A stretch of 64,000 nucleotides of DNA from Spirochaetes bacterium GWB1_60_80 (GTDB lineage Bacteria; Spirochaetota; Spirochaetia; Treponematales; UBA12059): positions 1 through 64,000 of the forward strand of contig MIAR01000039.1 of assembly GCA_001829185.1 (NCBI GenBank), given 5' to 3'. The translations under genes and the position numbers were made by a program. Shown here one piece after another: positions 1-64,000 of the stretch. The stretch's first letter is position 1, and each line of letters opens with the position of its first letter. The notes under the pieces are model-generated. The model was not told the DNA's origin. It saw only the letters and a program-made list of their open reading frames with translations, and did not search any database.

Positions 1-74
1 CAGCGCTCGACTTTATAGCCCAAAGCCGCCGTTTAAGTCAATGGTGTTTCAGGAAATAGTGCACCTTATATCAA

Positions 75-869
75 CTATTTTTTGCGGGCTTGCAGCAAGC
101 GCTGGCAGGCTTCGGCAAATCCATGACCACAGGCTTTTTCGGTAACATACTTCGGCGGCTGCAGCATCAGATCGGCATACTGCCGGACGTTGGCCACACC
201 GCAACTGTGGCTGAAGCGACCGAACATCGGTTCGTCGTTCGGCGAGTCGCCTAAATAGAGCACGGCCGACTCATCATTTTTCGGGTCGTAGCCGTGCCGA
301 CTTGAAAGATAATATTCGGCCATCGACAGCTTGTCATAGTTACCATACCAACTGTTGACATGAATGGAGCTGACCTTGGCAACGGCGCCTTCAGCCTCGC
401 AGAAGGCCTTGACGGCCCGGGCCACGTCCAACCCCAGGTGGGGGGGCTCTTCGGCAAAATCCAAAGCAATATCGAACAGACGGTAAGGCTGATCCTTGGC
501 GATGCGCAAGCCCGCAAAACGGCGCAGCGCCCGTGCCGCCATGGCCTGCAGGCGAATGGCGTTGGCTTGAGGCTCGGGGGCGCAGGGATGGTATAGCCGC
601 TCCAGCTTGCCATGTTCATTATAGAAGACAAAAGCGCCATTCTCGCCGACGACGCCGCTAACTGGCCACTGTCGGGCGATCAGGTCGCACCAGCCAGCCG
701 GCCGGCCGGTGACCGGGATGGCCACCAAACCAGCAGCACGCAGCTCCCAGAGCGCGTCGAAGGACTCGCTCAATAACAAGCCGTCCTCGGTGATGGTGTC
801 GTCAATATCGAACAGGACAAAACGGATACCGGCCAAGCTGGCGGCCGGCAGCGCGGCGAAAGGCTTCAT
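75..869 (-). CDS. HAD-superfamily phosphatase (Cof/MPGP-like)
   Basis: A 264-aa cytoplasmic haloacid-dehalogenase-type phosphatase. The N-terminus carries motif I with the nucleophile (VLFDIDDTITEDG, about residues 17-29). A threonine motif II follows (PVTGRP), and motif IV is clear near the C-terminus (YLGDSPNDEPMF). The long middle segment fits a type II cap, as in Cof, sucrose-phosphate and mannosyl-3-phosphoglycerate phosphatases. The start at 869 overlaps the stop of the upstream phosphatidyltransferase by 4 bp (ATGA), so the two are co-transcribed and translationally coupled. Beside a phospholipid-synthesis gene it could dephosphorylate a lipid precursor such as phosphatidylglycerophosphate, but that is inference; the cap resembles sugar-phosphate phosphatases and the substrate is unknown. 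Confidence 0.8.
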   Translation of the reverse strand: MKPFAALPAASLAGIRFVLFDIDDTITEDGLLLSESFDALWELRAAGLVAIPVTGRPAGWCDLIARQWPVSGVVGENGAFVFYNEHGKLERLYHPCAPEPQANAIRLQAMAARALRRFAGLRIAKDQPYRLFDIALDFAEEPPHLGLDVARAVKAFCEAEGAVAKVSSIHVNSWYGNYDKLSMAEYYLSSRHGYDPKNDESAVLYLGDSPNDEPMFGRFSHSCGVANVRQYADLMLQPPKYVTEKACGHGFAEACQRLLQARKK

Positions 870-1456
870 GCGGCGGCGGCGTTCCGAGTGATCTTGCGGA
901 ATTGGATGATATAGTCGGCAAAAGATACCACTGTCAGTGCAACGCAAATGATATACAGCCACTGGACGCCTGAGTAAAGGCGATTTAGCCAGATGGCGTC
1001 AAACTGCAAACCGCTCAGGGTCCAGTACAACAGCGAGGCCAACACGCTCACGGCGTACATGAACGACTTTATCTTGCCACCTGGCCGTGCGCCCATGGTT
1101 ACCCGCTTCTCGATGAGCAGGAGGCGCAGGAAAAGCATGCTGTATTCGCGGAACAAGATGACCAGGAAGGCCCAGGCCGGCATGATGCCTACCATGATGA
1201 AGCAGACAAACGAGGTGAGGTGCGACAGCACATCGGCGAAGGGGTCGAACAGCTTGCCGAAGGAACTGACGCTCTTGGTGCCGCGCGCCACCATGCCGTC
1301 GATCATGTCGCTGATTTCCATAACCAGAAGCATCACCCACAGGATGATGGACAGGGCGACATGGGGCAGGCCGAGGGCGGCACCCCAGGTGAACAGAACG
1401 AAAAAAACCGGCGCCAGCGCGATACGGCTGGCGGTAACTTTGTCGGCGAGTGTCAT
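866..1456 (-). CDS. CDP-alcohol phosphatidyltransferase (PgsA-like)
   Basis: A 196-aa inner-membrane enzyme of the CDP-alcohol phosphatidyltransferase family, which moves a phosphatidyl group from CDP-diacylglycerol to an alcohol. The family signature DG-x2-AR-x8-G-x3-D-x3-D is complete (DMIDGMVARG followed by GKLFDPFAD). Several hydrophobic helices surround it. PgsA (glycerol-3-phosphate as acceptor) is the most likely identity, but other alcohols are possible. The ATG at 1456 is preferred over an in-frame TTG at 1492, because a good promoter (TTGACA-N18-CATACT) ends 6 nt before the ATG and no ribosome binding site is present. The gene is therefore probably translated from a leaderless mRNA. 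Confidence 0.8.
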   Translation of the reverse strand: MTLADKVTASRIALAPVFFVLFTWGAALGLPHVALSIILWVMLLVMEISDMIDGMVARGTKSVSSFGKLFDPFADVLSHLTSFVCFIMVGIMPAWAFLVILFREYSMLFLRLLLIEKRVTMGARPGGKIKSFMYAVSVLASLLYWTLSGLQFDAIWLNRLYSGVQWLYIICVALTVVSFADYIIQFRKITRNAAAA

Positions 1457-1462
1457 GGGCGC

Positions 1463-1492
1463 AGTATGGACAGCGAAGCAAGCGGCTGTCAA
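1463..1492 (-). promoter_or_regulatory. Promoter of the phosphatidyltransferase operon, leaderless type
   Basis: On the minus strand TTGACA (1487-1492) is followed after 18 bp by CATACT (1463-1468). The -10 ends 6 nt before the ATG, so the predicted transcript begins at or next to the start codon. Confidence 0.5.
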
Positions 1493-1515
1493 GCTGGGTC
1501 ACCAACTGATGCCAC

Positions 1516-1544
1516 TTGCCGCCCGCTTGGCTTCTCATTATCCT
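1516..1544 (+). promoter_or_regulatory. Promoter for the 1573 gene
   Basis: TTGCCG (1516-1521) and TATCCT (1539-1544) are 17 bp apart. They lie upstream of a gene with a normal AAGGAG ribosome binding site, and the site is divergent to the phosphatidyltransferase promoter. Confidence 0.4.
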
Positions 1545-1572
1545 ATAGGCAGATTGAGCAAGGAGTGACGCG

Positions 1573-2190
1573 ATGATTAAAACTGCCCTCGAGATAGCCA
1601 TGGAACGTACCAAAGACCTGAAAGTCGATACCAAGGCCCTGGCCAGGACGGAGGCCCGCAACGCTGGCAAGCGCCTGGCCGGTTCGTATCTAGCCGATCC
1701 GGCGGAGTTCGATTTTACCAAAGCTCTGGCTACCCTAACCAAGGATCAGAAAGAAGAAGCCCGAGCTGGTGCCTTCGAGGTGCTGGCCGCCCGCATCCAG
1801 CTGCCGGTGATGGCTAATCCAGAACAGGCCACCGAGCTGGCGGCGCTGGCGGCTGGATTTAAGTGCCTGAATTCAGCCTCGTTGGGCGTGAACAAGATCC
1901 AGTCCATCTTCGAGGAATTGGGCGGTTTCCTGCAACAGTTTCAGGAAAATGCCCGCAAGCTGGACGAGAATCTGCGCAAGCAATACGCCCCTCGCCTGAA
2001 GCAGAAGGAGCAGCAGCTGGCCATGCAGACCGGGCGGCCGGTACACCTCGACCCTCTCCAGGACCCGGAGTTCGCCGCCATCTACAAGCAGAACGCCAGC
2101 CAGCTGAAGGCGCAGTACCAGCAAGCCCTCGATGGCGTCAAGGGCGAGTTGGCCGCGCTCTGCGGGCTCCAGCTACCACAGGCCGACTAG
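1573..2190 (+). CDS. Conserved hypothetical helical protein
   Basis: A 205-aa soluble protein that I do not recognise. The sequence is rich in Ala, Lys, Glu and Gln and is probably almost all alpha-helical. A likely coiled coil runs through about residues 115-160 (QQFQENARKLDENLRKQ region), and a conserved-looking PVHLDPLQDPEF stretch follows. There is no signal peptide or membrane segment. The start is supported by AAGGAGTGACGCG directly before the ATG. The gene stands alone, divergent from the phosphatidyltransferase. The strong ribosome binding site and typical codon use make it a real gene, but nothing visible points to its job. Confidence 0.7.
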   Translation: MIKTALEIAMERTKDLKVDTKALARTEARNAGKRLAGSYLADPAEFDFTKALATLTKDQKEEARAGAFEVLAARIQLPVMANPEQATELAALAAGFKCLNSASLGVNKIQSIFEELGGFLQQFQENARKLDENLRKQYAPRLKQKEQQLAMQTGRPVHLDPLQDPEFAAIYKQNASQLKAQYQQALDGVKGELAALCGLQLPQAD

Positions 2191-2204
2191 CCAGCCAGCG
2201 GCAA

Positions 2205-2307
2205 CGCGGTAACCGCGACGGCCGGCTAGCGCCAGGGGCCACGGCGGTATCCTGCGCGGCCAGCCGCGCAGATAAAGCCACGGACCCGACGGCCGGCTTT
2301 GCCGGCC
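2205..2307 (+). repeat. Hairpin-rich spacer with duplicated GACGGCCGGCT
   Basis: After the stop at 2190 the spacer holds CGCGGT/ACCGCG (2205-2217) and a perfect hairpin GGCCGGC-TTT-GCCGGCC (2291-2307). The 11-mer GACGGCCGGCT occurs at 2217-2227 and 2288-2298. No U-tract follows, so intrinsic termination is only possible, not clear. Confidence 0.35.
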
Positions 2308-2343
2308 GGGGAGCCCGAAATTGACCGAACCAGCTGACATGCC

Positions 2344-2373
2344 TTGTCACTACAGCCGTTTCTCCGCTAGTGT
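2344..2373 (+). promoter_or_regulatory. Promoter for the 2380 lipoprotein, leaderless type
   Basis: TTGTCA (2344-2349), an 18-bp spacer and TAGTGT (2368-2373) end 6 nt before the ATG at 2380. No Shine-Dalgarno is present. Confidence 0.45.
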
Positions 2374-2379
2374 TGTGGC

Positions 2380-3648
2380 ATGAATACCAGCCACCGTCGC
2401 GCCAGGCTAGCCTTCGGCTGCCTCATGTTCCTGGCCGGGAGCCTCCTTGGCGCCTGCCGTTCGCCGCAAGACAGTATCGCCGAATTGTGGACGGACGTGC
2501 CGGAATTCGCCTTGTACGCCGCCGCCTTCAATACCAGCCAGCCGGAATACCGCATCCACGTCCAGTATGTGGAGAATCTGCCGTCCTCGGTCCAGCACGC
2601 CGCCGATAAACCGGCTTTGGTGATTGGGCGTTACCTGAAAAGCGCCACGCTACGGCCGTTTCTGCAACCGCTCGACTTCCTGTTTACCGAGTTGCGCCTG
2701 AACGAGCGCTTGTTCTACCCGAACCTGCTGACCAGTGGGCTGGCCGACAATCATCAGCTCCTGCTGCCGGTGTCGTTCAACCTGCCGATGATCATTTTTG
2801 CCCAGAGCGACGAGGCGGCCCGGGCCAACGATTTTACGATCAGCCTGGAGGAGCTGGAGACCAGCGCGGCCGCGTTTGACCGGCGCGAAAACGGCTCGTT
2901 CAACCGCATGGGCTACAGTCCGCGTTGGAGTCCGGCCTTCATGATGGCCGCCGCCCAGTTGTTAGGCGCCGATTTTCGGGAAAGCGACCCGATCCGCTGG
3001 AACCGCCTGATCCTTGACCCCTTCATCGCCAACCTGCGCCAGTGGATAGCCAACAGTCACGGTTCAGCCAAGGCTAGCGACGATTTCCGCTTCCGCTATC
3101 TGTATATCCCGGAGTACAAGGCGATCCAACAAGAGCGCATCCGCTTTGCCTGGATGGAATCAGCCGCCTTCTTCACCCTCAACCAGGAGTACCGCTCGGC
3201 GCTGTCCTTTCGCTGGTTCGGCGAGACAACGCGAGTGCGCGTGGAGGACGATATGGTATTTGCCGGGCTGGTGCGCAAGGCGCGCGGCTCGGCGGCCGCC
3301 GAGGCATTCCTAGCCTGGTTCTACCGCGAGGAAACCCAACAAGCCCTACTCACGGACGCCAAGTTGACCCGACTAATGGAGACATCCTTCGGGTTGGCCG
3401 GTGGCTTCTCAGCCCTGCGGACGGTAAACGAGAATTTCTTCGTTGATTTTTACCCGGCCTTGTTGGGTAAGCTGACGCCGCCTGATTTCCTACAGGTAAC
3501 CGGCGACTTGCCGGCAACCTGGCCGGCCATGAAACGCGATGTCGTCCTGCCTTTCCTGCTGGAGGCCACCGCCGAGGAACCGCCGGCCGACCTGTTTGGC
3601 ACCCTCGACCTGCGGCTGCGCAACTGGCTTAAGCAGAATGGCCTCTAG
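2380..3648 (+). CDS. Solute-binding-like lipoprotein
   Basis: A 422-aa exported lipoprotein. The N-terminus has a charged start, a hydrophobic helix and a lipobox (SLLGAC, Cys at about residue 26), so the mature protein should be lipid-anchored. The body (for example AFNTSQPEYRIHVQYV near the start and AEAFLAWFYREETQQALL late) resembles the two-lobed extracellular solute-binding proteins of ABC importers, including the late helix usual in that fold. No permease or ATPase gene is adjacent, so it may be an orphan binding protein or a structural relative with another role. The stop lies 6 bp from the convergent dusB stop. Confidence 0.6.
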   Translation: MNTSHRRARLAFGCLMFLAGSLLGACRSPQDSIAELWTDVPEFALYAAAFNTSQPEYRIHVQYVENLPSSVQHAADKPALVIGRYLKSATLRPFLQPLDFLFTELRLNERLFYPNLLTSGLADNHQLLLPVSFNLPMIIFAQSDEAARANDFTISLEELETSAAAFDRRENGSFNRMGYSPRWSPAFMMAAAQLLGADFRESDPIRWNRLILDPFIANLRQWIANSHGSAKASDDFRFRYLYIPEYKAIQQERIRFAWMESAAFFTLNQEYRSALSFRWFGETTRVRVEDDMVFAGLVRKARGSAAAEAFLAWFYREETQQALLTDAKLTRLMETSFGLAGGFSALRTVNENFFVDFYPALLGKLTPPDFLQVTGDLPATWPAMKRDVVLPFLLEATAEEPPADLFGTLDLRLRNWLKQNGL

Positions 3649-3654
3649 AACCGG

Positions 3655-4698
3655 CTAGTCCTCGGCTGGTTCTGCGGCGTCGGCCACCGACGGCAACGAT
3701 TCTTTCCAGCGTTCAAAAAAAATCTCATACTCGGCGGGCGTGGCGCAGCGCACCGCCAGATTGCGCAGTTCCGCGCCGTGCGGCACGCCTTTAAGGTACG
3801 AACAGGCTTGCTTGCGGAATTCGACGCCGGCGGTATGTTGGTCGTAGAACTCCAGCGACAGCCGGAAATGATGGCGGGCCGTGGCCAGGCGCAAGGCACT
3901 GTCGATGACCGGCTCGGCTGAACCCTCAAGGGCGGCCTTGATGCGGCTAAAGACGAAGGGATTGCCCATGGCGCCGCGCGCTACCATGATACCGGCCACC
4001 CGTCCAGCGCCCGGCGTCGAATCGCCCAGGATGGCCAGGGCGTCAGCCGGGGTAAAAATGTCACCGGAGGCGAAGACCGGTACCGGCACGGCGGCGGCTA
4101 GGCGGCCAAAGGCGGCGCGCTCGGCCTGGCCGCTGTAGGCTTGGTGCCGGGTACGGGCATGCAGGGTGACGGCCTTGGCGCCGGCCGCTACGGTCCGCTC
4201 GGCTACCTCCAGATAATTAATGGAATCGTCGTCCCAACCCAGCCGGATCTTGACCGTGACGGGAATGGCCGTGGCCGCGCTCATGGCCTCGACGATGGCG
4301 CACAGCCGCGGCAGGTCGCGCATCAAGGCCGAGCCGGCGCCATTGCGCACGATCTTGGGCACCGGGCAGCCCGAGTTGATGTCGATGACGCTCGGATGCC
4401 AACGGTCAGCCACTAGGGCGGCGGCGCGGGCCATGACTTCCGGATTGGCGCCGAACAGTTGGACGGCGTTTTCGGTCTCGTTGGCGGCGCGCTGCAGGAG
4501 CACTTCGGTCTTGACCGAATCGCGGATCAGCGCCTCCGAACTGACCATCTCGGTATAGGCCAAGTCGCATCCGGCATCGAGACAAACCGAGCGGTAGGCG
4601 GCGTCGGAATAGCCCGCCACCGGAGCGAGAAAAATATTACCTTTTGTAATGTAGCCGCCGATGCGGACGGGGTGGTGCAAGCCGATTGGCTGAATCAT
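3655..4698 (-). CDS. dusB: tRNA-dihydrouridine synthase DusB
   Basis: A 347-aa flavoenzyme that reduces uridine to dihydrouridine in tRNA. The FMN-binding start ([15 protein letters not shown]) and the catalytic cysteine motif ([16 protein letters not shown]) match the DusB branch. A TIM-barrel [10 protein letters not shown] segment follows, and a helical C-terminal domain (about residues 245-330) would bind tRNA. The start overlaps the end of mnmG by 4 bp and an AGGAG site lies before it, so it is the third gene of the mnmE-mnmG-dusB tRNA-modification operon. Length fits the family. Confidence 0.93.
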
Positions 4699-6626
4699 GA
4701 AGCGGCTCCTGAGTTTTCTGGCGACGGCGGCGCCGGCGAAGCGTTGGCGGCAGCGCTGGCCAGACTTGCTGGGTTAGCCGCGCTGCCCTTGCCGGCCAGC
4801 TTCATGGCTAGCAAGGCGATGTCGGCCGGGCGCACGCCAGGAATGCGGCTGGCTTGGCCCAGGCTGAGCGGTCGGGTGGCGCGCAATTTCTCTAGGCTCT
4901 CGGCGGAAAGTCCGGCTACGCCGCCGTAATCATAGCTGGCGGGAATACTCAGCCCGTCCAGCCGCCCCAAGCGGGCGGTCAGCCGATCTTCCTTGGCGAT
5001 ATAGCCCTCATAGCGGATATCGAGCTTGACGCCCTCTAGCCATTCCGCCGGCCAGGCACCCAGTTCGGGCACCAGAAGCTCCGCCGTCAGGCCGGCGACT
5101 TTCGGGTCGCGCAGGGCCTTGGCCAGACTCTCGCCAAGATGCGGCTGCAGGCAAGGGTTGGCGGCGGTATCGGCCCCGGCCACCCGCCGGGAGTTGAGCA
5201 ATTCTTTTATAGCATCAAGCCCGGCGGTCTTGCGGGCGAAGGCTGTGGCGCGATCGGCCGCCACCAAGCCAACCCGCTGCCCGATCGGCGTCAGGCGGCG
5301 GTCGGCGGTATCGTGGCGCAAGCTGAGGCGGCGCTCGGCGCGGCTGGTGAACATGCGGTACGGCTCCTTGGTGCCCAAGGTGACCAGGTCGTCGACCAGC
5401 ACGCCGATATAGCTTTCGCCGCGCGACAGCAGCAGCGGCGGCTCGCCGCGCAGCGATAGCGCCGCGTTGATGCCGGCCAACAAACCCTGCGCGGCCGCCT
5501 CCTCGTAGCCGGAGGTGCCATTGGTCTGCCCGGCCGGGTAGAAGCCGGCCAGCCGTTTGGACTCCAGCGTCGGCAGCAGATCGAGCGGGTCGAGGTAGTC
5601 GTACTCGACGGCGTAGCCCGGCCGAACCATGACGGCGTCGGCGAAGCCCGGCATGGTGGCGATAAAGGCGCGCTGCACCTCTTCCGGCAGCGAGCTGGAC
5701 AGCCCGTTGAGGTACAGTTCGTCGGTATGCCGGCCTTCCGGCTCGACGAAGATCTGGTGGCGGTCGCGATCCGGAAAGCGCACCACCTTGTCCTCGATGC
5801 TCGGGCAGTAGCGTGGGCCAAGGCCGACGATCTCGCCGGAATACAGCGGCGAGCGGTGGATATTGGCGCGGATAAGGTCGTGGGTGCGCCGGTTGGTCCA
5901 GGTGATGTGACAGGGCTGGTCGTCGATGGCCAGCCGCTCGTTCAGGAAGGAAAACGGCTGGATGTTGGCGTCGCCATACTGGGCTTCGAGGGCGGCGAAA
6001 TCCACCGAGGCCGATTTGATACGGGCCGGCGTGCCGGTCTTCATGCGCCCGACCGGGAAACCCTGGGCGCGCAGCCAGTCGCCCAGGCCGAGGGCGGCCG
6101 GCTCGCCCAACCGGCCGGACGAGGCGCGGTGCTCACCGATGAAGATGCGTCCGCCCATGAAGGTACCGGAAGCCAGGATGACCCGCGACGCGGCCAGGCG
6201 GTTGCCCCGCTCGGTGGCGACGCCCTCGACGCGCCGGCCGTCGGCCGATACCAACAGGCTGGTGACGGTGTCCATGAAAATCCGCAGGCCAGGCTGGCCT
6301 TCCACCATGCGGCGCGCCAACGCGGCGTAGGCGGCCTTGTCGGCCTGGGCGCGCGGCGCCTGCACGGCCGGGCCGCGCGAACGGTTGAGCATCCGCCACT
6401 GCAGCATGGCGGCGTCGGCCAGCATACCCATCTGGCCGCCCAGGGCATCGATCTCGCGCACCAGGTTGCCCTTGGACAAGCCGCCGATGGCCGGGTTGCA
6501 GGACAAGCGCCCGATGCAGTCCGGATCCTGGGTTACGAGGACCGTCCGGCAGCCAAGCCGGGCGGCGGCCAGGGAAGCCTCGATGCCGGCATGGCCGCCA
6601 CCGATTACTATTATATCACAATCCAT
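4695..6626 (-). CDS. mnmG: tRNA uridine-5-carboxymethylaminomethyl modification enzyme MnmG (GidA)
   Basis: A 643-aa FAD protein that with MnmE builds the 5-carboxymethylaminomethyl group on the wobble uridine of certain tRNAs. The Rossmann FAD motif ([17 protein letters not shown]) starts at about residue 8. The MnmG signatures [27 protein letters not shown] and [19 protein letters not shown] are present. The helical C-terminal domain that contacts MnmE ends in a low-complexity Ala/Ser/Pro tail (from about residue 610) not usual for the family. It lies 36 bp after mnmE and overlaps dusB. Confidence 0.96.
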
Positions 6627-6662
6627 GATTCATCCTGACTTGGCGGACTGGCCGTGCAGCCG

Positions 6663-8099
6663 TCACTTGCCGACACAAAAACTGGAAAACAGCGCGTCGA
6701 GTATATCCGCGCTGGTGGTTTCGCCGCTTAGCTCGCCGAGGGCGGCCAGGGCGGCCTGGATGTCGACCGCTACCATGTCCAGGCCGAAACCGGCGTGGAC
6801 GAAAGCAGTTTCGGCCACGCCCTCCGGCTGGTCAATGGCGCCGGATCCCAGCAAGCCGAGCGCGTCATCCAGGGCCGCCACGGCGCGCAGCAACGCCTGC
6901 CGTTGGCGGTCGCTGGTGATGGCCAATCCGTCCGGGTCCGGCAGGGCTTCGCCGGCGGCTGGCATGCCCACCAGGGCCGTCCGCAGCGCCGCCACCAGGG
7001 CCGACTCGCCCTGGCCATCCAGGGCGGAAAGGCCCAACCACCGGCGGCCATCAGCCGGAGCGGCGCCGGCCGCCGAGTTGTCCAGCTTGTTCCAGACCGC
7101 CAGCAGCGGCCGCTGTACTTCAGACAAGAAAGCTTGGTCGCCTACCTCGAGACCAGCTACGGCGTCGACCACGTACAGCACCAGATCAGCGGCCTCACAC
7201 AGCAGGCGGGAGCGGCGCATGCCCTCACCTTCCACCAGGTCGGCCGAATCGCGCAGGCCAGCGGTATCGATCAGCGTCACCGGGAAACCGTCGAGGTCGA
7301 GCACGGCCTCGACGTAGTCGCGCGTCGTGCCCGGCTGGCTGGAGACGATGGCGCGCTCCTGCTTGAGCAGGCAGTTGAACAGCGAGCTCTTGCCGGCGTT
7401 GGTGCGGCCAGCGATGACCACGCGGGCCCCGTCGCGCAGCAGGCGGCCGACCCGGTAGGTAGCGGCCAAGTTGGCGCAGCCATCGCGTACCGCGGCCAGG
7501 GCCGCGCGCTCGTCCAGAAAATCCTCCGGGCTCTCGTCCTCGCCGTAATCCAGGCGCAAGGCGCAAGCCGCCGCCAGCCGCACCAGCTCGCGGTGCAGCA
7601 GCTCCAGACGACGGGACAGTTCGCCGCCCAAGCGGGCCAGGGCATTGCCGCGGGCGCCGGCCGTCCTGGCCTTGACCAGCTCGTCGACCGCCTCGGCGCG
7701 GGCCAGATCCAGCTTGCCGTTGATGAAAGCCCGAAAGGTGAACTCACCGGGCAAGGCGCGCTGGAAGCCGACCGCCGTGAGAGTCTCCATGACGGCATCG
7801 ACCACGGTCTGGCCGCCGTGGCACAGGACATCGACCCCGTCTTGGCCGGTATAGCCGGCTGGAGCGCGAAACACCAAGGCCAGTACCTCGTCGACCGGCC
7901 GTTTGCCCGGTCCGACGATCCGACCGTACACCGCCTGGTGACTCGGCGCGGCGAGCAAGATGCCCGGCCGCGAGAAAACCCGGGCCAGGCGCTCGATGCT
8001 ACCCGGCCCGGCAGTACGGACGACGGCGATGGCGGCATCGCCCGGCGCGCTAGCCCGGGCGGCAATATCGTCATCAGTCTGGAGGTAGGCACGCTTCAT
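6663..8099 (-). CDS. mnmE: tRNA modification GTPase MnmE (TrmE)
   Basis: A 478-aa potassium-activated GTPase, partner of MnmG in wobble-uridine modification. The N-terminal folate-binding domain ends near residue 120. The helical domain follows, with the G domain inserted at about 210-380: G1 GRTNAGKSS, G3 DTAG, G4 NKLD. The protein ends with the diagnostic C-terminal CVGK that supplies the conserved cysteine. In G1 a Thr replaces the usual Pro (GRPNAGKSS in most). The ATG at 8099 is chosen because family proteins begin near it and a promoter (TTGCTA-N17-TATCGT) ends 6 nt upstream. No ribosome binding site is present. Confidence 0.95.
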   Translation of the reverse strand: MKRAYLQTDDDIAARASAPGDAAIAVVRTAGPGSIERLARVFSRPGILLAAPSHQAVYGRIVGPGKRPVDEVLALVFRAPAGYTGQDGVDVLCHGGQTVVDAVMETLTAVGFQRALPGEFTFRAFINGKLDLARAEAVDELVKARTAGARGNALARLGGELSRRLELLHRELVRLAAACALRLDYGEDESPEDFLDERAALAAVRDGCANLAATYRVGRLLRDGARVVIAGRTNAGKSSLFNCLLKQERAIVSSQPGTTRDYVEAVLDLDGFPVTLIDTAGLRDSADLVEGEGMRRSRLLCEAADLVLYVVDAVAGLEVGDQAFLSEVQRPLLAVWNKLDNSAAGAAPADGRRWLGLSALDGQGESALVAALRTALVGMPAAGEALPDPDGLAITSDRQRQALLRAVAALDDALGLLGSGAIDQPEGVAETAFVHAGFGLDMVAVDIQAALAALGELSGETTSADILDALFSSFCVGK

Positions 8100-8105
8100 G
8101 GGCCT

Positions 8106-8134
8106 ACGATAGCGTCTGCGCTTTTTTTTAGCAA
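8106..8134 (-). promoter_or_regulatory. mnmE operon promoter, leaderless type
   Basis: On the minus strand TTGCTA (8129-8134), 17 bp, then TATCGT (8106-8111). Only 6 nt separate the -10 from the ATG at 8099. Confidence 0.45.
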
Positions 8135-8254
8135 TAGCAAGGCCGTGTACTGGACAAACCGAGGTGGATACTCGATAGTATACTCGGTACAACGGATCGC
8201 CAAATATGTCAGTAGTCATTCAACACCAACTGACGCGTTATCAAGGAGGAATTA

Positions 8255-9589
8255 ATGAAGCATTTTATCCGCCTCTCAGTCGCATTGTGCCTGCTAGCCT
8301 GCGCCGGGAGTTTATTCGGCCAAGCCCAAGTCAGCGAAAAGCAGGAAATCGCCATTTTCGCCCTCGGCTATTATGGCTACACCATCCCGGCCCAAGCCTT
8401 GGGCACTATCGATGTCGATATTCAACGCGTCTTTCTGGATCTGGGCCGCTTTACCATCATGGGCATGCAGCAGCGTTTTGCCGCCGGTGACATCAATACC
8501 TTCATTGAAACCATCCGGCGCTCCAAGGAAGAGAACTTCGTCATGCCGGAACGCTTCATGTTCGGCGAAGCCTTCCTGACCGACGACGAATTTAATAAAA
8601 TCGTCGGCGCCTTCATCGTGGCAGTGCCGGTAGTCACTTCGTTCAATAGCCAATTCTCCAATAACGAGTGGAAAACCGACATCAAGACCAATGTCAGCTT
8701 CATCCAAGTGTCGTCCGGCGAGCTGATCGGCCTTGCCAACGTCGAAACATCGGGCACCAGCCGCGAAACCCAGTTTAAGTCGATCCAATCGGCCATCGAT
8801 GGTATCCCGATGCAGCTGCAATATGAAATCCGCAGTATCTCCCAGTTCCAGCTGCGCACCCGCGTGCTCACCGCCAGCGGCGGCACAGTCCGCCTCGAGC
8901 TGGGCACCAATATGGGCATTAAGCTTGGCGACGAATACCGCGTGTTGCGCGAAATTACCGTCGGTGACTTCGTAGACGTCGAGGACGCCGGCGTCCTCTT
9001 GATCAGCAATGTTGGCGAGCGCAGTTCCGAGGCCGTCGTGCTCTACTCTGACATTCCGCTGGCCCAGGACGTGCCGCTGCAGGAACTGCCGCGTCAGGGC
9101 GCGGATATCGCCTTCTATGGCAACTATTACTCCTATCTGGACATTAACTATAATAGCAATCCCAGCACCATCGCTCTCGGATTCCGTACCGAGCTGACCC
9201 GCGGCTTTTTTAACCTGCGTCCCTATGCAGCCTTTCAGGTCCTGCTGGATATGGAAAAGGCCATTCCAATCAACCTTTTCGTTGGTGGTATGTACTCCAT
9301 GTACATGGGACGCCTGGAAGTAGGCGGTCGAGCGGCCGTCGTTGGCGGATCGAATGTGATCCTCGCCATCATCGACAACCTCATTAATCAGACCGATGAC
9401 ACGTACCTCAGCCATTACGGCCTTTCAGCCGGTGGCTACGCTTCCTGGCTGCTGACGCGGGACATGAAGCTGTTCGTCAATGCCCAGTTAGATTTTATGC
9501 TCGGCGTCCTAGATGGCTTAGGCGCTGGCGAAGCCTGGAACACCTACGGCGGTATCCAGATCGGCGTCGGAGCAACCTTTAAGCTCTGA
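8255..9589 (+). CDS. Exported CsgG/FlgT-like protein, possible outer-membrane C-terminus
   Basis: A 444-aa secreted protein with a signal peptide (MKHFIRLSVALCLLACAG, cleavage near LFGQA). The first third (KQEIAIFALGYYGYTI, then VFLDLGRFTIMGM) resembles the nucleotide-binding-like fold of CsgG and related envelope proteins. The middle (GGTVRLELGTNMGIKLGDEY) has the spacing of an FlgT C-terminal/SH3-like domain. The last 160 residues alternate aromatic and small residues in short strands and end on Leu, as expected for an outer-membrane barrel. A very strong ribosome binding site (AAGGAGGAATTA) fixes the start. A TATACT box sits at 8179-8184 without a convincing -35. The exact function is not known to me. 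Confidence 0.6.
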   Translation: MKHFIRLSVALCLLACAGSLFGQAQVSEKQEIAIFALGYYGYTIPAQALGTIDVDIQRVFLDLGRFTIMGMQQRFAAGDINTFIETIRRSKEENFVMPERFMFGEAFLTDDEFNKIVGAFIVAVPVVTSFNSQFSNNEWKTDIKTNVSFIQVSSGELIGLANVETSGTSRETQFKSIQSAIDGIPMQLQYEIRSISQFQLRTRVLTASGGTVRLELGTNMGIKLGDEYRVLREITVGDFVDVEDAGVLLISNVGERSSEAVVLYSDIPLAQDVPLQELPRQGADIAFYGNYYSYLDINYNSNPSTIALGFRTELTRGFFNLRPYAAFQVLLDMEKAIPINLFVGGMYSMYMGRLEVGGRAAVVGGSNVILAIIDNLINQTDDTYLSHYGLSAGGYASWLLTRDMKLFVNAQLDFMLGVLDGLGAGEAWNTYGGIQIGVGATFKL

Positions 9590-9654
9590 CCGGCTTCAGC
9601 TGAACCTGCCCCTGCCATGCAGTCGGCTAGGTTTAGCCAGCCACGACCAACCAA

Positions 9655-9700
9655 GCCCTGCTGCCCGACCGCTCCACCAAGGTCGGCCGGACAACAGGGC
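9655..9700 (+). other. Stem-loop before the 9720 operon
   Basis: GCCCTG (9655-9660) pairs with CAGGGC (9695-9700), and inside it CCGACC (9665-9670) pairs with GGTCGG (9681-9686). No U-tract follows. It could end the upstream transcript or lie in the leader of the next gene. Confidence 0.35.
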
Positions 9701-9719
9701 GTCAACAGGGACACAACCT

Positions 9720-10256
9720 ATGGATGACTTGGATCTTAGCGGCCTCAGTGTGCAAGCCGCTACCGCCTACGTGATGGAATTCGTCACCAGCCTGAAAATG
9801 ACCGACCAGGACCTGACCCGCCTGCGCGAGGAACTGTCCACCTGGACCAAACGGGTCGAATTGGCCGCCAGCAAGAGCGCCGCCGACTTGGAAGCCGCCG
9901 CTCGGGCCAAGGCGACGGAATTGACCGCTCGCTGCCAGACACTGGAAGCCGAAAAAACGGATTTGGAATACAAGATCAAGCGCCTGCGCGAAAAGCTGCC
10001 GCTGGTCGGACTAGGCCAGCGCTCAATCGATCCAGACCTCCTGCTAGCCGAGATGAAAATACTGACCGGCGAAGACCTGACGAGCGATGGCCCGAGCGCT
10101 GCCACCACCAGCCGGAATATCGACGCCCTCGGCGCTGTTGACGCCCTGGAAGCGCTTAAGCGTCAATTGAACCCGCCGGCCGAAGCAGCAGCTGAAACAC
10201 CGGTGCCACCACCGGCCGCGCCACCGTCTCCAAACAAGCCGGCCGGCTCGGCTTGA
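9720..10256 (+). CDS. Hypothetical coiled-coil protein
   Basis: A 178-aa cytoplasmic protein without a recognised family. Residues 20-95 form a heptad-rich coiled coil (DQDLTRLREELSTW, then LEAEKTDLEYKIKRLREK). The C-terminal 40 residues are a disordered Pro/Ala tail. It is the first gene of a tight plus-strand operon with the glycerophosphodiesterase (2 bp away), a membrane protein and a TPR protein. A weak AGGGA lies upstream of the ATG. A scaffold or adaptor role is possible but unsupported. Confidence 0.65.
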   Translation: MDDLDLSGLSVQAATAYVMEFVTSLKMTDQDLTRLREELSTWTKRVELAASKSAADLEAAARAKATELTARCQTLEAEKTDLEYKIKRLREKLPLVGLGQRSIDPDLLLAEMKILTGEDLTSDGPSAATTSRNIDALGAVDALEALKRQLNPPAEAAAETPVPPPAAPPSPNKPAGSA

Positions 10257-10258
10257 CC

Positions 10259-11056
10259 ATGCCCCGACACCTCAAACCGCTGCCGGACAGCCCCCGGCCG
10301 CTGGTTTTTGCCCATCGGGGCGCATCGAGCCAAGCCCCGGAGAATAGCCTGGCCGCCTTCAAGGCCGCCAGGGCCTTAGGCGCCCCCGGTATCGAACTGG
10401 ACATCCATCGTTGCGCCTCCGGCGAGCTGGTAGTCTTCCATGACGACACCAGCCAGCGGGTAAGCCCAGGTAGCGACCGGCGCATCACCGACAGCCAGTG
10501 GCTGGACCTGCGCACCTTGGACATCGGTGCCTGGAAGGGTTCGCAATGGCGAGGGGAGCGCCCCATTCTGCTGGCCGAACTATTTGAGGAATTTGGCGCC
10601 AGCCTGTACTACGACATCGAAATCAAGGCTCGACGCGCCGAAAACCGTGGCGTCGAACAGGCCTTGGCCAAGCTGTTGGCTGACTTTAAGCTGGATGCCG
10701 CCAACGTGGTGGTTTCCTCCTTCAACCCGGTCAGCCTGGCCCGCTTCAAGGGCTTTGCCTCCAGCATACCCACGGCTATCATTTACTGTCACAGCAAGGA
10801 ATTACCCTGGTACTTGCGCGACGGCCTGGGAGCCGCCATCGGTCGGGTCGACTTCCTGAAGCCAGAGCATGTCCTGGTAAACCCGGCACTAGTCTTCTGC
10901 AAAGGCCTCCTGGCGGGCCGCGACATCCTTCCCTGGACCATCGACGATGCCGGCATCGCCCGGCACCTTCTGGACCTCGGCTGCGCCGGCGTCATCAGCA
11001 ATGCCCCAGACAGGCTGGATCTGAAACTTCAACCCAGAAACGGAGTATCATCATGA
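10259..11056 (+). CDS. Glycerophosphodiester phosphodiesterase
   Basis: A 265-aa GDPD-family enzyme that hydrolyses glycerophosphodiesters to glycerol-3-phosphate and an alcohol. The catalytic core is clear: FAHRGASSQAPENSLAAF (HRG and EN), GIELDIHRCASGELVVFHDD (metal-binding ELD and general-acid His), then DIEIKAR. The barrel ends with WTIDDAGIARHLLDLGCAGVISN. No signal peptide is present, so it resembles the cytoplasmic UgpQ class rather than periplasmic GlpQ. The ATG at 10259 is used; an in-frame TTG at 10253 would overlap the upstream stop. The end overlaps the next start by 4 bp. Confidence 0.9.
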   Translation: MPRHLKPLPDSPRPLVFAHRGASSQAPENSLAAFKAARALGAPGIELDIHRCASGELVVFHDDTSQRVSPGSDRRITDSQWLDLRTLDIGAWKGSQWRGERPILLAELFEEFGASLYYDIEIKARRAENRGVEQALAKLLADFKLDAANVVVSSFNPVSLARFKGFASSIPTAIIYCHSKELPWYLRDGLGAAIGRVDFLKPEHVLVNPALVFCKGLLAGRDILPWTIDDAGIARHLLDLGCAGVISNAPDRLDLKLQPRNGVSS

Positions 11057-11628
11057 GCGACACTCAAGCCACCACCACTCAACCCGCCAAGCAGCCGGCA
11101 GCCAAAGGCCACGGTAGCGTCCGCCAGGGCATCTTCAACGTTATCGGCTGGCTGGCCTTCCTGCTGTTGCTGCCACCGCTGCTGGAAATGCTCGGCGCCG
11201 TGCTAGGTCAACCCGGCCTGGGCAGGCTACAGCAACTGATCACTGAAAAATTCGGCGTCTGGGGCTCGCCTTTTGCCCTGGTGCTCTACTTCTACTTCTT
11301 GCTGTTCATGCGCGTCTTCTTCGGCTCAGATCAGCGCTATACGCCGGTGCTGCTGGGCTACGTCGTCAGCTTCCTGCTATTCTCAATCTCGCTAAACATC
11401 GGGTTCATGAGCTGGCTCTATGAACTGGCCCAACAAGTGCCCTTCCTGTCCCACAATGTCTATAATTTCGTTACCGCCATCGCGGTCATTCTGCTGGCCA
11501 ACGCCTTGAGCGCCAGCCAGAAAATGAAACTGGCCGGCGACATCCTGCTGATCATAGTGCTGCCGCTGGGCGTGCTAGTCGCGGCCGGCATCTTCCTGCC
11601 CGGTCTACTGGCCAAGATCGGCCTGTAA
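11053..11628 (+). CDS. Hypothetical four-helix membrane protein
   Basis: A 191-aa integral membrane protein that I do not recognise. After a 30-residue Thr/Ala/Lys-rich cytoplasmic tail come four hydrophobic segments: about residues 32-56 (VIGWLAFLLLLPPLLEML), 75-95 (FALVLYFYFLLFMRV), 100-125 (LGYVVSFLLFSISLNIGF) and 140-190, the last probably two helices. The start is ATGA-coupled to the glycerophosphodiesterase and the stop shares one base with the next start (TAATG). It is therefore a core member of the operon. Confidence 0.75.
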   Translation: MSDTQATTTQPAKQPAAKGHGSVRQGIFNVIGWLAFLLLLPPLLEMLGAVLGQPGLGRLQQLITEKFGVWGSPFALVLYFYFLLFMRVFFGSDQRYTPVLLGYVVSFLLFSISLNIGFMSWLYELAQQVPFLSHNVYNFVTAIAVILLANALSASQKMKLAGDILLIIVLPLGVLVAAGIFLPGLLAKIGL

Positions 11629-12212
11629 TGAACCCGCGGCGACCGGCTGGTCAAGCGGGCCAGCCCGGACTGTCGCCCCCATTGGCGGCTGCTCTGGCTG
11701 AAGCCGAACGCGGCCAAGCACTGCTGGCGGCCGGGGATGCCAAGGCGGCCGCCCTGGCCTTCGCCGCCGCCCGGCAGCACGATCCAGAGTCGGCTGACCT
11801 GGCCTTCAACCAGGCCCTGGCCTTGCTCCGCGCCGGTCATCCAGCCGCCGCTAGCGCCGGTTTTGACGAGGCCGCCGACCTGGGCGATGAGTCGGCCGAC
11901 TTGTTTTGCAACCGTGGCCTAGCCCGCCTAGACCTGGCACAAGCTGAACAAGCGGCGGCCGACTTCCGACAGGCCCTGGCTATCGACCCGCAACACCCGG
12001 AGGCCCTCAATAATCTCGGGGTCATCGCCTTCCAGGCCGGCGACCTGAGCCAGGCGGCTAGCTTGTTCCGGGCGGCCACAGCCGCCCGGGCCGGCTATCA
12101 GGACGCCTGGTTCAACCTGCGCGACAGCTGCCAACTGCTGGGCCTGAGCGCCGAAGCGGCGGCGGCCGATCTAACCCTCCGTCGGTTAGCTGGCGGCGCC
12201 GACAAAGACTGA
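11628..12212 (+). CDS. Tetratricopeptide-repeat protein
   Basis: A 194-aa soluble protein with four TPR-like units between about residues 20 and 175. The clearest is AIDPQHPEALNNLGVIAFQAGDLSQA with the usual small and aromatic positions. TPR solenoids mediate protein-protein contacts. It is the last gene of the 9720-12212 operon, translationally coupled by TAATG to the membrane protein, and may act as a partner of that protein. Alanine content is high and there is no signal peptide. Confidence 0.8.
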   Translation: MNPRRPAGQAGQPGLSPPLAAALAEAERGQALLAAGDAKAAALAFAAARQHDPESADLAFNQALALLRAGHPAAASAGFDEAADLGDESADLFCNRGLARLDLAQAEQAAADFRQALAIDPQHPEALNNLGVIAFQAGDLSQAASLFRAATAARAGYQDAWFNLRDSCQLLGLSAEAAAADLTLRRLAGGADKD

Positions 12213-12227
12213 CGGTGGGGCTGACGC

Positions 12228-12277
12228 TATAATCCGGCGGATGATGGCTTGTTTTTGGCGACAATATTCACTATTCT
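12228..12277 (+). promoter_or_regulatory. Promoter region of the Hsp20 gene
   Basis: Two candidates. One is a perfect TATAAT (12228-12233) without a good -35. The other is TTGTTT (12249-12254), 17 bp, TATTCT (12272-12277), which would start RNA near 12284 and leave a leader of about 84 nt. No CIRCE inverted repeat is present. Confidence 0.4.
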
Positions 12278-12367
12278 ATATTCATGGAGACTCGGCGACC
12301 GCACAGGTGCCGGGTCGGCCCGCTCTGTACAGAGGGGCAGTGCCAACGCCTAATCAGGGAGGAAACC

Positions 12368-12934
12368 ATGAAAGGCAACCGCATGTACGTCGACATTGGC
12401 TCGATGCTCGACGAGGTTTTTGAAGCCGCCAAGAAATTTGGCGATGAAGTGACCAAGGGCTTCAAAGGGGAAGACAAGAAGGGACCGCAAGGACCGGAGC
12501 GACCCGAAGGACCGGAGCGACCCCAAGGTCCATGGTTCAACATGGAGCAGGATGAAAACACGGACTGGTACCCGACCTATTCCTACCCGCCTATGAACAT
12601 CTACATGACCGCCGAACGGTCTCTGGTCTTTGAGCTAGCCTTAGCTGGTTTCGACGAGCGCGACATCAGCCTGACCTTCCAGGGCGATTACATGGTCTTC
12701 GCCGCCCGCATGGGCCTGGAAAAGCTGCATGAGGACGGTGTGCGCTTCTTCAAGCGCCGGCTGAAGCTCAAGGATATCGAGAAGCAGAAGTATTATGCGC
12801 CAGCAGACAAATTCGAGCAACAGGCCGTCAAGGCAGTGTTCAAGAATGGCATCCTCAAGATCACCATCCCCCCCAAAGAGCATCCGGAATCGACCGAAGG
12901 CGTCAGGATCGAAATCGTCAAGGAAGACGAATAA
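12368..12934 (+). CDS. Hsp20/alpha-crystallin small heat-shock protein
   Basis: A 188-aa holdase chaperone. The start is set by GGGAGGAAACC directly before the ATG. An N-terminal helix (MLDEVFEAAKKFGDEV) is followed by a Gly-Pro-Glu-Arg-Pro repeat linker at about residues 39-56, made of near-identical repeats at DNA level. The alpha-crystallin domain follows (about 70-175: ERSLVFELALAGFDERDISL, then FFKRRLKL and VFKNGILKITIP), with the conserved A-x-x-x-n-G-v-L motif present as AVFKNGIL. The Pro-rich insert between arm and domain is unusual. It is a single gene, ended by a strong terminator. Confidence 0.88.
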   Translation: MKGNRMYVDIGSMLDEVFEAAKKFGDEVTKGFKGEDKKGPQGPERPEGPERPQGPWFNMEQDENTDWYPTYSYPPMNIYMTAERSLVFELALAGFDERDISLTFQGDYMVFAARMGLEKLHEDGVRFFKRRLKLKDIEKQKYYAPADKFEQQAVKAVFKNGILKITIPPKEHPESTEGVRIEIVKEDE

Positions 12935-13022
12935 GACACCAGCTTCCGATACCCCAAGCCGGGCCTGGCGGTCGTCGGCTAAGCCTTTTCACCGACTGTC
13001 GGCAAGCGTTCTCAGGCCTAGC

Positions 13023-13060
13023 AAAAACAGGACTGCCCCCGGCGGCCCTGTTCTTATTTT
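13023..13060. terminator. Bidirectional intrinsic terminator
   Basis: AACAGG (13026-13031) pairs with CCTGTT (13047-13052) around a GC-rich core. TTCTTATTTT follows on the plus strand and AAAAA precedes, giving a U-run on the minus strand. It separates the convergent hsp20 and anti-sigma genes. Confidence 0.8.
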
Positions 13061-13079
13061 ACGGGGAAGAGCGTAAGCG

Positions 13080-13547
13080 TCACCGGTGAGAAGATAGCCA
13101 ACGTCGCCAGATGGTAGAAAAGTCGCGCAGATGACTACCCACAAAAACCAACATGTAGAGGCTGATGGCCGCACCGAGCACCAGAGTTAACGGAATGATA
13201 AAACTATTACCATAGTCAGCCTGCAGCAATCGGTAATCATGCAATAGCGGCGAAACCATGGCGGCGGCCAGCAGCACTATACCGGCGGCCAGCCAGTTGC
13301 GCAGTGGCATGACCGGTTGTGGCCGAGGGGCAAACAACACCCCGGTCATGACACGTTGGCAAATATCCTTCTGCAGGCTAATGGGCGACAAACGGCACAA
13401 CGCCAGCGCCCTAGCTTGCCGCTCCAGTACCAGTCGACAATCCGGGCAGCCAGCCGCATGGTGCCGTATAGCTATGGGCAAGGCGGAAAGGCTGCCAGCC
13501 TGAGCATCCAAGGCATCGAGCGCCACCAAAAAATCCACGCAGTTCAT
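13080..13547 (-). CDS. Zinc-finger (ZAS) anti-sigma factor
   Basis: A 155-aa membrane protein. Near residue 28 it has the H-x3-C-x2-C zinc motif of anti-sigma factors (HHAAGCPDC). Two transmembrane segments follow, at about 88-108 (WLAAGIVLLAAAMVSPLL) and 120-142 (IIPLTLVLGAAISLYMLVFV). Family knowledge: such proteins bind and silence their cognate ECF sigma factor. The gene follows the sigma gene at 47 bp and has its own GGGGAGGATTC ribosome binding site, which decides this start. The short segment after the second helix suggests little extracytoplasmic sensor domain. Confidence 0.75.
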   Translation of the reverse strand: MNCVDFLVALDALDAQAGSLSALPIAIRHHAAGCPDCRLVLERQARALALCRLSPISLQKDICQRVMTGVLFAPRPQPVMPLRNWLAAGIVLLAAAMVSPLLHDYRLLQADYGNSFIIPLTLVLGAAISLYMLVFVGSHLRDFSTIWRRWLSSHR

Positions 13548-13593
13548 GAATCCTCCCCTGCGGTCCGAAACCGTTGGCCCAGACCCCGGCTGG

Positions 13594-14136
13594 TCAGGCC
13601 AGCTCCTTTGCCAAAGCCGCGCGCAGGCAGGACTTGGCTCTGAAGACATGCGACTTGATCGTATTCACGGCTAAACCCGTCACTTGACTGATGCCCTGGT
13701 ACGGCAGCCCATCGAAAAAAAACAGGTCCAGGCAGATCTGGTATCTGGCTGGAAGCTCCAGCATCGCTTTGCGCAAGTGGCCGACCGCCTCCCGGCGCAA
13801 TTGGGCGTCCTCGATCGAGAGGGCGGCGGCGTCTAACGGGTCGTTATCGAGCGTTTCATGGTGGCGGTAAACCCGCTTACCGTTGATGCCGGTGTTGTAG
13901 GCGATGCGCGTCAACCACGTGGAGAAGGCCGCCTGGCCCCGGAATGACGCCAAGCCGGACCAGGCCTTTAGGAACACCTCCTGCACAAAATCCTCCGCCT
14001 CGTGCTGGTTATGGTAAAACCCATAACCCAGGCGCAGGATTCGGCGCTGGTAGCGGCGCACCAGAATGGCGAAGGCATCGCTTTCGCCCGCCATAATGCG
14101 CCGGAGTACCGCGGCATCGGCAGCGGCGTCCGTCAT
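13594..14136 (-). CDS. ECF RNA polymerase sigma factor
   Basis: A 180-aa sigma-70 family ECF factor. Region 2 is clear (FAILVRRYQRRILRLGYGFY, then HEAEDFVQEVFLKAW and FSTWLTRIAYN). Region 4 has the helix-turn-helix (LPYQGISQVTGLAVNTIKSHVFRAKS in order). It starts ATGA-coupled to the upstream small membrane protein and is followed by the ZAS anti-sigma gene. It therefore sits inside, and is co-transcribed with, the operon headed by the flavoprotein genes at 17.6 kb. Its target promoters cannot be named from the sequence. Confidence 0.92.
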   Translation of the reverse strand: MTDAAADAAVLRRIMAGESDAFAILVRRYQRRILRLGYGFYHNQHEAEDFVQEVFLKAWSGLASFRGQAAFSTWLTRIAYNTGINGKRVYRHHETLDNDPLDAAALSIEDAQLRREAVGHLRKAMLELPARYQICLDLFFFDGLPYQGISQVTGLAVNTIKSHVFRAKSCLRAALAKELA

Positions 14137-14462
14137 GCCTCCGGTCGCCGCCTGGCCCAGGCCGCGAAAAAGACCAGGAACCCGACGCCCAGCGACAGCG
14201 GAATGAGCCCGCCCAGCAAGGCCAAACCAAATCCCACCACCAGGAAAAACACCAGGCTCAGGACCACACCGAGCGTGGTCAGCAGGATGCCGACCAGCAG
14301 GCTGAACATGGCCCAGTCCAACGGATGCTCATGGTAGAGCCCACGCTCGATGAGCAGCATCTTCTCGCGATGGGTCCATAACAGGTAAAAAAATATTACG
14401 ACGCTGCCCATTACGATGCCGACGATCGGAATGACGGACACCATCACGCGGGAAGCTGTCAT
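14133..14462 (-). CDS. Small membrane protein (DUF6249-like)
   Basis: A 109-aa membrane protein. An N-terminal helix (VIPIVGIVMGSVVIFFYLLW) is followed by a charged stretch (THREKMLLIERGLYHEH) and two more helices, ending in RRRPEA. This layout resembles the small DUF6249-type proteins often found beside ECF sigma genes; the assignment is by memory and tentative. The ATG at 14462 is chosen; a TTG at 14468 overlapping the upstream stop is the alternative. The stop overlaps the sigma start (ATGA), which suggests a link to the sigma/anti-sigma pair. Confidence 0.6.
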   Translation of the reverse strand: MTASRVMVSVIPIVGIVMGSVVIFFYLLWTHREKMLLIERGLYHEHPLDWAMFSLLVGILLTTLGVVLSLVFFLVVGFGLALLGGLIPLSLGVGFLVFFAAWARRRPEA

Positions 14463-14464
14463 GG

Positions 14465-14866
14465 TCAAACCTGCAGGCTGCGGGCGGCGATAATGTCGAT
14501 TCCCGACCCTTTATAATCGGCCAGCAGCACCGTGCCGCGTTTTACCGGCACGGTGACCTCCAGCCGGTAGATGTCGGCCAGTAATCCAGCGACGCCCTCT
14601 TTGGGATAGGCCTGGCTGGTACGTACCGGCAGGCGGGCCACGCTACCCAGTCCGGTCTCGCCGCATGCGGCGGCTTCCGCCTGGAACGGGCGACAGATCC
14701 GAACCGTGGCCGTTACCATCCGCTTGGGCGACAACAGTTCTTCGCAGGCGTAGCGAACACCACGGGCGCAACGGTTACCGCTGACCCCCAGGGTATTGTC
14801 CGGCCTGCGTTCGATGGTCAGATGACAGCCCAGCGGGCAAGTGATGCAAATCAATTCTTCGCTCAT
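14465..14866 (-). CDS. DUF1667 iron-sulfur/redox partner protein
   Basis: A 133-aa cytoplasmic protein of the DUF1667 family, whose genes follow two flavoprotein genes in Treponema, Thermotoga and clostridia. The cysteine pattern is intact: CITCPLGCHL near the start, then GNRCARGVRYACEE at about residues 31-44. These cysteines probably bind a metal or Fe-S centre. AGGAGCGTACGC precedes the ATG. It lies 23 bp after the FAD/NAD oxidoreductase and probably forms a complex with it. Confidence 0.85.
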   Translation of the reverse strand: MSEELICITCPLGCHLTIERRPDNTLGVSGNRCARGVRYACEELLSPKRMVTATVRICRPFQAEAAACGETGLGSVARLPVRTSQAYPKEGVAGLLADIYRLEVTVPVKRGTVLLADYKGSGIDIIAARSLQV

Positions 14867-14889
14867 GCGTACGCTCCTGACAGCAGCCT

Positions 14890-16146
14890 TCAGTTAATGG
14901 CGATTTCGACCAGTGGATCCGGTGCGCCTATGGCGGCTTCCAGATCCTTGGGAGACAAGTGCAGCTCGATCATCTCCGATGGCTGGATATGGCTCTTTTT
15001 CTGGCTCTTTACCACTCGGCTATTAACCTTTACTTCGAGCAGCGCGTCGTTCTTGACAATCAGGCTGCGCAGGTAAATCTTGTTGTCGGCTTGCAGATCT
15101 ACCCGGCCCGGCGCCACGTAGCGGACGTTTGCGCCAACCTTGAGGCGGGCTTCGTGCTGCGGCCGCCGGCCCTTCAGCCACTGAGCTGCGCTGGCCCCGG
15201 CGCGGCGGCTTTCCTCCACCACGTAATCGACTAGGTCGTGGACATGGAGCACATTGCCGCAAGCGAAGACGCCCGGCACGTTGGTCATCAGCATCGAGTC
15301 CACCTGGGGCCCGTTGGTCATCGGGTTTAGCTCGACGCCGGCCACCTTGGACAGCTCGTTCTCGGGCACCAGACCGACCGACAACAGCACCGTATCGCAG
15401 GGAATGGTGAAAGCCTTCTCGTGCATCAAGGCGCCATTCTCAATCGGCGTGATTTCGACGCCCTCCACCCGGTCACGGCCGATGATGTTGGTGGTCAGGT
15501 GCGACAGGTAAAGCGGGATATCGAAATCGTTCAGGCACTGCACGATATTACGCGTCAGGCCGGAGGGATACGGCAAAATCTCGACCACGGCATGAACCTT
15601 ACAGCCCACCCAACTCATACGCCGCGCCATAATCAGGCCGATGTCGCCGGAGCCAATAATGACAATGTCCTTGCCGGGCACATAGCCCTCAATATTGACC
15701 AGGCGCTGCGCCAGACCAGCCGTATAGACGCCGGCCGGCCGGTCGCCCGGAATGCGAATATTGCCGCGGTTGCGCTCGCGGCAGCCCATAGCCAGAACCA
15801 CCAGCCGGCAGGACAGGCGCAGGATACCCCACTGCGCCGAATAGCAGTACAGCAGCTTAGGGTCGGCCGTCGTCTCCATCTCCATAACGGTGGTGGCGGT
15901 GAATATCCGGATAGTGGTGCCCTGCAGGCGCTCCTCGACGCGCTCGGCGAATTCCGGACCGGTCAACTCTTCCTTAAACTCGATAAGACCAAAGCCGTTA
16001 TGGATGCACTGGGTCAGGATGCCGCCCAACTGCTCCTCGCGCTCGATGATGGCGCAGGAGAATCCGGCCTGGTCCAGTTCCTGGGCGGCCGCCATACCGG
16101 CGGCGCCGCCGCCGATGACGACCGCGTCGAAATACATCTCTTTCAT
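14890..16146 (-). CDS. FAD/NAD-dependent oxidoreductase of the GlpO/DUF1667 trio
   Basis: A 418-aa pyridine-nucleotide-disulfide-type flavoprotein. The FAD motif is at the N-terminus (VVIGGGAAGMAAAQELDQAG) and the NAD(P) motif lies at about residues 163-180 (DIVIIGSGDIGLIMARRM). GVFACGNVLHVHDLVDYV gives the second FAD-contact motif. It probably passes electrons between NAD(P)H and the neighbouring GlpO-like dehydrogenase and the DUF1667 protein. It starts 4 bp inside the end of the upstream gene (ATGA). The acceptor and physiological substrate are not evident. Confidence 0.85.
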   Translation of the reverse strand: MKEMYFDAVVIGGGAAGMAAAQELDQAGFSCAIIEREEQLGGILTQCIHNGFGLIEFKEELTGPEFAERVEERLQGTTIRIFTATTVMEMETTADPKLLYCYSAQWGILRLSCRLVVLAMGCRERNRGNIRIPGDRPAGVYTAGLAQRLVNIEGYVPGKDIVIIGSGDIGLIMARRMSWVGCKVHAVVEILPYPSGLTRNIVQCLNDFDIPLYLSHLTTNIIGRDRVEGVEITPIENGALMHEKAFTIPCDTVLLSVGLVPENELSKVAGVELNPMTNGPQVDSMLMTNVPGVFACGNVLHVHDLVDYVVEESRRAGASAAQWLKGRRPQHEARLKVGANVRYVAPGRVDLQADNKIYLRSLIVKNDALLEVKVNSRVVKSQKKSHIQPSEMIELHLSPKDLEAAIGAPDPLVEIAIN

Positions 16147-17582
16147 AGCGTGTCCTTCAGGATGCGGCTCCGATCGCCGTTCTTGGAAACCTGGTCCCAG
16201 GACAGGCCGGTTTCGCGCATGATGATCTTGATGATCTTATAGGTGCAAAAACCGCCCTGACAGCGGCCCATTTGGGCACGCGTGAAGTACTTGACCCCGT
16301 CCAGGGTGGTATGCCCGGCCCGCACCGCCGCCACAATCTCGGCCTCCGAGACCTTTTCGCAGCGGCAGACCATGTTGGCCCAGGCCGGGTCCTGGGCCAC
16401 CAACTCGTCGACCTCATAGGGTGACAGTTCTTTAACATGCGGTCGCTTAACCACAAAGGGATCGTATTCCGGTTTCTCGCTGAGCTTTAGGCCGGCCTTC
16501 TTGAGCAGATCCTTGACGTACTCGCCGATGGCTGGGCTGGCGGTCAGGCCCGGAGACTGAATACCGGCCACCTGCACCAGGTTTGGCACCTTGGCGCTCA
16601 TGGCGATATAAAAATCCTCGTCCAGGATGGGGCGCAGGCCGGCAAAGCTGGTAATGACATCATATTCGGAAATGGCCGGAATCATGGCCCGGGCCGACGA
16701 CAGGATCTTGTCCAGCTGCGCTCTAGTGGTGGCCAGGTCGCGCTTGTCTGTAGCGGATTCGGCGGTGGGGCCGATCAGGACGGTGCCCTCGACGGTCGGG
16801 ATGACCAGCATGCCCTTGGAGACGCTGGTCGGCACCGGGAAGACTACGCGGTCGGGGCGGGCCTTGGTCAGGCGGTCCAGGAGGTAGTACTCGCCCTTGC
16901 GCGGCTGGATGGCGAATTGCTCGGCGCCGAAGATGGCCGACACCTGGTCGGCATACAGCCCGGCGGCATTGACCACGTATCGGGCCTGCAAGGACCGGCC
17001 GTCAGCCGCCTCCACCCGCCAGGCGTCGCCATCGCGTAGGCCGGCGGAAACGGCGAACGTGGTCTGGAGCACCACGCCATTGCTGATGGCGTTCTCGACC
17101 AGCGAGAAGACGAAACGGTACGGCTCGACGATGCCGCCGCCGGGAACCCACAAGCCACCAACCGTATCCGGGTTCAGTTTGGGCTCCAACTCCATGATGC
17201 GGTCGCGTGAGCACATCTCAATGCCAATGACGCCATTGTCGACGCCCTGCATATAGAGCTGCTCGATGGCCCGCATCTCGTCCTCGTGCATAGCCGCCAC
17301 CACAATACCGCAGCGCTTGAACGGGAAATCGAGTTCCTGGCGCAGGCGTTCGAACATCATGGCGCCTTGCAACTCCAGACGGGCTTTCAGGTACTTCTTG
17401 TTGTGGTGAAAGCCGCCGTGCACGATGCCGGAATTGGCCTTGGACACCCCGAAGGAAACGTCGGCCTCCTTGTCGACCAACACCACCTTCAAATCGTAGG
17501 CCGACAAGCGCCGGGCGATGTTCGCCCCGCTGACGCCAGCCCCTACGATGCAGACATCGAATATATCCGAACCACCGTGCAT
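16143..17582 (-). CDS. GlpO-like FAD-dependent dehydrogenase with BFD-like [2Fe-2S] domain
   Basis: A 479-aa flavoprotein of the DAO/GlpA family, annotated in relatives as glycerol-3-phosphate or 2-hydroxyacid dehydrogenase. An FAD motif (VCIVGAGVSGANIARRLSAY) opens the protein. The DAO fold runs to about residue 380, including SKANSGIVHGGFH and GLRPILDEDFYI. The C-terminus is a BFD-like [2Fe-2S] domain with cysteines at VCRCEK and MGRCQGGFC. The ATG at 17582 with AAGGAGAGTCT before it is preferred over an upstream in-frame start. It is the first gene of the operon down to 13080. No glycerol kinase or facilitator lies nearby, so the substrate stays open. Confidence 0.85.
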   Translation of the reverse strand: MHGGSDIFDVCIVGAGVSGANIARRLSAYDLKVVLVDKEADVSFGVSKANSGIVHGGFHHNKKYLKARLELQGAMMFERLRQELDFPFKRCGIVVAAMHEDEMRAIEQLYMQGVDNGVIGIEMCSRDRIMELEPKLNPDTVGGLWVPGGGIVEPYRFVFSLVENAISNGVVLQTTFAVSAGLRDGDAWRVEAADGRSLQARYVVNAAGLYADQVSAIFGAEQFAIQPRKGEYYLLDRLTKARPDRVVFPVPTSVSKGMLVIPTVEGTVLIGPTAESATDKRDLATTRAQLDKILSSARAMIPAISEYDVITSFAGLRPILDEDFYIAMSAKVPNLVQVAGIQSPGLTASPAIGEYVKDLLKKAGLKLSEKPEYDPFVVKRPHVKELSPYEVDELVAQDPAWANMVCRCEKVSEAEIVAAVRAGHTTLDGVKYFTRAQMGRCQGGFCTYKIIKIIMRETGLSWDQVSKNGDRSRILKDTL

Positions 17583-17763
17583 AGACTCTCCTTGCGGGCT
17601 TGGCGGCTTCCGCCGCGAGAGGCCGAACCGACTCCGGCTGCGATCCGGGACGGGTTGGCCACTACCAGCATAGCGCCAGATCGGCAGCCGATGCAAGCAT
17701 TACTTTTAAAAAAACAAGCGGCGGGCCAGACTTCCGGCCCTGCCCTTTTCGGCGTTTTTCCAC

Positions 17764-17792
17764 TTGCTGTCCAGACCCGGCCGGTGTACTAT
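17764..17792 (+). promoter_or_regulatory. prs promoter
   Basis: TTGCTG (17764-17769), 17 bp, TACTAT (17787-17792). The predicted RNA start is near 17799, about 38 nt before the prs ATG, which has an AAGG ribosome binding site. Confidence 0.45.
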
Positions 17793-17836
17793 ACAGAAGT
17801 CCGTCAATCGATCCACCCCAGAAAACAAGGCAGCGC

Positions 17837-19120
17837 ATGAATTATTCGAACCCGTCCAACATCGGCCTGATCGCCTGTCCCGGCGGCGAGCGCTTCACCG
17901 AACTGGTGGCCAAAAGCTTGGCCGGTATCTACAAGCGGCGCTTCGAGCGCAAGACCAAGGTTCTGGCCGAGCGCTACGGCATCAGCCTGGCCGATGCCGT
18001 CCGCCAAATGAATTTCAGCAACGACACCCAGTCCAACCTGCCGCACGTGCCGGGCGATATCGGCCACTACCGCGGACCGCGCCTCAAGATCCATACCCGC
18101 TACAGCTGGTTTGCCAACGGCGAGGTCAAGGCCGAGATACAGGACTCACCGCGCGGCAAGGACATCTACATCTGCCAGGACGTGGAAAATCGACTGCCTT
18201 GCAGTTTTAATGACGGCCGCGAGCAACGCGAACTGTCGGTAAACGACCATATATTCTGCCTGATGACCACTATCGACGCCGCGGTCCAAGCCGGCGCCCG
18301 GCGCATCAGCTTGGTACTGCCAACTTATCCCTACTCGCGCCAGCACAAAAAGAAGGGCCGCGAAGGCCTGACCGCCGCACGCTTTGGCCAGATCATGGAG
18401 TACCTGGGCGTGGCCAGGATTATTACCCTCGATATCCACTCACGCGAGATCGAAAACTGCTTCAACCATCTGCGTCTGGAAAATCTGCACGCCTCGTACC
18501 AGATCATCGAAAAGCTGGCCGGCATCATCGACGTCAGCGATGAGAACCTGGTGGTTGTCTCCCCGGACACCGGCGCCGTGGACCGCAACAAGTTTTACGC
18601 CAGCACCTTGCAGCGGCCGTTGGCGCTGCTGTACAAGGAACGCGATTACTCGCGCGTCAGCACCAATGCTACTGACAACAACATCACCGAAATGCGACTC
18701 CTGGGCGATGTACGCGGCAAAACCGTTTTTATGGCCGACGACATGCTCGGTACCGGCGGTACCATGCTTAAGGCCATGCGCTTCCTCAAGGAACAAGGCG
18801 CCAAGCAGGTAATCTGCGCCATATCGCTACCGCTGTTCAGCTCTAACGCCCATGAGAATTTTGACGCCGCTTACCGTGAGGGTCACTTTCTGCGCATCAT
18901 AGGCACCAATGCCGTGGCGCAGTCCGACCTGCTGAAGCATGAATGGTATATTGAAGCCAATGTCAGCCCGCTATTCGCGCAGATCATTTCGCTCTTGCAC
19001 CAGGACCGCAGCCTGTCGCCGATGCTGGATAACCGCGACATGATAGCCCGCAAGCTCAAGAAGGCCATCAGCAGCCCGCTGACCAGCCAGGCGCCGCCGG
19101 AAACCGCCCCGGGCGGGTGA
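17837..19120 (+). CDS. prs: Ribose-phosphate diphosphokinase (PRPP synthetase), long form
   Basis: A 427-aa enzyme that makes PRPP from ribose-5-phosphate and ATP for purine, pyrimidine, histidine and NAD synthesis. Core motifs are present: LVLPTYPYSRQHKK (ATP-binding flexible region), ITLDIHSREIENCF, and the PRPP-binding loop VFMADDMLGTGGTM. It is about 110 residues longer than the usual 315-aa bacterial enzyme. The extra sequence includes an insert at about residues 35-75 and a C-terminal helical extension. I recall similar long versions in treponemes. The ATG at 17837 is chosen because homology begins just after it. Confidence 0.88.
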   Translation: MNYSNPSNIGLIACPGGERFTELVAKSLAGIYKRRFERKTKVLAERYGISLADAVRQMNFSNDTQSNLPHVPGDIGHYRGPRLKIHTRYSWFANGEVKAEIQDSPRGKDIYICQDVENRLPCSFNDGREQRELSVNDHIFCLMTTIDAAVQAGARRISLVLPTYPYSRQHKKKGREGLTAARFGQIMEYLGVARIITLDIHSREIENCFNHLRLENLHASYQIIEKLAGIIDVSDENLVVVSPDTGAVDRNKFYASTLQRPLALLYKERDYSRVSTNATDNNITEMRLLGDVRGKTVFMADDMLGTGGTMLKAMRFLKEQGAKQVICAISLPLFSSNAHENFDAAYREGHFLRIIGTNAVAQSDLLKHEWYIEANVSPLFAQIISLLHQDRSLSPMLDNRDMIARKLKKAISSPLTSQAPPETAPGG

Positions 19121-19136
19121 GCGCAGCCCGGCCGGT

Positions 19137-19273
19137 CTAGCAGGGTGTTGAAAAACGCGGATGCGGCTTTTCAACACTTCAAAAGCCGGTACAATTACGC
19201 AGCATAGCGCAAGCTATGCGAGGAATTGTTAAGGTTGTTGAGAAAGCAACCGGCTTTTTCAACAACCTGCTAG
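19137..19273. mobile_element. MITE-like element with three nested hairpins
   Basis: A 129-bp non-coding element (19141-19269) flanked by CTAG on both sides (19137-19140 and 19270-19273). Its ends are inverted repeats, CAGGGTGTTGAAAAA against TTTTTCAACAACCTG. Inside are three perfect or near-perfect stems: GTGTTGAAAA/TTTTCAACAC (19145-19177), GCATAGC-GCAA-GCTATGC (19202-19219), and AGGTTGTTGA/TCAACAACCT (19232-19268). AAAAGCCGGT (19181-19190) can also pair with ACCGGCTTTT (19249-19258). It has no reading frame. CTAG may be a target duplication or part of the ends. It lies between convergent genes, where it could also terminate transcription. Confidence 0.65.
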
Positions 19274-19278
19274 CCGGC

Positions 19279-20931
19279 TCAGCGGATCTCGCGCAAGCCC
19301 CGGGTGACGTTGAAGGCGCGGTCGCCGATCTTTTCGATATGGCGGATCAGGTCGATGAACAAGAGTTCGGCCTTGACATCGGCGCCTTTCTGCAGGCGCT
19401 TACGGGATTTTTTCTTGAGCTCGCCGCGGAACTCATCAATGCTTTCCTCAAGGTGGCCAGCGGTGACCAACTGCTCCTCGTTGATACTGCGGTTGATATT
19501 GTCCTTCACGAAGGCCAGGAAATCTTCCACCAACTGAGTATAGGGCACCAGGCTCTCCAGCTCGTCCTTGTCCATCTCCAACTCCCGCTTGGCGGCCTTA
19601 TCCAGCAGCATGATCAGGCTGAAGCAATCGTCGGTAATGTCCTCAAGATCGGTAACCATGCGTAGCATAATACCGACGTTGTTGCTACTCGAGCTATTCA
19701 TGTCGTGTCCGGCGCATTCTAAAAGGAAGCGGCTCAATTCCTCGCGCATCTGGTCGGCGTAGTTTTCCATATTGCGAAAATCGTTTATCCGGGCTTCCAG
19801 GTCGGACCTGGGCTCTTTCAAGAAGTTGCGGAAACCGGTGAACATGGTCTGGCAGAGACCCGCCATGTCGGAAATCTCCTTGCGGGCGCGCAGCAAATTC
19901 AACTCGGGGCTATCCATCAGCGGCGCGGCAATGTACTCCAGGCGGGTATGAATGGCCGCCTCGGCCGGCTTATCCTTGATCAACTTGGTGGCCAATGCCG
20001 ACAGCTGCCTGGTAAACGGCGTGAAAATCAGGGCATTGATGACGTTAAAGACAGTGTGCAGCATGGCGATATGCTGGGCGACCGAAGAATCGCCGGCCAG
20101 CCAGTTGACCAAGGCCAGGAAGGGCGTAAACAGGATAATTGCCCAGACGCTGCCCAACACATTGAACATGATGTGCAAAAAAGCTGCCCGTTTGGCGTTG
20201 ACCTTGGCACCGATCGAAGCCAGCAAGGCGTCGATAGTAGTGCCGATATTGCAGCCCAGCACCAGACCGGCCGCCATCTCAAAGTTGATGACGCCCTGCA
20301 CCGCCAGAGTGATAACCACCGCGGTGGAAGCGCTCGACGAATGGACCAGAATCGTGAACAGGGTACCGGCGCCGGCCGCGATGAGCACCGACAGTGGCCC
20401 GAGATCGGCCACTTTGGCCAGGAAATGCAGCAATTCCGGCGACGGTGCCGGCAAGGCGTGCGACAGGTAATCCAGACCCAGGAACAAAAGGCCGAAGCCA
20501 ACCGCCGCCTCGCCGTAATTTCGAACGCGGCTGGAGCGCTTGGCGGCCATCATCATAATGAAGCCGACGCCGACCAGCGGTAGAGCAATGGCCGAAATTT
20601 TAAATTTGAAACCGATCAGCGACACAATCCAGGCTGTCATGGTGGTGCCGATATTGGCGCCGAAGATGACACCGGCGGCCTGTACCACGCTCAACAAGCC
20701 AGCGTTAACGAAGGAAACCACCATAACGGTGGTGGCCGACGACGACTGAATGATGGCCGTGACGCCGATACCGGTCAGAAGCGCTTTAAAAGTGTTGCCG
20801 GTCATCAGGTTCAGGGTGTGCTTGAGCCGGTCGCCGGCCGCTCGCTGAATTCCCTCGGACAGGATCTTCATGCCGAAGAGGAACAGGCCCAAGGCGCCCA
20901 TCAATTCGATTACCATCAGAATATAGTCCAT
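19279..20931 (-). CDS. Na/Pi cotransporter family protein with PhoU-like domain
   Basis: A 550-aa inner-membrane transporter of the Na+/phosphate (NptA/PNaS) family fused to a cytoplasmic PhoU-like helical domain. The two inverted transport repeats carry the QSSSATT and HSSSAST signatures and the paired FGANIGTTMTAW and GCNIGTTIDALL motifs. The membrane part ends near residue 320. The C-terminal 230 residues are charged helices of PhoU type, thought to regulate uptake. The start is at MDYILMVIELMGALG, with AAAGG 8 nt before it. It is a single gene on its strand, convergent with prs. Confidence 0.88.
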   Translation of the reverse strand: MDYILMVIELMGALGLFLFGMKILSEGIQRAAGDRLKHTLNLMTGNTFKALLTGIGVTAIIQSSSATTVMVVSFVNAGLLSVVQAAGVIFGANIGTTMTAWIVSLIGFKFKISAIALPLVGVGFIMMMAAKRSSRVRNYGEAAVGFGLLFLGLDYLSHALPAPSPELLHFLAKVADLGPLSVLIAAGAGTLFTILVHSSSASTAVVITLAVQGVINFEMAAGLVLGCNIGTTIDALLASIGAKVNAKRAAFLHIMFNVLGSVWAIILFTPFLALVNWLAGDSSVAQHIAMLHTVFNVINALIFTPFTRQLSALATKLIKDKPAEAAIHTRLEYIAAPLMDSPELNLLRARKEISDMAGLCQTMFTGFRNFLKEPRSDLEARINDFRNMENYADQMREELSRFLLECAGHDMNSSSSNNVGIMLRMVTDLEDITDDCFSLIMLLDKAAKRELEMDKDELESLVPYTQLVEDFLAFVKDNINRSINEEQLVTAGHLEESIDEFRGELKKKSRKRLQKGADVKAELLFIDLIRHIEKIGDRAFNVTRGLREIR

Positions 20932-21085
20932 GATCAGCCTTTCGCCTCGCGGCCGTAGGAAAAATGTGCCTGGAGCTGTCCGTGTCGCCACTTTATAACC
21001 GAAAACTAACAGAATTGGAAGCCCCGAACCGGTTGTGTACGACCCGGCCTGGGCATCAGCGGCAGATTTTAGCTGACGATTACGC

Positions 21086-21091
21086 TATACT
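21086..21091 (+). promoter_or_regulatory. -10 box for the 21099 gene, leaderless type
   Basis: TATACT ends 7 nt before the ATG at 21099. The -35 is weak (CAGATT at 21063-21068, 17-bp spacing). No Shine-Dalgarno is present. Confidence 0.35.
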
Positions 21092-21098
21092 CCAAACT

Positions 21099-21929
21099 AT
21101 GCGCTATCACCTACGGGATTGTCCCCCACTCGGCCAGCTTGGCCTGCTCCTGGCCTGCGGCTGCCTATCGCTGGCCAGCCTGCCGGCGCTTCCGCTGGCT
21201 AGCTACTACCCGGCACCCTTGGCCGGCCAACTGATAAGCGGCGCTCAGCCAACCAGCCTGACCAGTGGCCGCTCCATCAGCCTGACCCTCGGGGCCAGCC
21301 ATCCAGCCCAAACCGCCATTGGCCAAGCCCTGGCCGCCATCGACGCCAGCCTGGCTGTCGAGTCGCTCTTTTTCTGGCCCTACCCGCCAACACCCACCGC
21401 CCCGGCAGCCGATTCGGCTGGCCGCTTGTTAGTCTATAACATTTTACGTTCGGTTGGGAGCATGCAAGGTATAGAATATTATTCGGTAACCCGCCAGACC
21501 CGACGGGTATTGTATGAAAGATCAAGCCTGGTAACCGGAGCGGACGGGCACCAAACGGTGGCCGATAGCTGGCAAGCCGCCATCCCCGGGGCCGAGACAC
21601 TCTACACCCGCCAGGACGACGCCTCTTTTGGTGATAACGTCTACCGTTTGTCTCTTGAGCACCTGGTGGATGGCTTTGCCTACACCATGACCAACCTCAC
21701 GGCCATGGCTTACGGCTTTATCCCGGTGGCCAAGCCAGGTCAACTGCTAACCTGCGCCCTGATCATCTTGACGGATGAGGGCATCATCTTTTACGTGGTT
21801 TCTGGCAGCAATACCGTGCTGCTGCCCGGGTTGCGTAATCCCCTCCAGGCTTCGTTCAGCAATCGAGCGCGCGCCATTTACGAATGGTTCAGCCGTGAGG
21901 CCAGTCGACTCTGGCCAAACCGCTCATGA
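21099..21929 (+). CDS. Exported protein of unknown function
   Basis: A 276-aa protein that I do not recognise. The N-terminus is an export signal (LGQLGLLLACGCLSLASLPA). The LLACGC could be a lipobox, but ordinary cleavage near LPALPLA is equally possible. The remainder has no membrane helix and mixes strands and helices (LLVYNILRSVGSMQGIEYY, LIILTDEGIIFYVVSGSNTV). Nothing points to catalysis. The start is inferred from the TATACT box 7 nt upstream and the position of the signal sequence. It overlaps the convergent purD stop by 6 bp. Confidence 0.65.
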   Translation: MRYHLRDCPPLGQLGLLLACGCLSLASLPALPLASYYPAPLAGQLISGAQPTSLTSGRSISLTLGASHPAQTAIGQALAAIDASLAVESLFFWPYPPTPTAPAADSAGRLLVYNILRSVGSMQGIEYYSVTRQTRRVLYERSSLVTGADGHQTVADSWQAAIPGAETLYTRQDDASFGDNVYRLSLEHLVDGFAYTMTNLTAMAYGFIPVAKPGQLLTCALIILTDEGIIFYVVSGSNTVLLPGLRNPLQASFSNRARAIYEWFSREASRLWPNRS

Positions 21930-23177
21930 GTCCTTGCAGAAGGCCCGGCCGATGTCGTGACGAAACCAGACGCCCTCAAAATGAACCGCTTCGGCTAGCT
22001 TGAGGGCCCGGGAATGGGCTTGAAAGTAGTCCTGGCCCAAGCCGACAGCGCTGAAGCAACGTCCGCCGCCGGTGCGCAGTTGCCCCTCAGCGTCACGCAG
22101 GGTACTGGCATGGAAAAGCAGGGCATTGGCCGACGAGGCCGGCAAGGCTTGCACCGGGATGTGCGCCGGATAAGCGCCGGGATAGCCCGGAGCGGCCAAG
22201 GTGATGCCGACGGCCGTCAGCGGCCGGTATTCGAGCTGTAGCTCCCGGACACGGCCGGTGGACACCGTCCAGAATAGGTCGATGGCGTCGCTGGCCAGCA
22301 GCGGCAACAAGGACTGGGTTTCCGGGTCACCGAAACGGACATTAAACTCCAGCAACTTCGGCCCGCTAGCCGTAACCATGATCCCAAAGAAGAGCACCCC
22401 CCGATAGAGCAGCCCTTCCTGCCACAGCATCCGGAAGGTCGGCTCGATGATGATGCTCTCGATGCGACGCATCAGATCTGGATCGGAGCAGGGCACGGGG
22501 CAAATGGCGCCCATGCCGCCGGTATTCTGACCCTGATTGCCCTCACCGGACTTCTTATGGTCAGCGCAAGCCGGCATCAAGATATAATCCTCACCATCGC
22601 ACAGCGCGAATACCGAAAGCTCGTAGCCTTCCAGGAATTCCTCCACCAGCACGGTATCGGACTGCAAGACTTTTTTGGCGAAAGCCTTGAGTTCATTCGG
22701 GTCAGCCGACTCAAAGACGCCCTTGCCAGCCGCCAAGCCACTCTTCTTGAGCACTAGCTTGTTGCCCTCTTTGCCCGGTAGCCAGGCGGCGAAATCATTG
22801 AAGGCGATGAATTGCTTGGTGGCGGCGGATGGAATACCAGCTCGATCGGTCAGGGCGCGGGCAAAGGATTTGCTGGCCTCTAGCTTGGCGGCTTCCTTAC
22901 CGGGACCGAAAACCGCCAGGCCGGCTTCACGCAGTGAATCGGCCACGCCGGCGGCCAAGGGCGCTTCGGGGCCAACGATGACCAGTTTCGAGCCGGTATA
23001 CTGGGTAGCCTTGAGGACGGCGGCGATATTTTCCGGGTCGCCATGCAGGTTGGTACCCAATTCGGCCGTCGCGGCGTTACCCGGCAGGCAGAAAAGGCCG
23101 CTGTTCGTCCTGCTCTGCGCAAAAGCCCAGGCGATGGCGTGTTCGCGCGCACCGGAGCCAAGTATCAATGTCTTCAT
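21924..23177 (-). CDS. purD: Phosphoribosylamine-glycine ligase PurD
   Basis: A 417-aa ATP-grasp ligase for the second step of purine synthesis, joining glycine to phosphoribosylamine. The N-terminus (LILGSGAREHAIAWAFAQS) is diagnostic. The ATP-grasp core includes VLKKSGLAAGKGVF and EEFLEGYELSVFAL. MGAICPVPCSDPDL and FNVRFGDPETQSLLP match PurD. The ATG at 23177 has no ribosome binding site. TAGTAT, with a weak TCGACT 17 bp further up, ends 8 nt before it, so the mRNA may be leaderless. The upstream minus-strand gene ends 30 bp away. Confidence 0.95.
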   Translation of the reverse strand: MKTLILGSGAREHAIAWAFAQSRTNSGLFCLPGNAATAELGTNLHGDPENIAAVLKATQYTGSKLVIVGPEAPLAAGVADSLREAGLAVFGPGKEAAKLEASKSFARALTDRAGIPSAATKQFIAFNDFAAWLPGKEGNKLVLKKSGLAAGKGVFESADPNELKAFAKKVLQSDTVLVEEFLEGYELSVFALCDGEDYILMPACADHKKSGEGNQGQNTGGMGAICPVPCSDPDLMRRIESIIIEPTFRMLWQEGLLYRGVLFFGIMVTASGPKLLEFNVRFGDPETQSLLPLLASDAIDLFWTVSTGRVRELQLEYRPLTAVGITLAAPGYPGAYPAHIPVQALPASSANALLFHASTLRDAEGQLRTGGGRCFSAVGLGQDYFQAHSRALKLAEAVHFEGVWFRHDIGRAFCKDS

Positions 23178-23206
23178 ACCGGCTTATACTAGCAAAAAAG
23201 GCGGGC

Positions 23207-23920
23207 TTAGTCGATAGCGGCGTTGCGCTGCCGCCGGCTGGCCTCCCGAGCCATGCTATCCACTTGGCCGCGGGTATTGCCATTGGCGAACAAACGCGCC
23301 AGGGTAAGCATGCCCGGTCCGGGATTCCTGATGCCAGGGCGGTTGAAATAGCGCACGTAAGTCATGGAACGACCAGCCACCAGTACCGGCTCAACATACC
23401 AGGATACATAATGTTCGTAGAGGTTGTTATCCAGACTCTCCACCAGGCGGGAACGCAGGCCCACGCTACCGTTTTCCAGATAGTCCAGCCGGCTCTCGCC
23501 GATCGTGCCGTAACCGAGCTTTAATCCGAAAAAATTGATGCCGGCATAATAAGTGGTCTGATAATAAGGATCATCCAGCCCGTTGACCAGGCGACTCTGG
23601 GCTATCCAGGGCATAAAATCGGCATAATGCCCGAAATCCAGAACCACAGCCAGGAAGGTGGTGGCGGGCACGTCATACACGGCATGAAACTCGGCGTAGC
23701 CGGCTAAGCGGCGCTCCCCGCTAGCAGCATCCACCAGCAGATCATTGACCGCGGCCAGCATTTCTCCTCGGCGCAGCAAATCTTCCAGAACAGCCCCAGC
23801 CACCCGACCATAATGGAACACAAAGTCCCCGTCCGGGTCGGTCGGTTGCGCCTGGGCCCAGACAGCAGCGGACAAGGCCAACCATAACAACAGGTACAGC
23901 GCCGGTTTGCGGAATCCCAT
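23207..23920 (-). CDS. Exported START/SRPBCC-like protein
   Basis: A 237-aa protein with a clear signal peptide (ALYLLLWLALSAAVWAQA). The mature part contains a segment typical of START/polyketide-cyclase-like lipid-binding folds: VPATTFLAVVLDFGHYADFMPWI, then VSWYVEPVLVAG. Such domains carry hydrophobic ligands; no ligand can be named. It follows parB by 5 bp on the same strand without its own ribosome binding site and is probably translated by coupling. A secreted lipid-binding protein is an unexpected partner for parAB, so shared transcription may be incidental. Confidence 0.6.
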   Translation of the reverse strand: MGFRKPALYLLLWLALSAAVWAQAQPTDPDGDFVFHYGRVAGAVLEDLLRRGEMLAAVNDLLVDAASGERRLAGYAEFHAVYDVPATTFLAVVLDFGHYADFMPWIAQSRLVNGLDDPYYQTTYYAGINFFGLKLGYGTIGESRLDYLENGSVGLRSRLVESLDNNLYEHYVSWYVEPVLVAGRSMTYVRYFNRPGIRNPGPGMLTLARLFANGNTRGQVDSMAREASRRQRNAAID

Positions 23921-23925
23921 TGCGG

Positions 23926-24843
23926 TCAGCGGCCGTCCCCGCCGGTTATCAGGCTGTAGACGCGATCCAGGTCGTCCATGGAAAAATACTCGATGACAAT
24001 GGTACCGCGGTTGGAATCGCCCTTGAGGCTGACCTTGGTGCCCAGGCGACCGATCAGATCCTGCTCGATGGTGGCCAGTTCGGGTCGCAGCTGACCAGCC
24101 GGCTGGCGGGGGGCGGCGGCCGCCTTCGGCTTGGGTTCAACGCCGCGCCCGCCTTTGTTGAAGCTGGCGGCGGAAGCCTCGGCCTCGCGGACGGACAAGC
24201 CATCGGCCAGAATGCGGTTCAAAAGCAGGCTACGGTCAGCCGGGTTGACCACGGCCAACAAGGCGCGGGCATGACCCGGCGTCACCTGGCGGCTGCGCAG
24301 GGCTTCCATGGCCGGTGCCGGCAAGTTGAGCAGTCGCAGGGCATTGGCCACCGCTGGGCGGCTTTTGCCAACGCGCTCGGCGACGTCCTCCTGGGTCAGC
24401 CCGGTCACTTCCATCAGCTGCCGGTAAGCCTCGGCTTCGTCGATTGGGTTGAGATCCTCGCGCTGGACGTTCTCCACCAGGGCCACCTCGAGACGGCGCT
24501 CCCGGCCCAGCTCGCGTACCAGCACCGGCACGTCCTTGAGTCCGGCCACGGCGGCAGCGCGCCAACGACGCTCGCCGGCCACGATGCGGAATAAGCCGTC
24601 GGCCAGCGCCTCGACGATGAGCGGCTGAATGACGCCATGGCGCCGGATCGAGGCCGCCAGTTCGCCGATGGACTCGTCGTCGAAGGACTTGCGCGGCTGG
24701 TCGGGACTGGGCGCGATCTTGCCGACGGCGATCTGACGCACGCCGGCATCCCCGCCGGCAAGCTCGGCCGCCGCATCGGCGTTTTCCTGGTAATTCTCCG
24801 GCATCAGGGCGTTCAGCCCGCGTCCAAGTCCGGTTTTAGCCAC
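23926..24843 (-). CDS. parB: Chromosome partitioning protein ParB
   Basis: A 305-aa parS-binding CTPase that recruits ParA and SMC for chromosome segregation. The N-terminus (MAKTGLGRGLNALMPEN) is the usual ParA-interaction tail. The ParB/Srx-like domain has PSPDQPRKSFDDESIGELA and the CTP-binding GERRWRAA. The helix-turn-helix follows (LTQEDVAERVGKSRPAVAN), then a dimerisation domain after a Lys/Ala/Pro linker. The start overlaps the end of parA by 8 bp. No parS-like 16-mer (TGTTTCACGTGAAACA type) was noticed in the window. Confidence 0.95.
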   Translation of the reverse strand: MAKTGLGRGLNALMPENYQENADAAAELAGGDAGVRQIAVGKIAPSPDQPRKSFDDESIGELAASIRRHGVIQPLIVEALADGLFRIVAGERRWRAAAVAGLKDVPVLVRELGRERRLEVALVENVQREDLNPIDEAEAYRQLMEVTGLTQEDVAERVGKSRPAVANALRLLNLPAPAMEALRSRQVTPGHARALLAVVNPADRSLLLNRILADGLSVREAEASAASFNKGGRGVEPKPKAAAAPRQPAGQLRPELATIEQDLIGRLGTKVSLKGDSNRGTIVIEYFSMDDLDRVYSLITGGDGR

Positions 24844-25591
24844 GTTCGACTACTTCCTTAGCGAGTTTTTCATAACTACGGGCGCCGACACAGGCGGCGT
24901 CGTAAAGGCACACCGGCACGCCATGCGACGGCGCTTCGGATAGCCTAACGTTGCGCGGGATGATAGTCGAGAAAACCTTTTCCTTGAAGTAGGCCGTAAC
25001 CTGCGAAACCACGTCTTGGGCCAGGCGGGTACGAGAATCGTACATGGTAAACAGGATACCGGCGATGCGCAGCTTGGTATTCATGCCTTTCTGCACCAGC
25101 TGGATGGTCTGCAGTATCAAGGACAAGCCTTCGAGGGCAAAATACTCGCATTGCAGCGGAATGAGCACCTCGCTGGCGGCGCACAGACCGTTGAGGGTCA
25201 GAATCCCCAACGATGGCGGGCAATCGATCAGAATGAACTCATACTCGTTCTGAACCCCTGCCAAGGCTTGCTTCAGGAAGTTGTTGCGGTCTTCGCGATC
25301 CACCAGCTCGACGGTAGCGCCAGATAGGTCGATACTCGAAGGCACCAGAAACAAGCCGGACTGTTTGGTGGTACAGATAACCTCGGTCAAACCCACCTTA
25401 CCGCTGATGACTTCATAAATGCCGCGCGAACCGCTCTTGCCGCCCACGCCGCTGGTCAGGTTGGCCTGAGGGTCAAAATCGACCAGCAATGTGCGATGGC
25501 CGGCCCGGGCCAGATATGCACCCAGGTTGATGGCAGTGGTAGTCTTACCTACCCCGCCTTTCTGATTCACGAAAACTATGGTTCGGGCCAT
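24836..25591 (-). CDS. parA: Chromosome partitioning ATPase ParA (Soj)
   Basis: A 251-aa deviant Walker ATPase that moves ParB-parS complexes. The Walker A motif with signature lysine is at the N-terminus (NQKGGVGKTTTAINLG). LVDFDPQANLTSG and ILIDCPPSLG give the A' and Walker B regions. The ATG at 25591 follows GAGGACATGACAG; an upstream in-frame extension lacks homology. It heads the parA-parB pair. In many bacteria parAB sits next to mnmG near the origin. Here mnmG is 18 kb away, so the usual order is broken. Confidence 0.95.
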   Translation of the reverse strand: MARTIVFVNQKGGVGKTTTAINLGAYLARAGHRTLLVDFDPQANLTSGVGGKSGSRGIYEVISGKVGLTEVICTTKQSGLFLVPSSIDLSGATVELVDREDRNNFLKQALAGVQNEYEFILIDCPPSLGILTLNGLCAASEVLIPLQCEYFALEGLSLILQTIQLVQKGMNTKLRIAGILFTMYDSRTRLAQDVVSQVTAYFKEKVFSTIIPRNVRLSEAPSHGVPVCLYDAACVGARSYEKLAKEVVERG

Positions 25592-25744
25592 TCTGTCATG
25601 TCCTCTCGTACCCCGGCGGCAGGCAGCGATTGCCTGCCGGCAGCGCACAAGGGCCTGCGCTTAAAGGTGTCCAGCTGATTCTATCAAAAATGCGGCCGCA
25701 GGACTACTGGTGGGCCGGTCGGTTGCGAAACCAGCCCGGAGAGC

Positions 25745-25774
25745 TTGACCGGACAGGGGCGCTACCGGTACATT
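25745..25774 (+). promoter_or_regulatory. Promoter of the nfu-like gene
   Basis: TTGACC (25745-25750), 18 bp, TACATT (25769-25774). RNA would start near 25781, 17 nt before an ATG with an AAAGGAG site. Confidence 0.5.
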
Positions 25775-25797
25775 GCATTTATAAAGGAGATACTGAT

Positions 25798-26022
25798 ATG
25801 GATATAGATGCTGTGAAGAAAGCCATCCAGGAAGTGCGCCCCTCGCTCCAGGCCGATGGTGGCGATATAGAGTTTGTTTCTGTTGACGACGCCGGCCTGG
25901 TGAAGGTCCGCCTGACCGGGGCTTGCGGTTCCTGCCCGATGGCCGTTATGACCCTCAAGCAGGGTGTCGAGGCGCATCTCAAACGCACCGTCCCCGGCGT
26001 AAAGGAAGTAGTCCAGGCCTGA
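25798..26022 (+). CDS. NifU-like (Nfu) iron-sulfur scaffold protein
   Basis: A 74-aa stand-alone NifU C-terminal domain, which carries a transient [4Fe-4S] cluster to target proteins. The motif GACGSCPMAVMTLKQGVEAHL holds the CxxC cluster ligands, and IQEVRPSLQADGGDIEFV is the usual N-terminal signature. The start is set by AAAGGAGATACTGAT before the ATG and by the family length. It is monocistronic. It may serve the Fe-S enzymes of this window such as MoaA and the GlpO-like protein, but that is inference. Confidence 0.93.
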   Translation: MDIDAVKKAIQEVRPSLQADGGDIEFVSVDDAGLVKVRLTGACGSCPMAVMTLKQGVEAHLKRTVPGVKEVVQA

Positions 26023-26032
26023 CCCTTCCTTC

Positions 26033-26096
26033 TGGCTCGGCGGCATGGCGACGCAGTATCGCCGTCATGCCTGAGAGGCGCCAGGCCACCGAGCCA
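26033..26096. terminator. Large hairpin between convergent nfu and cheB
   Basis: TGGCTCGG (26033-26040) pairs with CCGAGCCA (26089-26096), and an inner stem pairs GGCATG (26042-26047) with CATGCC. There is no U-tract. Its position between two convergent stops suggests a terminator. Confidence 0.5.
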
Positions 26097-27233
26097 CTAA
26101 CGGCGGCCCTCCTTGGCCAGTTGGCAAATCCGCTCGGGCATACGCGACAAGGGAACCTGTTCCATGAGATACCCCAGCTCGAAGGCGACCTTCGGCATGC
26201 CGTACACGATACACGACGCCTCGTCCTGGCCGAGCGTTATGCCACCCTCCCGAAAAATCGAACCAATCTCGCGCGCGCCATCCTTACCCATTCCCGTCAT
26301 GATTACCGCCAACGACCGGTTGCCATAGTGTTGCGCCACGCTTCGAAACAGCACATCGGCGCTCGGCCGGTGGCCGTTCTCCGGCTCGGCCTGGTTGGTA
26401 TGAACCACCGCCGCCAGGGAGCGCTTCTCCACCGTAATGTGATAGTCACCCGGTGCTACTAAAACGCGCCCCGGGCGCAAGACGTCGCCTTCGGCAGCCT
26501 CCTTGACGTCCAAGGGGCAGATCCGGTTCAGGCTGGCGGCGAATTCCTCGGTAAAGCCGGCCGGCATATGCTGCACAATGACGATCGGCTGCTGCAAGTC
26601 GGGGTCAACCTTGGCCAGCATGTCGCGCAAGGCGTTCGGCCCGCCGGTGGAAATGCCGATGGCGATAATCTCGGTCGGCGCCGGCGAACGCAGGGGCGTG
26701 ATCTTTGGCGCTTCGACCACAGTACGGCGCGGTTCGAAGACCGGCAGCTCAAAGAGGCGCTCCGGCGTCTCAAAATGGTAGCGCGGCGGCTCGCGCCCCC
26801 GCTGGCGCTGATACTGACTGCCGTAGGCCAGGACCATGCGCCCGAGCTCCCCAGCCACGGTATGGATATCCGACGAGATCGAGCCCGAAGGCTTGGTGAT
26901 GAAGTCAGCCGCTCCCAGTGACAGGGCTTCCATGGTGATACGGGCGCCCTTCTGGGCAACGCTGGATAGGATGATGACCGGAATCTCGATGCCGAGCCGC
27001 TGGCGCTCCTTGAGGAACTCGATGCCGTTCATCTCTGGCATCTCGATATCCAGTACGATCACATCAGGATTGCAGCGCGGTATCTTCTGGAGCGCAAACA
27101 CGCCGTTCATGGCCTTATCGGCCACCTTTAAACCTGGCGTAGTTTCAATGATCCTGGAAACCAGATTGCGCATCAGGGCAGAATCATCGACCACCAGCAC
27201 GGAAACAAACTCGGCCACCTTGTCGCTGGGCAT
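26097..27233 (-). CDS. cheB: Chemotaxis response regulator protein-glutamate methylesterase CheB
   Basis: A 378-aa adaptation enzyme that demethylates chemoreceptors when phosphorylated by CheA. The receiver domain (about residues 8-125) has SVLVVDDSALM and the phospho-acceptor region VIVLDIEMPEMNG. After a linker the methylesterase domain shows the catalytic triad motifs: Ser in IGISTGGPNAL, His in VQHMPAGFTEEFA, Asp in VIMTGMGKDGA. The ATG at 27233 with GTGGAG upstream is preferred over 27269, which would overlap cheR by 31 bp. It follows cheR by 5 bp. No cheA, cheW or cheY is in the window. Confidence 0.95.
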   Translation of the reverse strand: MPSDKVAEFVSVLVVDDSALMRNLVSRIIETTPGLKVADKAMNGVFALQKIPRCNPDVIVLDIEMPEMNGIEFLKERQRLGIEIPVIILSSVAQKGARITMEALSLGAADFITKPSGSISSDIHTVAGELGRMVLAYGSQYQRQRGREPPRYHFETPERLFELPVFEPRRTVVEAPKITPLRSPAPTEIIAIGISTGGPNALRDMLAKVDPDLQQPIVIVQHMPAGFTEEFAASLNRICPLDVKEAAEGDVLRPGRVLVAPGDYHITVEKRSLAAVVHTNQAEPENGHRPSADVLFRSVAQHYGNRSLAVIMTGMGKDGAREIGSIFREGGITLGQDEASCIVYGMPKVAFELGYLMEQVPLSRMPERICQLAKEGRR

Positions 27234-27238
27234 GGTCG

Positions 27239-28048
27239 TCAACTCCACTTCTTGTAAAAGCAAGCCCAATCCGTCTTCACGAACTCAAATCGAGTGTTCA
27301 TACCAAAAAGCGATTCCGAATGACCGATAAAGAGGAAGGATTTCTGGGCCATGGCGTCCCAAAACCGCTCCACGGCGGCCTTTTGGGCCACTTCGTCGAA
27401 ATAAATCAGAACATTACGACAAAACACGACATCGAGGTTGCGCGCGCCGGAATCGTTTTTTAAATTATGGTAATCGAAGCGGATAGTCTTCTTGATCTCG
27501 TCTTTAATCTGGTAGCCATTAGGCCGGCGCTCGAAATACTTGGCCAGGTAGTTCTCGGGGATACCAACGATCCGGCCGTCGGCGTAGAAGCCTTCCTTGC
27601 CGACCATGAGCGACTTGAGACTGATGTCCGAGGCGATAATCTCGAAAGTCCAGCCGATCGGCAACAATTCCTTAAGCAGCATGGCAATAGTGTATGGCTC
27701 TTCGCCCGTGGAGCAGCCGGCGCTCCAGAAACGTAGTTTACGATCAACGGTGTGTACTTTCAGCAGCTCGGAAATGACAAAGTGCTGCACGGCGTCAAAA
27801 TGGGCTTGGTTGCGAAAAAACCGCGTCAGATTAGTGGTAACCGAATCAAGTAGCAGCTTAAGCTCCTCGCGGTCACTGGTAATAAGATTAAAGTATTCGC
27901 GCAGCGAGGTCAGTTTTTTGTCGCGCAGGCGCTCGCGTAAACGACTCTCCAGAATGGAACGGTTGGTGGCAGAAAAATGTATACCGCTTTCATCATATAT
28001 AAGCTTGCGGTACATTTCAAAATCACTGTCTGCCAGTAAATCGGCCAT
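27239..28048 (-). CDS. cheR: Chemotaxis protein methyltransferase CheR
   Basis: A 269-aa SAM-dependent methyltransferase that methylates glutamates of chemoreceptors. The N-terminal helical domain (about residues 1-75) is followed by the SAM-binding motif FWSAGCSTGEEPYTIAMLL. FCRNVLIYFD and LFIGHSESLFG are typical CheR signatures. The ATG at 28048 has GAGAGG before it; an in-frame extension to 28132 has no homology. It pairs with cheB as a two-gene adaptation operon, in keeping with a motile organism. Confidence 0.95.
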   Translation of the reverse strand: MADLLADSDFEMYRKLIYDESGIHFSATNRSILESRLRERLRDKKLTSLREYFNLITSDREELKLLLDSVTTNLTRFFRNQAHFDAVQHFVISELLKVHTVDRKLRFWSAGCSTGEEPYTIAMLLKELLPIGWTFEIIASDISLKSLMVGKEGFYADGRIVGIPENYLAKYFERRPNGYQIKDEIKKTIRFDYHNLKNDSGARNLDVVFCRNVLIYFDEVAQKAAVERFWDAMAQKSFLFIGHSESLFGMNTRFEFVKTDWACFYKKWS

Positions 28049-28219
28049 TGGACGCCTCTCCGGACCAGACAGACCAGCCGGCCCCACTCGCAAGGATATC
28101 TCAAGTCTAGGATTCTGTTCTCCGGCTGTCAAGAGCGGCTACCTCCAAAAGGTTGACCTGGTCGAGCACCACCAAGGCAAGCAGCAGGCCAAAACAATAC
28201 CGAATTCTACCAAATTTGC

Positions 28220-28248
28220 CTGAAAACCTCCAATACCTGCGTTACATT
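28220..28248 (+). promoter_or_regulatory. Promoter of the DUF151 gene
   Basis: CTGAAA (28220-28225), 17 bp, TACATT (28243-28248). The -10 ends 7 nt before the first ATG (28256). Confidence 0.35.
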
Positions 28249-28255
28249 AGTTTTC

Positions 28256-28756
28256 ATGAAGGAAACAATGGTAATGGTTCGATTGCACGCCGTTGCGATG
28301 CCATCACTGGAACTTGGCCCGATGGCCTTGCTCCAGGATCCTCGCTCCGAACGCCGTGTCTTGGTCAATATTGGCGCGTTTGAAGCCAGCTCCATCATCA
28401 TGCACCTGGAGGGCATCAAGCCCGGCCGGCCGCTTACCCACCACCTTCTGGCCAGCATCATGCGTGAACAAAATCTGGTAATTACCTCCGTCGAAATCCA
28501 TGCCGACCCGCCGCAGACCGGCGACGGCTTCAGCGCCAGCCTCAACTACCGTAAAGGCCTTTTCAAGCGCTCGCGCAATATCCGCCCCTCGGACGCCTTG
28601 GCCTTGGCCGTCGAAACCGACGCTCCAATCTACGTGAACGCCAGGATGCTGGAGGCCACGGCAGTTCTGTTTGACGATCTGCTGGACACACCGGATTCCA
28701 TTCCCACCTGGTACTGCGACACCCAGCATCAACCACTCCACAAAGAACTGCTTTAA
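28256..28756 (+). CDS. Bifunctional nuclease family protein (DUF151)
   Basis: A 166-aa protein of the BFN/DUF151 family, some members of which show DNase and RNase activity. Signatures: SSIIMHLEGIKPGRPLTHHLL (in two parts), then RSRNIRPSDALALAVETDAPIYV, the most conserved block. Two starts are possible. The ATG at 28256 lies 7 nt after a -10 box (leaderless). The ATG at 28268 has AAGGAA 4 nt upstream. Both are in frame and the choice affects only four residues. Confidence 0.85.
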   Translation: MKETMVMVRLHAVAMPSLELGPMALLQDPRSERRVLVNIGAFEASSIIMHLEGIKPGRPLTHHLLASIMREQNLVITSVEIHADPPQTGDGFSASLNYRKGLFKRSRNIRPSDALALAVETDAPIYVNARMLEATAVLFDDLLDTPDSIPTWYCDTQHQPLHKELL

Positions 28757-28787
28757 CAGTGGCTTGAAAATTACGGCCAGCGGCAGC

Positions 28788-28816
28788 TTGCCAATGCCGC
28801 CAAGCTGCCGTACAAT
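28788..28816 (+). promoter_or_regulatory. Promoter of the 28826 gene
   Basis: TTGCCA (28788-28793), 17 bp, TACAAT (28811-28816). The -10 ends 9 nt before the ATG, which predicts a leader of 0-3 nt. Confidence 0.5.
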
Positions 28817-28825
28817 GACAGTAAC

Positions 28826-30448
28826 ATGAATTTCATAACCCGGTTCATAGAATTCTTGAAACACCTTTTTCAGCTGGACGATCCGCTCCAGGCAGAACTC
28901 AAAAAACTGGCCAAGGGCATTGCCCATATTAAGCCGCCGTATTACCGGCAGAAACACAACCTTGTCCTGCCCGGTTTTGCCCAGGACTTGTTCCTGTTCT
29001 GCTCGGCCCTCAAACCGCTGATGGACATGGCCGACCGCACCTTGGCCCATCCGGATCTGCGGGTCACCAAGCACTATTTCGACCACCTGATCGATTGCCG
29101 GCTGCCTACGGAAATTTTGGAACAGAAAAGCCTCTTCACCTATGAAGGTATGAAGGCCCGAATGGGCAATATAGTCCGGAGCGACGAGGTATTCGAGGGG
29201 ATCAACCATGATTTCCAGACGTTCTTGCGCCACCTGGATAGCATGATGGGCGGGGACGTCAACACTGAACTGCAGGAGATGCAGCGCTTCGTAGAAATCT
29301 GCCGCCACGACTGGGAACGCACCCTCGGCTTCTTCGACCCCGGCATCAGCCTTGACAATAAAAACTACGGCCTCGACCCCCAACCCTGCGAAGGCGACCA
29401 GTTCTCGCCGGAAATGATCGATATCTATTTCCTGACCATGGATTTCAACTTCTCGGAAACCCTCTACCGGAATTTCATGTTGGTTTATGCAAAGCACGCC
29501 CCCGATACCGTAGCCAGCCAAGAGCAACGCATAACGGCAATTTTCAGCACCCTTAATAAAATATTGCAATTACGCCTATCAAGTGATATTCTATTAGCCT
29601 TGGCAAGGCTAACGAGGCATGACCCCGTCTACTCCCCGACGGTCAAGCACGATACTAATGACTTTATCAGCGACTATCGGCGGCGCATCATCAGCCAGTT
29701 TGAGAAGGACAGAGAGCGCCTGCAACGCGAGCGCCACGAAAACGCCATTGCCAAGGACATCAAGGAACTGTTCGGCGACCTCGAGATATACTCCGTAGAA
29801 GGTTATGACGACCACAACGACCAATACTTGCGCCGCGAAACCCCGATGGGGTTTACCCATATCAAGGCCGTGAGCATCTTGAAAACCTTTGTTCACGGCC
29901 TCTTCGACGAGCGGGTCAAGGAGACTATCAAGCGAATCCTGGTGGAGGGCTATTTCGACAATAAAGTGTATCAGAACAACCTGGCTAATATCCTCTATCA
30001 ATGCGACCGCACCACCAACCGAATCGCCGGGTTTGAGAGCAACCTGAAGTCCAACAGTAAAAATAGCATCAATTCCATTCGCCGCTACATCGACGAAATC
30101 CGGCATGGCAAGGACATGATGCCTTTCCTGTCCCGCATGGTCGACGAAATAAACCATAACGCCCGTGAGATATGCGAAGACGAGACTGGCCTGTTCCAGA
30201 TGCTCTCCGACGCCGTTGGAGAGCTGCTGGCCGACTACAAGAAGTCGAGCCCGGACATCGTCACCAATATCCGCACCATGGGCGGCGCCAGGAACAAGGA
30301 GTTGCTAGGCGCCCTGATCGCCGGACGTAATCTGCTCGATACCTTTGTCCGGGTGATGCGGAATTTCTCGGTTATCAAAATTTCCCCTATTCCGCTGATG
30401 GCGGCCGGACCCCCTCCAGGCGTGCCGCCACTGAAGCCGGTTGACTGA
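28826..30448 (+). CDS. Large conserved hypothetical helical protein (possibly DUF5312)
   Basis: A 540-aa soluble protein with no signal peptide, membrane helix or motif I can name. It is mostly alpha-helical with many charged and aromatic residues. It opens with MNFITRFIEFLKHLFQLDDP and ends with a Pro-rich tail (MAAGPPPGVPPLKPVD). A charged region (DRERLQRERHENAIAKDI, about residues 291-308) could be coiled coil. From memory a spirochaete-restricted family, DUF5312, has a similar size and composition; I am not certain. It is monocistronic with its own promoter. GC content is slightly lower than the neighbours around 29.5-29.7 kb. Confidence 0.65.
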   Translation: MNFITRFIEFLKHLFQLDDPLQAELKKLAKGIAHIKPPYYRQKHNLVLPGFAQDLFLFCSALKPLMDMADRTLAHPDLRVTKHYFDHLIDCRLPTEILEQKSLFTYEGMKARMGNIVRSDEVFEGINHDFQTFLRHLDSMMGGDVNTELQEMQRFVEICRHDWERTLGFFDPGISLDNKNYGLDPQPCEGDQFSPEMIDIYFLTMDFNFSETLYRNFMLVYAKHAPDTVASQEQRITAIFSTLNKILQLRLSSDILLALARLTRHDPVYSPTVKHDTNDFISDYRRRIISQFEKDRERLQRERHENAIAKDIKELFGDLEIYSVEGYDDHNDQYLRRETPMGFTHIKAVSILKTFVHGLFDERVKETIKRILVEGYFDNKVYQNNLANILYQCDRTTNRIAGFESNLKSNSKNSINSIRRYIDEIRHGKDMMPFLSRMVDEINHNAREICEDETGLFQMLSDAVGELLADYKKSSPDIVTNIRTMGGARNKELLGALIAGRNLLDTFVRVMRNFSVIKISPIPLMAAGPPPGVPPLKPVD

Positions 30449-30474
30449 CGCCTGAGCAAAGGCTCCATGCACCC

Positions 30475-30503
30475 TTGACGCTTAAATCGCAATGTGTTAA
30501 AAA
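30475..30503 (+). promoter_or_regulatory. purF promoter, leaderless type
   Basis: TTGACG (30475-30480), 17 bp, TAAAAA (30498-30503), ending 5 nt before the ATG at 30509. No Shine-Dalgarno is present. Confidence 0.4.
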
Positions 30504-30508
30504 CTAGC

Positions 30509-31933
30509 ATGAATACCGAAGGCAACGAATCCGGTCCTGCGCTCAAGCATCATTGCGGCCTGGCTGCGGTCCGGGCCGCTACTCCTGTCGACGTCCAGCA
30601 GAAGCTGTTTTACATGCTCTTTGCCCAGCAACACCGCGGGCAGGAAGCCTGCGGCATCGCCTGGCGCCACGGCAACGGTCTTCGTTTCGACAAGCGGCTA
30701 GGCATGGTTTCCGGCGCGGCGGAAAGCTGGCTCGCCGGCAAGGCTGAATCCACCGCCGGGATAGGCCACGTCCGCTACGCCACCCATGGCGGCGGGGGAA
30801 TTGCCAACGCCCAGCCTGTGGTAGTCGACTGCAACAAGGGCAGCATCGCCCTGGCCCACAATGGCAACATTTCCAACAGCGACCGGCTACGAACCGCCCT
30901 TTTCGAGGGCGGTTCCATTTTTCAGACCACCAGCGACTCGGAAATCCTCCTGCACCGCATCAGCCGCAGCACGGCGGCCGGCAAGGAAGCCATTATCCGC
31001 GACGCCCTATCCGAGGTGGAAGGTGCCTACAGTCTGTGCGTCCTGTGGGACAACGACCTGATCGTCATACGCGACCCGATGGGCTTCCGACCACTTTACA
31101 TCGCCCAGCACGAAGGGGCCTGGTACGCCGCCAGCGAAACCTGCGGGTTACGCGCCCTCGGCCCGCTGGACTGCCGCGAGGTGCAGCCTGGGGAATGCAT
31201 CGTCATCGACGACGCTGGCCTACGCAGCTTCTTCCTGCCGGCAGCCAGCCGCCGGGCCCGTTGCATCTTCGAGCTGTTTTACTTTGCCCGGCCCGACTCA
31301 ACCATCTTTGGACAATCCGTCTACCTGGCGCGCCAGTCGCTCGGCGCCGCCCTGGCCGAGCAGGACAACGCCGCCGGTTTCAAGCCGGACCTGGTGATGC
31401 CGGTGCCGGACTCGGGCACCCTGGCCGCCTTGGGCTACGCCGCCGTCGCCGGCGTGCCGTTCGCGCTCGGCCTGACGCGCAACCACTATGCCGGCCGCTC
31501 CTTCATCATGCCCACCAAAACCGAGCGCGAACTGGCGGTACGCATGAAGCTGCACGCCGTGCCCGAAGTGGTAGCCGGCAAGGACATCGCCATCATCGAC
31601 GACTCGCTGGTACGGGGAACAACCTCAGGCATCATCGTCCGACTCCTCAAGGAAGCCGGCGCCCGGTCGGTCCATGTCCGGCTGTCCAGCCCCGAGCTGC
31701 GCTGGCCGTGTTACTACGGCATCGACATCCCGACCCGCGAAGAGTTGATCTCCAACCGCATGAACCCAGAACAAGTCGCCGCCTTCATCGCCGCCAACAG
31801 CGTGTGCTTCCTGCCGTTGGAAACCATGCGGCGCTGCTTGAAGGCGCCAGAGAACGAATTCTGCTGCGCCTGCTTCGACGGCCACTACCCGACACCACTT
31901 GGAGTCTGTCGGGCTTTGGAACGCGAAGAATGA
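30509..31933 (+). CDS. purF: Amidophosphoribosyltransferase PurF
   Basis: A 474-aa enzyme for the first committed step of purine synthesis, making phosphoribosylamine from PRPP and glutamine. A short propeptide precedes the catalytic N-terminal cysteine (KHHCGLAAV), then QQHRGQEACGIAW. The glutaminase domain has GIGHVRYATHGGGG and LAHNGNISN. The transferase domain has VMPVPDSGTLAALGYA and the PRPP loop IAIIDDSLVRGTTS. Late cysteines (FCCACFDG) may bind an Fe-S cluster as in the Bacillus enzyme. The ATG at 30509 is chosen; a GTG at 30494 is in frame. purM and purN follow after a 231-bp gap. Confidence 0.95.
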   Translation: MNTEGNESGPALKHHCGLAAVRAATPVDVQQKLFYMLFAQQHRGQEACGIAWRHGNGLRFDKRLGMVSGAAESWLAGKAESTAGIGHVRYATHGGGGIANAQPVVVDCNKGSIALAHNGNISNSDRLRTALFEGGSIFQTTSDSEILLHRISRSTAAGKEAIIRDALSEVEGAYSLCVLWDNDLIVIRDPMGFRPLYIAQHEGAWYAASETCGLRALGPLDCREVQPGECIVIDDAGLRSFFLPAASRRARCIFELFYFARPDSTIFGQSVYLARQSLGAALAEQDNAAGFKPDLVMPVPDSGTLAALGYAAVAGVPFALGLTRNHYAGRSFIMPTKTERELAVRMKLHAVPEVVAGKDIAIIDDSLVRGTTSGIIVRLLKEAGARSVHVRLSSPELRWPCYYGIDIPTREELISNRMNPEQVAAFIAANSVCFLPLETMRRCLKAPENEFCCACFDGHYPTPLGVCRALEREE

Positions 31934-32164
31934 TTATCAGGAAAAATTGGGAAACAAATCTGAAGAATCCAGAAACGCGGAAGATTTTTCACGCTTTTTG
32001 GCCGAGCTCAGCGCCCCACGGCGTAAAATCGGTTCGTCAATCGGGCCATACAGGAAGTATGACCCTCAATCCTCATCAATTTTCCACTCGTGGCTCGCTT
32101 TCGCTGGGCCAAAATCCAAAACCCGACAGACTCCTAGCGTAATGATTTTTTCACGGAGGATACA
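31934..32164 (+). other. 231-bp gap between purF and purM, AT-richer
   Basis: No gene with a credible start or ribosome binding site is visible. The sequence is less GC-rich than both neighbours. A short frame continues through it without homology. purM has its own strong site (CACGGAGGATACA) at the end of the gap. A TAAAAT at about 32025 could be a -10 box. Possible leader RNA or remnant of a small gene. Confidence 0.3.
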
Positions 32165-33127
32165 ATGGCTATAGATTACCGCACCGCTGGCGTAGACATG
32201 GAAAAAGGCGATGCCTTTGCCGACTTCATTAAAAACCTGCCGTCAGGGGCTGTCGACAAGGGCATCGGCGGCTTTGCCGGCGGCATTCCGCTGGGAAGCC
32301 TGACCGGCATGCGTGAACCGATGCTGATGTCTACCACCGACGGCGTCGGCACCAAATTGCTGGTAGCCAAAAAACTGGGCAAATGGGATACCATCGGCAT
32401 TGACCTAGTGGCCATGAACGTCAATGACCTGATAGTCTGTGGTTGCAAGCCTCTTAACTTTCTGGATTACATAGCCTGCGGACGCATCGACGAAGCCAAG
32501 CTGCACGAAGTCATCAAGGGCATCGTGGCTGGCTGCGAACAGGCCGATTGCTTGCTAACCGGCGGCGAGACGGCCGAAATGCCGGATGTCTATGCCGACG
32601 ACGACATCGATCTGGCCGGCTTCTGCACCGGCATCGTAGACAAGGCGGCCATGCTGCCGCGCCTGTCCGAGATTTCAGAGGGTAACGTCATTTTAGGGCT
32701 GCCTTCCAGCGGCGTGCATTCAAACGGCTACTCGTTAGCCCGCAAGTGCGTCGACGACAGCGACCTGGACACCTGGCGCGAGCTGCTGACGCCCACCCGC
32801 ATCTACGTGCGCGAGCTGGGAAAGCTACTGGAAACCGGCAAAATCCTGGCGGCAGCCCACATCACTGGCTCTGGGCTGGACGGGAATTTCGAGCGCGTCA
32901 TCCCTAAGCAGCTGCGCGGCGAATACAACTGGGCCTGGCCGCGCCCAGCTATCTTTGAGAAGATCGCCCGCGGCGGTAAGGTAAGCGAAGAAGAAATGCG
33001 CCGGGTCTTCAACCTGGGCGTCGGCATTGCCTTCGTGGTCAAGGCGGCTGATGCGGCAGCGGTTCGCCAGTTCGCGGCCGACAACAACATCGACTGCTTC
33101 GACGTCGGCCGCCTCGTCAAGGCCTGA
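32165..33127 (+). CDS. purM: Phosphoribosylformylglycinamidine cyclo-ligase PurM
   Basis: A 320-aa ATP-dependent enzyme closing the imidazole ring to give AIR. It shows STTDGVGTKLLVAKKLGKWD, GIDLVAMNVNDLIVCGCKPL, LLTGGETAEMPDVY and HITGSGLDGNFERVIP in the normal order. The start has GGAGGATACA directly upstream. It is followed 10 bp later by purN, so purM-purN-yigZ is one operon, probably continuing from purF. Length is slightly below the usual 345 aa. Confidence 0.95.
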   Translation: MAIDYRTAGVDMEKGDAFADFIKNLPSGAVDKGIGGFAGGIPLGSLTGMREPMLMSTTDGVGTKLLVAKKLGKWDTIGIDLVAMNVNDLIVCGCKPLNFLDYIACGRIDEAKLHEVIKGIVAGCEQADCLLTGGETAEMPDVYADDDIDLAGFCTGIVDKAAMLPRLSEISEGNVILGLPSSGVHSNGYSLARKCVDDSDLDTWRELLTPTRIYVRELGKLLETGKILAAAHITGSGLDGNFERVIPKQLRGEYNWAWPRPAIFEKIARGGKVSEEEMRRVFNLGVGIAFVVKAADAAAVRQFAADNNIDCFDVGRLVKA

Positions 33128-33137
33128 GCGCGCCGGC

Positions 33138-33761
33138 ATGGGCACGATCGCGGTTCTGGCCAGCGGCAACGGCAGCAATTTCGAGGCCATCGCCCAGGCT
33201 TGCCGGCCGGGTGGGGAACTTACCGGGCACCGCCTCGGCCTCTTGCTCTGCGACCGGCCGGAAGCTGCCGTAGTGAATCGCGCCGTCCGCTTGGGCGTGC
33301 CGGTTAAGCTGGTGGCCTACAAGGGTCGTCCGCGCGCCGAGGCCGAGGCCAAGCTGCAGTCCGCCATCGACGGCAGCGGCGCCGACCTGGTGGTGCTGGC
33401 CGGCTTCATGCGTATTCTGGGTAGCGGCTTTGTTGAACATTTCCGCGGCCGCCTGGTCAACATCCACCCCTCACTGCTACCACTCTGGCCAGGCAGCGAA
33501 GCCATCGCCCGGGCCTGGCAAGCCGGCGACAGCCAGTTCGGCGTCACGGTTCATTTCGTCGACGAGGGGATGGACACCGGGCTGATCATCGCCCAGCGCA
33601 CCATCCCGCGCCGCGACAGCCTGGCCGCCACCGAGGCCGCCCTGCACGCCGTTGAGCACGAACTGTATCCAGAGGTTATCCGGCAGCTACTGGAAGAGTC
33701 AGGCGTCCTGCACTCCGCCCTCAGCCGACAGGCCGACCGTCCCAACGGCACTAGCCCCTGA
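33138..33761 (+). CDS. purN: Phosphoribosylglycinamide formyltransferase PurN
   Basis: A 207-aa folate-dependent enzyme that formylates GAR, the product of PurD. N-terminal phosphate loop ASGNGSNFEAI, then VVLAGFMRILG and the catalytic NIHPSLLPLWPGSEA. VTVHFVDEGMDTGLIIAQ supplies the conserved His and Asp region. The ATG at 33138 begins where homology begins; it lacks a strong ribosome binding site and is close to purM. The stop shares its last base with the yigZ start (TGATG). Confidence 0.95.
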   Translation: MGTIAVLASGNGSNFEAIAQACRPGGELTGHRLGLLLCDRPEAAVVNRAVRLGVPVKLVAYKGRPRAEAEAKLQSAIDGSGADLVVLAGFMRILGSGFVEHFRGRLVNIHPSLLPLWPGSEAIARAWQAGDSQFGVTVHFVDEGMDTGLIIAQRTIPRRDSLAATEAALHAVEHELYPEVIRQLLEESGVLHSALSRQADRPNGTSP

Positions 33762-34396
33762 TGTCCGCCGCCTGGCTAGTTCCGCTCGAGGCCGTCCGCA
33801 CCAACCTTACCGTCGTCAATTCACGCTTCATCAGCAGCCTGGCACCGGCCGGCAACGTCACCGAGGCCCGGCACTACATCCAAGTCATCCGCAAGGAATT
33901 CCCCGACGCCACACACCATGTGCCGGCCTTTATCATCGGCGGCGGCAACAGCGCCACCGAATCCTGCAGCGACGACGGTGAACCGTCCGGCACCGCCGGC
34001 CGACCCATCCTGACTGTTCTGAAAGGCTCCGGTCTGGGTAATGTCGTCCTGGTAATCAGCCGCTGGTTTGGCGGCACCCAGCTGGGCACCGGCGGCCTGG
34101 TCAAAGCCTATACCGAGGCCGCCCAGCAAGCACTGCGCCTCGTGAAACCAGCCAGGGAAGTGCTGGTGCACCGCCTGGAACTGACACTGCCCTACCCACT
34201 CTACGAACGAGTCAAGCTGGAAACGGCCGCCATCGGCGCCACGATTGTGCATGAAAATTTCGACGAAGCCGTTCACCTGGCTATCGAGCTGGCCGTTGAA
34301 AGCCTGGCCGACTACCAGAGGCGGCTCGACAGCCTCAGCTCTGGACGTCTGCAGCCGACTATCGTCGACAGCGGCATCCGCCGCCGGCCGGCGTAA
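33761..34396 (+). CDS. yigZ: YigZ/IMPACT family protein
   Basis: A 211-aa protein with the UPF0029/IMPACT fold. The conserved block is complete: ATHHVPAFIIGGG, SDDGEPSGTAGRPIL, VVLVISRWFGGTQLGTGGLVKAY. A C-terminal ferredoxin-like domain follows. The biochemical role is unclear; eukaryotic IMPACT modulates translation control, and YigZ may bind RNA or nucleotides. It is coupled to purN by TGATG. The shared operon with purine genes is common housekeeping packing rather than proof of a purine role. Confidence 0.88.
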   Translation: MSAAWLVPLEAVRTNLTVVNSRFISSLAPAGNVTEARHYIQVIRKEFPDATHHVPAFIIGGGNSATESCSDDGEPSGTAGRPILTVLKGSGLGNVVLVISRWFGGTQLGTGGLVKAYTEAAQQALRLVKPAREVLVHRLELTLPYPLYERVKLETAAIGATIVHENFDEAVHLAIELAVESLADYQRRLDSLSSGRLQPTIVDSGIRRRPA

Positions 34397-34408
34397 GCCT
34401 CGCCCTAG

Positions 34409-36343
34409 TCAACGATCTCCGGCAACGGCGGCCGCCATTTCACGCTCAAAGGCCGCCTGCAATTCGGTTACCCGACCGACGTCCAGTGGCTCGCGCTCCA
34501 GCCTGAGTCCTTTAAGCTTGAAGCGGGCTAAGCCCAGGCCACCACGCGGCATGGTGTAGGGAACCACTTTACTGAGGGAATAAGCACCGCCGCCGGCGCG
34601 AAACGGAATCAGATAGGCGCGATCCAGCATTAGGTTTTCCGCTTGAGCAAACAACTCATAACGGCTGGACAAAACAGTTTCAGCGGCAGCCCGATTGATC
34701 AATTCGCGGAGTTCTGGATCGCTGAAGCCGGCGGACTGGCGGGCGGCAGCTGAATCCACGGCCACATTAAGCCGGCCGCCAAGCTCGACGATGCGGCCGA
34801 ATTGGGCCAGCGGGTCGGCATAGGCAAAACGAAAGCTGGAATACAGCAGGTCGTAGCGATTCGGCAGGATGGCCTCGCTGTAGTCGTCTGCCACGAATTG
34901 ACCCAAGACGATCTCGATATTGTCGGCGCCGAAGACTTCCAGCATCATGGCCTGGAAACGCCGAGCCGCGGCCGTACTGCGCGACTCGGCGGAATGGACA
35001 TAGACAAGCTGCAAAGGCAGGCGCCCATCGGCCGCGAATTCGGCCACCGGGCGCAAGTCCACCACCCCCGGCGTCACGCCCCGGATATGGCCAGTTTCAT
35101 CCAACAACTCGACCACGGCTTTGGCAAAATACTGGCGGGCCAATTCCGGATCATACGGATTGCCAGCCTGGCGCCATTCACGAACGCCAGGATAATCAGT
35201 ATAGTCGCGCCCCTGCTCGTCAAAACAGTAACCCTCGGGAATGATGGTGCTGCGTACTAAGCCAGCTGGATTGACCGGGTCATCCAGGGACAGCAGCGCC
35301 TCATGGTCGATTCCGTAAAACAGGGCTTTGCGAAAATTCTGGTTACGGATGAAGGCGGCAAACTCCGGGTTGGCACTGGCGTAATTAGGATGCCACCAGG
35401 AGGTGACCGAACTCAGATCGGTCAGAACGGCCTTCTCACGGTTGGAGGTGTCAGTGATAGCTTGTACCTGTTCGGCGCTGAGAGTAGCCGAGGACAACTC
35501 GCCGCGCATGAACATGGCCAGCTCGGCGGCCGCGTCGGTGACCTTCTGCAGCTGCACCGTGCGGGCCGTGATATGCTGCCTATCCCAGTAATGATCGTTG
35601 CGGGTCAGGATTATTTCCTTATCACGCTGCCAGGTGGACAGGTAATACCCGCCCGAATAGAGCAGCCGGTCGGCGGCAGTCCCGAAGTCCTGGCCCATGC
35701 GGTCCAGAAACGCCTTTTCTACCGGGAAAAACAGCTCCATGGTCAGATAGGACAAAAAGAACGGCGTCGCTTGTTTAAGGCTATAGACCACCGTATAGCG
35801 ATCAGCGGCCCGGACGCCGACGCTGCCGTCGAAGCTGCCCAGGAGCTGCTCGCGGCTGCGGTCGGTGATTAAGCCGGCAGCACTATCTACCAGGCTGTAG
35901 TAATAATCGTCAAGCCCGGCGATGACAGTGCACACCGCCCAGAGGTTACGGATGCCGTTGGCCGGATCGGCCACATAACGAAAGCCTTCCACGAAGTCAT
36001 CGGCCGTGATCTCGTAATCGGTCTTGGCACCCGTAGAATCCACCCAGAATTGTCCTGGGCGCAGCCTGAAGGTCCAGGTTAAATTATCAGGGCTGACCAC
36101 CCAACTCTCGGCCAAGGCCGGCACGTAGCGGCCAAAGCGGTCGTTTTCCACCAATTGATCCTGGGTGTTGGCCGCGACGCGCTGACCAGTGACCTCCGGG
36201 ATCAGGAAATAATTCATGGTCGTGGCCTCGACAATATACGCGACATCATATTGCTCAATCGAGCGTAGGGAATTACCGCCGCAATTGAAAAGCAGGAGCA
36301 CCTGAAAGGCCGCTAGAACGAAGATTACCTTGACACGTTTCAT
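34409..36343 (-). CDS. OppA-like oligopeptide-binding lipoprotein
   Basis: A 644-aa extracellular solute-binding protein of family 5. A signal peptide with lipobox (FQVLLLFNC, Cys at about residue 21) anchors it to a membrane. The body shows FGRYVPALAESWVVSPDNLTW, VEKAFLDRMGQDFGTAA, PFFLSYLTMELFFPV and FRKALFYGIDHEALL, all typical of OppA/DppA. A GGAGG site lies 8 nt before the ATG. No permease genes are adjacent, so it is an orphan peptide receptor for a transporter elsewhere, or a chaperone-like paralogue. Confidence 0.88.
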   Translation of the reverse strand: MKRVKVIFVLAAFQVLLLFNCGGNSLRSIEQYDVAYIVEATTMNYFLIPEVTGQRVAANTQDQLVENDRFGRYVPALAESWVVSPDNLTWTFRLRPGQFWVDSTGAKTDYEITADDFVEGFRYVADPANGIRNLWAVCTVIAGLDDYYYSLVDSAAGLITDRSREQLLGSFDGSVGVRAADRYTVVYSLKQATPFFLSYLTMELFFPVEKAFLDRMGQDFGTAADRLLYSGGYYLSTWQRDKEIILTRNDHYWDRQHITARTVQLQKVTDAAAELAMFMRGELSSATLSAEQVQAITDTSNREKAVLTDLSSVTSWWHPNYASANPEFAAFIRNQNFRKALFYGIDHEALLSLDDPVNPAGLVRSTIIPEGYCFDEQGRDYTDYPGVREWRQAGNPYDPELARQYFAKAVVELLDETGHIRGVTPGVVDLRPVAEFAADGRLPLQLVYVHSAESRSTAAARRFQAMMLEVFGADNIEIVLGQFVADDYSEAILPNRYDLLYSSFRFAYADPLAQFGRIVELGGRLNVAVDSAAARQSAGFSDPELRELINRAAAETVLSSRYELFAQAENLMLDRAYLIPFRAGGGAYSLSKVVPYTMPRGGLGLARFKLKGLRLEREPLDVGRVTELQAAFEREMAAAVAGDR

Positions 36344-36436
36344 TAATCGAGCCTCCTTGGCCCAAGGCGGACTGCCGGTTACGAGTACCGCCCGGCCAAG
36401 CGTTGACCAGAAAAGCCAGTCCGGTTTCCCGATCCT

Positions 36437-36464
36437 ACTATACTAGTAAAAATCGGCCCAACAA
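36437..36464 (-). promoter_or_regulatory. Promoter of the OppA-like gene
   Basis: Minus strand: TTGTTG (36459-36464), 16 bp, TATAGT (36437-36442). RNA would start near 36430, giving a leader of about 87 nt before the ATG at 36343. Confidence 0.45.
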
Positions 36465-36476
36465 GCCAGGCCCCAT

Positions 36477-36857
36477 TTATTGGAAGCGCGCCCCGCCCTC
36501 CGGTTTGGCCTGGACAAGCCGCGGCTGGTTCTGGCTGTCCACCAGGACTACTTTTGGCTGGTGGATGGCGGCTTCCGCGTCGTCGACCGTGCAGTACGAG
36601 GCAATAATGACCAAGTCACCCTTCTGCACCAGGCGAGCGGCGGCGCCATTCAGGCAGACCTCACCGGGCTGGCCGGCGATGACGTAGGTGGAAAAACGCT
36701 CACCGTTGTTGACATTATAAATGTCGACCCGTTCAAAAACCCGGAAGCCAGCCGCCACCCGCAATTCCGGGCTCAAGCTGATCGAACCTTCATAATCGAG
36801 CACCGCCCCGGTGACGGTAGCGCGATGGATTTTCCCCTTTAGCATTTCGTAACGCAT
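36477..36857 (-). CDS. panD: Aspartate 1-decarboxylase PanD
   Basis: A 126-aa pyruvoyl enzyme that makes beta-alanine for pantothenate. The self-cleavage site is the Gly-Ser in LDYEGSISLSPEL (about residues 24-25). Other signatures: NNGERFSTYVIAG and GDLVIIASYC. The start at 36857 has AAGGAG 7 nt upstream and overlaps the coaX end by 19 bp. It is the last gene of the panC-coaBC-coaX-panD operon. Length and motifs are normal. Confidence 0.96.
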   Translation of the reverse strand: MRYEMLKGKIHRATVTGAVLDYEGSISLSPELRVAAGFRVFERVDIYNVNNGERFSTYVIAGQPGEVCLNGAAARLVQKGDLVIIASYCTVDDAEAAIHQPKVVLVDSQNQPRLVQAKPEGGARFQ

Positions 36858-37774
36858 AGCAAGCTCCTTGCGGCATTTAGGTACAGCATCAAAAGGGCGC
36901 CACGCGCCACCAGATCGGGTTGTAGTATGTCAGCCTCAGTCAGGCCCAGCCGGGAGGCCCAGCCGCCGGTCAACACCAGACGGTCACCGGCGGCAAAGCC
37001 TAGCCCGGCCAACAAGGCGCGCAGCATAGCCGGATAACCGTCGTGTAGGCCGTAGGCGATGCAGTCGGCGGTATTTCGGCCGGCACCTGCCAACTGGACG
37101 CGCCCGGCACCCCCGTCTCCAGCAACGCCGTTGGCTGCCGTGTCAACCAGTGGCAGCTGGGCCGTTTTGGAGCGCAGCGCCGCCAGCCAAGTACCGGGGC
37201 CAGGCACGATGTAGCCGCCGGCAAAGGTATCGTCGGCCGTAACTAGATCGACAGTGGTGGCGGTGCCGGCATCGATCACTACCAGGCGACCGGTAGGAAA
37301 CAGCAGGCGGGCGGCAGCGGCGGCGGCCAGTCGGTCGGTGCCCAGCCGCCCTGGCTGGTCATACTGATTAGCCAGCCCGCAGGCCATGGTTGAACTTAGC
37401 GGCAGTGCCTCACAGCCGTAGGCCAAGCGGGCAGCCTCGCCGACCAGGCTAGCCAGCGCCGGCACCACCGAACAAATGGCGGCGGCCAGCGGTGGCTCGC
37501 AGCCAGCACCGCTAGCCGACCCGACGCTGGCCAAAGCCAGCTCAGCCAAAGCCAGCTCAGCCAGCGCCGCGCGCAGCCAGTCGGCCACCGTTGCCGCGTC
37601 GGCTGCCTGGGCGTTGGGTAGGCTGCGTTGATCAAGCAGCCGCGCCTGACGGGCAGAGTGTCGGGCGCGCTCGACGCTGTCCTGTCCCGCGGCAATTTCT
37701 GGCTCGGCGTCCACAGCGTAGAAACAGGCGTGGATATGGCTATTGCCGATATCGAAGACGACGACCGTGCTCAC
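36839..37774 (-). CDS. coaX: Type III pantothenate kinase CoaX
   Basis: A 311-aa ASKHA-fold kinase that phosphorylates pantothenate. Motifs: VFDIGNSHIHACFY (phosphate 1), GTDRLAAAAAARLL, VVIDAGTATTVDLVT (phosphate 2) and GGYIVPGPGTWLAALRSKTAQLP. About 50 residues longer than the common 255-aa form. The excess is an Ala/Leu-rich region near residues 65-90 that contains an in-frame 15-bp tandem duplication (37532-37561). It is ATGA-coupled to coaBC upstream and overlaps panD downstream. Confidence 0.92.
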   Translation of the reverse strand: MSTVVVFDIGNSHIHACFYAVDAEPEIAAGQDSVERARHSARQARLLDQRSLPNAQAADAATVADWLRAALAELALAELALASVGSASGAGCEPPLAAAICSVVPALASLVGEAARLAYGCEALPLSSTMACGLANQYDQPGRLGTDRLAAAAAARLLFPTGRLVVIDAGTATTVDLVTADDTFAGGYIVPGPGTWLAALRSKTAQLPLVDTAANGVAGDGGAGRVQLAGAGRNTADCIAYGLHDGYPAMLRALLAGLGFAAGDRLVLTGGWASRLGLTEADILQPDLVARGALLMLYLNAARSLLCVTKC

Positions 37775-39147
37775 GCGCCGACACCTCGGGCAGTTGGATC
37801 GGCAATAGCAGCATCTGTCACAGCCGCCTCGGCCAGCTCAGCTACGGCGACCGCCAATTCGGCTAGGCTGGCGCCACGCCGTAATGGTTGCGGCAAGCGG
37901 GCTTCTAACGAAACATCGCCGCCGTTTTCCGGTCGCGGCGGTGCCAACACGGTAAAGCGGTGCTGGTCGCCATGGACGCCGTCCAGGTCATTCCAGATGA
38001 CGCGGTCGACCTGTCCGCCGACGAAATAGCCAGCGGCGCGGCGGCAGCCATCGAGTTCGGCCTCGTGCACGGTCAGCTTGAAGCCGATCACGAAGGGCTG
38101 GCGCCGGCCGGCTGCCAGCGCCAAGGCTTTAACGGTGGGCAGTAGCTTGCGCGTCGGTTCCAGGCGCAGGCTGAAGCCGCTACTAGTCTCTTGCTTGGCG
38201 CTGGTAGCGCCGGCAGCCAGAAAGTAGTCGGAAACGGCGGCGGCGTGCACCACCGCGTCGTAATCGGCCCCGGCCAGCAGTTTGCCCAAGGCCTGTTCAA
38301 AATCCTCGTAGGTCCGGTAGCGGACGATGTCGGCGCCTTCGCAGTCCTGGGTAGCGGCGCTCTGGTGGGCCAGGTAACTGACCAGCCAACCGCGATCCAG
38401 TAGGGCTGCCACTGCGGCGGCGGCCGTCCGGCCGGACGAGGTGTTGACGATGGAGCGCACGGCGTCCACCGGCAGGGTCATGGCGCCGCCAGTCACCAAA
38501 GCCCGCGGCGGCGAAACGGCCGGGTTGGCCGTCCGCCGGGCCCGGGCCGTGTCGCGGGCCAGTTGGCGCACCAGGCCGCGCAGTATCGCTGGTTCGGCCA
38601 GGCGCCCTATACCGGTATCACCGCAGGCCAGCCGCCCCGAGTCGCCATGGACGATACGGCAGCCCCAGCCTTCCAGGGTACGCAGACTGGCTTGGGTGGC
38701 GGGATGCAGCATCATGTTAGTGTTAGCGGCCGGCGCGATCCAGAACGGCTTCTCGAAGTTGTTAGCCAGGAAAGTAGCGCCGATCAAGTCCTGGGCCAAA
38801 CCAGCGGCCAGCTGGTTGATACGGTTGGCGGTGGCTGGATAAAAAATAAACATGTCGGCCCAGCGGCGCAGCGAAATGTGCGTCTTGCTCTCGCGTGGCG
38901 CCCACAGGCTGGTAAATACTTTGCGGTCGGTCAATCCCTCGAAGCTGGCGCTGCCCACGAAGCGCAGCGCCGACTTGGTGGCGATGACCTGCACCGGGTG
39001 CCCATCCTTCAAAAGCAGGCTGATCAGCTCGCAAGCCTTGTAGCAGGCAATGGAGCCGGAGACTATCAGCGCGATATTGAGGGCGGCGCCCCGAGGTAGG
39101 CGGACCGCCCCGGTCGTTGGCGCGAAGGTCTCATTCAGGTCAGACAT
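37771..39147 (-). CDS. coaBC: Bifunctional phosphopantothenoylcysteine decarboxylase/synthetase CoaBC
   Basis: A 458-aa two-domain enzyme converting 4'-phosphopantothenate and cysteine to 4'-phosphopantetheine. The N-terminal flavin decarboxylase (CoaC) shows ALIVSGSIACYKACELI, the PAANTNMMLHPATQ active-site region and HGDSGRLACGDTGIGRL. The C-terminal synthetase (CoaB, from about residue 205) starts ALVTGGAMTLPVDAVRSIVN and ends with VIWNDLDGVHGDQHRFTV. The start overlaps panC by 8 bp. The 20-residue N-terminal tail before the flavin domain is unusual. Confidence 0.93.
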   Translation of the reverse strand: MSDLNETFAPTTGAVRLPRGAALNIALIVSGSIACYKACELISLLLKDGHPVQVIATKSALRFVGSASFEGLTDRKVFTSLWAPRESKTHISLRRWADMFIFYPATANRINQLAAGLAQDLIGATFLANNFEKPFWIAPAANTNMMLHPATQASLRTLEGWGCRIVHGDSGRLACGDTGIGRLAEPAILRGLVRQLARDTARARRTANPAVSPPRALVTGGAMTLPVDAVRSIVNTSSGRTAAAAVAALLDRGWLVSYLAHQSAATQDCEGADIVRYRTYEDFEQALGKLLAGADYDAVVHAAAVSDYFLAAGATSAKQETSSGFSLRLEPTRKLLPTVKALALAAGRRQPFVIGFKLTVHEAELDGCRRAAGYFVGGQVDRVIWNDLDGVHGDQHRFTVLAPPRPENGGDVSLEARLPQPLRRGASLAELAVAVAELAEAAVTDAAIADPTARGVGA

Positions 39148-39973
39148 CGGTCGCCTCCCCGGTGGCCGTCAGGCCGATGTTGTCGATCAGCCGGATACCG
39201 CTAAAACGGATGGCGGCGATGCGACGGCGTATTCCACGCGCTGCATCGGCGATATCGGCCACGTAATCGACCTCGAAGCCGGCCGCCAGCAAGCGTTGCC
39301 GCGCCTGGTCGGCACTCGTACCATCCACCAGCGCCCGGTGAAAGGCGCCGGCCGCCACCCGGTCGGTTAGGGACAGGCGCTCGTTGCGCGAGCTCATGGC
39401 CAAGCCGTTAGCCTCGCGCACGATGGGGCAGGGTACGATGGCCGTGGGAACGAAGAAGGCGGCGGCCATGTCGCGTACCAGCATGTACTGCTGGTAATCC
39501 TTCTCGCCGAAGTAGGCCGCGTCGGCGCCGGTCAGCTGCAACAGCTTGAGTACCACGGTCAGTACACCGTCGAAGTGGCCAGGCCGGTGCGCACCGCAAT
39601 ACAGCCGCGACAGCTCGACCTCGCTCATCCGGAAGCGGTAGCTGTCCGGGTAAATACCGTCATATGCCGGGGCAAACACCGCCGTGACGCCGACGCTGGC
39701 CAGTTTGTGCAAGTCCGCCTCGAGAACACGTGGATAGGCGGCTAAATCAGCTTGGTCGTTGAATTGGGTCGGATTGACGAAGATGGAGACCACCACATTA
39801 GCATTACCGGCAACAATGGCTTGGCGGCAAAGCGACAGATGGCCGGCATGCAAGGCGCCCATGGTGGGAACAAAGCCCAGGCCGCCATAGGCGCGCAGAC
39901 TGCGGCAGAAGGCCCGCCATTCCGCCGGGTCATGGATGACGCGCGGCAGGTGGCCGGAAACGGTATCGCTCAT
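39140..39973 (-). CDS. panC: Pantothenate synthetase PanC
   Basis: A 277-aa ATP-dependent ligase joining pantoate and beta-alanine. Signatures: GFVPTMGALHAGHLSLCRQA (HxGH), NPTQFN, GEKDYQQYMLVRDM and MSSRNERLS. The ATG at 39973 with GGGAG upstream matches the family start. A 70-codon in-frame extension upstream is rejected as leader sequence. It heads the four-gene operon. panB and panE are not in the window, so pantoate must come from elsewhere. Confidence 0.95.
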   Translation of the reverse strand: MSDTVSGHLPRVIHDPAEWRAFCRSLRAYGGLGFVPTMGALHAGHLSLCRQAIVAGNANVVVSIFVNPTQFNDQADLAAYPRVLEADLHKLASVGVTAVFAPAYDGIYPDSYRFRMSEVELSRLYCGAHRPGHFDGVLTVVLKLLQLTGADAAYFGEKDYQQYMLVRDMAAAFFVPTAIVPCPIVREANGLAMSSRNERLSLTDRVAAGAFHRALVDGTSADQARQRLLAAGFEVDYVADIADAARGIRRRIAAIRFSGIRLIDNIGLTATGEATDV

Positions 39974-40182
39974 ATCGGTCTCCCGCTCGCAGAAAGGAGC
40001 GGTACGGCCACTACGCGCCAAGCAGGCAGGAAAAACGCAGTTCCGTACGCCGGTACCCGCCACGCAGGGTCGAGTCCTCTCTGGAGACTTGCATAAACAT
40101 GGCCGGTTAATGAACCCACTCCAGTTGACTAGCATCGCAGCGGCGACATAGCCATACCGGGTGGATCCCATCCGACTCTGCA

Positions 40183-40236
40183 ATAATACTCAATAAATGG
40201 CCGCCGGGTCAATGAAGGTCAATGAACCCGGTGGCC
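40183..40236 (-). promoter_or_regulatory. panC operon promoter and overlapping stem-loop
   Basis: Minus strand TTGACC (40207-40212), 18 bp, TATTAT (40183-40188). RNA would start near 40176, leaving a leader of about 200 nt. A hairpin (GGCC-x-CCGGGT, 40199-40209, against ACCCGG-x-GGCC, 40226-40236) with GGTCAATGAA twice in its loop overlaps the -35. It may end the upstream lipoprotein transcript. The leader itself (39974-40176) has no gene; no known riboswitch was recognised. Confidence 0.45.
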
Positions 40237-40279
40237 GCGACTCAGGCCATCAGTGGCAGTCGCCAACTTGCCGCCAGGG

Positions 40280-43200
40280 TCATGGCACCGGCCAGGTAGC
40301 CGTATCGGTCTGCCAGACGAAGGTTGGGTAATAACCGGAGTTGATGACCCAGTCACCAGGCGCCACCCCGAAAGACCACGAATTGCCCACCAGATAAGCC
40401 TGCAACTGCAAGTTAGCCGAGGTAATGACTACGCCTAGAGTATTGTCGGTGGCCAGGAAGAAGCTGTTGTTGATCGGCCCGATACCATTGATACCTATCA
40501 AGCCACCAAAATTAGTGGTACCGCTAACGCTGCCGATTGCATAGCTATTGGTGACAGTGCCAGTATTCAAAGCACCTACCAGACCACCGACATTGCTGTC
40601 GCCATAGACGTCCGCCGTCGAGTAGCAGTTGGATATGACAGCGGTATTATCCACCCAGCCCACCAAGCCACCAATACTGGCTTGCGTACTTATGGCTAAA
40701 TTCACACTGCCTCGGGTAAAGCTGCTTTGAATCTGGGTCGTGCCCAAGGCTTCGCCGACCAAGCCACCACCGCTATTGATCGCCGTTATAGTGCCAATTA
40801 CCGCGCAGTTGCTGATCTGGGTGGCACCATCCGCCGAGCTGGCCAAACCACCTACCACGTTACCTCCAGAAACATTGACATTAGTCAGACGCAGATTCTT
40901 TATCACAGCGCCGTTGAGTACGCCAAATAAGCCAACATTATTGCTGGCGCCGGTAACCGTCAAGTTACTGAGGGCGAAACCGGCGCCATCCATACCGCCA
41001 GTGAAAGGTGTTCCCGCTGGCCCTATGGCCGCCCAGTTCGGATTTGAGGTCATATCGATATTCGCTATCAGTACAAAGAAGCTGCCCAGAAAGTAACGCA
41101 TGTTGTCCAGCTGCATTAGGCTAAGAACCTGATACGGGGTGCCGACCAAACCGTCACCCCCTGCGAAATCCGGCTCGAAGTTGGCCGTGATGGCAACATT
41201 GGCAAGCCCGACAAGATAGGTCGTGCTGGAAGAGCTTGGATTAGCTACCGCCGCGCCGGTCCAGTTCAAGAAACGGTAGCCGGGATTTGGGGTAGCCGTC
41301 AGGGGAAGCGTGGCGCCAGGGCTGTATTCAGCGCTACCGATTGGATTGGTTATACCATTAGCAGCGGAATTGACTGTTACCGAAACGGTCTTAGCCACCG
41401 TGATGGTATAGTCCTTGGTAGTACCATTCTGGGCCGTGACCCGGACCACGATGGTATTGTTGCCGCTGGGACTATCCAGCATCAGCGAGGGCGAGGGCAT
41501 GCCGGAAGCCAGAGCCATCCAGGACCCGCCGTTGACCTGCGCCTCCATAGTAGCGAAAGTATCCTGCTCGGTGGCCGTGACGGTAGTCATTGAGGTCATG
41601 CTGTCGGCCACAGTAGCGGTATAGGTGACGACGCCGGAATCGAAGGTTTCCACCATGGTAAGCGGCACGGCCATTGATAAGGCCGCCAGATTGTTGTTGC
41701 TGCTGGCCGGCAAACTGGTCACCATGACGCTGTATTCCTGAGTCGAGGCATCGCCGGCCGTGACGGTATACGTCACCGGGAGGGTAAAATCGACTGCCGT
41801 CATAGTCGTCGGGGAAACGCTGGCTCCCGTGTGCACGATATCCGGTTTCAGGCCAGTCACGATGACAGCAAAGGGCACCGCCAAGCTAATGGTATGCGCT
41901 CCCTCGTCGATGACGCCAGTCACGTCGCTTAATAAACCGGCACCTACATTCAGGCTAGAGTTGAAATCGAAGGCCGTGATGGCTTTGCTGGAATTGGATG
42001 CGATGCTAACTGTTACATTAAAAACCTGCGTAGCTCCACTCTGGGCGGTAACAGTATATGGCACTATCGCGTTAAAATTAATCGATACGCCACTGGCCGG
42101 GGAGACGCTGGCGCCATTGTGGACGATGGTCGGCGTCATGGCCGTCAGAATGCCGGGCGAAGTGCCGAAGGGCAGCACCACATTGACGATACCAGTCCCA
42201 ACCGTCCCGTACACCTCGGTTACCGGCAGGCTGCCGTTATCAGCCTTGGTAAAATAGAACTCCAGAATTGAATTGGTGGTGGCAGGCTGCACCGTGACGT
42301 TCACCGAATAGCCCCGCGTAGTTCCATCGGCCGCGGTTACGGTATACGGGACATTAGGGCTGGAGAAGTCTTGCGCACTGTTGGAGGCCGGCAAGACTCT
42401 GGTTCCGGTGATGCCGATGGTCGGGGCCAAATTGGTCAGGATGGTACCAAAGGGGACAGTTAGATTGATAGAGTTGGCTGCCTGATTGATAGTGCCAACG
42501 ACATTAGCGCTAAGGCCGGCGCCGGCGTTGGGCGTCAGCGTCCAGTCCAGGATGAAACTCGTAATGCTCTTGACGTCCCCGCCGGGCAGGAAAAGGCTCA
42601 GTTCGCTGAAGGCCACCGTGGCGTCGGAGCCGTTGTACAGAATCAGGTAATGGGTGCCGGCCACCGCCGCAGCGTGCGCCAGTTTGATAATGCCGGGGAA
42701 CGAATAGTCGGGGGTTAAGGCTGTCAGTTTACTGCCATCCGGCTTGCGGACGTCGATGTACAACTGGCTGGTTTCCATGCTGGTGCCGATGCCCAAGCCA
42801 ACCGACTCGGTGCTGCCAGCGGCGGCCGTCACCGACCAGGCCGGCACGTCATAAGCCAGAATCATGCTCTTGCCGGCGTCCAGGGTGCGGGTGAGCGGCG
42901 TGGTCAGGCTCAGGCCGGTACTATCCAGGGCCGGATGGGTGGCGGCTGGCAGCAGCTGCAGCTCTACGGCCGGCGGATTCTCGTCGGCGAAGGTCAGCGC
43001 GGCCGACACGGCGGAAGCGATGACCGCCGTCCCCTCACGAACCTCGGCCCGAATGATCAGCGCCACGTTTTTAGGCAGGGTCAATGCCGAGGAATTGCCT
43101 TCGAGGGTGATGTCGCCACTGACGGCATCGGTTCGGCGTGTAATAGCCAGCGTTTCGGACAAAATCTGAGCGCCGCCCTCCGTCTGACTGACGATCAAGT

Positions 43201-43429
43201 AGACTGTGGCGGTGTCGGGCAGCAGGAAGCGGCTGCCGTCACTGGCCGGAGCGGCCAGCTGGGTTTCCAGGCTGGTGCCGGACAGGAAGGCCGCCTGTAG
43301 CGACAAGCGCACGCTGGTGGTCACTTCATCATCGAACCAGGCAGCCAGTGGCGAAGTGCAACCCACCGCCACCAAGGCGACTACCAATACCAAACCCAAT
43401 CTAACACGCATAGCCTTACCGTCAGACAT
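40280..43429 (-). CDS. Large modular surface lipoprotein (DUF5018, InlB-like and GLUG repeats)
   Basis: A 1049-aa exported lipoprotein with lipobox (VALVAVGC, Cys at about residue 24). Order of parts: an N-terminal beta-rich region to about 280; three DUF5018-like repeats at about 287-382, 385-477 and 482-572, each ending in YTVTA-type sequence; a cadherin-like beta-sandwich at about 578-680 (RVTAQNGTTKDYTITV); an InlB B-repeat-like domain at about 683-752 (ATPNPGYRFLNWTG); then GLUG repeats at about 757-1000 (NVGLFGVLNGAVIKNL, GGLVGWVDNTAVISNCYS). Such architectures are usually adhesins or surface-layer proteins. The start at 43429 has AGGGGG upstream. Confidence 0.8.
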   Translation of the reverse strand: MSDGKAMRVRLGLVLVVALVAVGCTSPLAAWFDDEVTTSVRLSLQAAFLSGTSLETQLAAPASDGSRFLLPDTATVYLIVSQTEGGAQILSETLAITRRTDAVSGDITLEGNSSALTLPKNVALIIRAEVREGTAVIASAVSAALTFADENPPAVELQLLPAATHPALDSTGLSLTTPLTRTLDAGKSMILAYDVPAWSVTAAAGSTESVGLGIGTSMETSQLYIDVRKPDGSKLTALTPDYSFPGIIKLAHAAAVAGTHYLILYNGSDATVAFSELSLFLPGGDVKSITSFILDWTLTPNAGAGLSANVVGTINQAANSINLTVPFGTILTNLAPTIGITGTRVLPASNSAQDFSSPNVPYTVTAADGTTRGYSVNVTVQPATTNSILEFYFTKADNGSLPVTEVYGTVGTGIVNVVLPFGTSPGILTAMTPTIVHNGASVSPASGVSINFNAIVPYTVTAQSGATQVFNVTVSIASNSSKAITAFDFNSSLNVGAGLLSDVTGVIDEGAHTISLAVPFAVIVTGLKPDIVHTGASVSPTTMTAVDFTLPVTYTVTAGDASTQEYSVMVTSLPASSNNNLAALSMAVPLTMVETFDSGVVTYTATVADSMTSMTTVTATEQDTFATMEAQVNGGSWMALASGMPSPSLMLDSPSGNNTIVVRVTAQNGTTKDYTITVAKTVSVTVNSAANGITNPIGSAEYSPGATLPLTATPNPGYRFLNWTGAAVANPSSSSTTYLVGLANVAITANFEPDFAGGDGLVGTPYQVLSLMQLDNMRYFLGSFFVLIANIDMTSNPNWAAIGPAGTPFTGGMDGAGFALSNLTVTGASNNVGLFGVLNGAVIKNLRLTNVNVSGGNVVGGLASSADGATQISNCAVIGTITAINSGGGLVGEALGTTQIQSSFTRGSVNLAISTQASIGGLVGWVDNTAVISNCYSTADVYGDSNVGGLVGALNTGTVTNSYAIGSVSGTTNFGGLIGINGIGPINNSFFLATDNTLGVVITSANLQLQAYLVGNSWSFGVAPGDWVINSGYYPTFVWQTDTATWPVP

Positions 43430-43561
43430 AGCTACCCCCTGGCGAAAAACCGTCACCTTAGAAATATAGTACGCATCATTCAAAATATCAACATTATGGA
43501 GATAATTTAGCTTTGCGATAAAACCTTAGTGCGCTTGGTTGCACTGGAAAGCCGGCCTCCA

Positions 43562-43599
43562 AGAAAAGGGCCCGGATGGAAGCGCCCGGGGCCGAAAAA
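43562..43599. terminator. Bidirectional terminator
   Basis: GGGCCCGG (43568-43575) pairs with CCGGGGCC (43586-43593, one mismatch). AAGAAAA precedes and GAAAAAAC follows, giving U-runs on the minus strand after the stem and A-runs on the other side. It lies downstream of the broken gene at 43617-45262. Confidence 0.6.
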
Positions 43600-43616
43600 A
43601 CTCAGAATTTGTAAGC

Positions 43617-45262
43617 TCAGGGCGATGCGTACTGCCAGGCGCTGATCGACCAGTACCAAGGTTGACCGGCGCTATCATAGCCGCGCAAGCGGCCATCACC
43701 GTCCCAACGCCGCATGTCGCGCCGCGGGCGGCTGAGGGCAGCGGAATCGTCCCAGTCGGCCACCATATCCAGGCCACCGTTGTGCGGCGCCGGTTGGATC
43801 GCAGTTGGGCAGCGTATCCTCGGCGCAGTTGTCGCCGGACATGTCCGCCGCGCTTGGCAGGTCGAAAACCGCGTCGGTGGCCGAGTCGATGACCTGGCCG
43901 CGGTTGAATACGCCATCAATCCAGCTGCCTTCCTGCTAGTTTCATCCGAGCCGACGGCACTGTACAAGTAATTAGCGCGCAGTTCTCTCAAATTGTAGCT
44001 GCCATAGTGCTTCAGCGCCTGAAACAGCCGGGCATTAGGATCGCCCGTGATACCCAGCGCGCTGTCCTGGCCGATCAGGTTGCTGCCTGCAAAGCCTTCA
44101 GCGGCAGTGTCAGCCTGAGAACGCCTGGCGGCCAGCTTGTTGCCGGCCACCAGCACCCGCTCGGTCAGGGAGGTGGTGCGCGCATACCGGCCGGTCGCAT
44201 TCAGGGGGTGTAGAAGCCAGGATGGCCGGCCAACCCGTCCAGGGTGACTGGCACGATCTCGTTGTTCAGGATAACGGTCCCCCTGGACGCCTTCTGGTAC
44301 AGGCCGAAGAAAGAATGGGTTCTGGTGGCGGTGATGGCATTGTTCAAATTCACCTCCGAGCCGCGCCTCCGGCAATGCGCTAGAATCATGGCGCAGTCTG
44401 GCTGTACTGGATGGTGAATCCGTCGAGCGTCAAGTTAGGGTCGGTAATCTGGGCATTCTGGACCAGATCGGCCGATGTACCGACCCAGACGCGTTCCAAC
44501 ACGGTCGGATTACCGGCGATGTAACGCGGCCAGCCGCCGGCAAAGCCACCGTAAACCGACTTGTAGCTACCCAAGGAAAGCGTCGAGTTCAAGGAGTAGG
44601 TGCCGGTTGCCATGATATAACGCTCCGGCACTGCGTTGACTCCATTATTATAAAAATCGGTGAATTCGTCGACAAATGCCGGGGAGACTCGTGTACCGCT
44701 GGTCAGGACAGGACTGCCCAACCGGTTGAGGGCGGCGGCGTAAACGTAAAAGTCACCCAAACCATAACCAGCGGAAACCGAAAATTCGTTCCAGGTATCG
44801 CTGGGATTGAAATTCAGCCGAACCAGGATATCGCCGCCGGGGGCCGACCGATGGCAGTTCGAATCGGTATCGCGCGTCGCTCAAGTACAGGTCGGACAGC
44901 TCAAGGCTGACGCAGGCCAGCGTCAGCACATTCGGGCCAGCCTGCAAGGCGGCCGCCTGGTCGGTGGTGCCAGGCGCCGGATACGAGTAGGCATAGTTGC
45001 GCAGGCGGGCTGAGCTGATTTCGGGATTGGCGCTGCGGATCCCGTTCATGTAGATCGGTTCACCGCTGTTGGCGGGCTGGGGCGGTACGACAAAGATGTT
45101 GTTGCAGACCAGAGTGTTGCCAGCCGTGTTCAGGCTCAGGCTGGCGCGCGTGGCCACGTATTGAGTACTATTATAGGCAGCGCTGACGCGGCCGGCCAGA
45201 ATGGTGTTGTTAACGATCAAGCCGCCGCCCAGGGTATCACCGCGCAGGCCGTTAAGTTGATG
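43617..45262 (-). pseudogene. 5'-truncated, multiply frameshifted beta-helix surface protein gene
   Basis: A surface beta-helix protein can be read on the minus strand only by changing frame at least four times. The pieces run from HQLNGLRGDTLGGGLIVNN (45262, directly after a stop and without a start codon) through GDILVRLNFNPSDTWNEF and LGSYKSVYGGFAGGWPRYI to DGRLRGYDSAGQPWYW and the stop at 43617. Two breaks sit in runs of five G: 44839-44843 (one base too many) and 44204-44208 (one too few). Others lie near 43940, 43800 and 44345-44390. Between breaks the frames stay open and sensible. Signal sequence and promoter are missing. Recent decay, a slip-prone phase-variable locus, or poor assembly are all possible. 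Confidence 0.75.
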
Positions 45263-45287
45263 CTAGGTAAATCAAATCTGGTATCTG

Positions 45288-45316
45288 TTGACATTTATCT
45301 AAACATTTAATACATT
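45288..45316 (+). promoter_or_regulatory. Strong promoter of the DUF2087 gene, leaderless type
   Basis: A perfect -35 TTGACA (45288-45293), an optimal 17-bp spacer and TACATT (45311-45316). Exactly 6 nt remain before the ATG at 45323. Confidence 0.7.
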
Positions 45317-45322
45317 TGTGTA

Positions 45323-46066
45323 ATGAAAACCATAAACACCCAAGCCACCGTACCGGAGCTCAAACAGGGTTGGCTGGTCGACCCGGCCAATGGCAGCCGG
45401 ATTTGCCTGTTTTGCGGCCGCAAATTCGAGCGCGGCCAGATCTACCCGGTCGGCGCGCAGCTGTTCAACAGCCGGGCCGCCGTCGAACGGCACATTATCG
45501 ACCAGCATGGTGGCGCCTTCGCGGCCCTGATGCAGGATAGCGGCAAGGCGGCCGGCCTGTCGGACATCCAGGCCACGGTGCTAGCTGGTCTGGCCAGAGG
45601 CGCCGACGACGCCAGTATCGCCGCCAACCTGGACAACCGCGCCCTGTCCACGGTACGCGCCCACCGCCGCAACCTGCGCCTGCGCTACGAGGAGGCCAAG
45701 CTGTTCGTGGCCGCCATGGAATTGGCTATGACCGGCGCCCACCACGACCACCGGTTCGTCGACTTCGGGCCGGAGCTGCCGATCCATGACGAGCGCAGCC
45801 AGGTGACCAGCGCCGAGGCCGACCAGGTGGTCGCCAAATACTTCCGCCCGGACGGCAGCCTGGAGCGCATTCCGCCCAAGGAGAAGCAGAAGCTAATCAT
45901 CTTGAATCGGCTGCAGGCGCTGTTCGAACCGGGCCGGGAATATAGCGACGCCGAAGTGCGTGCCATCCTGGGCCGGGTCAACGAGGACCACGCTATGCTG
46001 CGCCGTTACCTGGTAGACTACCGTTTCCTGTCGCGCAACGCCGACGGCAGCAAGTACTGGCGCTAG
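45323..46066 (+). CDS. DUF2087 domain transcriptional regulator with HTH
   Basis: A 247-aa probable DNA-binding protein. The first 60 residues hold a small putative zinc-binding motif (ICLFCGRKFERGQIYP, with H-x4-H later in VERHIIDQH). A LuxR-like helix-turn-helix follows (SDIQATVLAGLARGADDASI, then LSTVRAHRRNLRLRY). The C-terminal 80 residues match DUF2087 (RIPPKEKQKLIILNRLQALF, then LRRYLVDYRFLSRN). Similar genes occur in clostridia and treponemes. The start is fixed by the promoter 6 nt upstream; there is no ribosome binding site. Its targets are unknown. Confidence 0.8.
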   Translation: MKTINTQATVPELKQGWLVDPANGSRICLFCGRKFERGQIYPVGAQLFNSRAAVERHIIDQHGGAFAALMQDSGKAAGLSDIQATVLAGLARGADDASIAANLDNRALSTVRAHRRNLRLRYEEAKLFVAAMELAMTGAHHDHRFVDFGPELPIHDERSQVTSAEADQVVAKYFRPDGSLERIPPKEKQKLIILNRLQALFEPGREYSDAEVRAILGRVNEDHAMLRRYLVDYRFLSRNADGSKYWR

Positions 46067-46085
46067 CCACCGCCGGCCTGGTCGC

Positions 46086-48206
46086 TCAGAGCCGGAACAA
46101 TAGGTCCTCATAAGTGGGCAGCGGCCAGGCGTCCTTGGCGACCAGTTTTTCCAGCGGGTCGACCCGGGCGCGCAAGGCGACCATCTGCGGCACCACCTTG
46201 TCCAGGAACAGCTTGGCGCGGGCTAGTTCGCCGGCCGTCTCCTGGGCCTCGGCCAGGACGCGCTCCAGGCGGTCGGCTTCATCCACGCTTTCCTGCAGCA
46301 ACTCGGCCAGGCGCTTGGCGCGTTTCTCTTGCGGCGCGCTGATGGCGCCGATGGCCGCCAGGCTGCCAGCGGCTTGTGCCAGGCTGCCGGCAAAGGCCGT
46401 GCCGGCCGGGAAGACCTGTCGCCGTACCATATCGATCATGACGCCGGCCTCGATGTTGATCTGCTTGGAGTACTTTTCCAGATAGATATGGTAGCGGCTC
46501 TCCAGCTCGGCCCGCGTCAACACCAGATGCGTCTCGAACAGCTCCACAGTGGCTGGCTGCACCAGTACGGCCAGGGCGTCGACGGTGCTGCGAATATTGG
46601 GCAGCCCGCGACGGGCCGCTTCGGCCACCCAGTCCTCAGCGTAGCCGTTGCCGTTGAACACCACGCGGCGGTGGCGGCCGTAATATTCCTTTATCAAGGC
46701 CTGCATGGTACCGGCCTTGTCGGCGGCGGCTTCCAGGCGGTCGGCGAACTCGGCCAGTACCTGGCTGACGGCGGTATTGAGGTAGGTGTTGGCCGTGGCG
46801 ATTGACTGGCTGGAGCCGACCATACGGAACTCGAATTTGTTGCCAGTGAAGGCGAAGGGGCTGGTGCGGTTGCGGTCGGACAAGTCCAACGGCAGGCTGG
46901 GCAAGCTGGTAACGCCCAGCTGCATACGCAGGTCGCCGCGACTAGCCGCGGCCTTGCCGTCGGCCAGGGCATCCAGTACGTCGCTGAGCACGCTGCCGAA
47001 AAAGATCGAGATGATGGCCGGCGGAGCCTCGTTGGCCCCCAGGCGGTGGTCGTTACCGGCGGTAGCGGCCGCCGAGCGGATCAGCGTCGCGTAGCGGTCC
47101 ACTGCCGCCACCACTGCCGCCGCGAACAACAGGAAGCGGGCGTTGGCCGACGGATCATCACCCGGCTCCAAGAGATTCAGGCCGTCGTCAGTGGCCAATG
47201 ACCAGTTGTTATGCTTGCCTGAGCCGTTGACGCCGGCGAAGGGTTTTTCGTGAAGCAAGGCCTCCATGCCGTGGCGCCGGGCCACCTTCTGGATGGTCTC
47301 CATGACCAGCTGGTTGGCGTCGGCCGCCACGTTGGAGCTGGCGTAGATCGGCGCCAACTCGAACTGGTTGGGCGCCACCTCGTTGTGCTGGGTCTTGGCC
47401 GCCACGCCCACCTTCCACAATTCGTAGTTCAGCTCGCGCATGAACAGGGCCACCCGCTCCTTGATGGCGCCGTAGTAGTGGTCCTCCATCTCCTGGCCCT
47501 TGGCCGGCATCGAGCCGAAAACGGTTCGCCCGGTCAGCAGCAGATCAGGCCGGCGGTCGAAGAGCGCCTTGTCCACCAGGAAGTATTCCTGCTCCGGCCC
47601 CATGGTGCTGATGACGCGGGTTGAAGCTGTATTGCCAAGCGCCCGCAGGACGCGCATCGCCTGGCGGTTGATGGCGGCCATCGCCTTCAGCAGCGGCACC
47701 TTTTTGTCCAGGGCATGGCCGTAGTAGCCAACGAAAGCCGTCGGTATGCACAGCGTGGTGCCGGTTGGATCCTGCTTCAGGAAGGCCGGGCTAGTGGTAT
47801 CCCAGGCGGTGTAGCCTCGGGCCTCGAAGGTGGCACGCAGGCCACCGGACGGGAAGCTGGAGGCATCCGGCTCGCCCTTGATCAATTCTTTACCCGAAAA
47901 TTCCATCAGCACCTTGCCCTCGGCGGTGGGGGCGATGAAGGACTCGTGCTTTTCGGCGGTCAAGCCGGTCAACGGCTGGAACCAGTGCGTGTAATGGGTG
48001 GCGCCTTTCTCGATGGCCCAGTCCTTCATGGCGCCGGCCACCACCTCGGCCACTTCCAGCGTCAGTTCCTTGTCGCCGCTCTGAACTTCCAGCAGCTCGC
48101 GGAAGACGTTCTTGGGCAGGCGTTCGCGCATGACGGCGTTAGAGAAGCTGTTGATGCCGAAAACGCTGGTGACTGGCGTTTGGCTGAAATCGATACAACT
48201 GTTCAT
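46086..48206 (-). CDS. glnN: Type III glutamine synthetase GlnN
   Basis: A 706-aa GSIII enzyme making glutamine from glutamate, ammonia and ATP. Diagnostic segments: [20 protein letters not shown] at the start, [45 protein letters not shown], and the loop [14 protein letters not shown]. The length fits GSIII (about 700) and not GSI (about 470). AGGAG lies 7 nt before the ATG. A sigma-54-type promoter lies about 40 nt upstream of the start and activator-like palindromes lie further up. The gene is followed by the convergent DUF2087 gene. Confidence 0.96.
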
Positions 48207-48257
48207 GATGGCTCCTGGCAGCGGATTGACGGCGCTTGCGGCCGTTGGCTGTAGTAA

Positions 48258-48274
48258 AGCACGTAGCGTGCCAA
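48258..48274 (-). promoter_or_regulatory. Sigma-54 promoter of glnN
   Basis: Minus strand TTGGCACG-N4-GTGCT matches the -24/-12 consensus (YTGGCACG-N4-TTGCW) at all positions but one, with GG and GC in correct spacing. The start site would be near 48247, 41 nt before the ATG. Confidence 0.75.
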
Positions 48275-48297
48275 CATGCGATAAACGCCAGGCAATC

Positions 48298-48329
48298 GAT
48301 TAATTGGATATTAGAAAGGTAATTAATCA
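48298..48329. repeat. AT-rich inverted repeat between the glnN promoter and enhancer
   Basis: GATTAATT (48298-48305) and AATTAATC (about 48322-48329) form an inverted repeat in an AT-rich stretch. A DNA-bending site between enhancer and promoter is possible. Confidence 0.35.
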
Positions 48330-48370
48330 GAAGACTGCTTCCGCGCTTCATAGTCACTTAATCCAAATAA

Positions 48371-48413
48371 CTACAAATATGTAAGTAATCAGTATTAACC
48401 TACATATTTGTAG
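48371..48413. promoter_or_regulatory. Paired upstream activator sites for glnN
   Basis: CTACAAATATGTAA (48371-48384) and CTACATATTTGTAG (48400-48413) are two copies, in opposite orientation, of the palindrome CTACA-N4-TGTAG. Their centres are 29 bp apart (nearly three helical turns) and lie about 130 and 160 bp upstream of the predicted sigma-54 start site. This is enhancer geometry. A third copy is at 50072-50085. Confidence 0.65.
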
Positions 48414-48452
48414 GCCTGGTGACTAGGTGGATCAACCAAACGCCATTCCTGG

Positions 48453-50060
48453 TCAGCGGCCGCGCCGGTAAGCGCGCCAGTCGATGGCGTAGTGGTGGAC
48501 ACGCAGCCCCATCTGGCGCTCACTGATGCCCAGACGTCGGGCGGAAGCCGCCATATTGCCGGCTTCCAGCTTGAGGGCCTCGACGATCAGCTCGCGCTCC
48601 AGGCGGGCCAAGGCCGCCTCCAGGGTGGAAGCGGGCTCGGTGTGGGTCGAGGCGGCCGATTGTAAGCTGGGTGGCAGATGCCAAGCGTGGATAACCGCGT
48701 CACTGGACAAAATCACCGCCCGCTCGACGCAATTCTCCAGCTCACGGACGTTACCCGGCCAGTGGTAGCTGGTCAGCAAGTCGATGGCCGGGCTGGACAG
48801 GCGGGCGATGCGCTTGTGGTTGCGCGTCGCGTACTTGGCGACGAACCAGTCGGCCAGTAGCATGATATCGCTCTTGCGCTGGCGCAGCGGCGGCAGCTGC
48901 AACGGGAAAACGTTCAGGCGGTAGAACAGGTCGGCCCGGAAGCGGCCGGCGGCCACCTCGGCTTCCAGCTGGCGATTGGTAGCGGCGATCACGCGCACGT
49001 CCAGCGGCAGCGGCCGACTACCGCCGACGCGTTCGAATTCGCGCTCCTGCAGCACCCGCAGCAGCTTGACCTGGACTGCCGGCGAGAGGTCGCCAATCTC
49101 GTCCAGGAAGATGGTACCGCCGTCAGCCAACTCAAAGCGACCCTTGCGCTGGCCAACGGCGCCGGTAAAAGCGCCTTTTTCGTGGCCAAACAGCTCGCTC
49201 TCGATGACCGACTCCGGCAAGGCGGCGCAGTTCACCTTAATGAAGGGCTGCCGGGCGCGGCGCGAGCCGCGGTGGATATCGGCCGCGCACAATTCCTTAC
49301 CGGTGCCGCTCTCGCCCAGGATGAGCACGGTGGCTTCGGTAGCCGCCACCTGGGAAAGCAACTGGAAAACAGCCTGCATGGCCGCGCTGGTGCCGATCAG
49401 ATGGCCGAAGGGGCTGCGACCCAGACTAGCCAGGGCCGCCAGGGCGACACTCCCGTCGGCGGCTGTCGAGTCGTCTGCCAGCGCCTTCTCCCCGGCAACG
49501 CTTACCCAGCCAGCCACGCCATTGTCACTTCCAGCGGCCAGGGGCGGCCGACTGGTTAGACCCACCAGTTGACGGCGCAGGTGGAGCTTGACGGCCAGGA
49601 GACTAGCCACCTCGGCCAGAAAGGCCAGCGCTTCCGGCAGTACCAGAGCGGCGGCCGGCAGCTCGCTGCCGACCGCCAGACCAGCGCCCAGGAGCCCGAC
49701 CACCTTATCCGCCTCCAGTAGGGGCACGCACCAGCGGCAACCCTGACCAGCGGCCTGCCCGGTCTCGTATACCCGACCAGCCAAACCCTGTCCGAGATGA
49801 ATAACCGCCCCGCAAGCCATTCCGGCGCCACTCTGGGATAACACCACGCGCAGGCCGCTGGCCGTATCGGTGCGCAGCGCCAGCCAAACCTGCCGCAAGT
49901 CGCCAGTACTGCCCAAGCGGTCCAGAAAGATCGGCAGAACCGCTTCCAATTGAGCGGAGCTGTCCAGCAGGCGACTAAAGTCGAGTAGTAGGCTCAAGTG
50001 GTCGCGCTGGCGACGCAGGCGCTGGCTCGCTTGGTTGCTCGGATCCGGAAAGTAGTCCAT
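48453..50060 (-). CDS. NifA/NtrC-like sigma-54-dependent activator with GAF domain
   Basis: A 535-aa transcription activator. A GAF sensor domain occupies about residues 20-165. The AAA+ domain shows Walker A ([17 protein letters not shown]), the sigma-54 contact loop GAFTGA, and Walker B ([12 protein letters not shown]). The Fis-type helix-turn-helix at the C-terminus ([20 protein letters not shown]) is closest to the NifA style. There is no receiver domain, so control is by ligand or partner at the GAF domain. Start: the ATG at 50060, 11 bp downstream of a CTACA-N4-TGTAG palindrome. It is likely the regulator of adjacent glnN; no nif genes are in the window. Confidence 0.88.
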
Positions 50061-50071
50061 AGCTGAAAATA

Positions 50072-50085
50072 CTACAAATATGTAG
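50072..50085. promoter_or_regulatory. Operator copy in the activator's own promoter
   Basis: CTACAAATATGTAG, a perfect palindrome of the glnN enhancer type. On the minus strand it sits between TTGTGT and TATTTT (50066-50071), just before the ATG. Binding here should affect the activator's own expression. Confidence 0.6.
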
Positions 50086-50119
50086 GAATACACAAGCCGA
50101 CAACCGGCAAGCCGCTAAA

Positions 50120-50671
50120 TCAGGCTGCCGGACGGCGCAGCTTCCGGACGGTGGAGCGGATACTGAACAGCAAGGTCACCAGCAACGGCGCAGCGAAAGC
50201 CCAGGGCAGCACACTAACCAGGACCGCAGAACCGGTCAGGCTTTTCAGGTACGCCAGGTCGACCAGGTGGCCGACGCCGCGCGCCAGCAGGTACAGCAGG
50301 ATGCCACAGTCAAAAATGGCCAAGCCGATCTCGGCCCGGCGCAGCCCGACGGCCAGACGGGCCGGCCAGAAGCCGGCCGCCTGGTACAGGAAATCAGCCG
50401 CGAACCTGACCAGCAACAGAGGCGTCAGGCGGCGCAGTCCGGCGCCGAACAAGCCCAACAGGGTACAGCCGCCGCCGGGTGGGCAAACTTGGGCGCTGCC
50501 GTACAGCCGGGCCAGCAGGGCCATAGTCACGCCGGTCAAGACCAGGCCGATTACTAGGTCGCGCTTGCGCGGCGTTTCTGCCGGCGAGGCGGCCGACGGG
50601 ACGGCCGACGTCGATTGATCCGACTTGTCCGGCTGACCCGGTTGGTTCGATTCGGCGGATGGCTTGGTCAT
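50120..50671 (-). CDS. Hypothetical membrane protein at the end of the cofactor operon
   Basis: A 183-aa protein with a 37-residue polar, Ser/Pro/Ala-rich N-terminus. Helices follow at about 38-57 (VIGLVLTGVTMALLARLYG), 70-95, 105-130 and 135-170, ending in a basic tail (RSTVRKLRRPAA). Between the first two helices lies VCPPGGGC, a possible disulfide or metal site. The ATG at 50671 has AAGGAG 7 nt upstream; a TTG at 50677 is the alternative. It starts 18 bp after mog, so it is probably the ninth gene of the tup/mo operon. Not recognised. Confidence 0.65.
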   Translation of the reverse strand: MTKPSAESNQPGQPDKSDQSTSAVPSAASPAETPRKRDLVIGLVLTGVTMALLARLYGSAQVCPPGGGCTLLGLFGAGLRRLTPLLLVRFAADFLYQAAGFWPARLAVGLRRAEIGLAIFDCGILLYLLARGVGHLVDLAYLKSLTGSAVLVSVLPWAFAAPLLVTLLFSIRSTVRKLRRPAA

Positions 50672-50689
50672 GGTCAACTCCTTGTTCCT

Positions 50690-51157
50690 TCAGTGGCCCT
50701 GGCCCAGAGCCATATTGCGGCCGTGCTCCAAGAGCGGTGCGCATAGCCGGGCGCAAAGACTGGCAGCGCGGACGCTGCCCGGCGCGTTCACCACGTAGGT
50801 GGTGCCGCGCAGGCCGGCAGCGGCCCGGCTGAAAACGGCGTGCGGCGTTTCCTTGAGCGACTCGGCGCGCAGGTACTCGGCCAGGCCGGGCAGCTCGCGG
50901 TCGATGAAGTCGCGCGTCGCCTCCGGCGTCACGTCGCGCGGGGCCGGGCCGGTACCACCGGTAGTAAATATCCAGTCACAGTCGATTTGGGCTTGCAGGG
51001 CGGCCAGGATGGCGGCCCGCTCGTCCGGCACCACACAGGCCACGGTCTGGAGGTCGGGCACGGCGGCGGTCAAGGCTTCCAGCATGGCCGGGCCGGACAA
51101 ATCAGCATACTCGCCGCGACTGGCCCGGTCAGATACGGTAATGACAGCGACTTTCAT
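50690..51157 (-). CDS. mog: Molybdopterin adenylyltransferase (MogA/MoaB family)
   Basis: A 155-aa protein that adenylates molybdopterin before metal insertion by MoeA. Signatures: VITVSDRASRGEYADLSGP, IFTTGGTGPAPRDVTPEAT and VVNAPGSVRAA (usually LPGSP-like; here Ala replaces Leu). The start overlaps the MOSC gene end by 29 bp. The organisation MOSC followed by mog is common in anaerobes, where the two are sometimes fused. The end leaves an 18-bp gap to the membrane protein gene. Confidence 0.9.
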   Translation of the reverse strand: MKVAVITVSDRASRGEYADLSGPAMLEALTAAVPDLQTVACVVPDERAAILAALQAQIDCDWIFTTGGTGPAPRDVTPEATRDFIDRELPGLAEYLRAESLKETPHAVFSRAAAGLRGTTYVVNAPGSVRAASLCARLCAPLLEHGRNMALGQGH

Positions 51158-51650
51158 GGTCGATCCAGCCTTCCTTGATTACTTTGGCGAAAATACCCTT
51201 ACGCGGCATGACGCAATCGCCGACGGCCTGGTAGATGGCGCAACCGTGGTGGCACTCCTTGCCGATCTGCGTCACCTCCAGCTCGGCCTCGCCCAGGTAG
51301 AGGCGGGCGCCTATTGGTAAGGCCGACAGGTCAAGACCGCGGGTGGTGATGTTCTCGGCGAAGATGCCGGGGTCCAGTTCCACGCCCTTGCCGCGCATCA
51401 CTTCAATATCCTCGTCGGCCAGCAGCGACACCTGACGGTGCCAATTGCGGGCGTGGGCATCGCCCTCGATGCCATGGTCAACCTTCAGAAAAACCCGTTC
51501 CACGGTCTGCTTGCGCACGCCGACAACCTCGGAAACATTGACGGCCACCAGTGAAAAGGCGCCGGTCGGCGGCAATAACAGGGTAGCGTTCGGGGTAGTC
51601 AGGCGGGCGTTCGGGTCAGCCGGCTTGACCTGGTCAGCAGATGCGGGCAT
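51129..51650 (-). CDS. MOSC domain protein
   Basis: A 173-aa MOSC (molybdenum cofactor sulfurase C-terminal) domain protein. Such domains bind or transfer the cofactor or its sulfur. Conserved part: VDHGIEGDAHARNWHRQVSLL and IGKECHHGCAIYQAVGDCVMP, including the conserved Cys residues. A 40-residue Pro/Thr-rich N-terminus precedes the domain. The start at 51650 has AAGGAGG 8 nt upstream and overlaps moaC by 17 bp. It lies between moaC and mog in the cofactor operon. Confidence 0.88.
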   Translation of the reverse strand: MPASADQVKPADPNARLTTPNATLLLPPTGAFSLVAVNVSEVVGVRKQTVERVFLKVDHGIEGDAHARNWHRQVSLLADEDIEVMRGKGVELDPGIFAENITTRGLDLSALPIGARLYLGEAELEVTQIGKECHHGCAIYQAVGDCVMPRKGIFAKVIKEGWIDHESRCHYRI

Positions 51651-52110
51651 CGGGAGCCTCCTTGGTTTTTTCCAGTAAATGCAACTTGTCGATGGACATA
51701 GCCTTGTCGACCGCCTTACACATGTCATAAATAGTTAACGCCGCCACGCTGGCGGCGGTCAGGGCTTCCATCTCGATACCGGTCTTATCAGTACAGACCG
51801 CCAGGCTCTCGATGTCGATCCGGTCGGCGTGGACCGTGAACTCGACGGCAATGCGGTCGATCTCTATGTTGTGGCAGAGCGGGATCAGTTCGGCGGTCTT
51901 CTTGCCGGCCATAATGCCGGCGATACGCGCCGTGGCTAGGACATCGCCCTTGGCCAGCGAGTTGGCCTTGATCAGGGCGACGGTGCTGGCCGCCAAATGG
52001 ACACTGCAGGCTGCCCGAGCGGTACGCCGCACCCGCGGCTTGCCGGAAACATCGACCATACTGGCCTGGCCGGCGCCATCGACATGGGTCAGGAATTTGC
52101 TGTCTGCCAT
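51634..52110 (-). CDS. moaC: Cyclic pyranopterin monophosphate synthase MoaC
   Basis: A 158-aa enzyme converting the MoaA product to cyclic pyranopterin monophosphate. Signatures: FLTHVDGAGQASMVDVSGK, GDVLATARIAGIMAGKKTAEL with the catalytic Lys, IPLCHNIEIDRI and TDKTGIEMEALTAASVAALT. The start with GGAGGCTGAGC upstream is clear. It lies 2 bp after moaA. moaD and moaE (molybdopterin synthase) are absent from this operon. Confidence 0.95.
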   Translation of the reverse strand: MADSKFLTHVDGAGQASMVDVSGKPRVRRTARAACSVHLAASTVALIKANSLAKGDVLATARIAGIMAGKKTAELIPLCHNIEIDRIAVEFTVHADRIDIESLAVCTDKTGIEMEALTAASVAALTIYDMCKAVDKAMSIDKLHLLEKTKEAPDARIC

Positions 52111-52112
52111 GC

Positions 52113-52994
52113 TCAGCCTCCTATGCTGTTCACGAAATGGTGGCTGGCCTGCTGACCACAAGGTGGTTTCAAGGCCACGCAAGCCCGCAACGAGCCTTCG
52201 ATATCCGACCAATCGACCGGCAGGGTGGCATCGCCATGCAGGCAAGGCCGCAGCTGGCCATCGGCCAGCAGGCGGATGCGGTTGCAGTCGTCGCAGGGCG
52301 GCGGCCGCATGAAATCTCCGTCGTCGCGCTTGGGTTCGTCCAGGCGGTACTGGCGGATGGTTTGCACGGCGCAGCCCAGGCTGGCGGCGAAGGCCTCGAT
52401 GGCCGGCAACTCGTCTATGCCGGAGGCCGGTTGCAGGACAGCCGACGCCGGGGCATCTGCCACTGGATCGGCCTGCCCAGCCTGCCCGGCAGGACAGCCA
52501 CTGCCCTGCCCCGTACCGACCACCACATTCAGCTTGACCGGTAGACCGGCGGCCCGCGCCGCGCGTATGCCGGCCAAGGCCTCTGACAACTGGCCGCCCC
52601 GTGTCATGTATTCATAACGGGTCGGGTCAAGGGTGTCAAGCGATATATTTACCGACGTCAGGCCGCTAGCCGCCAAGTCGGAAGCCAGCGGCAGCAAGAG
52701 GATGCCGTTGGTGGTCATGCCCAGCTGACTGATGCCGGGAATGCCGGCCAGCAAGCGCACCAGCCCGACCATGCCCTTGCGAGCTAGCGGCTCGCCGCCG
52801 GTTAAGCGCACCTTGTCGAAGCCAAGGCCGGCCGCCACCGTTACCAAACGCGTTATTTGTTCGTAACTAAGGATGCTGTCGTGCGGCAGCCAGGGGACAC
52901 CCTCGGCCGGCATACAGTAACGGCAGCGCAGGTTGCAGCGATCGGTGACCGAAACGCGCAGGTAATGGATGCGCCTACCGTATGAGTCGAACAT
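52113..52994 (-). CDS. moaA: GTP 3',8-cyclase MoaA, compact variant
   Basis: A 293-aa radical-SAM enzyme starting cofactor synthesis from GTP. The N-terminal cluster motif CNLRCRYC, the GGEPLARKG segment and the C-terminal cluster PPPCDDCNRIRLLADG with a third Cys 14 residues on are all present. The C-terminal Gly-Gly (NSIGG) is kept. It is about 35 residues shorter than usual. About 45 residues between the FIELMP-type region and the second cluster are missing, and a low-complexity Gly/Ala/Pro insert (GTGQGSGCPAGQAGQADPV) lies after KLNVVV. The start overlaps moeA by 20 bp. Confidence 0.85.
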   Translation of the reverse strand: MFDSYGRRIHYLRVSVTDRCNLRCRYCMPAEGVPWLPHDSILSYEQITRLVTVAAGLGFDKVRLTGGEPLARKGMVGLVRLLAGIPGISQLGMTTNGILLLPLASDLAASGLTSVNISLDTLDPTRYEYMTRGGQLSEALAGIRAARAAGLPVKLNVVVGTGQGSGCPAGQAGQADPVADAPASAVLQPASGIDELPAIEAFAASLGCAVQTIRQYRLDEPKRDDGDFMRPPPCDDCNRIRLLADGQLRPCLHGDATLPVDWSDIEGSLRACVALKPPCGQQASHHFVNSIGG

Positions 52995-54180
52995 CGACCA
53001 GTTCCCCCGCGGACAGTTCCGCCACCCCCACCGCCAGGCAGATGAAGCCATCGACCGCCGCCAGGGCCTGGATAGCCGATGAGCCGCCGTATGGCACGAT
53101 CTCGACGCCGTGCTCACCCAAGCAAACCGGCAGGAATTCAGCGCGGTCCAGCTGCTTGCGCCGGATTGTACTGACCAGCGGCAGGCGGACGGTTAGCGGG
53201 CGGTAGTCCAGGCCGGCCAACCTGGCCAACAGTGGCTTGACCAGCACCTCGGTATTTACGAACACCGACACCGGATTACCCGGCAGCCCGATGACGTGAC
53301 AGCCGGAAGCCTCGTGGAAACCGAAGAAGGTCGGCTTGCCGGGACGCATGGCCACACCGTGAAATATTTCCTTTACGCCGAGTTGAACCAAGGCCCGCGG
53401 CACGTAGTCGAAGTCGCCCATCGAGACGCCGCCGGACAGCACTAGCAGCTGCCGGCCCTCCAGCGCCGCGGCCAAGGCGTCCAGCGTGGCCTGGTAATCA
53501 TCGGGCACCGTGCCGCAATCCTCGGGCTGGCAGGCGTAGCCGGCCAGGTGGGCCAGCAGCTGCGGCCGATTGGAATCGTAGATGCTAGAACCGTGCAGCG
53601 GCTGGCCGGCTTCGACCAGCTCGGTGCCGGTGGACAGCACCGCCACGCGCGGCCGGGTGGCTACTTGTGCCGTGGCCCGGCCATCGGCCGCCAGGATGGC
53701 GATGTCCTGGGCGCGCAGCAGCCGCGGAGAGAGCAGGCAGTCGCCTTGTTTGGCGTTTTCGCCCCGGCGGATGATATTGTCGAATTTTTCCAGCTGGGTA
53801 AAATGGACGCGGCCGTCCCGTTCCACCGCCCACTCGAAGCGCTGGATACAGGCGCTATGCCCGACTACCAGCGGCAATTGCGGTAAGGCCGCCCCGGTCA
53901 TGATGCGCAGCGCCTGACCGGGCTCAAGTGCAGTGGCCGGAGTACCGCCGGCGGCAATGGTGCCGAACGGCTCCAACCCCGCCGCCGGGATATGGCCGGA
54001 AGCGTCGGCCAGCCACAGCCAGCCGTCCATGGCCGCCTTGTCGAAGGGCGGCTGGTCCAGGCTGGCGTACAGCGGCTGCACCAAGAGGCGGCCACAGGCA
54101 GCGGACAATGGAACCGCTTCCGCCGGCAGGCAGATTGGCCGGGCGGCGATGGCGTCCAGGGCTTCTTGCAAAGAAATCAT
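52975..54180 (-). CDS. moeA: Molybdopterin molybdenumtransferase MoeA
   Basis: A 401-aa enzyme that inserts molybdate or tungstate into adenylated molybdopterin. Signatures: FDKAAMDGWLWLAD, IMTGAALPQ, NAKQGDCLL, VAVLSTGTELVEAG, LSGGVSMGDFDYVP and IGLPGNPVSVFV. The start overlaps tupC by 4 bp. Placement directly after a tungstate transporter suggests the inserted metal may be tungsten, but sequence alone does not separate the two. Confidence 0.94.
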   Translation of the reverse strand: MISLQEALDAIAARPICLPAEAVPLSAACGRLLVQPLYASLDQPPFDKAAMDGWLWLADASGHIPAAGLEPFGTIAAGGTPATALEPGQALRIMTGAALPQLPLVVGHSACIQRFEWAVERDGRVHFTQLEKFDNIIRRGENAKQGDCLLSPRLLRAQDIAILAADGRATAQVATRPRVAVLSTGTELVEAGQPLHGSSIYDSNRPQLLAHLAGYACQPEDCGTVPDDYQATLDALAAALEGRQLLVLSGGVSMGDFDYVPRALVQLGVKEIFHGVAMRPGKPTFFGFHEASGCHVIGLPGNPVSVFVNTEVLVKPLLARLAGLDYRPLTVRLPLVSTIRRKQLDRAEFLPVCLGEHGVEIVPYGGSSAIQALAAVDGFICLAVGVAELSAGELVDVRLIR

Positions 54181-54857
54181 CTATAGTGCTCCCCTGCCGG
54201 GACCAGCGGTTCGGGTTTCCCTTGGTCAAAAAGGCAAACCAGGTCGGCCAGACCAGCCACCAAGCTATCGTCATGGGCGCTGAACAACAGGCTCAGGCCG
54301 TCTTTCTTCAAGGTAATCAGAATATCACGCAGTGCCAGGTCCGAGGCCCGGTCCATGGACGAGGTCGGCTCGTCTAGCAGCAGCACGTCGGCGCCGATGG
54401 CCAGCGCGCGGGCCAGGGCCACCCGCTGCGTCTCGCCGCCGGACAGATGCGGCGCGGTGCGGTCCAGCAGCTCAAGGATGCCCAGCCGTTGCGCGGCCGA
54501 CTGCAGTCGCTCTTCCAGTTCCCGGCCGCGAAATTTCTTCAGCTTGAGGGCGTAGACCAGGTTGGAGCGTACCGTGCCGGCAAACAGCACCGGATGCTGG
54601 TGCACGTACACCGAGCGCCGCCGCAGCTCGGCGTTTCCCGGCAACGGCCGGCCGGCGAACCGAACCGTGCCCTGGTACGGCCCAACCAAGCCATTCAGTA
54701 GCTTGAGCAGGGTGGTCTTGCCGGAGCCGTTCGGGCCGACGAAGGCGATGGCCTGGCCGGCCGGCAGCTCCAGCCGCTGGCAGTTCAGCACCGGGCGGCG
54801 GCTGTAGGCGAAGTGCAGCCGCTCCAACTCAAACAAAGGCGTCGGGTTAAGCGGCAT
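54177..54857 (-). CDS. tupC: Tungstate ABC transporter ATPase TupC
   Basis: A 226-aa ABC ATPase powering anion import. Walker A FVGPNGSGKTTLLKLLNG, signature LSGGETQRVALARAL, Walker B VLLLDEPTSSMD. The substrate follows from its neighbours: it overlaps tupB by 11 bp and moeA by 4 bp. No C-terminal molybdate-binding (MOP) domain is present, which fits TupC rather than ModC. Confidence 0.92.
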   Translation of the reverse strand: MPLNPTPLFELERLHFAYSRRPVLNCQRLELPAGQAIAFVGPNGSGKTTLLKLLNGLVGPYQGTVRFAGRPLPGNAELRRRSVYVHQHPVLFAGTVRSNLVYALKLKKFRGRELEERLQSAAQRLGILELLDRTAPHLSGGETQRVALARALAIGADVLLLDEPTSSMDRASDLALRDILITLKKDGLSLLFSAHDDSLVAGLADLVCLFDQGKPEPLVPAGEHYR

Positions 54858-55527
54858 CGCGCACCGCCAGGTGGCTGGCCATGTTGATGATCAGGGCGAT
54901 AGCCAGCAATACTACGCCCAGAGCCACGGCCCGCTCGAACTGCCCTTTGCCGGCTTCCAAGGCGATGGTGGTGGTGATGGTGCGCGTGTACCAGCGGATA
55001 TTGCCGCCCAGCATCATCGATACGCCGACTTCGCCGGAGACGCGCCCCAGGGCGGCCAGCACGGTCTGCAGCATCACGAAGCGGCCTTCTTTCAGGATGC
55101 CCAGCAGGCGGCGCCAGCGGCCGGCGCCGAGGGTCAACAGGGTTTCGTGATAGCGCGGATCGAGTTTCTGGAGCCCGGTATAGGTCATGGCGATGACCAG
55201 CGGGAAGGCCAGGATGGACTGCCCGGCGATAACCCCGGCCGGAGCGTACAGCCAGCCGAGGCCGCCGAGCGGCCCGGAGCGCGACAGGAAGGAATAGACG
55301 AACAGACCGATCACCACCGTCGGTACCGACATGATGGCGTTAACGGTGGCAGCCAAGGCGCGCCGACCACGGAAGCGGCCCAGGAACAGAGCCGCCCCGG
55401 CCGGCACGCCCGGCACGATAGCCAGGACGGTCGACCAGAACGAGAACTGGAGCGTGGTGCCAATGGTCCACCAGATTTCCCGGTCGCCACTGAACAATAA
55501 TTCCAGCGAGTGTCGCAACGCGCCCAT
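54847..55527 (-). CDS. tupB: Tungstate ABC transporter permease TupB
   Basis: A 226-aa inner-membrane permease with five or six helices. It has the cytoplasmic loop for the ATPase (LLTLGAGRWRRLLGILKEG, an EAA-like motif). ATIGTTLQFSF-like and VPTVVIGLFVYSFLSRSGPLG segments match TupB/WtpB-type permeases. The ATG at 55527 is used; a TTG at 55530 is adjacent. It lies 11 bp after tupA. Confidence 0.9.
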   Translation of the reverse strand: MGALRHSLELLFSGDREIWWTIGTTLQFSFWSTVLAIVPGVPAGAALFLGRFRGRRALAATVNAIMSVPTVVIGLFVYSFLSRSGPLGGLGWLYAPAGVIAGQSILAFPLVIAMTYTGLQKLDPRYHETLLTLGAGRWRRLLGILKEGRFVMLQTVLAALGRVSGEVGVSMMLGGNIRWYTRTITTTIALEAGKGQFERAVALGVVLLAIALIINMASHLAVRDAA

Positions 55528-55538
55528 CAAGTAGCCGC

Positions 55539-56411
55539 CTATTCCCGGTAACTGGGATAGAACAGCTGCTTGCCGTTGATCATGAACTGGGCGATCAGCT
55601 GCTGGCCGCGGGGGCTAGTCAGCCACTCCAGGAAGGTTGTAGCCCCGGCGGCGTTGATGGCCGGATTCTTGGCCGGGTTGACGGTGATGACGCCGTAGGG
55701 ATTAAACAGCAAGGAGTCGCCTTCGTAGCGGATACCGAGAGTAGAGCGCTCCATCACGGCCAGCCAGGTGCCGCGGTCGGTGAGGGTGTAAGCGGCCATA
55801 TTGTCGGCCATGATGATGACCTGCTCCATGCCCTGCCCGGCCTCGCGGTACCATTCGCCGGCCGGGTTGACGCCGGCGCGCTGCCAAAGTGACTTTTCCA
55901 TAACATGGGTGCCGGAATTGTCGCCGCGGCTAACGAAGATGGCGCCGCTGGCCTGGATGCGCCGGAAGGCCTCCACCGCGTTGGCGGAGAGGGCGATGTT
56001 GGCCGGGTCAGCAGCCGGACCGATGATGACGAAGTCATTGTACATGACGTCGCGCCGGACGGCGCCGTGGCCGGCCGCCATGAAGGCGTCCTCCAGGGCG
56101 CGGGCGTGGACCAGCAGCACGTCGGCGTCGGCGTTCTGGCCGAGAGTCAGGGCGGCGCCGGTGCCGACGGCCACCACGTCGACGGTGTAGCCGGTGTCCT
56201 TGGTGAATTCCGGCAGCAGGAAATCGAGCAGGCCGGTGTTGTCGGTGCTGGTGGTGGTGGCCAGGCGGACGCGCGGGTTCTCGGGCGTAGGCACGGCCGG
56301 CGGCGTAGTCGCCTTGTCGCCGAAGGCAAAGAGCGGGCCAGCGACCAGCAGGCAGAGCAGCGTCAGAACGACGCCGCGACGGAACAAAATCCGTCGGGTG
56401 GAGTGAGTCAT
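55539..56411 (-). CDS. tupA: Tungstate-binding protein TupA
   Basis: A 290-aa periplasmic binding protein. The signal peptide (RRGVVLTLLCLLVAGPLFAFG) is followed by the TupA oxyanion motif RLATTTSTDNTGLLDFLLP, where the TTTS residues bind tungstate. Further signatures: AVGTGAALTLGQNADADVLLVHA, DFVIIGPAADPANI and SRGDNSGTHVMEKSLW. The ATG at 56411 with AAAGGGGAC upstream is chosen; in-frame sequence further up is leader. It heads the tup/mo operon and lies 27 nt after a structured RNA candidate. Confidence 0.93.
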   Translation of the reverse strand: MTHSTRRILFRRGVVLTLLCLLVAGPLFAFGDKATTPPAVPTPENPRVRLATTTSTDNTGLLDFLLPEFTKDTGYTVDVVAVGTGAALTLGQNADADVLLVHARALEDAFMAAGHGAVRRDVMYNDFVIIGPAADPANIALSANAVEAFRRIQASGAIFVSRGDNSGTHVMEKSLWQRAGVNPAGEWYREAGQGMEQVIIMADNMAAYTLTDRGTWLAVMERSTLGIRYEGDSLLFNPYGVITVNPAKNPAINAAGATTFLEWLTSPRGQQLIAQFMINGKQLFYPSYRE

Positions 56412-56437
56412 GGAGTCCCCTTTCCAATGTCCTATCG

Positions 56438-56538
56438 CCACCTGACGGCGGCGGGACGGGAGGCGGCCCGGTTTCCCGGACTGCCCATCGGCGGTGGCAC
56501 CATACCACTTGCAGCGGGAAAAACCCGACCGCCGGTGG
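56438..56538 (-). ncRNA. Moco/Tuco-like riboswitch candidate before tupA
   Basis: A GC-rich structured leader on the minus strand. Outer pairing: CCACC (56534-56538) with GGTGG (56438-56442). P1-like pairing: GGCGGTCGGG (56524-56533) with CCCGTCCCGCC (56450-56460). Between them are GCCACC (56493-56498), a GNRA hairpin CCGG-GAAA-CCGG (56468-56479) and GCCTCCCGT (56456-56464). As I recall it, the E. coli moaA leader has the same GCCACC...GCCTCCCGT pair around a stem. The 3' strand of P1 ends about 25 nt before the tupA ribosome binding site, so folding could control translation. The region is shorter than a full Moco RNA, as in Tuco variants. Confidence 0.5.
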
Positions 56539-56687
56539 CTGCAGGCGCAACCGCTCGGTGAACATGTTTGTGTGGTCCGGCTTCCGGCTGGAAGGCGCAC
56601 CGCGACCCTGACAGGGCCGCAGCCATCATACCCCACCGGGGGCAAGGGGTCAACAACTTTCGCGAGAGAACAAATAGCTACAGAATG
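56539..56687 (-). other. Upstream part of the 366-bp tupA leader region
   Basis: No gene is visible between the RNA candidate and the terminator. A short inverted repeat (CCCTG/CAGGG near 56610) and AT-richer sequence near 56655-56690 occur. The tup promoter should lie here but no convincing -35/-10 pair was found. Confidence 0.3.
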
Positions 56688-56717
56688 CAAAAACCGGCCT
56701 GCTTGATGCAGGCCGGT
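56688..56717 (-). terminator. Strong intrinsic terminator of the 56778 gene
   Basis: A perfect 10-bp stem ACCGGCCTGC/GCAGGCCGGT (56693-56717) with a 5-nt loop, followed on the minus strand by TTTTTGC. Confidence 0.88.
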
Positions 56718-56777
56718 CCAATTTCAGAATCTACCAGGGAAGGTGCCTGCCTCAGTATTCGGTGATCGGCATAACAG

Positions 56778-57611
56778 TCATTTCGTAAGCAAGGCCTCAA
56801 GATCAGCCTGGGTGTAAACGTGGGTTGCCAACAGCTTGTTGGCGTTGTCATAAACCTTAACCGTGACTTCCAGAGTGAAATTCTGAGCAACCTCAGAAGC
56901 ATTCTCTATGGAAACATTTTCCAGATCCAAGGACTGCACCAGCTTGAAGCTGATGATGAACTTGCCACCTTTATGAGTGTCGGTAGCGTTCACCGAAACG
57001 CCGATATTGAATGCCACAGCCATCGAACCATCGGCCGTATATGTGTAGTTAGTCGAATTGATGCTGGCATTTACATTGCCCTTAGCCTTCAGGTAGCCTT
57101 CGGCACCGGCCAGATCACCCATTGGTCCGAGCACGGCGTGCATGTCAAGATCACCACTGGCCACGATATTGTCACCAGGCTGAACCATACCGGTCACGGC
57201 GCAGTTGGCGGTGCCATTCACCACCAGGCCATCAAGCTGGAAGCTTTCGTCGGAAATAACGACGCTATAGTTCATGTTGCCATTTGCATCAAACTCCAGC
57301 TCTCCCGTCGGGGTAATAACACGAGAGGAGGCGGCGCTCGGCCGGTACAGCAAGTCAATGGTGGGGAAGGCCTGACGAATCACCGGCATCAACGGCGACA
57401 GAGCCCTAGCCATGATCGGCGTACCAGCACTAACAACGGCCATGGTGGAAGCAGCCACGATTTCATCTTTGGTGCTGGCAACCTCGCCGGTAAAAGCCGG
57501 CAAAGCCGTCGGGGCCACCGGGTCGGCATTATAAAACAGTTGATCCAAAAGCTCGCAACCAGACAGAGCCACGGCCACGATGGCCAATCCCAGAATAAAA
57601 AACTTCTTCAT
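56778..57611 (-). CDS. Lipoprotein of unknown function
   Basis: A 277-aa exported lipoprotein. Signal peptide MKKFFILGLAIVAVALSGC has the lipobox LSGC at residues 16-19. The mature part is beta-strand rich with alternating hydrophobic residues (MNYSVVISDESFQLDGLVV, FIISFKLVQSLDL), perhaps a lipocalin- or LolA-like barrel; this is only a guess. GGAGGATGT precedes the ATG. A strong promoter and two palindromes lie upstream and a strong terminator downstream, so it is monocistronic. GC content is lower than the surroundings, which may reflect high expression or a different origin. Confidence 0.75.
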   Translation of the reverse strand: MKKFFILGLAIVAVALSGCELLDQLFYNADPVAPTALPAFTGEVASTKDEIVAASTMAVVSAGTPIMARALSPLMPVIRQAFPTIDLLYRPSAASSRVITPTGELEFDANGNMNYSVVISDESFQLDGLVVNGTANCAVTGMVQPGDNIVASGDLDMHAVLGPMGDLAGAEGYLKAKGNVNASINSTNYTYTADGSMAVAFNIGVSVNATDTHKGGKFIISFKLVQSLDLENVSIENASEVAQNFTLEVTVKVYDNANKLLATHVYTQADLEALLTK

Positions 57612-57631
57612 ACATCCTCCACATATTCTTT

Positions 57632-57664
57632 TTCACCAAGGGTGAATTATTGGAACCAGGTTCC
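57632..57664 (-). promoter_or_regulatory. Two palindromes in the 57611 leader
   Basis: TTCACC-AAG-GGTGAA (57632-57646) and GGAACC-A-GGTTCC (57652-57664) are both perfect. They lie between the -10 box and the ribosome binding site, as operators or leader hairpins would. Confidence 0.45.
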
Positions 57665-57670
57665 GGTATG

Positions 57671-57699
57671 ATAATATCGCAAGCTTATATTTTTGTCAG
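57671..57699 (-). promoter_or_regulatory. Promoter of the 57611 lipoprotein
   Basis: Minus strand CTGACA (57694-57699), 17 bp, TATTAT (57671-57676). Confidence 0.6.
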
Positions 57700-57759
57700 C
57701 GTAAAATCTGCCATTCGATGCCTTTTTTATCGATTTTCGTTATAAAACGCTTTCTTACA

Positions 57760-59124
57760 TCAGTCCGCCGTGGCCGCGTCGGACATCAGCAGCTCCAAAC
57801 TGACCGTCGAGGCCTCATGGCGGCGCTGGTCGCTGCGCTTAAACTCCAAAAGGTCTGCTCGACTGACGATGCCGACGATGTTGCCGCCATCCAGCACCGG
57901 CAGGTGGCCGATGTTGTGCTCGAACATCAGGTCGTCAATGTCGCGCACCGGGGTGTCCGGCGCGGCGCTGACCACCTGGCGGGACATGAAGGTAGTCACC
58001 GGCACATGCATCTGGTTGCCTTTGCGCCCCTTCATGATGTCGCGCAACGTGAGAAAGCCGACCAGGCGGCCGGCGCCGTCGGTAACCGGCGCGCCGGTGT
58101 GGCCGACGCCTTCTAGGTACATCGAGGCCTGCAGCAGGCTGTAACCCGAGAAAATAGTCTTGACCGGGTGGCTCATGATGTTGCGGGCGGCGGTGGCCGG
58201 CGCCAGGCTGTTAGTCAAGGCGGCCAGCACCTGACCGGCCAAAGCCCGACCGTCGTCGGTCTTGACGGTGGCCGCCGCTGCCTGGGCATGTCCACCGCCG
58301 CCAAAGGGAGCCAGCAGTTCATTCAGGAATACCCGGGTCTTGGCATTACGGCCGACTATCATCAGCTTGGACTTGCTGACGATATAGAAGAAAGCTAGCA
58401 GGATATCGCAGTGCACCAGGGAAAACAGCTGCTCGACCACCCCGGCTAGGCCGGACAGATCATCGGCCAGTTCCATGAAGCAGCTCTGCACCACATGGCC
58501 GCGGATCAGCTGCCGGTCCAGGCGCTGCAGCAAGTCGAAGAACAGCCGCTGCTGTTGGTTATCCTGTAGTGGGTTGAGAAAGTCCTTGACCAGGCGCAGC
58601 GAAGCACCGGAAGCCAGCAGGAAGGCCGCCACCTCGAAGTCCTCGGTCTGGACGTTGCCGTGACTGAAGTTGCCGGTGTCGGCGAAGATGGCCGTCAGGG
58701 CGATAGTGGCGTCCTCCGGCTCGATGAACACCCCCTGCCGGTGCAATTCCAAGCCCAGCTGGGTAGTGTTGGCGCCGAAGGCTTGCTGGTGCAGGATGGC
58801 GCCCGGGATATCGCGTCCCTCCGGCGGGTGGTGGTCAAAAACCTCGAACTCGATGGTCGACAGGTCGCTGACGCCGTGCAGGTACTCGGCGATGCGGTCC
58901 TGGGAGCGCGTGTCCACCACCACCATGCGCTTTAGAGCCTGACCCTTCAGCTCGGGCAGGCTGACGAAGCCGAGGCGCTTCTCGTACAAGTTGAGCAGTT
59001 TGCGAGCCATCGGGTGCACCAGATGGCTCTTGACGGCGACGTGGTCGGGGAACAGGTACTTGGCCAGCACCATCGACCCGATGCAATCCAGGTCCATGTT
59101 GCTGTGGCCGACGATTATTTTCAT
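57760..59124 (-). CDS. DHH-DHHA1-CBS phosphoesterase-like protein
   Basis: A 454-aa cytoplasmic protein. The DHH phosphoesterase domain has its metal motifs: HSNMDLDCIGS, VVVDTR, FDHHPP and IFADTGNF. DHHA1 follows with FGGGGHAQAAAA at about residues 273-284. Two CBS domains lie at about 315-445 (MSHPVKTIFSGYSLLQA and MSRQVVSAAPDTPVRDID). In other bacteria the same array is fused to a tRNA-nucleotidyltransferase/poly(A) polymerase; that part is absent here. A nano-RNase, oligonucleotide or pyrophosphate hydrolase regulated by adenine nucleotides is plausible. The start has TAGACT 9 nt upstream and no ribosome binding site. Confidence 0.82.
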   Translation of the reverse strand: MKIIVGHSNMDLDCIGSMVLAKYLFPDHVAVKSHLVHPMARKLLNLYEKRLGFVSLPELKGQALKRMVVVDTRSQDRIAEYLHGVSDLSTIEFEVFDHHPPEGRDIPGAILHQQAFGANTTQLGLELHRQGVFIEPEDATIALTAIFADTGNFSHGNVQTEDFEVAAFLLASGASLRLVKDFLNPLQDNQQQRLFFDLLQRLDRQLIRGHVVQSCFMELADDLSGLAGVVEQLFSLVHCDILLAFFYIVSKSKLMIVGRNAKTRVFLNELLAPFGGGGHAQAAAATVKTDDGRALAGQVLAALTNSLAPATAARNIMSHPVKTIFSGYSLLQASMYLEGVGHTGAPVTDGAGRLVGFLTLRDIMKGRKGNQMHVPVTTFMSRQVVSAAPDTPVRDIDDLMFEHNIGHLPVLDGGNIVGIVSRADLLEFKRSDQRRHEASTVSLELLMSDAATAD

Positions 59125-59221
59125 GGTACGTTGAGTCTAAGCCGGATTAGGGAGCTTGAAAAGGCCGAAACGGTGCCTGGCGACCAAGGTAACCGGGCGA
59201 CCAGGCCAGCCAGCGGCGGCT

Positions 59222-60568
59222 TCAGCCGATGCCAAGTTGCTTCATGCGCCGCGACAGGTTGTTGGGCAAGAGACCCAGCGCCAGGGCGGTGGCCTTGACC
59301 GAGCGGTCGTGCAGCTCAAACTGGGCGGCCAGATAGGCGCGCTCCAGCTCCAGCTTGGCTTCGGCCAGCGGCAGGGTGCGCGACAGCAAGTTGGCCAGCG
59401 GCCGGGCCACTGCCGCGCTGGGGACGGGGTCTGTCCCCAGCGCGGCGGCTACGGCCGTCGCGTCGATGGTAGCCAGGCCCAGGCAGGCCAGCCGCTCCAC
59501 CAAATTTTTAAGCTCACGGACATTGCCGGGATAGGCATAGGCCTCCAAAGCGCACTCGGCGTCGGCCTCGAGCTGGCTCAGATGGCGGCCGTCACGGGCG
59601 GCCACCTGAGCCAGGCAGTGACGCACTAGCGGCAGGATATCGGCCGGGCGCTCCCGCAGCGGCGGCACCGCCAGCTGCAGCACCGCCAGCCGGAAGTAGA
59701 GGTCCTGGCGGAATTGGCCAGCCGCAGCCGCCGCGGCCAGGTCAACGTTGCTGGCGGCGATGACGCGCACGTCCACCCGACGAGGACTAGTCTCGCCGAC
59801 GCGCTGGATCTCGCCGTTCTCCAGGAAGCGCAGTAGCTTGACCTGGACGGCGGCCGGCAGTTCGCCCACCTCGTCCAGGAAGAGGGTGCCACCCGCAGCG
59901 GCGGCGATACGGCCGGCGTACTCGCGGTCGGCCCCGGTAAAAGCGCCCCTGGCATGGCCAAATAGCTCGCTGTCGGCCAAATCGCGGGCGATGGCGCCGC
60001 AGTTTAGCTTCACGAAGGGTCGCTCAGAGCGGGCGGATAGGACATGCACCAGGCCGGCCACCAGGTCCTTGCCGACGCCGCTTTCGCCGCCCACCAGCAC
60101 CGGCGCCCCGGACCGGGCCATGCGGGCGGCCTGGGCGCAGACCGCCCGCATGGCCGCCGAGGCCCGCACCGGCACGGCGGTGTTCAGCAAAGTAACATTT
60201 AATTCACGCCAGCGCAAGGCATTGTGCGCCGTCAGCAACAGGCGCTCCGGTGCGAAAGGCTTCTCGACGAAATCGAAGGCGCCGGCCTGAACCGCCCGCA
60301 GGGCTTCTTCCGGCGAAGCCTGTCCGGAAACCATGATCACCGGCAGCAGCGGGTCGAGGGCCAGAATGCGTTTAAGCACGTCATGGCCGTTCTGGTTGCC
60401 GATGTAGACATCGAGCAGCGCCAAATCGCACTCGGCCAGGGCAGCCTCGGCGGCGGCCTGCCAAGCGGTGAAACCGCGCGTCGTCAGGCCTTCGGCCTTC
60501 AGCAACAAATCCAGCCCGGCCAGGATTCCCGGATCGTCGTCGACCACCAGAACGCGGCGACCGCTCAT
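59222..60568 (-). CDS. NtrC-family response regulator
   Basis: A 448-aa response regulator. The receiver domain (about 1-115) has VLVVDDDPGILAG, the phospho-acceptor CDLALLDVYIG and Lys in VEKPFAPERLL. The AAA+ domain has VGGESGVGKDLVAGLVH, the sigma-54 loop GAFTGA and GGTLFLDEVGELP. A Fis-type helix-turn-helix ends the protein (VKATALALGLLPNNLSRRMK). It overlaps the kinase gene by 4 bp, so they form a two-component pair that activates sigma-54 promoters. Target genes are not known; the operon's own first gene is one candidate. Confidence 0.92.
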   Translation of the reverse strand: MSGRRVLVVDDDPGILAGLDLLLKAEGLTTRGFTAWQAAAEAALAECDLALLDVYIGNQNGHDVLKRILALDPLLPVIMVSGQASPEEALRAVQAGAFDFVEKPFAPERLLLTAHNALRWRELNVTLLNTAVPVRASAAMRAVCAQAARMARSGAPVLVGGESGVGKDLVAGLVHVLSARSERPFVKLNCGAIARDLADSELFGHARGAFTGADREYAGRIAAAAGGTLFLDEVGELPAAVQVKLLRFLENGEIQRVGETSPRRVDVRVIAASNVDLAAAAAAGQFRQDLYFRLAVLQLAVPPLRERPADILPLVRHCLAQVAARDGRHLSQLEADAECALEAYAYPGNVRELKNLVERLACLGLATIDATAVAAALGTDPVPSAAVARPLANLLSRTLPLAEAKLELERAYLAAQFELHDRSVKATALALGLLPNNLSRRMKQLGIG

Positions 60569-61746
60569 GGCGACGCCGCCGGCCAACTGATCGTGCATAC
60601 CGTGCCCTCCCCCGCAACCGAAACGATGGACAGTTCGCCACCGTGCCCCCGCGCCACCCGCCGGCTAAACGACAGCCCCAAACCCATGCCCTTCTGCTTG
60701 GTGGTGAACCATTCGTCAAACAAGCGTTCCTGAACCTCCGCCGGCATGCCACAGCCGTTGTCGCGCACTTCGATGGCAACAGCGCCTTCCATGATGGCCA
60801 GCCTGACCCAGACCTGTCCGCCGTCGACCCGTCCGGCCAGCGCCTCCAGGGCATTGCGCAGCAGATTGGCCATGGCTTGACTCAAGAAACGCCCATCAGC
60901 CATGACCGGTTCGTCCGGCCAGTCCGGTGGCAGTTCCAGCCTTACCCGGGGATCAGCCATATCCGGCAGGCCAGCCAGCAAGGCGCCAAGTCGGCAGGGA
61001 GCGCTCTGCATAGGCGGGAAACGGTAGCTGTGGCGGAAGCGTTCCAGCAAGGCCGCCATGGCGCCGGCCTGACGGTCGACCAGGTCGAGCGCCGTCGCGT
61101 CGGCCGAGCGGCGCAGCGCGGCCACAGCCAGCGGAATGGGTGTTATCAAATTTCGCATCTCGTGGATCAGGTAGCGGCCGATAGTCTCGCGCTCCGCCAA
61201 CTGCACCTTGCGGCGGTACTCGGCCAAGTCGCGGCACAGCGCGTTGAACGAGGTGTAAAGCGCGCGCACCTCGGCCGCGCCGCGTGGCGGCAAGGGCTGA
61301 GGTAGCCCCGTGGCCAGGTCGGCCTCCAGCCGCCGGGACAAGACCCGCAGCGGCTCGGCCAGGGCGCGCATGCCAAACAGCCACAGCGACAGCAGCACCA
61401 GTACCGCCAGCAGCGCCGTAAACAGGGTAAAGGCCGCCAAACCCTGGGCCTGGCTGCGCTGCCGCCAGGCCGCCTCGGACAGCTTGGCGCTGGCAGCGTC
61501 GAGGGCGACGCCCATCGCCTGCCAGGCAAGGCGCTCGCCCTCGGTCGCCGCCGCCAGGTACTGTTGGCGAACCAAGTCGGCCGCCTCGGCCCAGGCTGAA
61601 CCGGCAGGGTCCGCCTGGGCGGCGGCACCTGCGACAATGTCGCCGTCTACCCGACCAGCCAACGCCAAAGTCTGGCTGGCCAACCAACCCAGCATCACGA
61701 TAAAGAGCAGTACCAAGGCGGTGTAGACAAGCAGGAAACGCTTCAC
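60565..61746 (-). CDS. Sensor histidine kinase (NtrY/NtrB-like)
   Basis: A 393-aa membrane kinase. First helix at residues 4-29 (LLVYTALVLLFIVMLGWLAS), a short extracytoplasmic region of about 70 residues, second helix at about 103-125 (FTLFTALLAVLVLLSLWLFG), then a HAMP-like segment. The phospho-acceptor H-box is IGRYLIHEMRNLITPIPLA. ATP-binding boxes: NLLRNALEAL (N), VRDNGCGMP (G1), FTTKQKGMGLGLSFSRRVA (F/G2). It is the partner of the downstream NtrC-type regulator. The small sensor region gives no hint of the signal. Confidence 0.9.
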   Translation of the reverse strand: MKRFLLVYTALVLLFIVMLGWLASQTLALAGRVDGDIVAGAAAQADPAGSAWAEAADLVRQQYLAAATEGERLAWQAMGVALDAASAKLSEAAWRQRSQAQGLAAFTLFTALLAVLVLLSLWLFGMRALAEPLRVLSRRLEADLATGLPQPLPPRGAAEVRALYTSFNALCRDLAEYRRKVQLAERETIGRYLIHEMRNLITPIPLAVAALRRSADATALDLVDRQAGAMAALLERFRHSYRFPPMQSAPCRLGALLAGLPDMADPRVRLELPPDWPDEPVMADGRFLSQAMANLLRNALEALAGRVDGGQVWVRLAIMEGAVAIEVRDNGCGMPAEVQERLFDEWFTTKQKGMGLGLSFSRRVARGHGGELSIVSVAGEGTVCTISWPAASP

Positions 61747-62252
61747 GGCCTACCCGGCTCGAAAACCAGGCTCGGCTCGCGCCCCTGCCACAAGCGGCCC
61801 GGCGCGGCTGGATCGGCAATCGTGGGCAGGCGCAAGACGGCGCGCAACACGATGCTGCCAGGCAGGACGCCTTCAAACTCGAAGGTAAAGCGCTGCACGG
61901 CAGCGATAGCCCCGCCCAGGTCATCATGCCGGCTTTCCCGGCCGTTGCTGTCGACCACGAAACTGCGGTCCAGGCCGCGGTAAGCCAGGCTGTGGCGCCG
62001 AGTCTGCGCCTGGCGCCGGCCGCCGGGCAGGTAGGCGGTAGCCGTCACCTCCAGCACCACCGGCACGGCGTTGCCGACCAGGACCAGCAAGTCGCCGCTG
62101 ACTGCCCCAGACAGGGTCACCTCCAGGCGCCCCCGGTCGGGCGCTAGCTGCCGCCAGGCCGCTGCCTCAAAACCGACATTAACCAGGGTGATTAGGCCGA
62201 CGGCCACTAAAAGCCGACGGCCCAGCTCGGCCAAGCCGCCTAGCAGATCCAT
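61743..62252 (-). CDS. DUF4390-like exported protein
   Basis: A 169-aa protein with one N-terminal hydrophobic segment (LLVAVGLITLVNVGFEAA), either signal or anchor. The rest resembles the DUF4390 pattern: VPVVLEVTATAYLPGGRR, then HSLAYRGLDRSFVV and AAVQRFTFEFEGVLPG. In proteobacteria DUF4390 genes precede an NtrY/NtrX-like pair, as here. It shares one base with the upstream stop (TAATG) and overlaps the kinase by 4 bp. It may supply the envelope signal to the kinase; that is inference. Confidence 0.65.
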   Translation of the reverse strand: MDLLGGLAELGRRLLVAVGLITLVNVGFEAAAWRQLAPDRGRLEVTLSGAVSGDLLVLVGNAVPVVLEVTATAYLPGGRRQAQTRRHSLAYRGLDRSFVVDSNGRESRHDDLGGAIAAVQRFTFEFEGVLPGSIVLRAVLRLPTIADPAAPGRLWQGREPSLVFEPGRP

Positions 62253-63139
62253 TACAGGTTGAAGTCCAGGCCGATGCCGACCCAGCAGTTCATGGCATTG
62301 AAAGCGACCGGCGGCACTAGGTCGTCATGATGGACACCGGCCGACGGCATCCATTCGCCAATGGCGATCGGATAGTCGAAACCGCCGTTCAGGCTGAGGC
62401 GGAAAAAGCGGTTGTCCGGGTCGGGCTGGAACTGCAGGGTGAGGTAGGCGCCGGTGTCGAGCAGTAGGCGAGTCCAGTCGTTGGAGCCGGTCAGGGCATC
62501 CACCACTCCACTGATGACGGTGCGCTGGTTCTGGGAAATCGAGAACGACTCGCTGGCCAAGCCAACCAGTCCTCCTACTCCCAGATAAAAACGGTTCTCG
62601 GCCAAGGTAAACTTGTACTGCGCCACGAGGTCGTTAACGCTGATGCCGTAGCTGGCGTAGCTGTAATAATCATCTTGACCGTCGATATCAGCATCGACAA
62701 TGTCCACGCCGCCGGTGCGGAAGCCGAGACTGGACAAACCGCCGCCCCAGGCGTTCCAGCCAATCTGCAGTTCACGAGTAATGTTCAAGCGCCAAGTGCC
62801 GCCGCCGGAGTTGACCATCGGCAGAAAGTAAGCCGCAAAAGGCGTATAGGTGCCTCGGCTGGCCAGATAGTCGTTCATGGTGCCCATATCCAGGAAGTAA
62901 CGGAAATCAAAGCGTGGGCCACCACCCATAGATAGCCCCTCATGATCGTCCGGACTGTCGGCCGGTTCTTCCAAGGCCGCCAACTGACCGCTGATCCGCT
63001 CCAGGGCCAAAACGACATCGGCCAGGCCAACTTCTTCGTCCCCGGCTTCCTGGGCTATCAAGGGTAGGGCCAAGGCACCAGCCAGCATAAGAACCAGCAG
63101 GCCGCGGACAAAAGCATTGTGATTGGTAATCTGTTTCAT
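62252..63139 (-). CDS. Outer-membrane beta-barrel-like protein
   Basis: A 295-aa exported protein. The signal peptide (VRGLLVLMLAGALALPLIA, cleavage near AQEAG) is followed by a short acidic helix (VVLALERISGQLAALEE). Amphipathic strands then run to the end, rich in Gly, Tyr, Phe and Asp, with C-terminal GIGLDFNL as in porin-like barrels. GGAGGATAACC precedes the ATG. It is the first gene of the operon with the DUF4390-like protein and the two-component system, so its level or state may be what the system monitors. No family recognised. Confidence 0.7.
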   Translation of the reverse strand: MKQITNHNAFVRGLLVLMLAGALALPLIAQEAGDEEVGLADVVLALERISGQLAALEEPADSPDDHEGLSMGGGPRFDFRYFLDMGTMNDYLASRGTYTPFAAYFLPMVNSGGGTWRLNITRELQIGWNAWGGGLSSLGFRTGGVDIVDADIDGQDDYYSYASYGISVNDLVAQYKFTLAENRFYLGVGGLVGLASESFSISQNQRTVISGVVDALTGSNDWTRLLLDTGAYLTLQFQPDPDNRFFRLSLNGGFDYPIAIGEWMPSAGVHHDDLVPPVAFNAMNCWVGIGLDFNL

Positions 63140-63157
63140 GGTTATCCTCCACCCTGT

Positions 63158-63363
63158 CTATCGCAGATAGCATGCCAACATACCCAGCATTTTACCGTCA
63201 TCGCTTCATATTTTTTTATTACATATATTACAACAACTTATAGATCAGGACGCCGAGTCAAATCAGCCGACAGCCGAGCGACCTGCTGCTTTTCGGCTCA
63301 GGCCATGCTACAGTATAATCCCAAAGTATCATTAGCGATAGTATCAAAGTATCATTTTTGATA
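63158..63363. promoter_or_regulatory. Divergent control region with three TATC/GATA palindromes
   Basis: CTATC-GCA-GATAG (63158-63170) lies before the minus-strand operon. TATCATTAGCGATA (63327-63340) and TATCATTTTTGATA (63350-63363) lie 23 bp apart before the plus-strand gene. A perfect -10 TATAAT (63314-63319) places the first plus-strand palindrome at the likely RNA start, a repressor-type position. The rest of the 265-bp spacer is AT-rich near 63205-63245 and has no gene. Confidence 0.5.
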
Positions 63364-63404
63364 GTTGCGAGCCGCTGGTAGCGGTGAATAGGCAGGAGGA
63401 CTCA

Positions 63405-64000
63405 ATGAAAAACCATGACCTTGGTCCGGAGCCGGCAAATTCGACGGGTCGACTCCCCCGCACCGCCCGCCTGACGCTGGCTGGATTCCTCATCGCCGGC
63501 CTGATCCTGGCCTGCGGGCACAGCCAACCCAGTCTGCGCGAATACGCCGCCACCCAACCTGCCCTGCAGTTGGCCAGCTACCCGGATCTGATGGACAAAC
63601 CGGTCATCGAACGCCTTGTCGCCACGCCGGCCTTCTATATCAATTACTTGCAGACCATGGACGGCGTGGATGATTACCGCCCCTACGAACCCGACGCCGC
63701 AGAACGCCGTCTGTTTGCCGAAACGCTGGCATTGCTGCCGCCGGTCTACCAAACCTGCCTGCAGGAGCATCTGGCCATCATCTTTTTCGTGGAGAATTTC
63801 AAGGGTGGCGGCATGGCCGATTTCGCCATGGCGGCGGACGGCAGCTTCCGCAATGTCCTGATCATCAATCCGCAGGTATTGAAAACCGGTCTGGGCGACT
63901 GGATCGCCAGACGTGACAACTCCAGCTTTGCGACCGGGCCGTATAGCATCGGCAACCGCCTGGGCAATGACTACCGGGGCCTGGTACACCTACTGCTGCA
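63405..64000 (+). CDS. Lipoprotein, partial (runs off the window)
   Basis: The first 198 codons of an exported lipoprotein that continues past 64000. GGCAGGAGGACTCA precedes the ATG. The N-terminus is basic, then a hydrophobic helix (LTLAGFLIAGLILACG) with lipobox LILAC, Cys at about residue 37. The visible body (YQTCLQEHLAIIFFVENFKG, then IGNRLGNDYRGLVHLLLQ) matches no family I know. The late GLVHLLL may begin an H-E-type metallopeptidase helix, but the window ends there. The TATAAT box and TATC/GATA palindromes upstream suggest repression. Confidence 0.7.
   Translation, partial: MKNHDLGPEPANSTGRLPRTARLTLAGFLIAGLILACGHSQPSLREYAATQPALQLASYPDLMDKPVIERLVATPAFYINYLQTMDGVDDYRPYEPDAAERRLFAETLALLPPVYQTCLQEHLAIIFFVENFKGGGMADFAMAADGSFRNVLIINPQVLKTGLGDWIARRDNSSFATGPYSIGNRLGNDYRGLVHLLL

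Follow-up and report, generated by a model that had tools for sequence, protein, structure and literature searches.

A P3-less Moco/Tuco riboswitch, very probably a translational OFF switch, in the tupA leader of a spirochaete genome

The window examined here, a 64,000-nucleotide stretch of the genome of Spirochaetes bacterium GWB1_60_80, an uncultured member of the phylum Spirochaetota, carries on its minus strand a run of genes in the order tupABC-moeA-moaA-moaC-MOSC-mogA. Treponema pallidum falls in the same order: one relative (1.1 Mb) encodes a protein matching TroA of that species (PDB entry 1toa) with no mismatch across almost the full protein. A reading made from the sequence alone had proposed a Moco-like RNA ahead of a transporter and cofactor operon, and the annotation supports this setting, with genes for a tungstate ABC transporter followed by genes for Moco/Tuco synthesis. 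The features of the locus are as follows.

56625..56653, minus strand: predicted sigma-70-type promoter, TTGACC-17-TATGAT (10/12 matches; a consensus match only)
56401..56572, minus strand: Moco/Tuco riboswitch aptamer, P3-less (RF01055; model positions 1-135/135, with the P3 positions deleted)
55539..56411, minus strand: tupA, tungstate-binding protein, 290 aa, ATG at 56411 (NF041772, 225 bits, equivalog cut-off 400; PF12849)
54847..55530, minus strand: tupB, permease (NF041773, 188 bits, cut-off 320; NF038017 above its cut-off)
54177..54857, minus strand: tupC, ATPase (ABC_tran; named from its operon position)
52975..54180, minus strand: moeA
52113..53117, minus strand: moaA
51634..52245, minus strand: moaC (TIGR00581, above its cut-off)
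51129..51728, minus strand: MOSC-domain protein
50690..51157, minus strand: mogA/moaB-like molybdopterin-binding protein

The matches of TupA, TupB and MoaA fall below their NCBIfam equivalog cut-offs. The predicted promoter, a near-consensus sequence a short way ahead of the RNA, is the only promoter-like site in the region, and 0.1 such sites are expected in shuffled sequences. Immediately upstream of the operon lies a predicted lipoprotein-like ORF of 277 aa (56778-57611, minus strand), and a 185-aa ORF without an NCBIfam or Pfam match (50120-50677, minus strand) is found within the run of cofactor genes.

When the whole window was compared with Rfam 15, the only match above its cut-off was to RF01055, on the minus strand from 56572 to 56401 (E 1.5e-7; score 45.2 bits, cut-off 36), and it spans the complete model. 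The RNA in the tupA leader truly belongs to the Moco/Tuco riboswitch family, in its P3-less form. The covariance-model search suggested along with the sequence-only reading is thus positive, and the Moco-type structured RNA that it claimed is present far beyond chance expectation. Weak matches near the site to snoZ206, rsmX and other Rfam families scored under their cut-offs and were ignored.

Several details of that reading need revision. The span it gave (56538-56438) cuts the element short at both ends, so that both strands of P1 and the 5' strand of P2 fall outside it. Nor is the RNA shorter than a full Moco RNA, as had been thought; at 172 nt it is longer than the consensus (135 positions), the extra length coming from inserts at the P2 and P5 tips, where it carries approximately 28 and 30 bases, respectively, in place of the 4 in the model. 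The missing P3 is nonetheless real, and of the two identities offered, a tungsten-cofactor variant or a new sub-type, the RNA corresponds to the former, which is the published P3-less (‘Tuco’) form. The parts listed below were assigned from the RF01055 alignment together with an explicit fold, except where stated.

56557..56563, minus strand: P1 5' strand, GUUCACC, with one bulged A (alignment, fold; P1 covaries in relatives)
56544..56554, minus strand: P2 5' strand, GCGGUUGCGCC (alignment, fold; P2 covaries, with 9/9 pairs changed on both sides)
56545-56539, minus strand: CCUGCAG half of the receptor-like bulge in P2
56504..56539, minus strand: enlarged P2 tip hairpin, an insert of ~28 nt relative to the model (alignment insert, fold)
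56500..56504, minus strand: UAUGG half of the GAAA-tetraloop-receptor-like bulge in P2 (sequence; matches the Rfam consensus)
56491..56501, minus strand: P2 3' strand, GGUGCCACCGC, containing GCCACC (alignment, fold)
56487..56490, minus strand: 4-nt linker CGAU at the place of P3, which is absent (P3 positions deleted in the alignment; fold)
56461..56486, minus strand: P4 hairpin with a GAAA loop at 56475-56472 (alignment, fold; P4 covaries)
56464-56456, minus strand: conserved GCCUCCCGU at the P4/P5 junction (alignment)
56424..56460, minus strand: lengthened P5 (CC/GG, GUCC/GGAC, CGCCGCC/GGUGGCG; fold; in relatives the extension's first four pairs form and covary)
56415..56420, minus strand: P1 3' strand, GGGGAC, pairing with 56563-56557 (alignment, fold)

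The GAAA-capped hairpin that had been noticed by eye corresponds to P4 (56486-56461), and the stretch GCCTCCCGT (56464-56456), singled out at the same time, is indeed the conserved P4/P5 junction. The GGAAAGG motif leads into P1 on its 3' side. Judged by eye, the receptor in P2 represents a variant form of the canonical 11-nt motif. The GCCACC string had also been equated with a position in the E. coli moaA RNA. We reject this homology because in the Rfam consensus gccacc makes up the 3' side of P3, a stem that this RNA lacks, and the string in the tupA leader instead belongs to the 3' strand of P2.

To examine this architecture in relatives, 149 related genomes were searched with RF01055, of which 50 gave a match, and 78 stretches were fetched. 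The strands of P3-less RNAs were excised mainly by means of sequence anchors (CGA, GAAA, CCUCCC, AAAGG and a fixed linker), and 22 RNAs were aligned. Among these, 84.3% of the cells for P1, P2 and P4 are paired, compared with 63.1% in shuffles and 40-49% when the partners are slid by 1-3 columns, and both sides have changed in 22/27 pairs (covariation score 0.606 vs 0.226), although these figures lean somewhat towards structure since the choice of anchors partly used pairing. Covariation in relatives, the other check proposed at the outset, is therefore positive for all three stems. The extension of P5 is carried by 11 P3-less tup or moeA leaders, and its first four pairs form in ten of these and three of the four in the remaining one, by way of GUCC/GGAC, GCCC/GGGC, GCAC/GUGC or GAGG/CCUC. 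On these comparative grounds, we regard the extension as a real helix in the family to which the tupA leader belongs.

The position of the RNA relative to its ORF points to control of translation. The sequence GGGGA (56420-56416) serves as the tupA Shine-Dalgarno and also forms part of the P1 3' strand, just before the tupA ATG, and it is thus likely that translation is repressed by the ligand. This layout recurs in all 14 P3-less tupA leaders that were measured, with the ATG beginning 7-10 nt past the first base of the P1 3' strand. The same arrangement has been proposed for E. coli moaA, where binding of the ligand would strengthen P1 and mask the ribosome-binding site (PMC2408646). When P1 is formed, the predicted fold has an energy of -82.8 kcal/mol, compared with -85.3 for the unconstrained fold in which P1 is open. 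The 2.5 kcal/mol gap suggests that P1 is poised to switch, which agrees with a switch that requires its ligand. In the unconstrained fold of a longer leader, the Gs of the Shine-Dalgarno are mostly paired with downstream bases as well, and therefore energies alone do not clearly predict the ON state. Under the proposed mechanism, a plentiful tungsten or molybdenum cofactor would bind the core made of P2, P4 and the junction, and this would stabilise P1 and hide the Shine-Dalgarno, such that the entire operon for tungstate uptake and cofactor synthesis would be turned down. When the cofactor is scarce, P1 would open and the operon would be translated. Overall, we assign a probability of about 0.9 to the reading of the tupA leader as a P3-less Moco/Tuco riboswitch that works as a translational OFF switch.

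Two other accounts of the leader carry little weight. Stems form easily in a GC-rich region such as this, and a fold that merely matches the model by chance might be expected on those grounds; set against the E value of 1.5e-7 for the window, the covariation in relatives and the occurrence of the same RNA before tupA in ~30 related genomes, the probability of such a coincidence is negligible. Some family members do use terminators (Regulski et al. 2008, PMC2408646), and premature transcription termination could in principle replace masking of the ribosome-binding site. However, a scan for intrinsic terminators found no terminator-like site between the aptamer and the ATG, which lies just a few bases past P1, and we consider control by termination very improbable.

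The metal to which the proposed P3-less switch would respond is a more difficult matter. In the original description of the class, whose ligand rests on genetic evidence, 58/176 Moco RNAs lack P3 and are linked to tungsten metabolism, and this form was proposed to sense the tungsten cofactor (Regulski et al. 2008, PMC2408646). In the published association, P3 occurs with molybdenum genes only (Regulski et al. 2008). The genome examined here shows the association with tungsten metabolism: in addition to the tup operon, it has four PF01314 loci of the aldehyde ferredoxin oxidoreductase (AOR) type, and a profile search found no match to ModA. Taken together, the tup operon, the AOR-type enzymes and the fact that both P3 and a ModA match are missing suggest, by correlation, that the ligand of the tupA leader would be the tungsten cofactor rather than Moco.

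Leaders across the order do not follow the published association uniformly. For tupA, 17 leaders have P3 and 14 do not, with two more unclassified (one marked so by hand, one that did not parse). The numbers with and without P3, respectively, are 13/0 for YdhV-type operons, 0/3 for AOR, 1/11 for glutamate-semialdehyde dehydrogenase, 0/10 for a pair encoding a solute-binding protein and an Oxidored_molyb protein, and 0/2 for ModA; nine entries underlying all of these counts were set by hand (five reclassified, one tupA leader marked unclassified and three weak matches dropped). The E. coli YdhV enzyme prefers Mo (PMC12096430, PMC13328260), and thus most leaders of enzyme genes fit the P3 rule, whereas the tupA leaders, 17 of which have P3 (L055, L044, L043 and L046 among them), do not. 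ModA above cut-off is absent from most of the searched genomes in which tupA has a P3-bearing leader, with one each in G025 and G039. In named genomes outside the spirochaetes, the RNAs near tupA look P3-less, with the qualifications that one copy (L113) parses ambiguously and that in two cases (L140, L184) the RNA is >1 kb from tupA; one Sediminispirochaeta has P3. The split among tupA leaders weakens P3 as a marker of the metal and makes it unreliable in this order. Either tupA is not specific to tungsten, or the tie between P3 and molybdenum is not strict.

These observations bear directly on the possibility that the RNA, while belonging to the same family and acting in the same mode, senses Moco or both cofactors, with tup as the sole importer for both metals. 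TupABC may indeed serve both metals where no ModA match is found, and the genome includes one PF00384-type molybdopterin enzyme locus, which together with the mixed P3 state of tupA leaders in the order gives this account some appeal. However, the leader in question lacks P3, as do tupA leaders outside the order, and in the order all three AOR leaders are P3-less and all 13 Mo-preferring YdhV-type leaders bear P3. On balance, we judge sensing of Moco or of both cofactors to be unlikely, with the tungsten cofactor as our preferred ligand.

The RF01055 search also uncovered a second P3-less copy in the same genome (L033; G000:C32:38799-38923, minus strand; 45.8 bits). This RNA directly precedes, or lies at the start of, a gene for L-glutamate gamma-semialdehyde dehydrogenase (TIGR01236, 712 bits, cut-off 613.6), and the same link recurs in 12 genomes from two families. 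In these leaders, the Shine-Dalgarno is mostly located within P1, and often the AUG is as well. The protein is a tungsten-independent, NAD-type aldehyde dehydrogenase (PF00171), a family that is not known to use a pterin cofactor. Its repression by the tungsten cofactor would therefore make sense as an isozyme switch. The literature searched, coverage of which was incomplete, yielded no description of a Moco/Tuco RNA ahead of a gene for this enzyme (P5C dehydrogenase). We tentatively propose, as an idea with somewhat less than even odds, that Tuco-type RNAs form a wider spirochaete regulon in which a metal-independent aldehyde dehydrogenase is turned off when the tungsten cofactor, and hence AOR-type oxidation, is available, and in which P3 does not dictate the metal, with tupA leaders occurring in both forms.

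Other leaders in the order have distinct arrangements. The 13 P3-bearing RNAs of the YdhV type (L056, L054, L047 and others) precede a YdhY-YdhV-like pair and have a spacer between the aptamer and the ATG, in which a hairpin and a second, separate Shine-Dalgarno are often present. This different layout might represent an activating platform, and thus perhaps an ON switch. Ten P3-less RNAs (L078 and nine others) are located before a gene for a MalE-like solute-binding protein, which is followed by one for an Oxidored_molyb (PF00174) domain protein.

Compared with the known class (RF01055; Regulski et al. 2008), the tupA leader has the expected P1, P2 with a tetraloop-receptor bulge and P4 with a GAAA loop, the GCCUCCC and GGAAAGG motifs, and genes for cofactor synthesis and metal uptake downstream, and it shares with E. 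coli moaA the placement of the Shine-Dalgarno within P1. It departs from the consensus in lacking P3 and in its inserts in P2 (~28 nt, at the tip) and in P5 (~30 nt). In the absence of P3, the tup genes downstream and the tungsten-type enzymes of its genome, it resembles the P3-less ‘Tuco’ variant, although its family differs from that variant in having a lengthened, covarying P5, and its host phylum, Spirochaetota, is outside the list given in the abstract of the 2008 report (Regulski et al. 2008). The element itself is ordinary, and the novelty is in the company it keeps: the tupA leader alone is one more predicted tungsten-cofactor riboswitch, and there is more to be gained from the related copies. 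Within one genus (g4), individual genomes have a P3-less RNA before tup and a P3-bearing RNA before the gene for the YdhV-type enzyme, which is reported to prefer Mo. Such pairs, matched within one genome, could be used to test whether P3 determines the choice between Mo and W, a question left unanswered in 2008, and the sister genera in which tupA has a P3-bearing leader provide a natural counter-test of the P3 rule.
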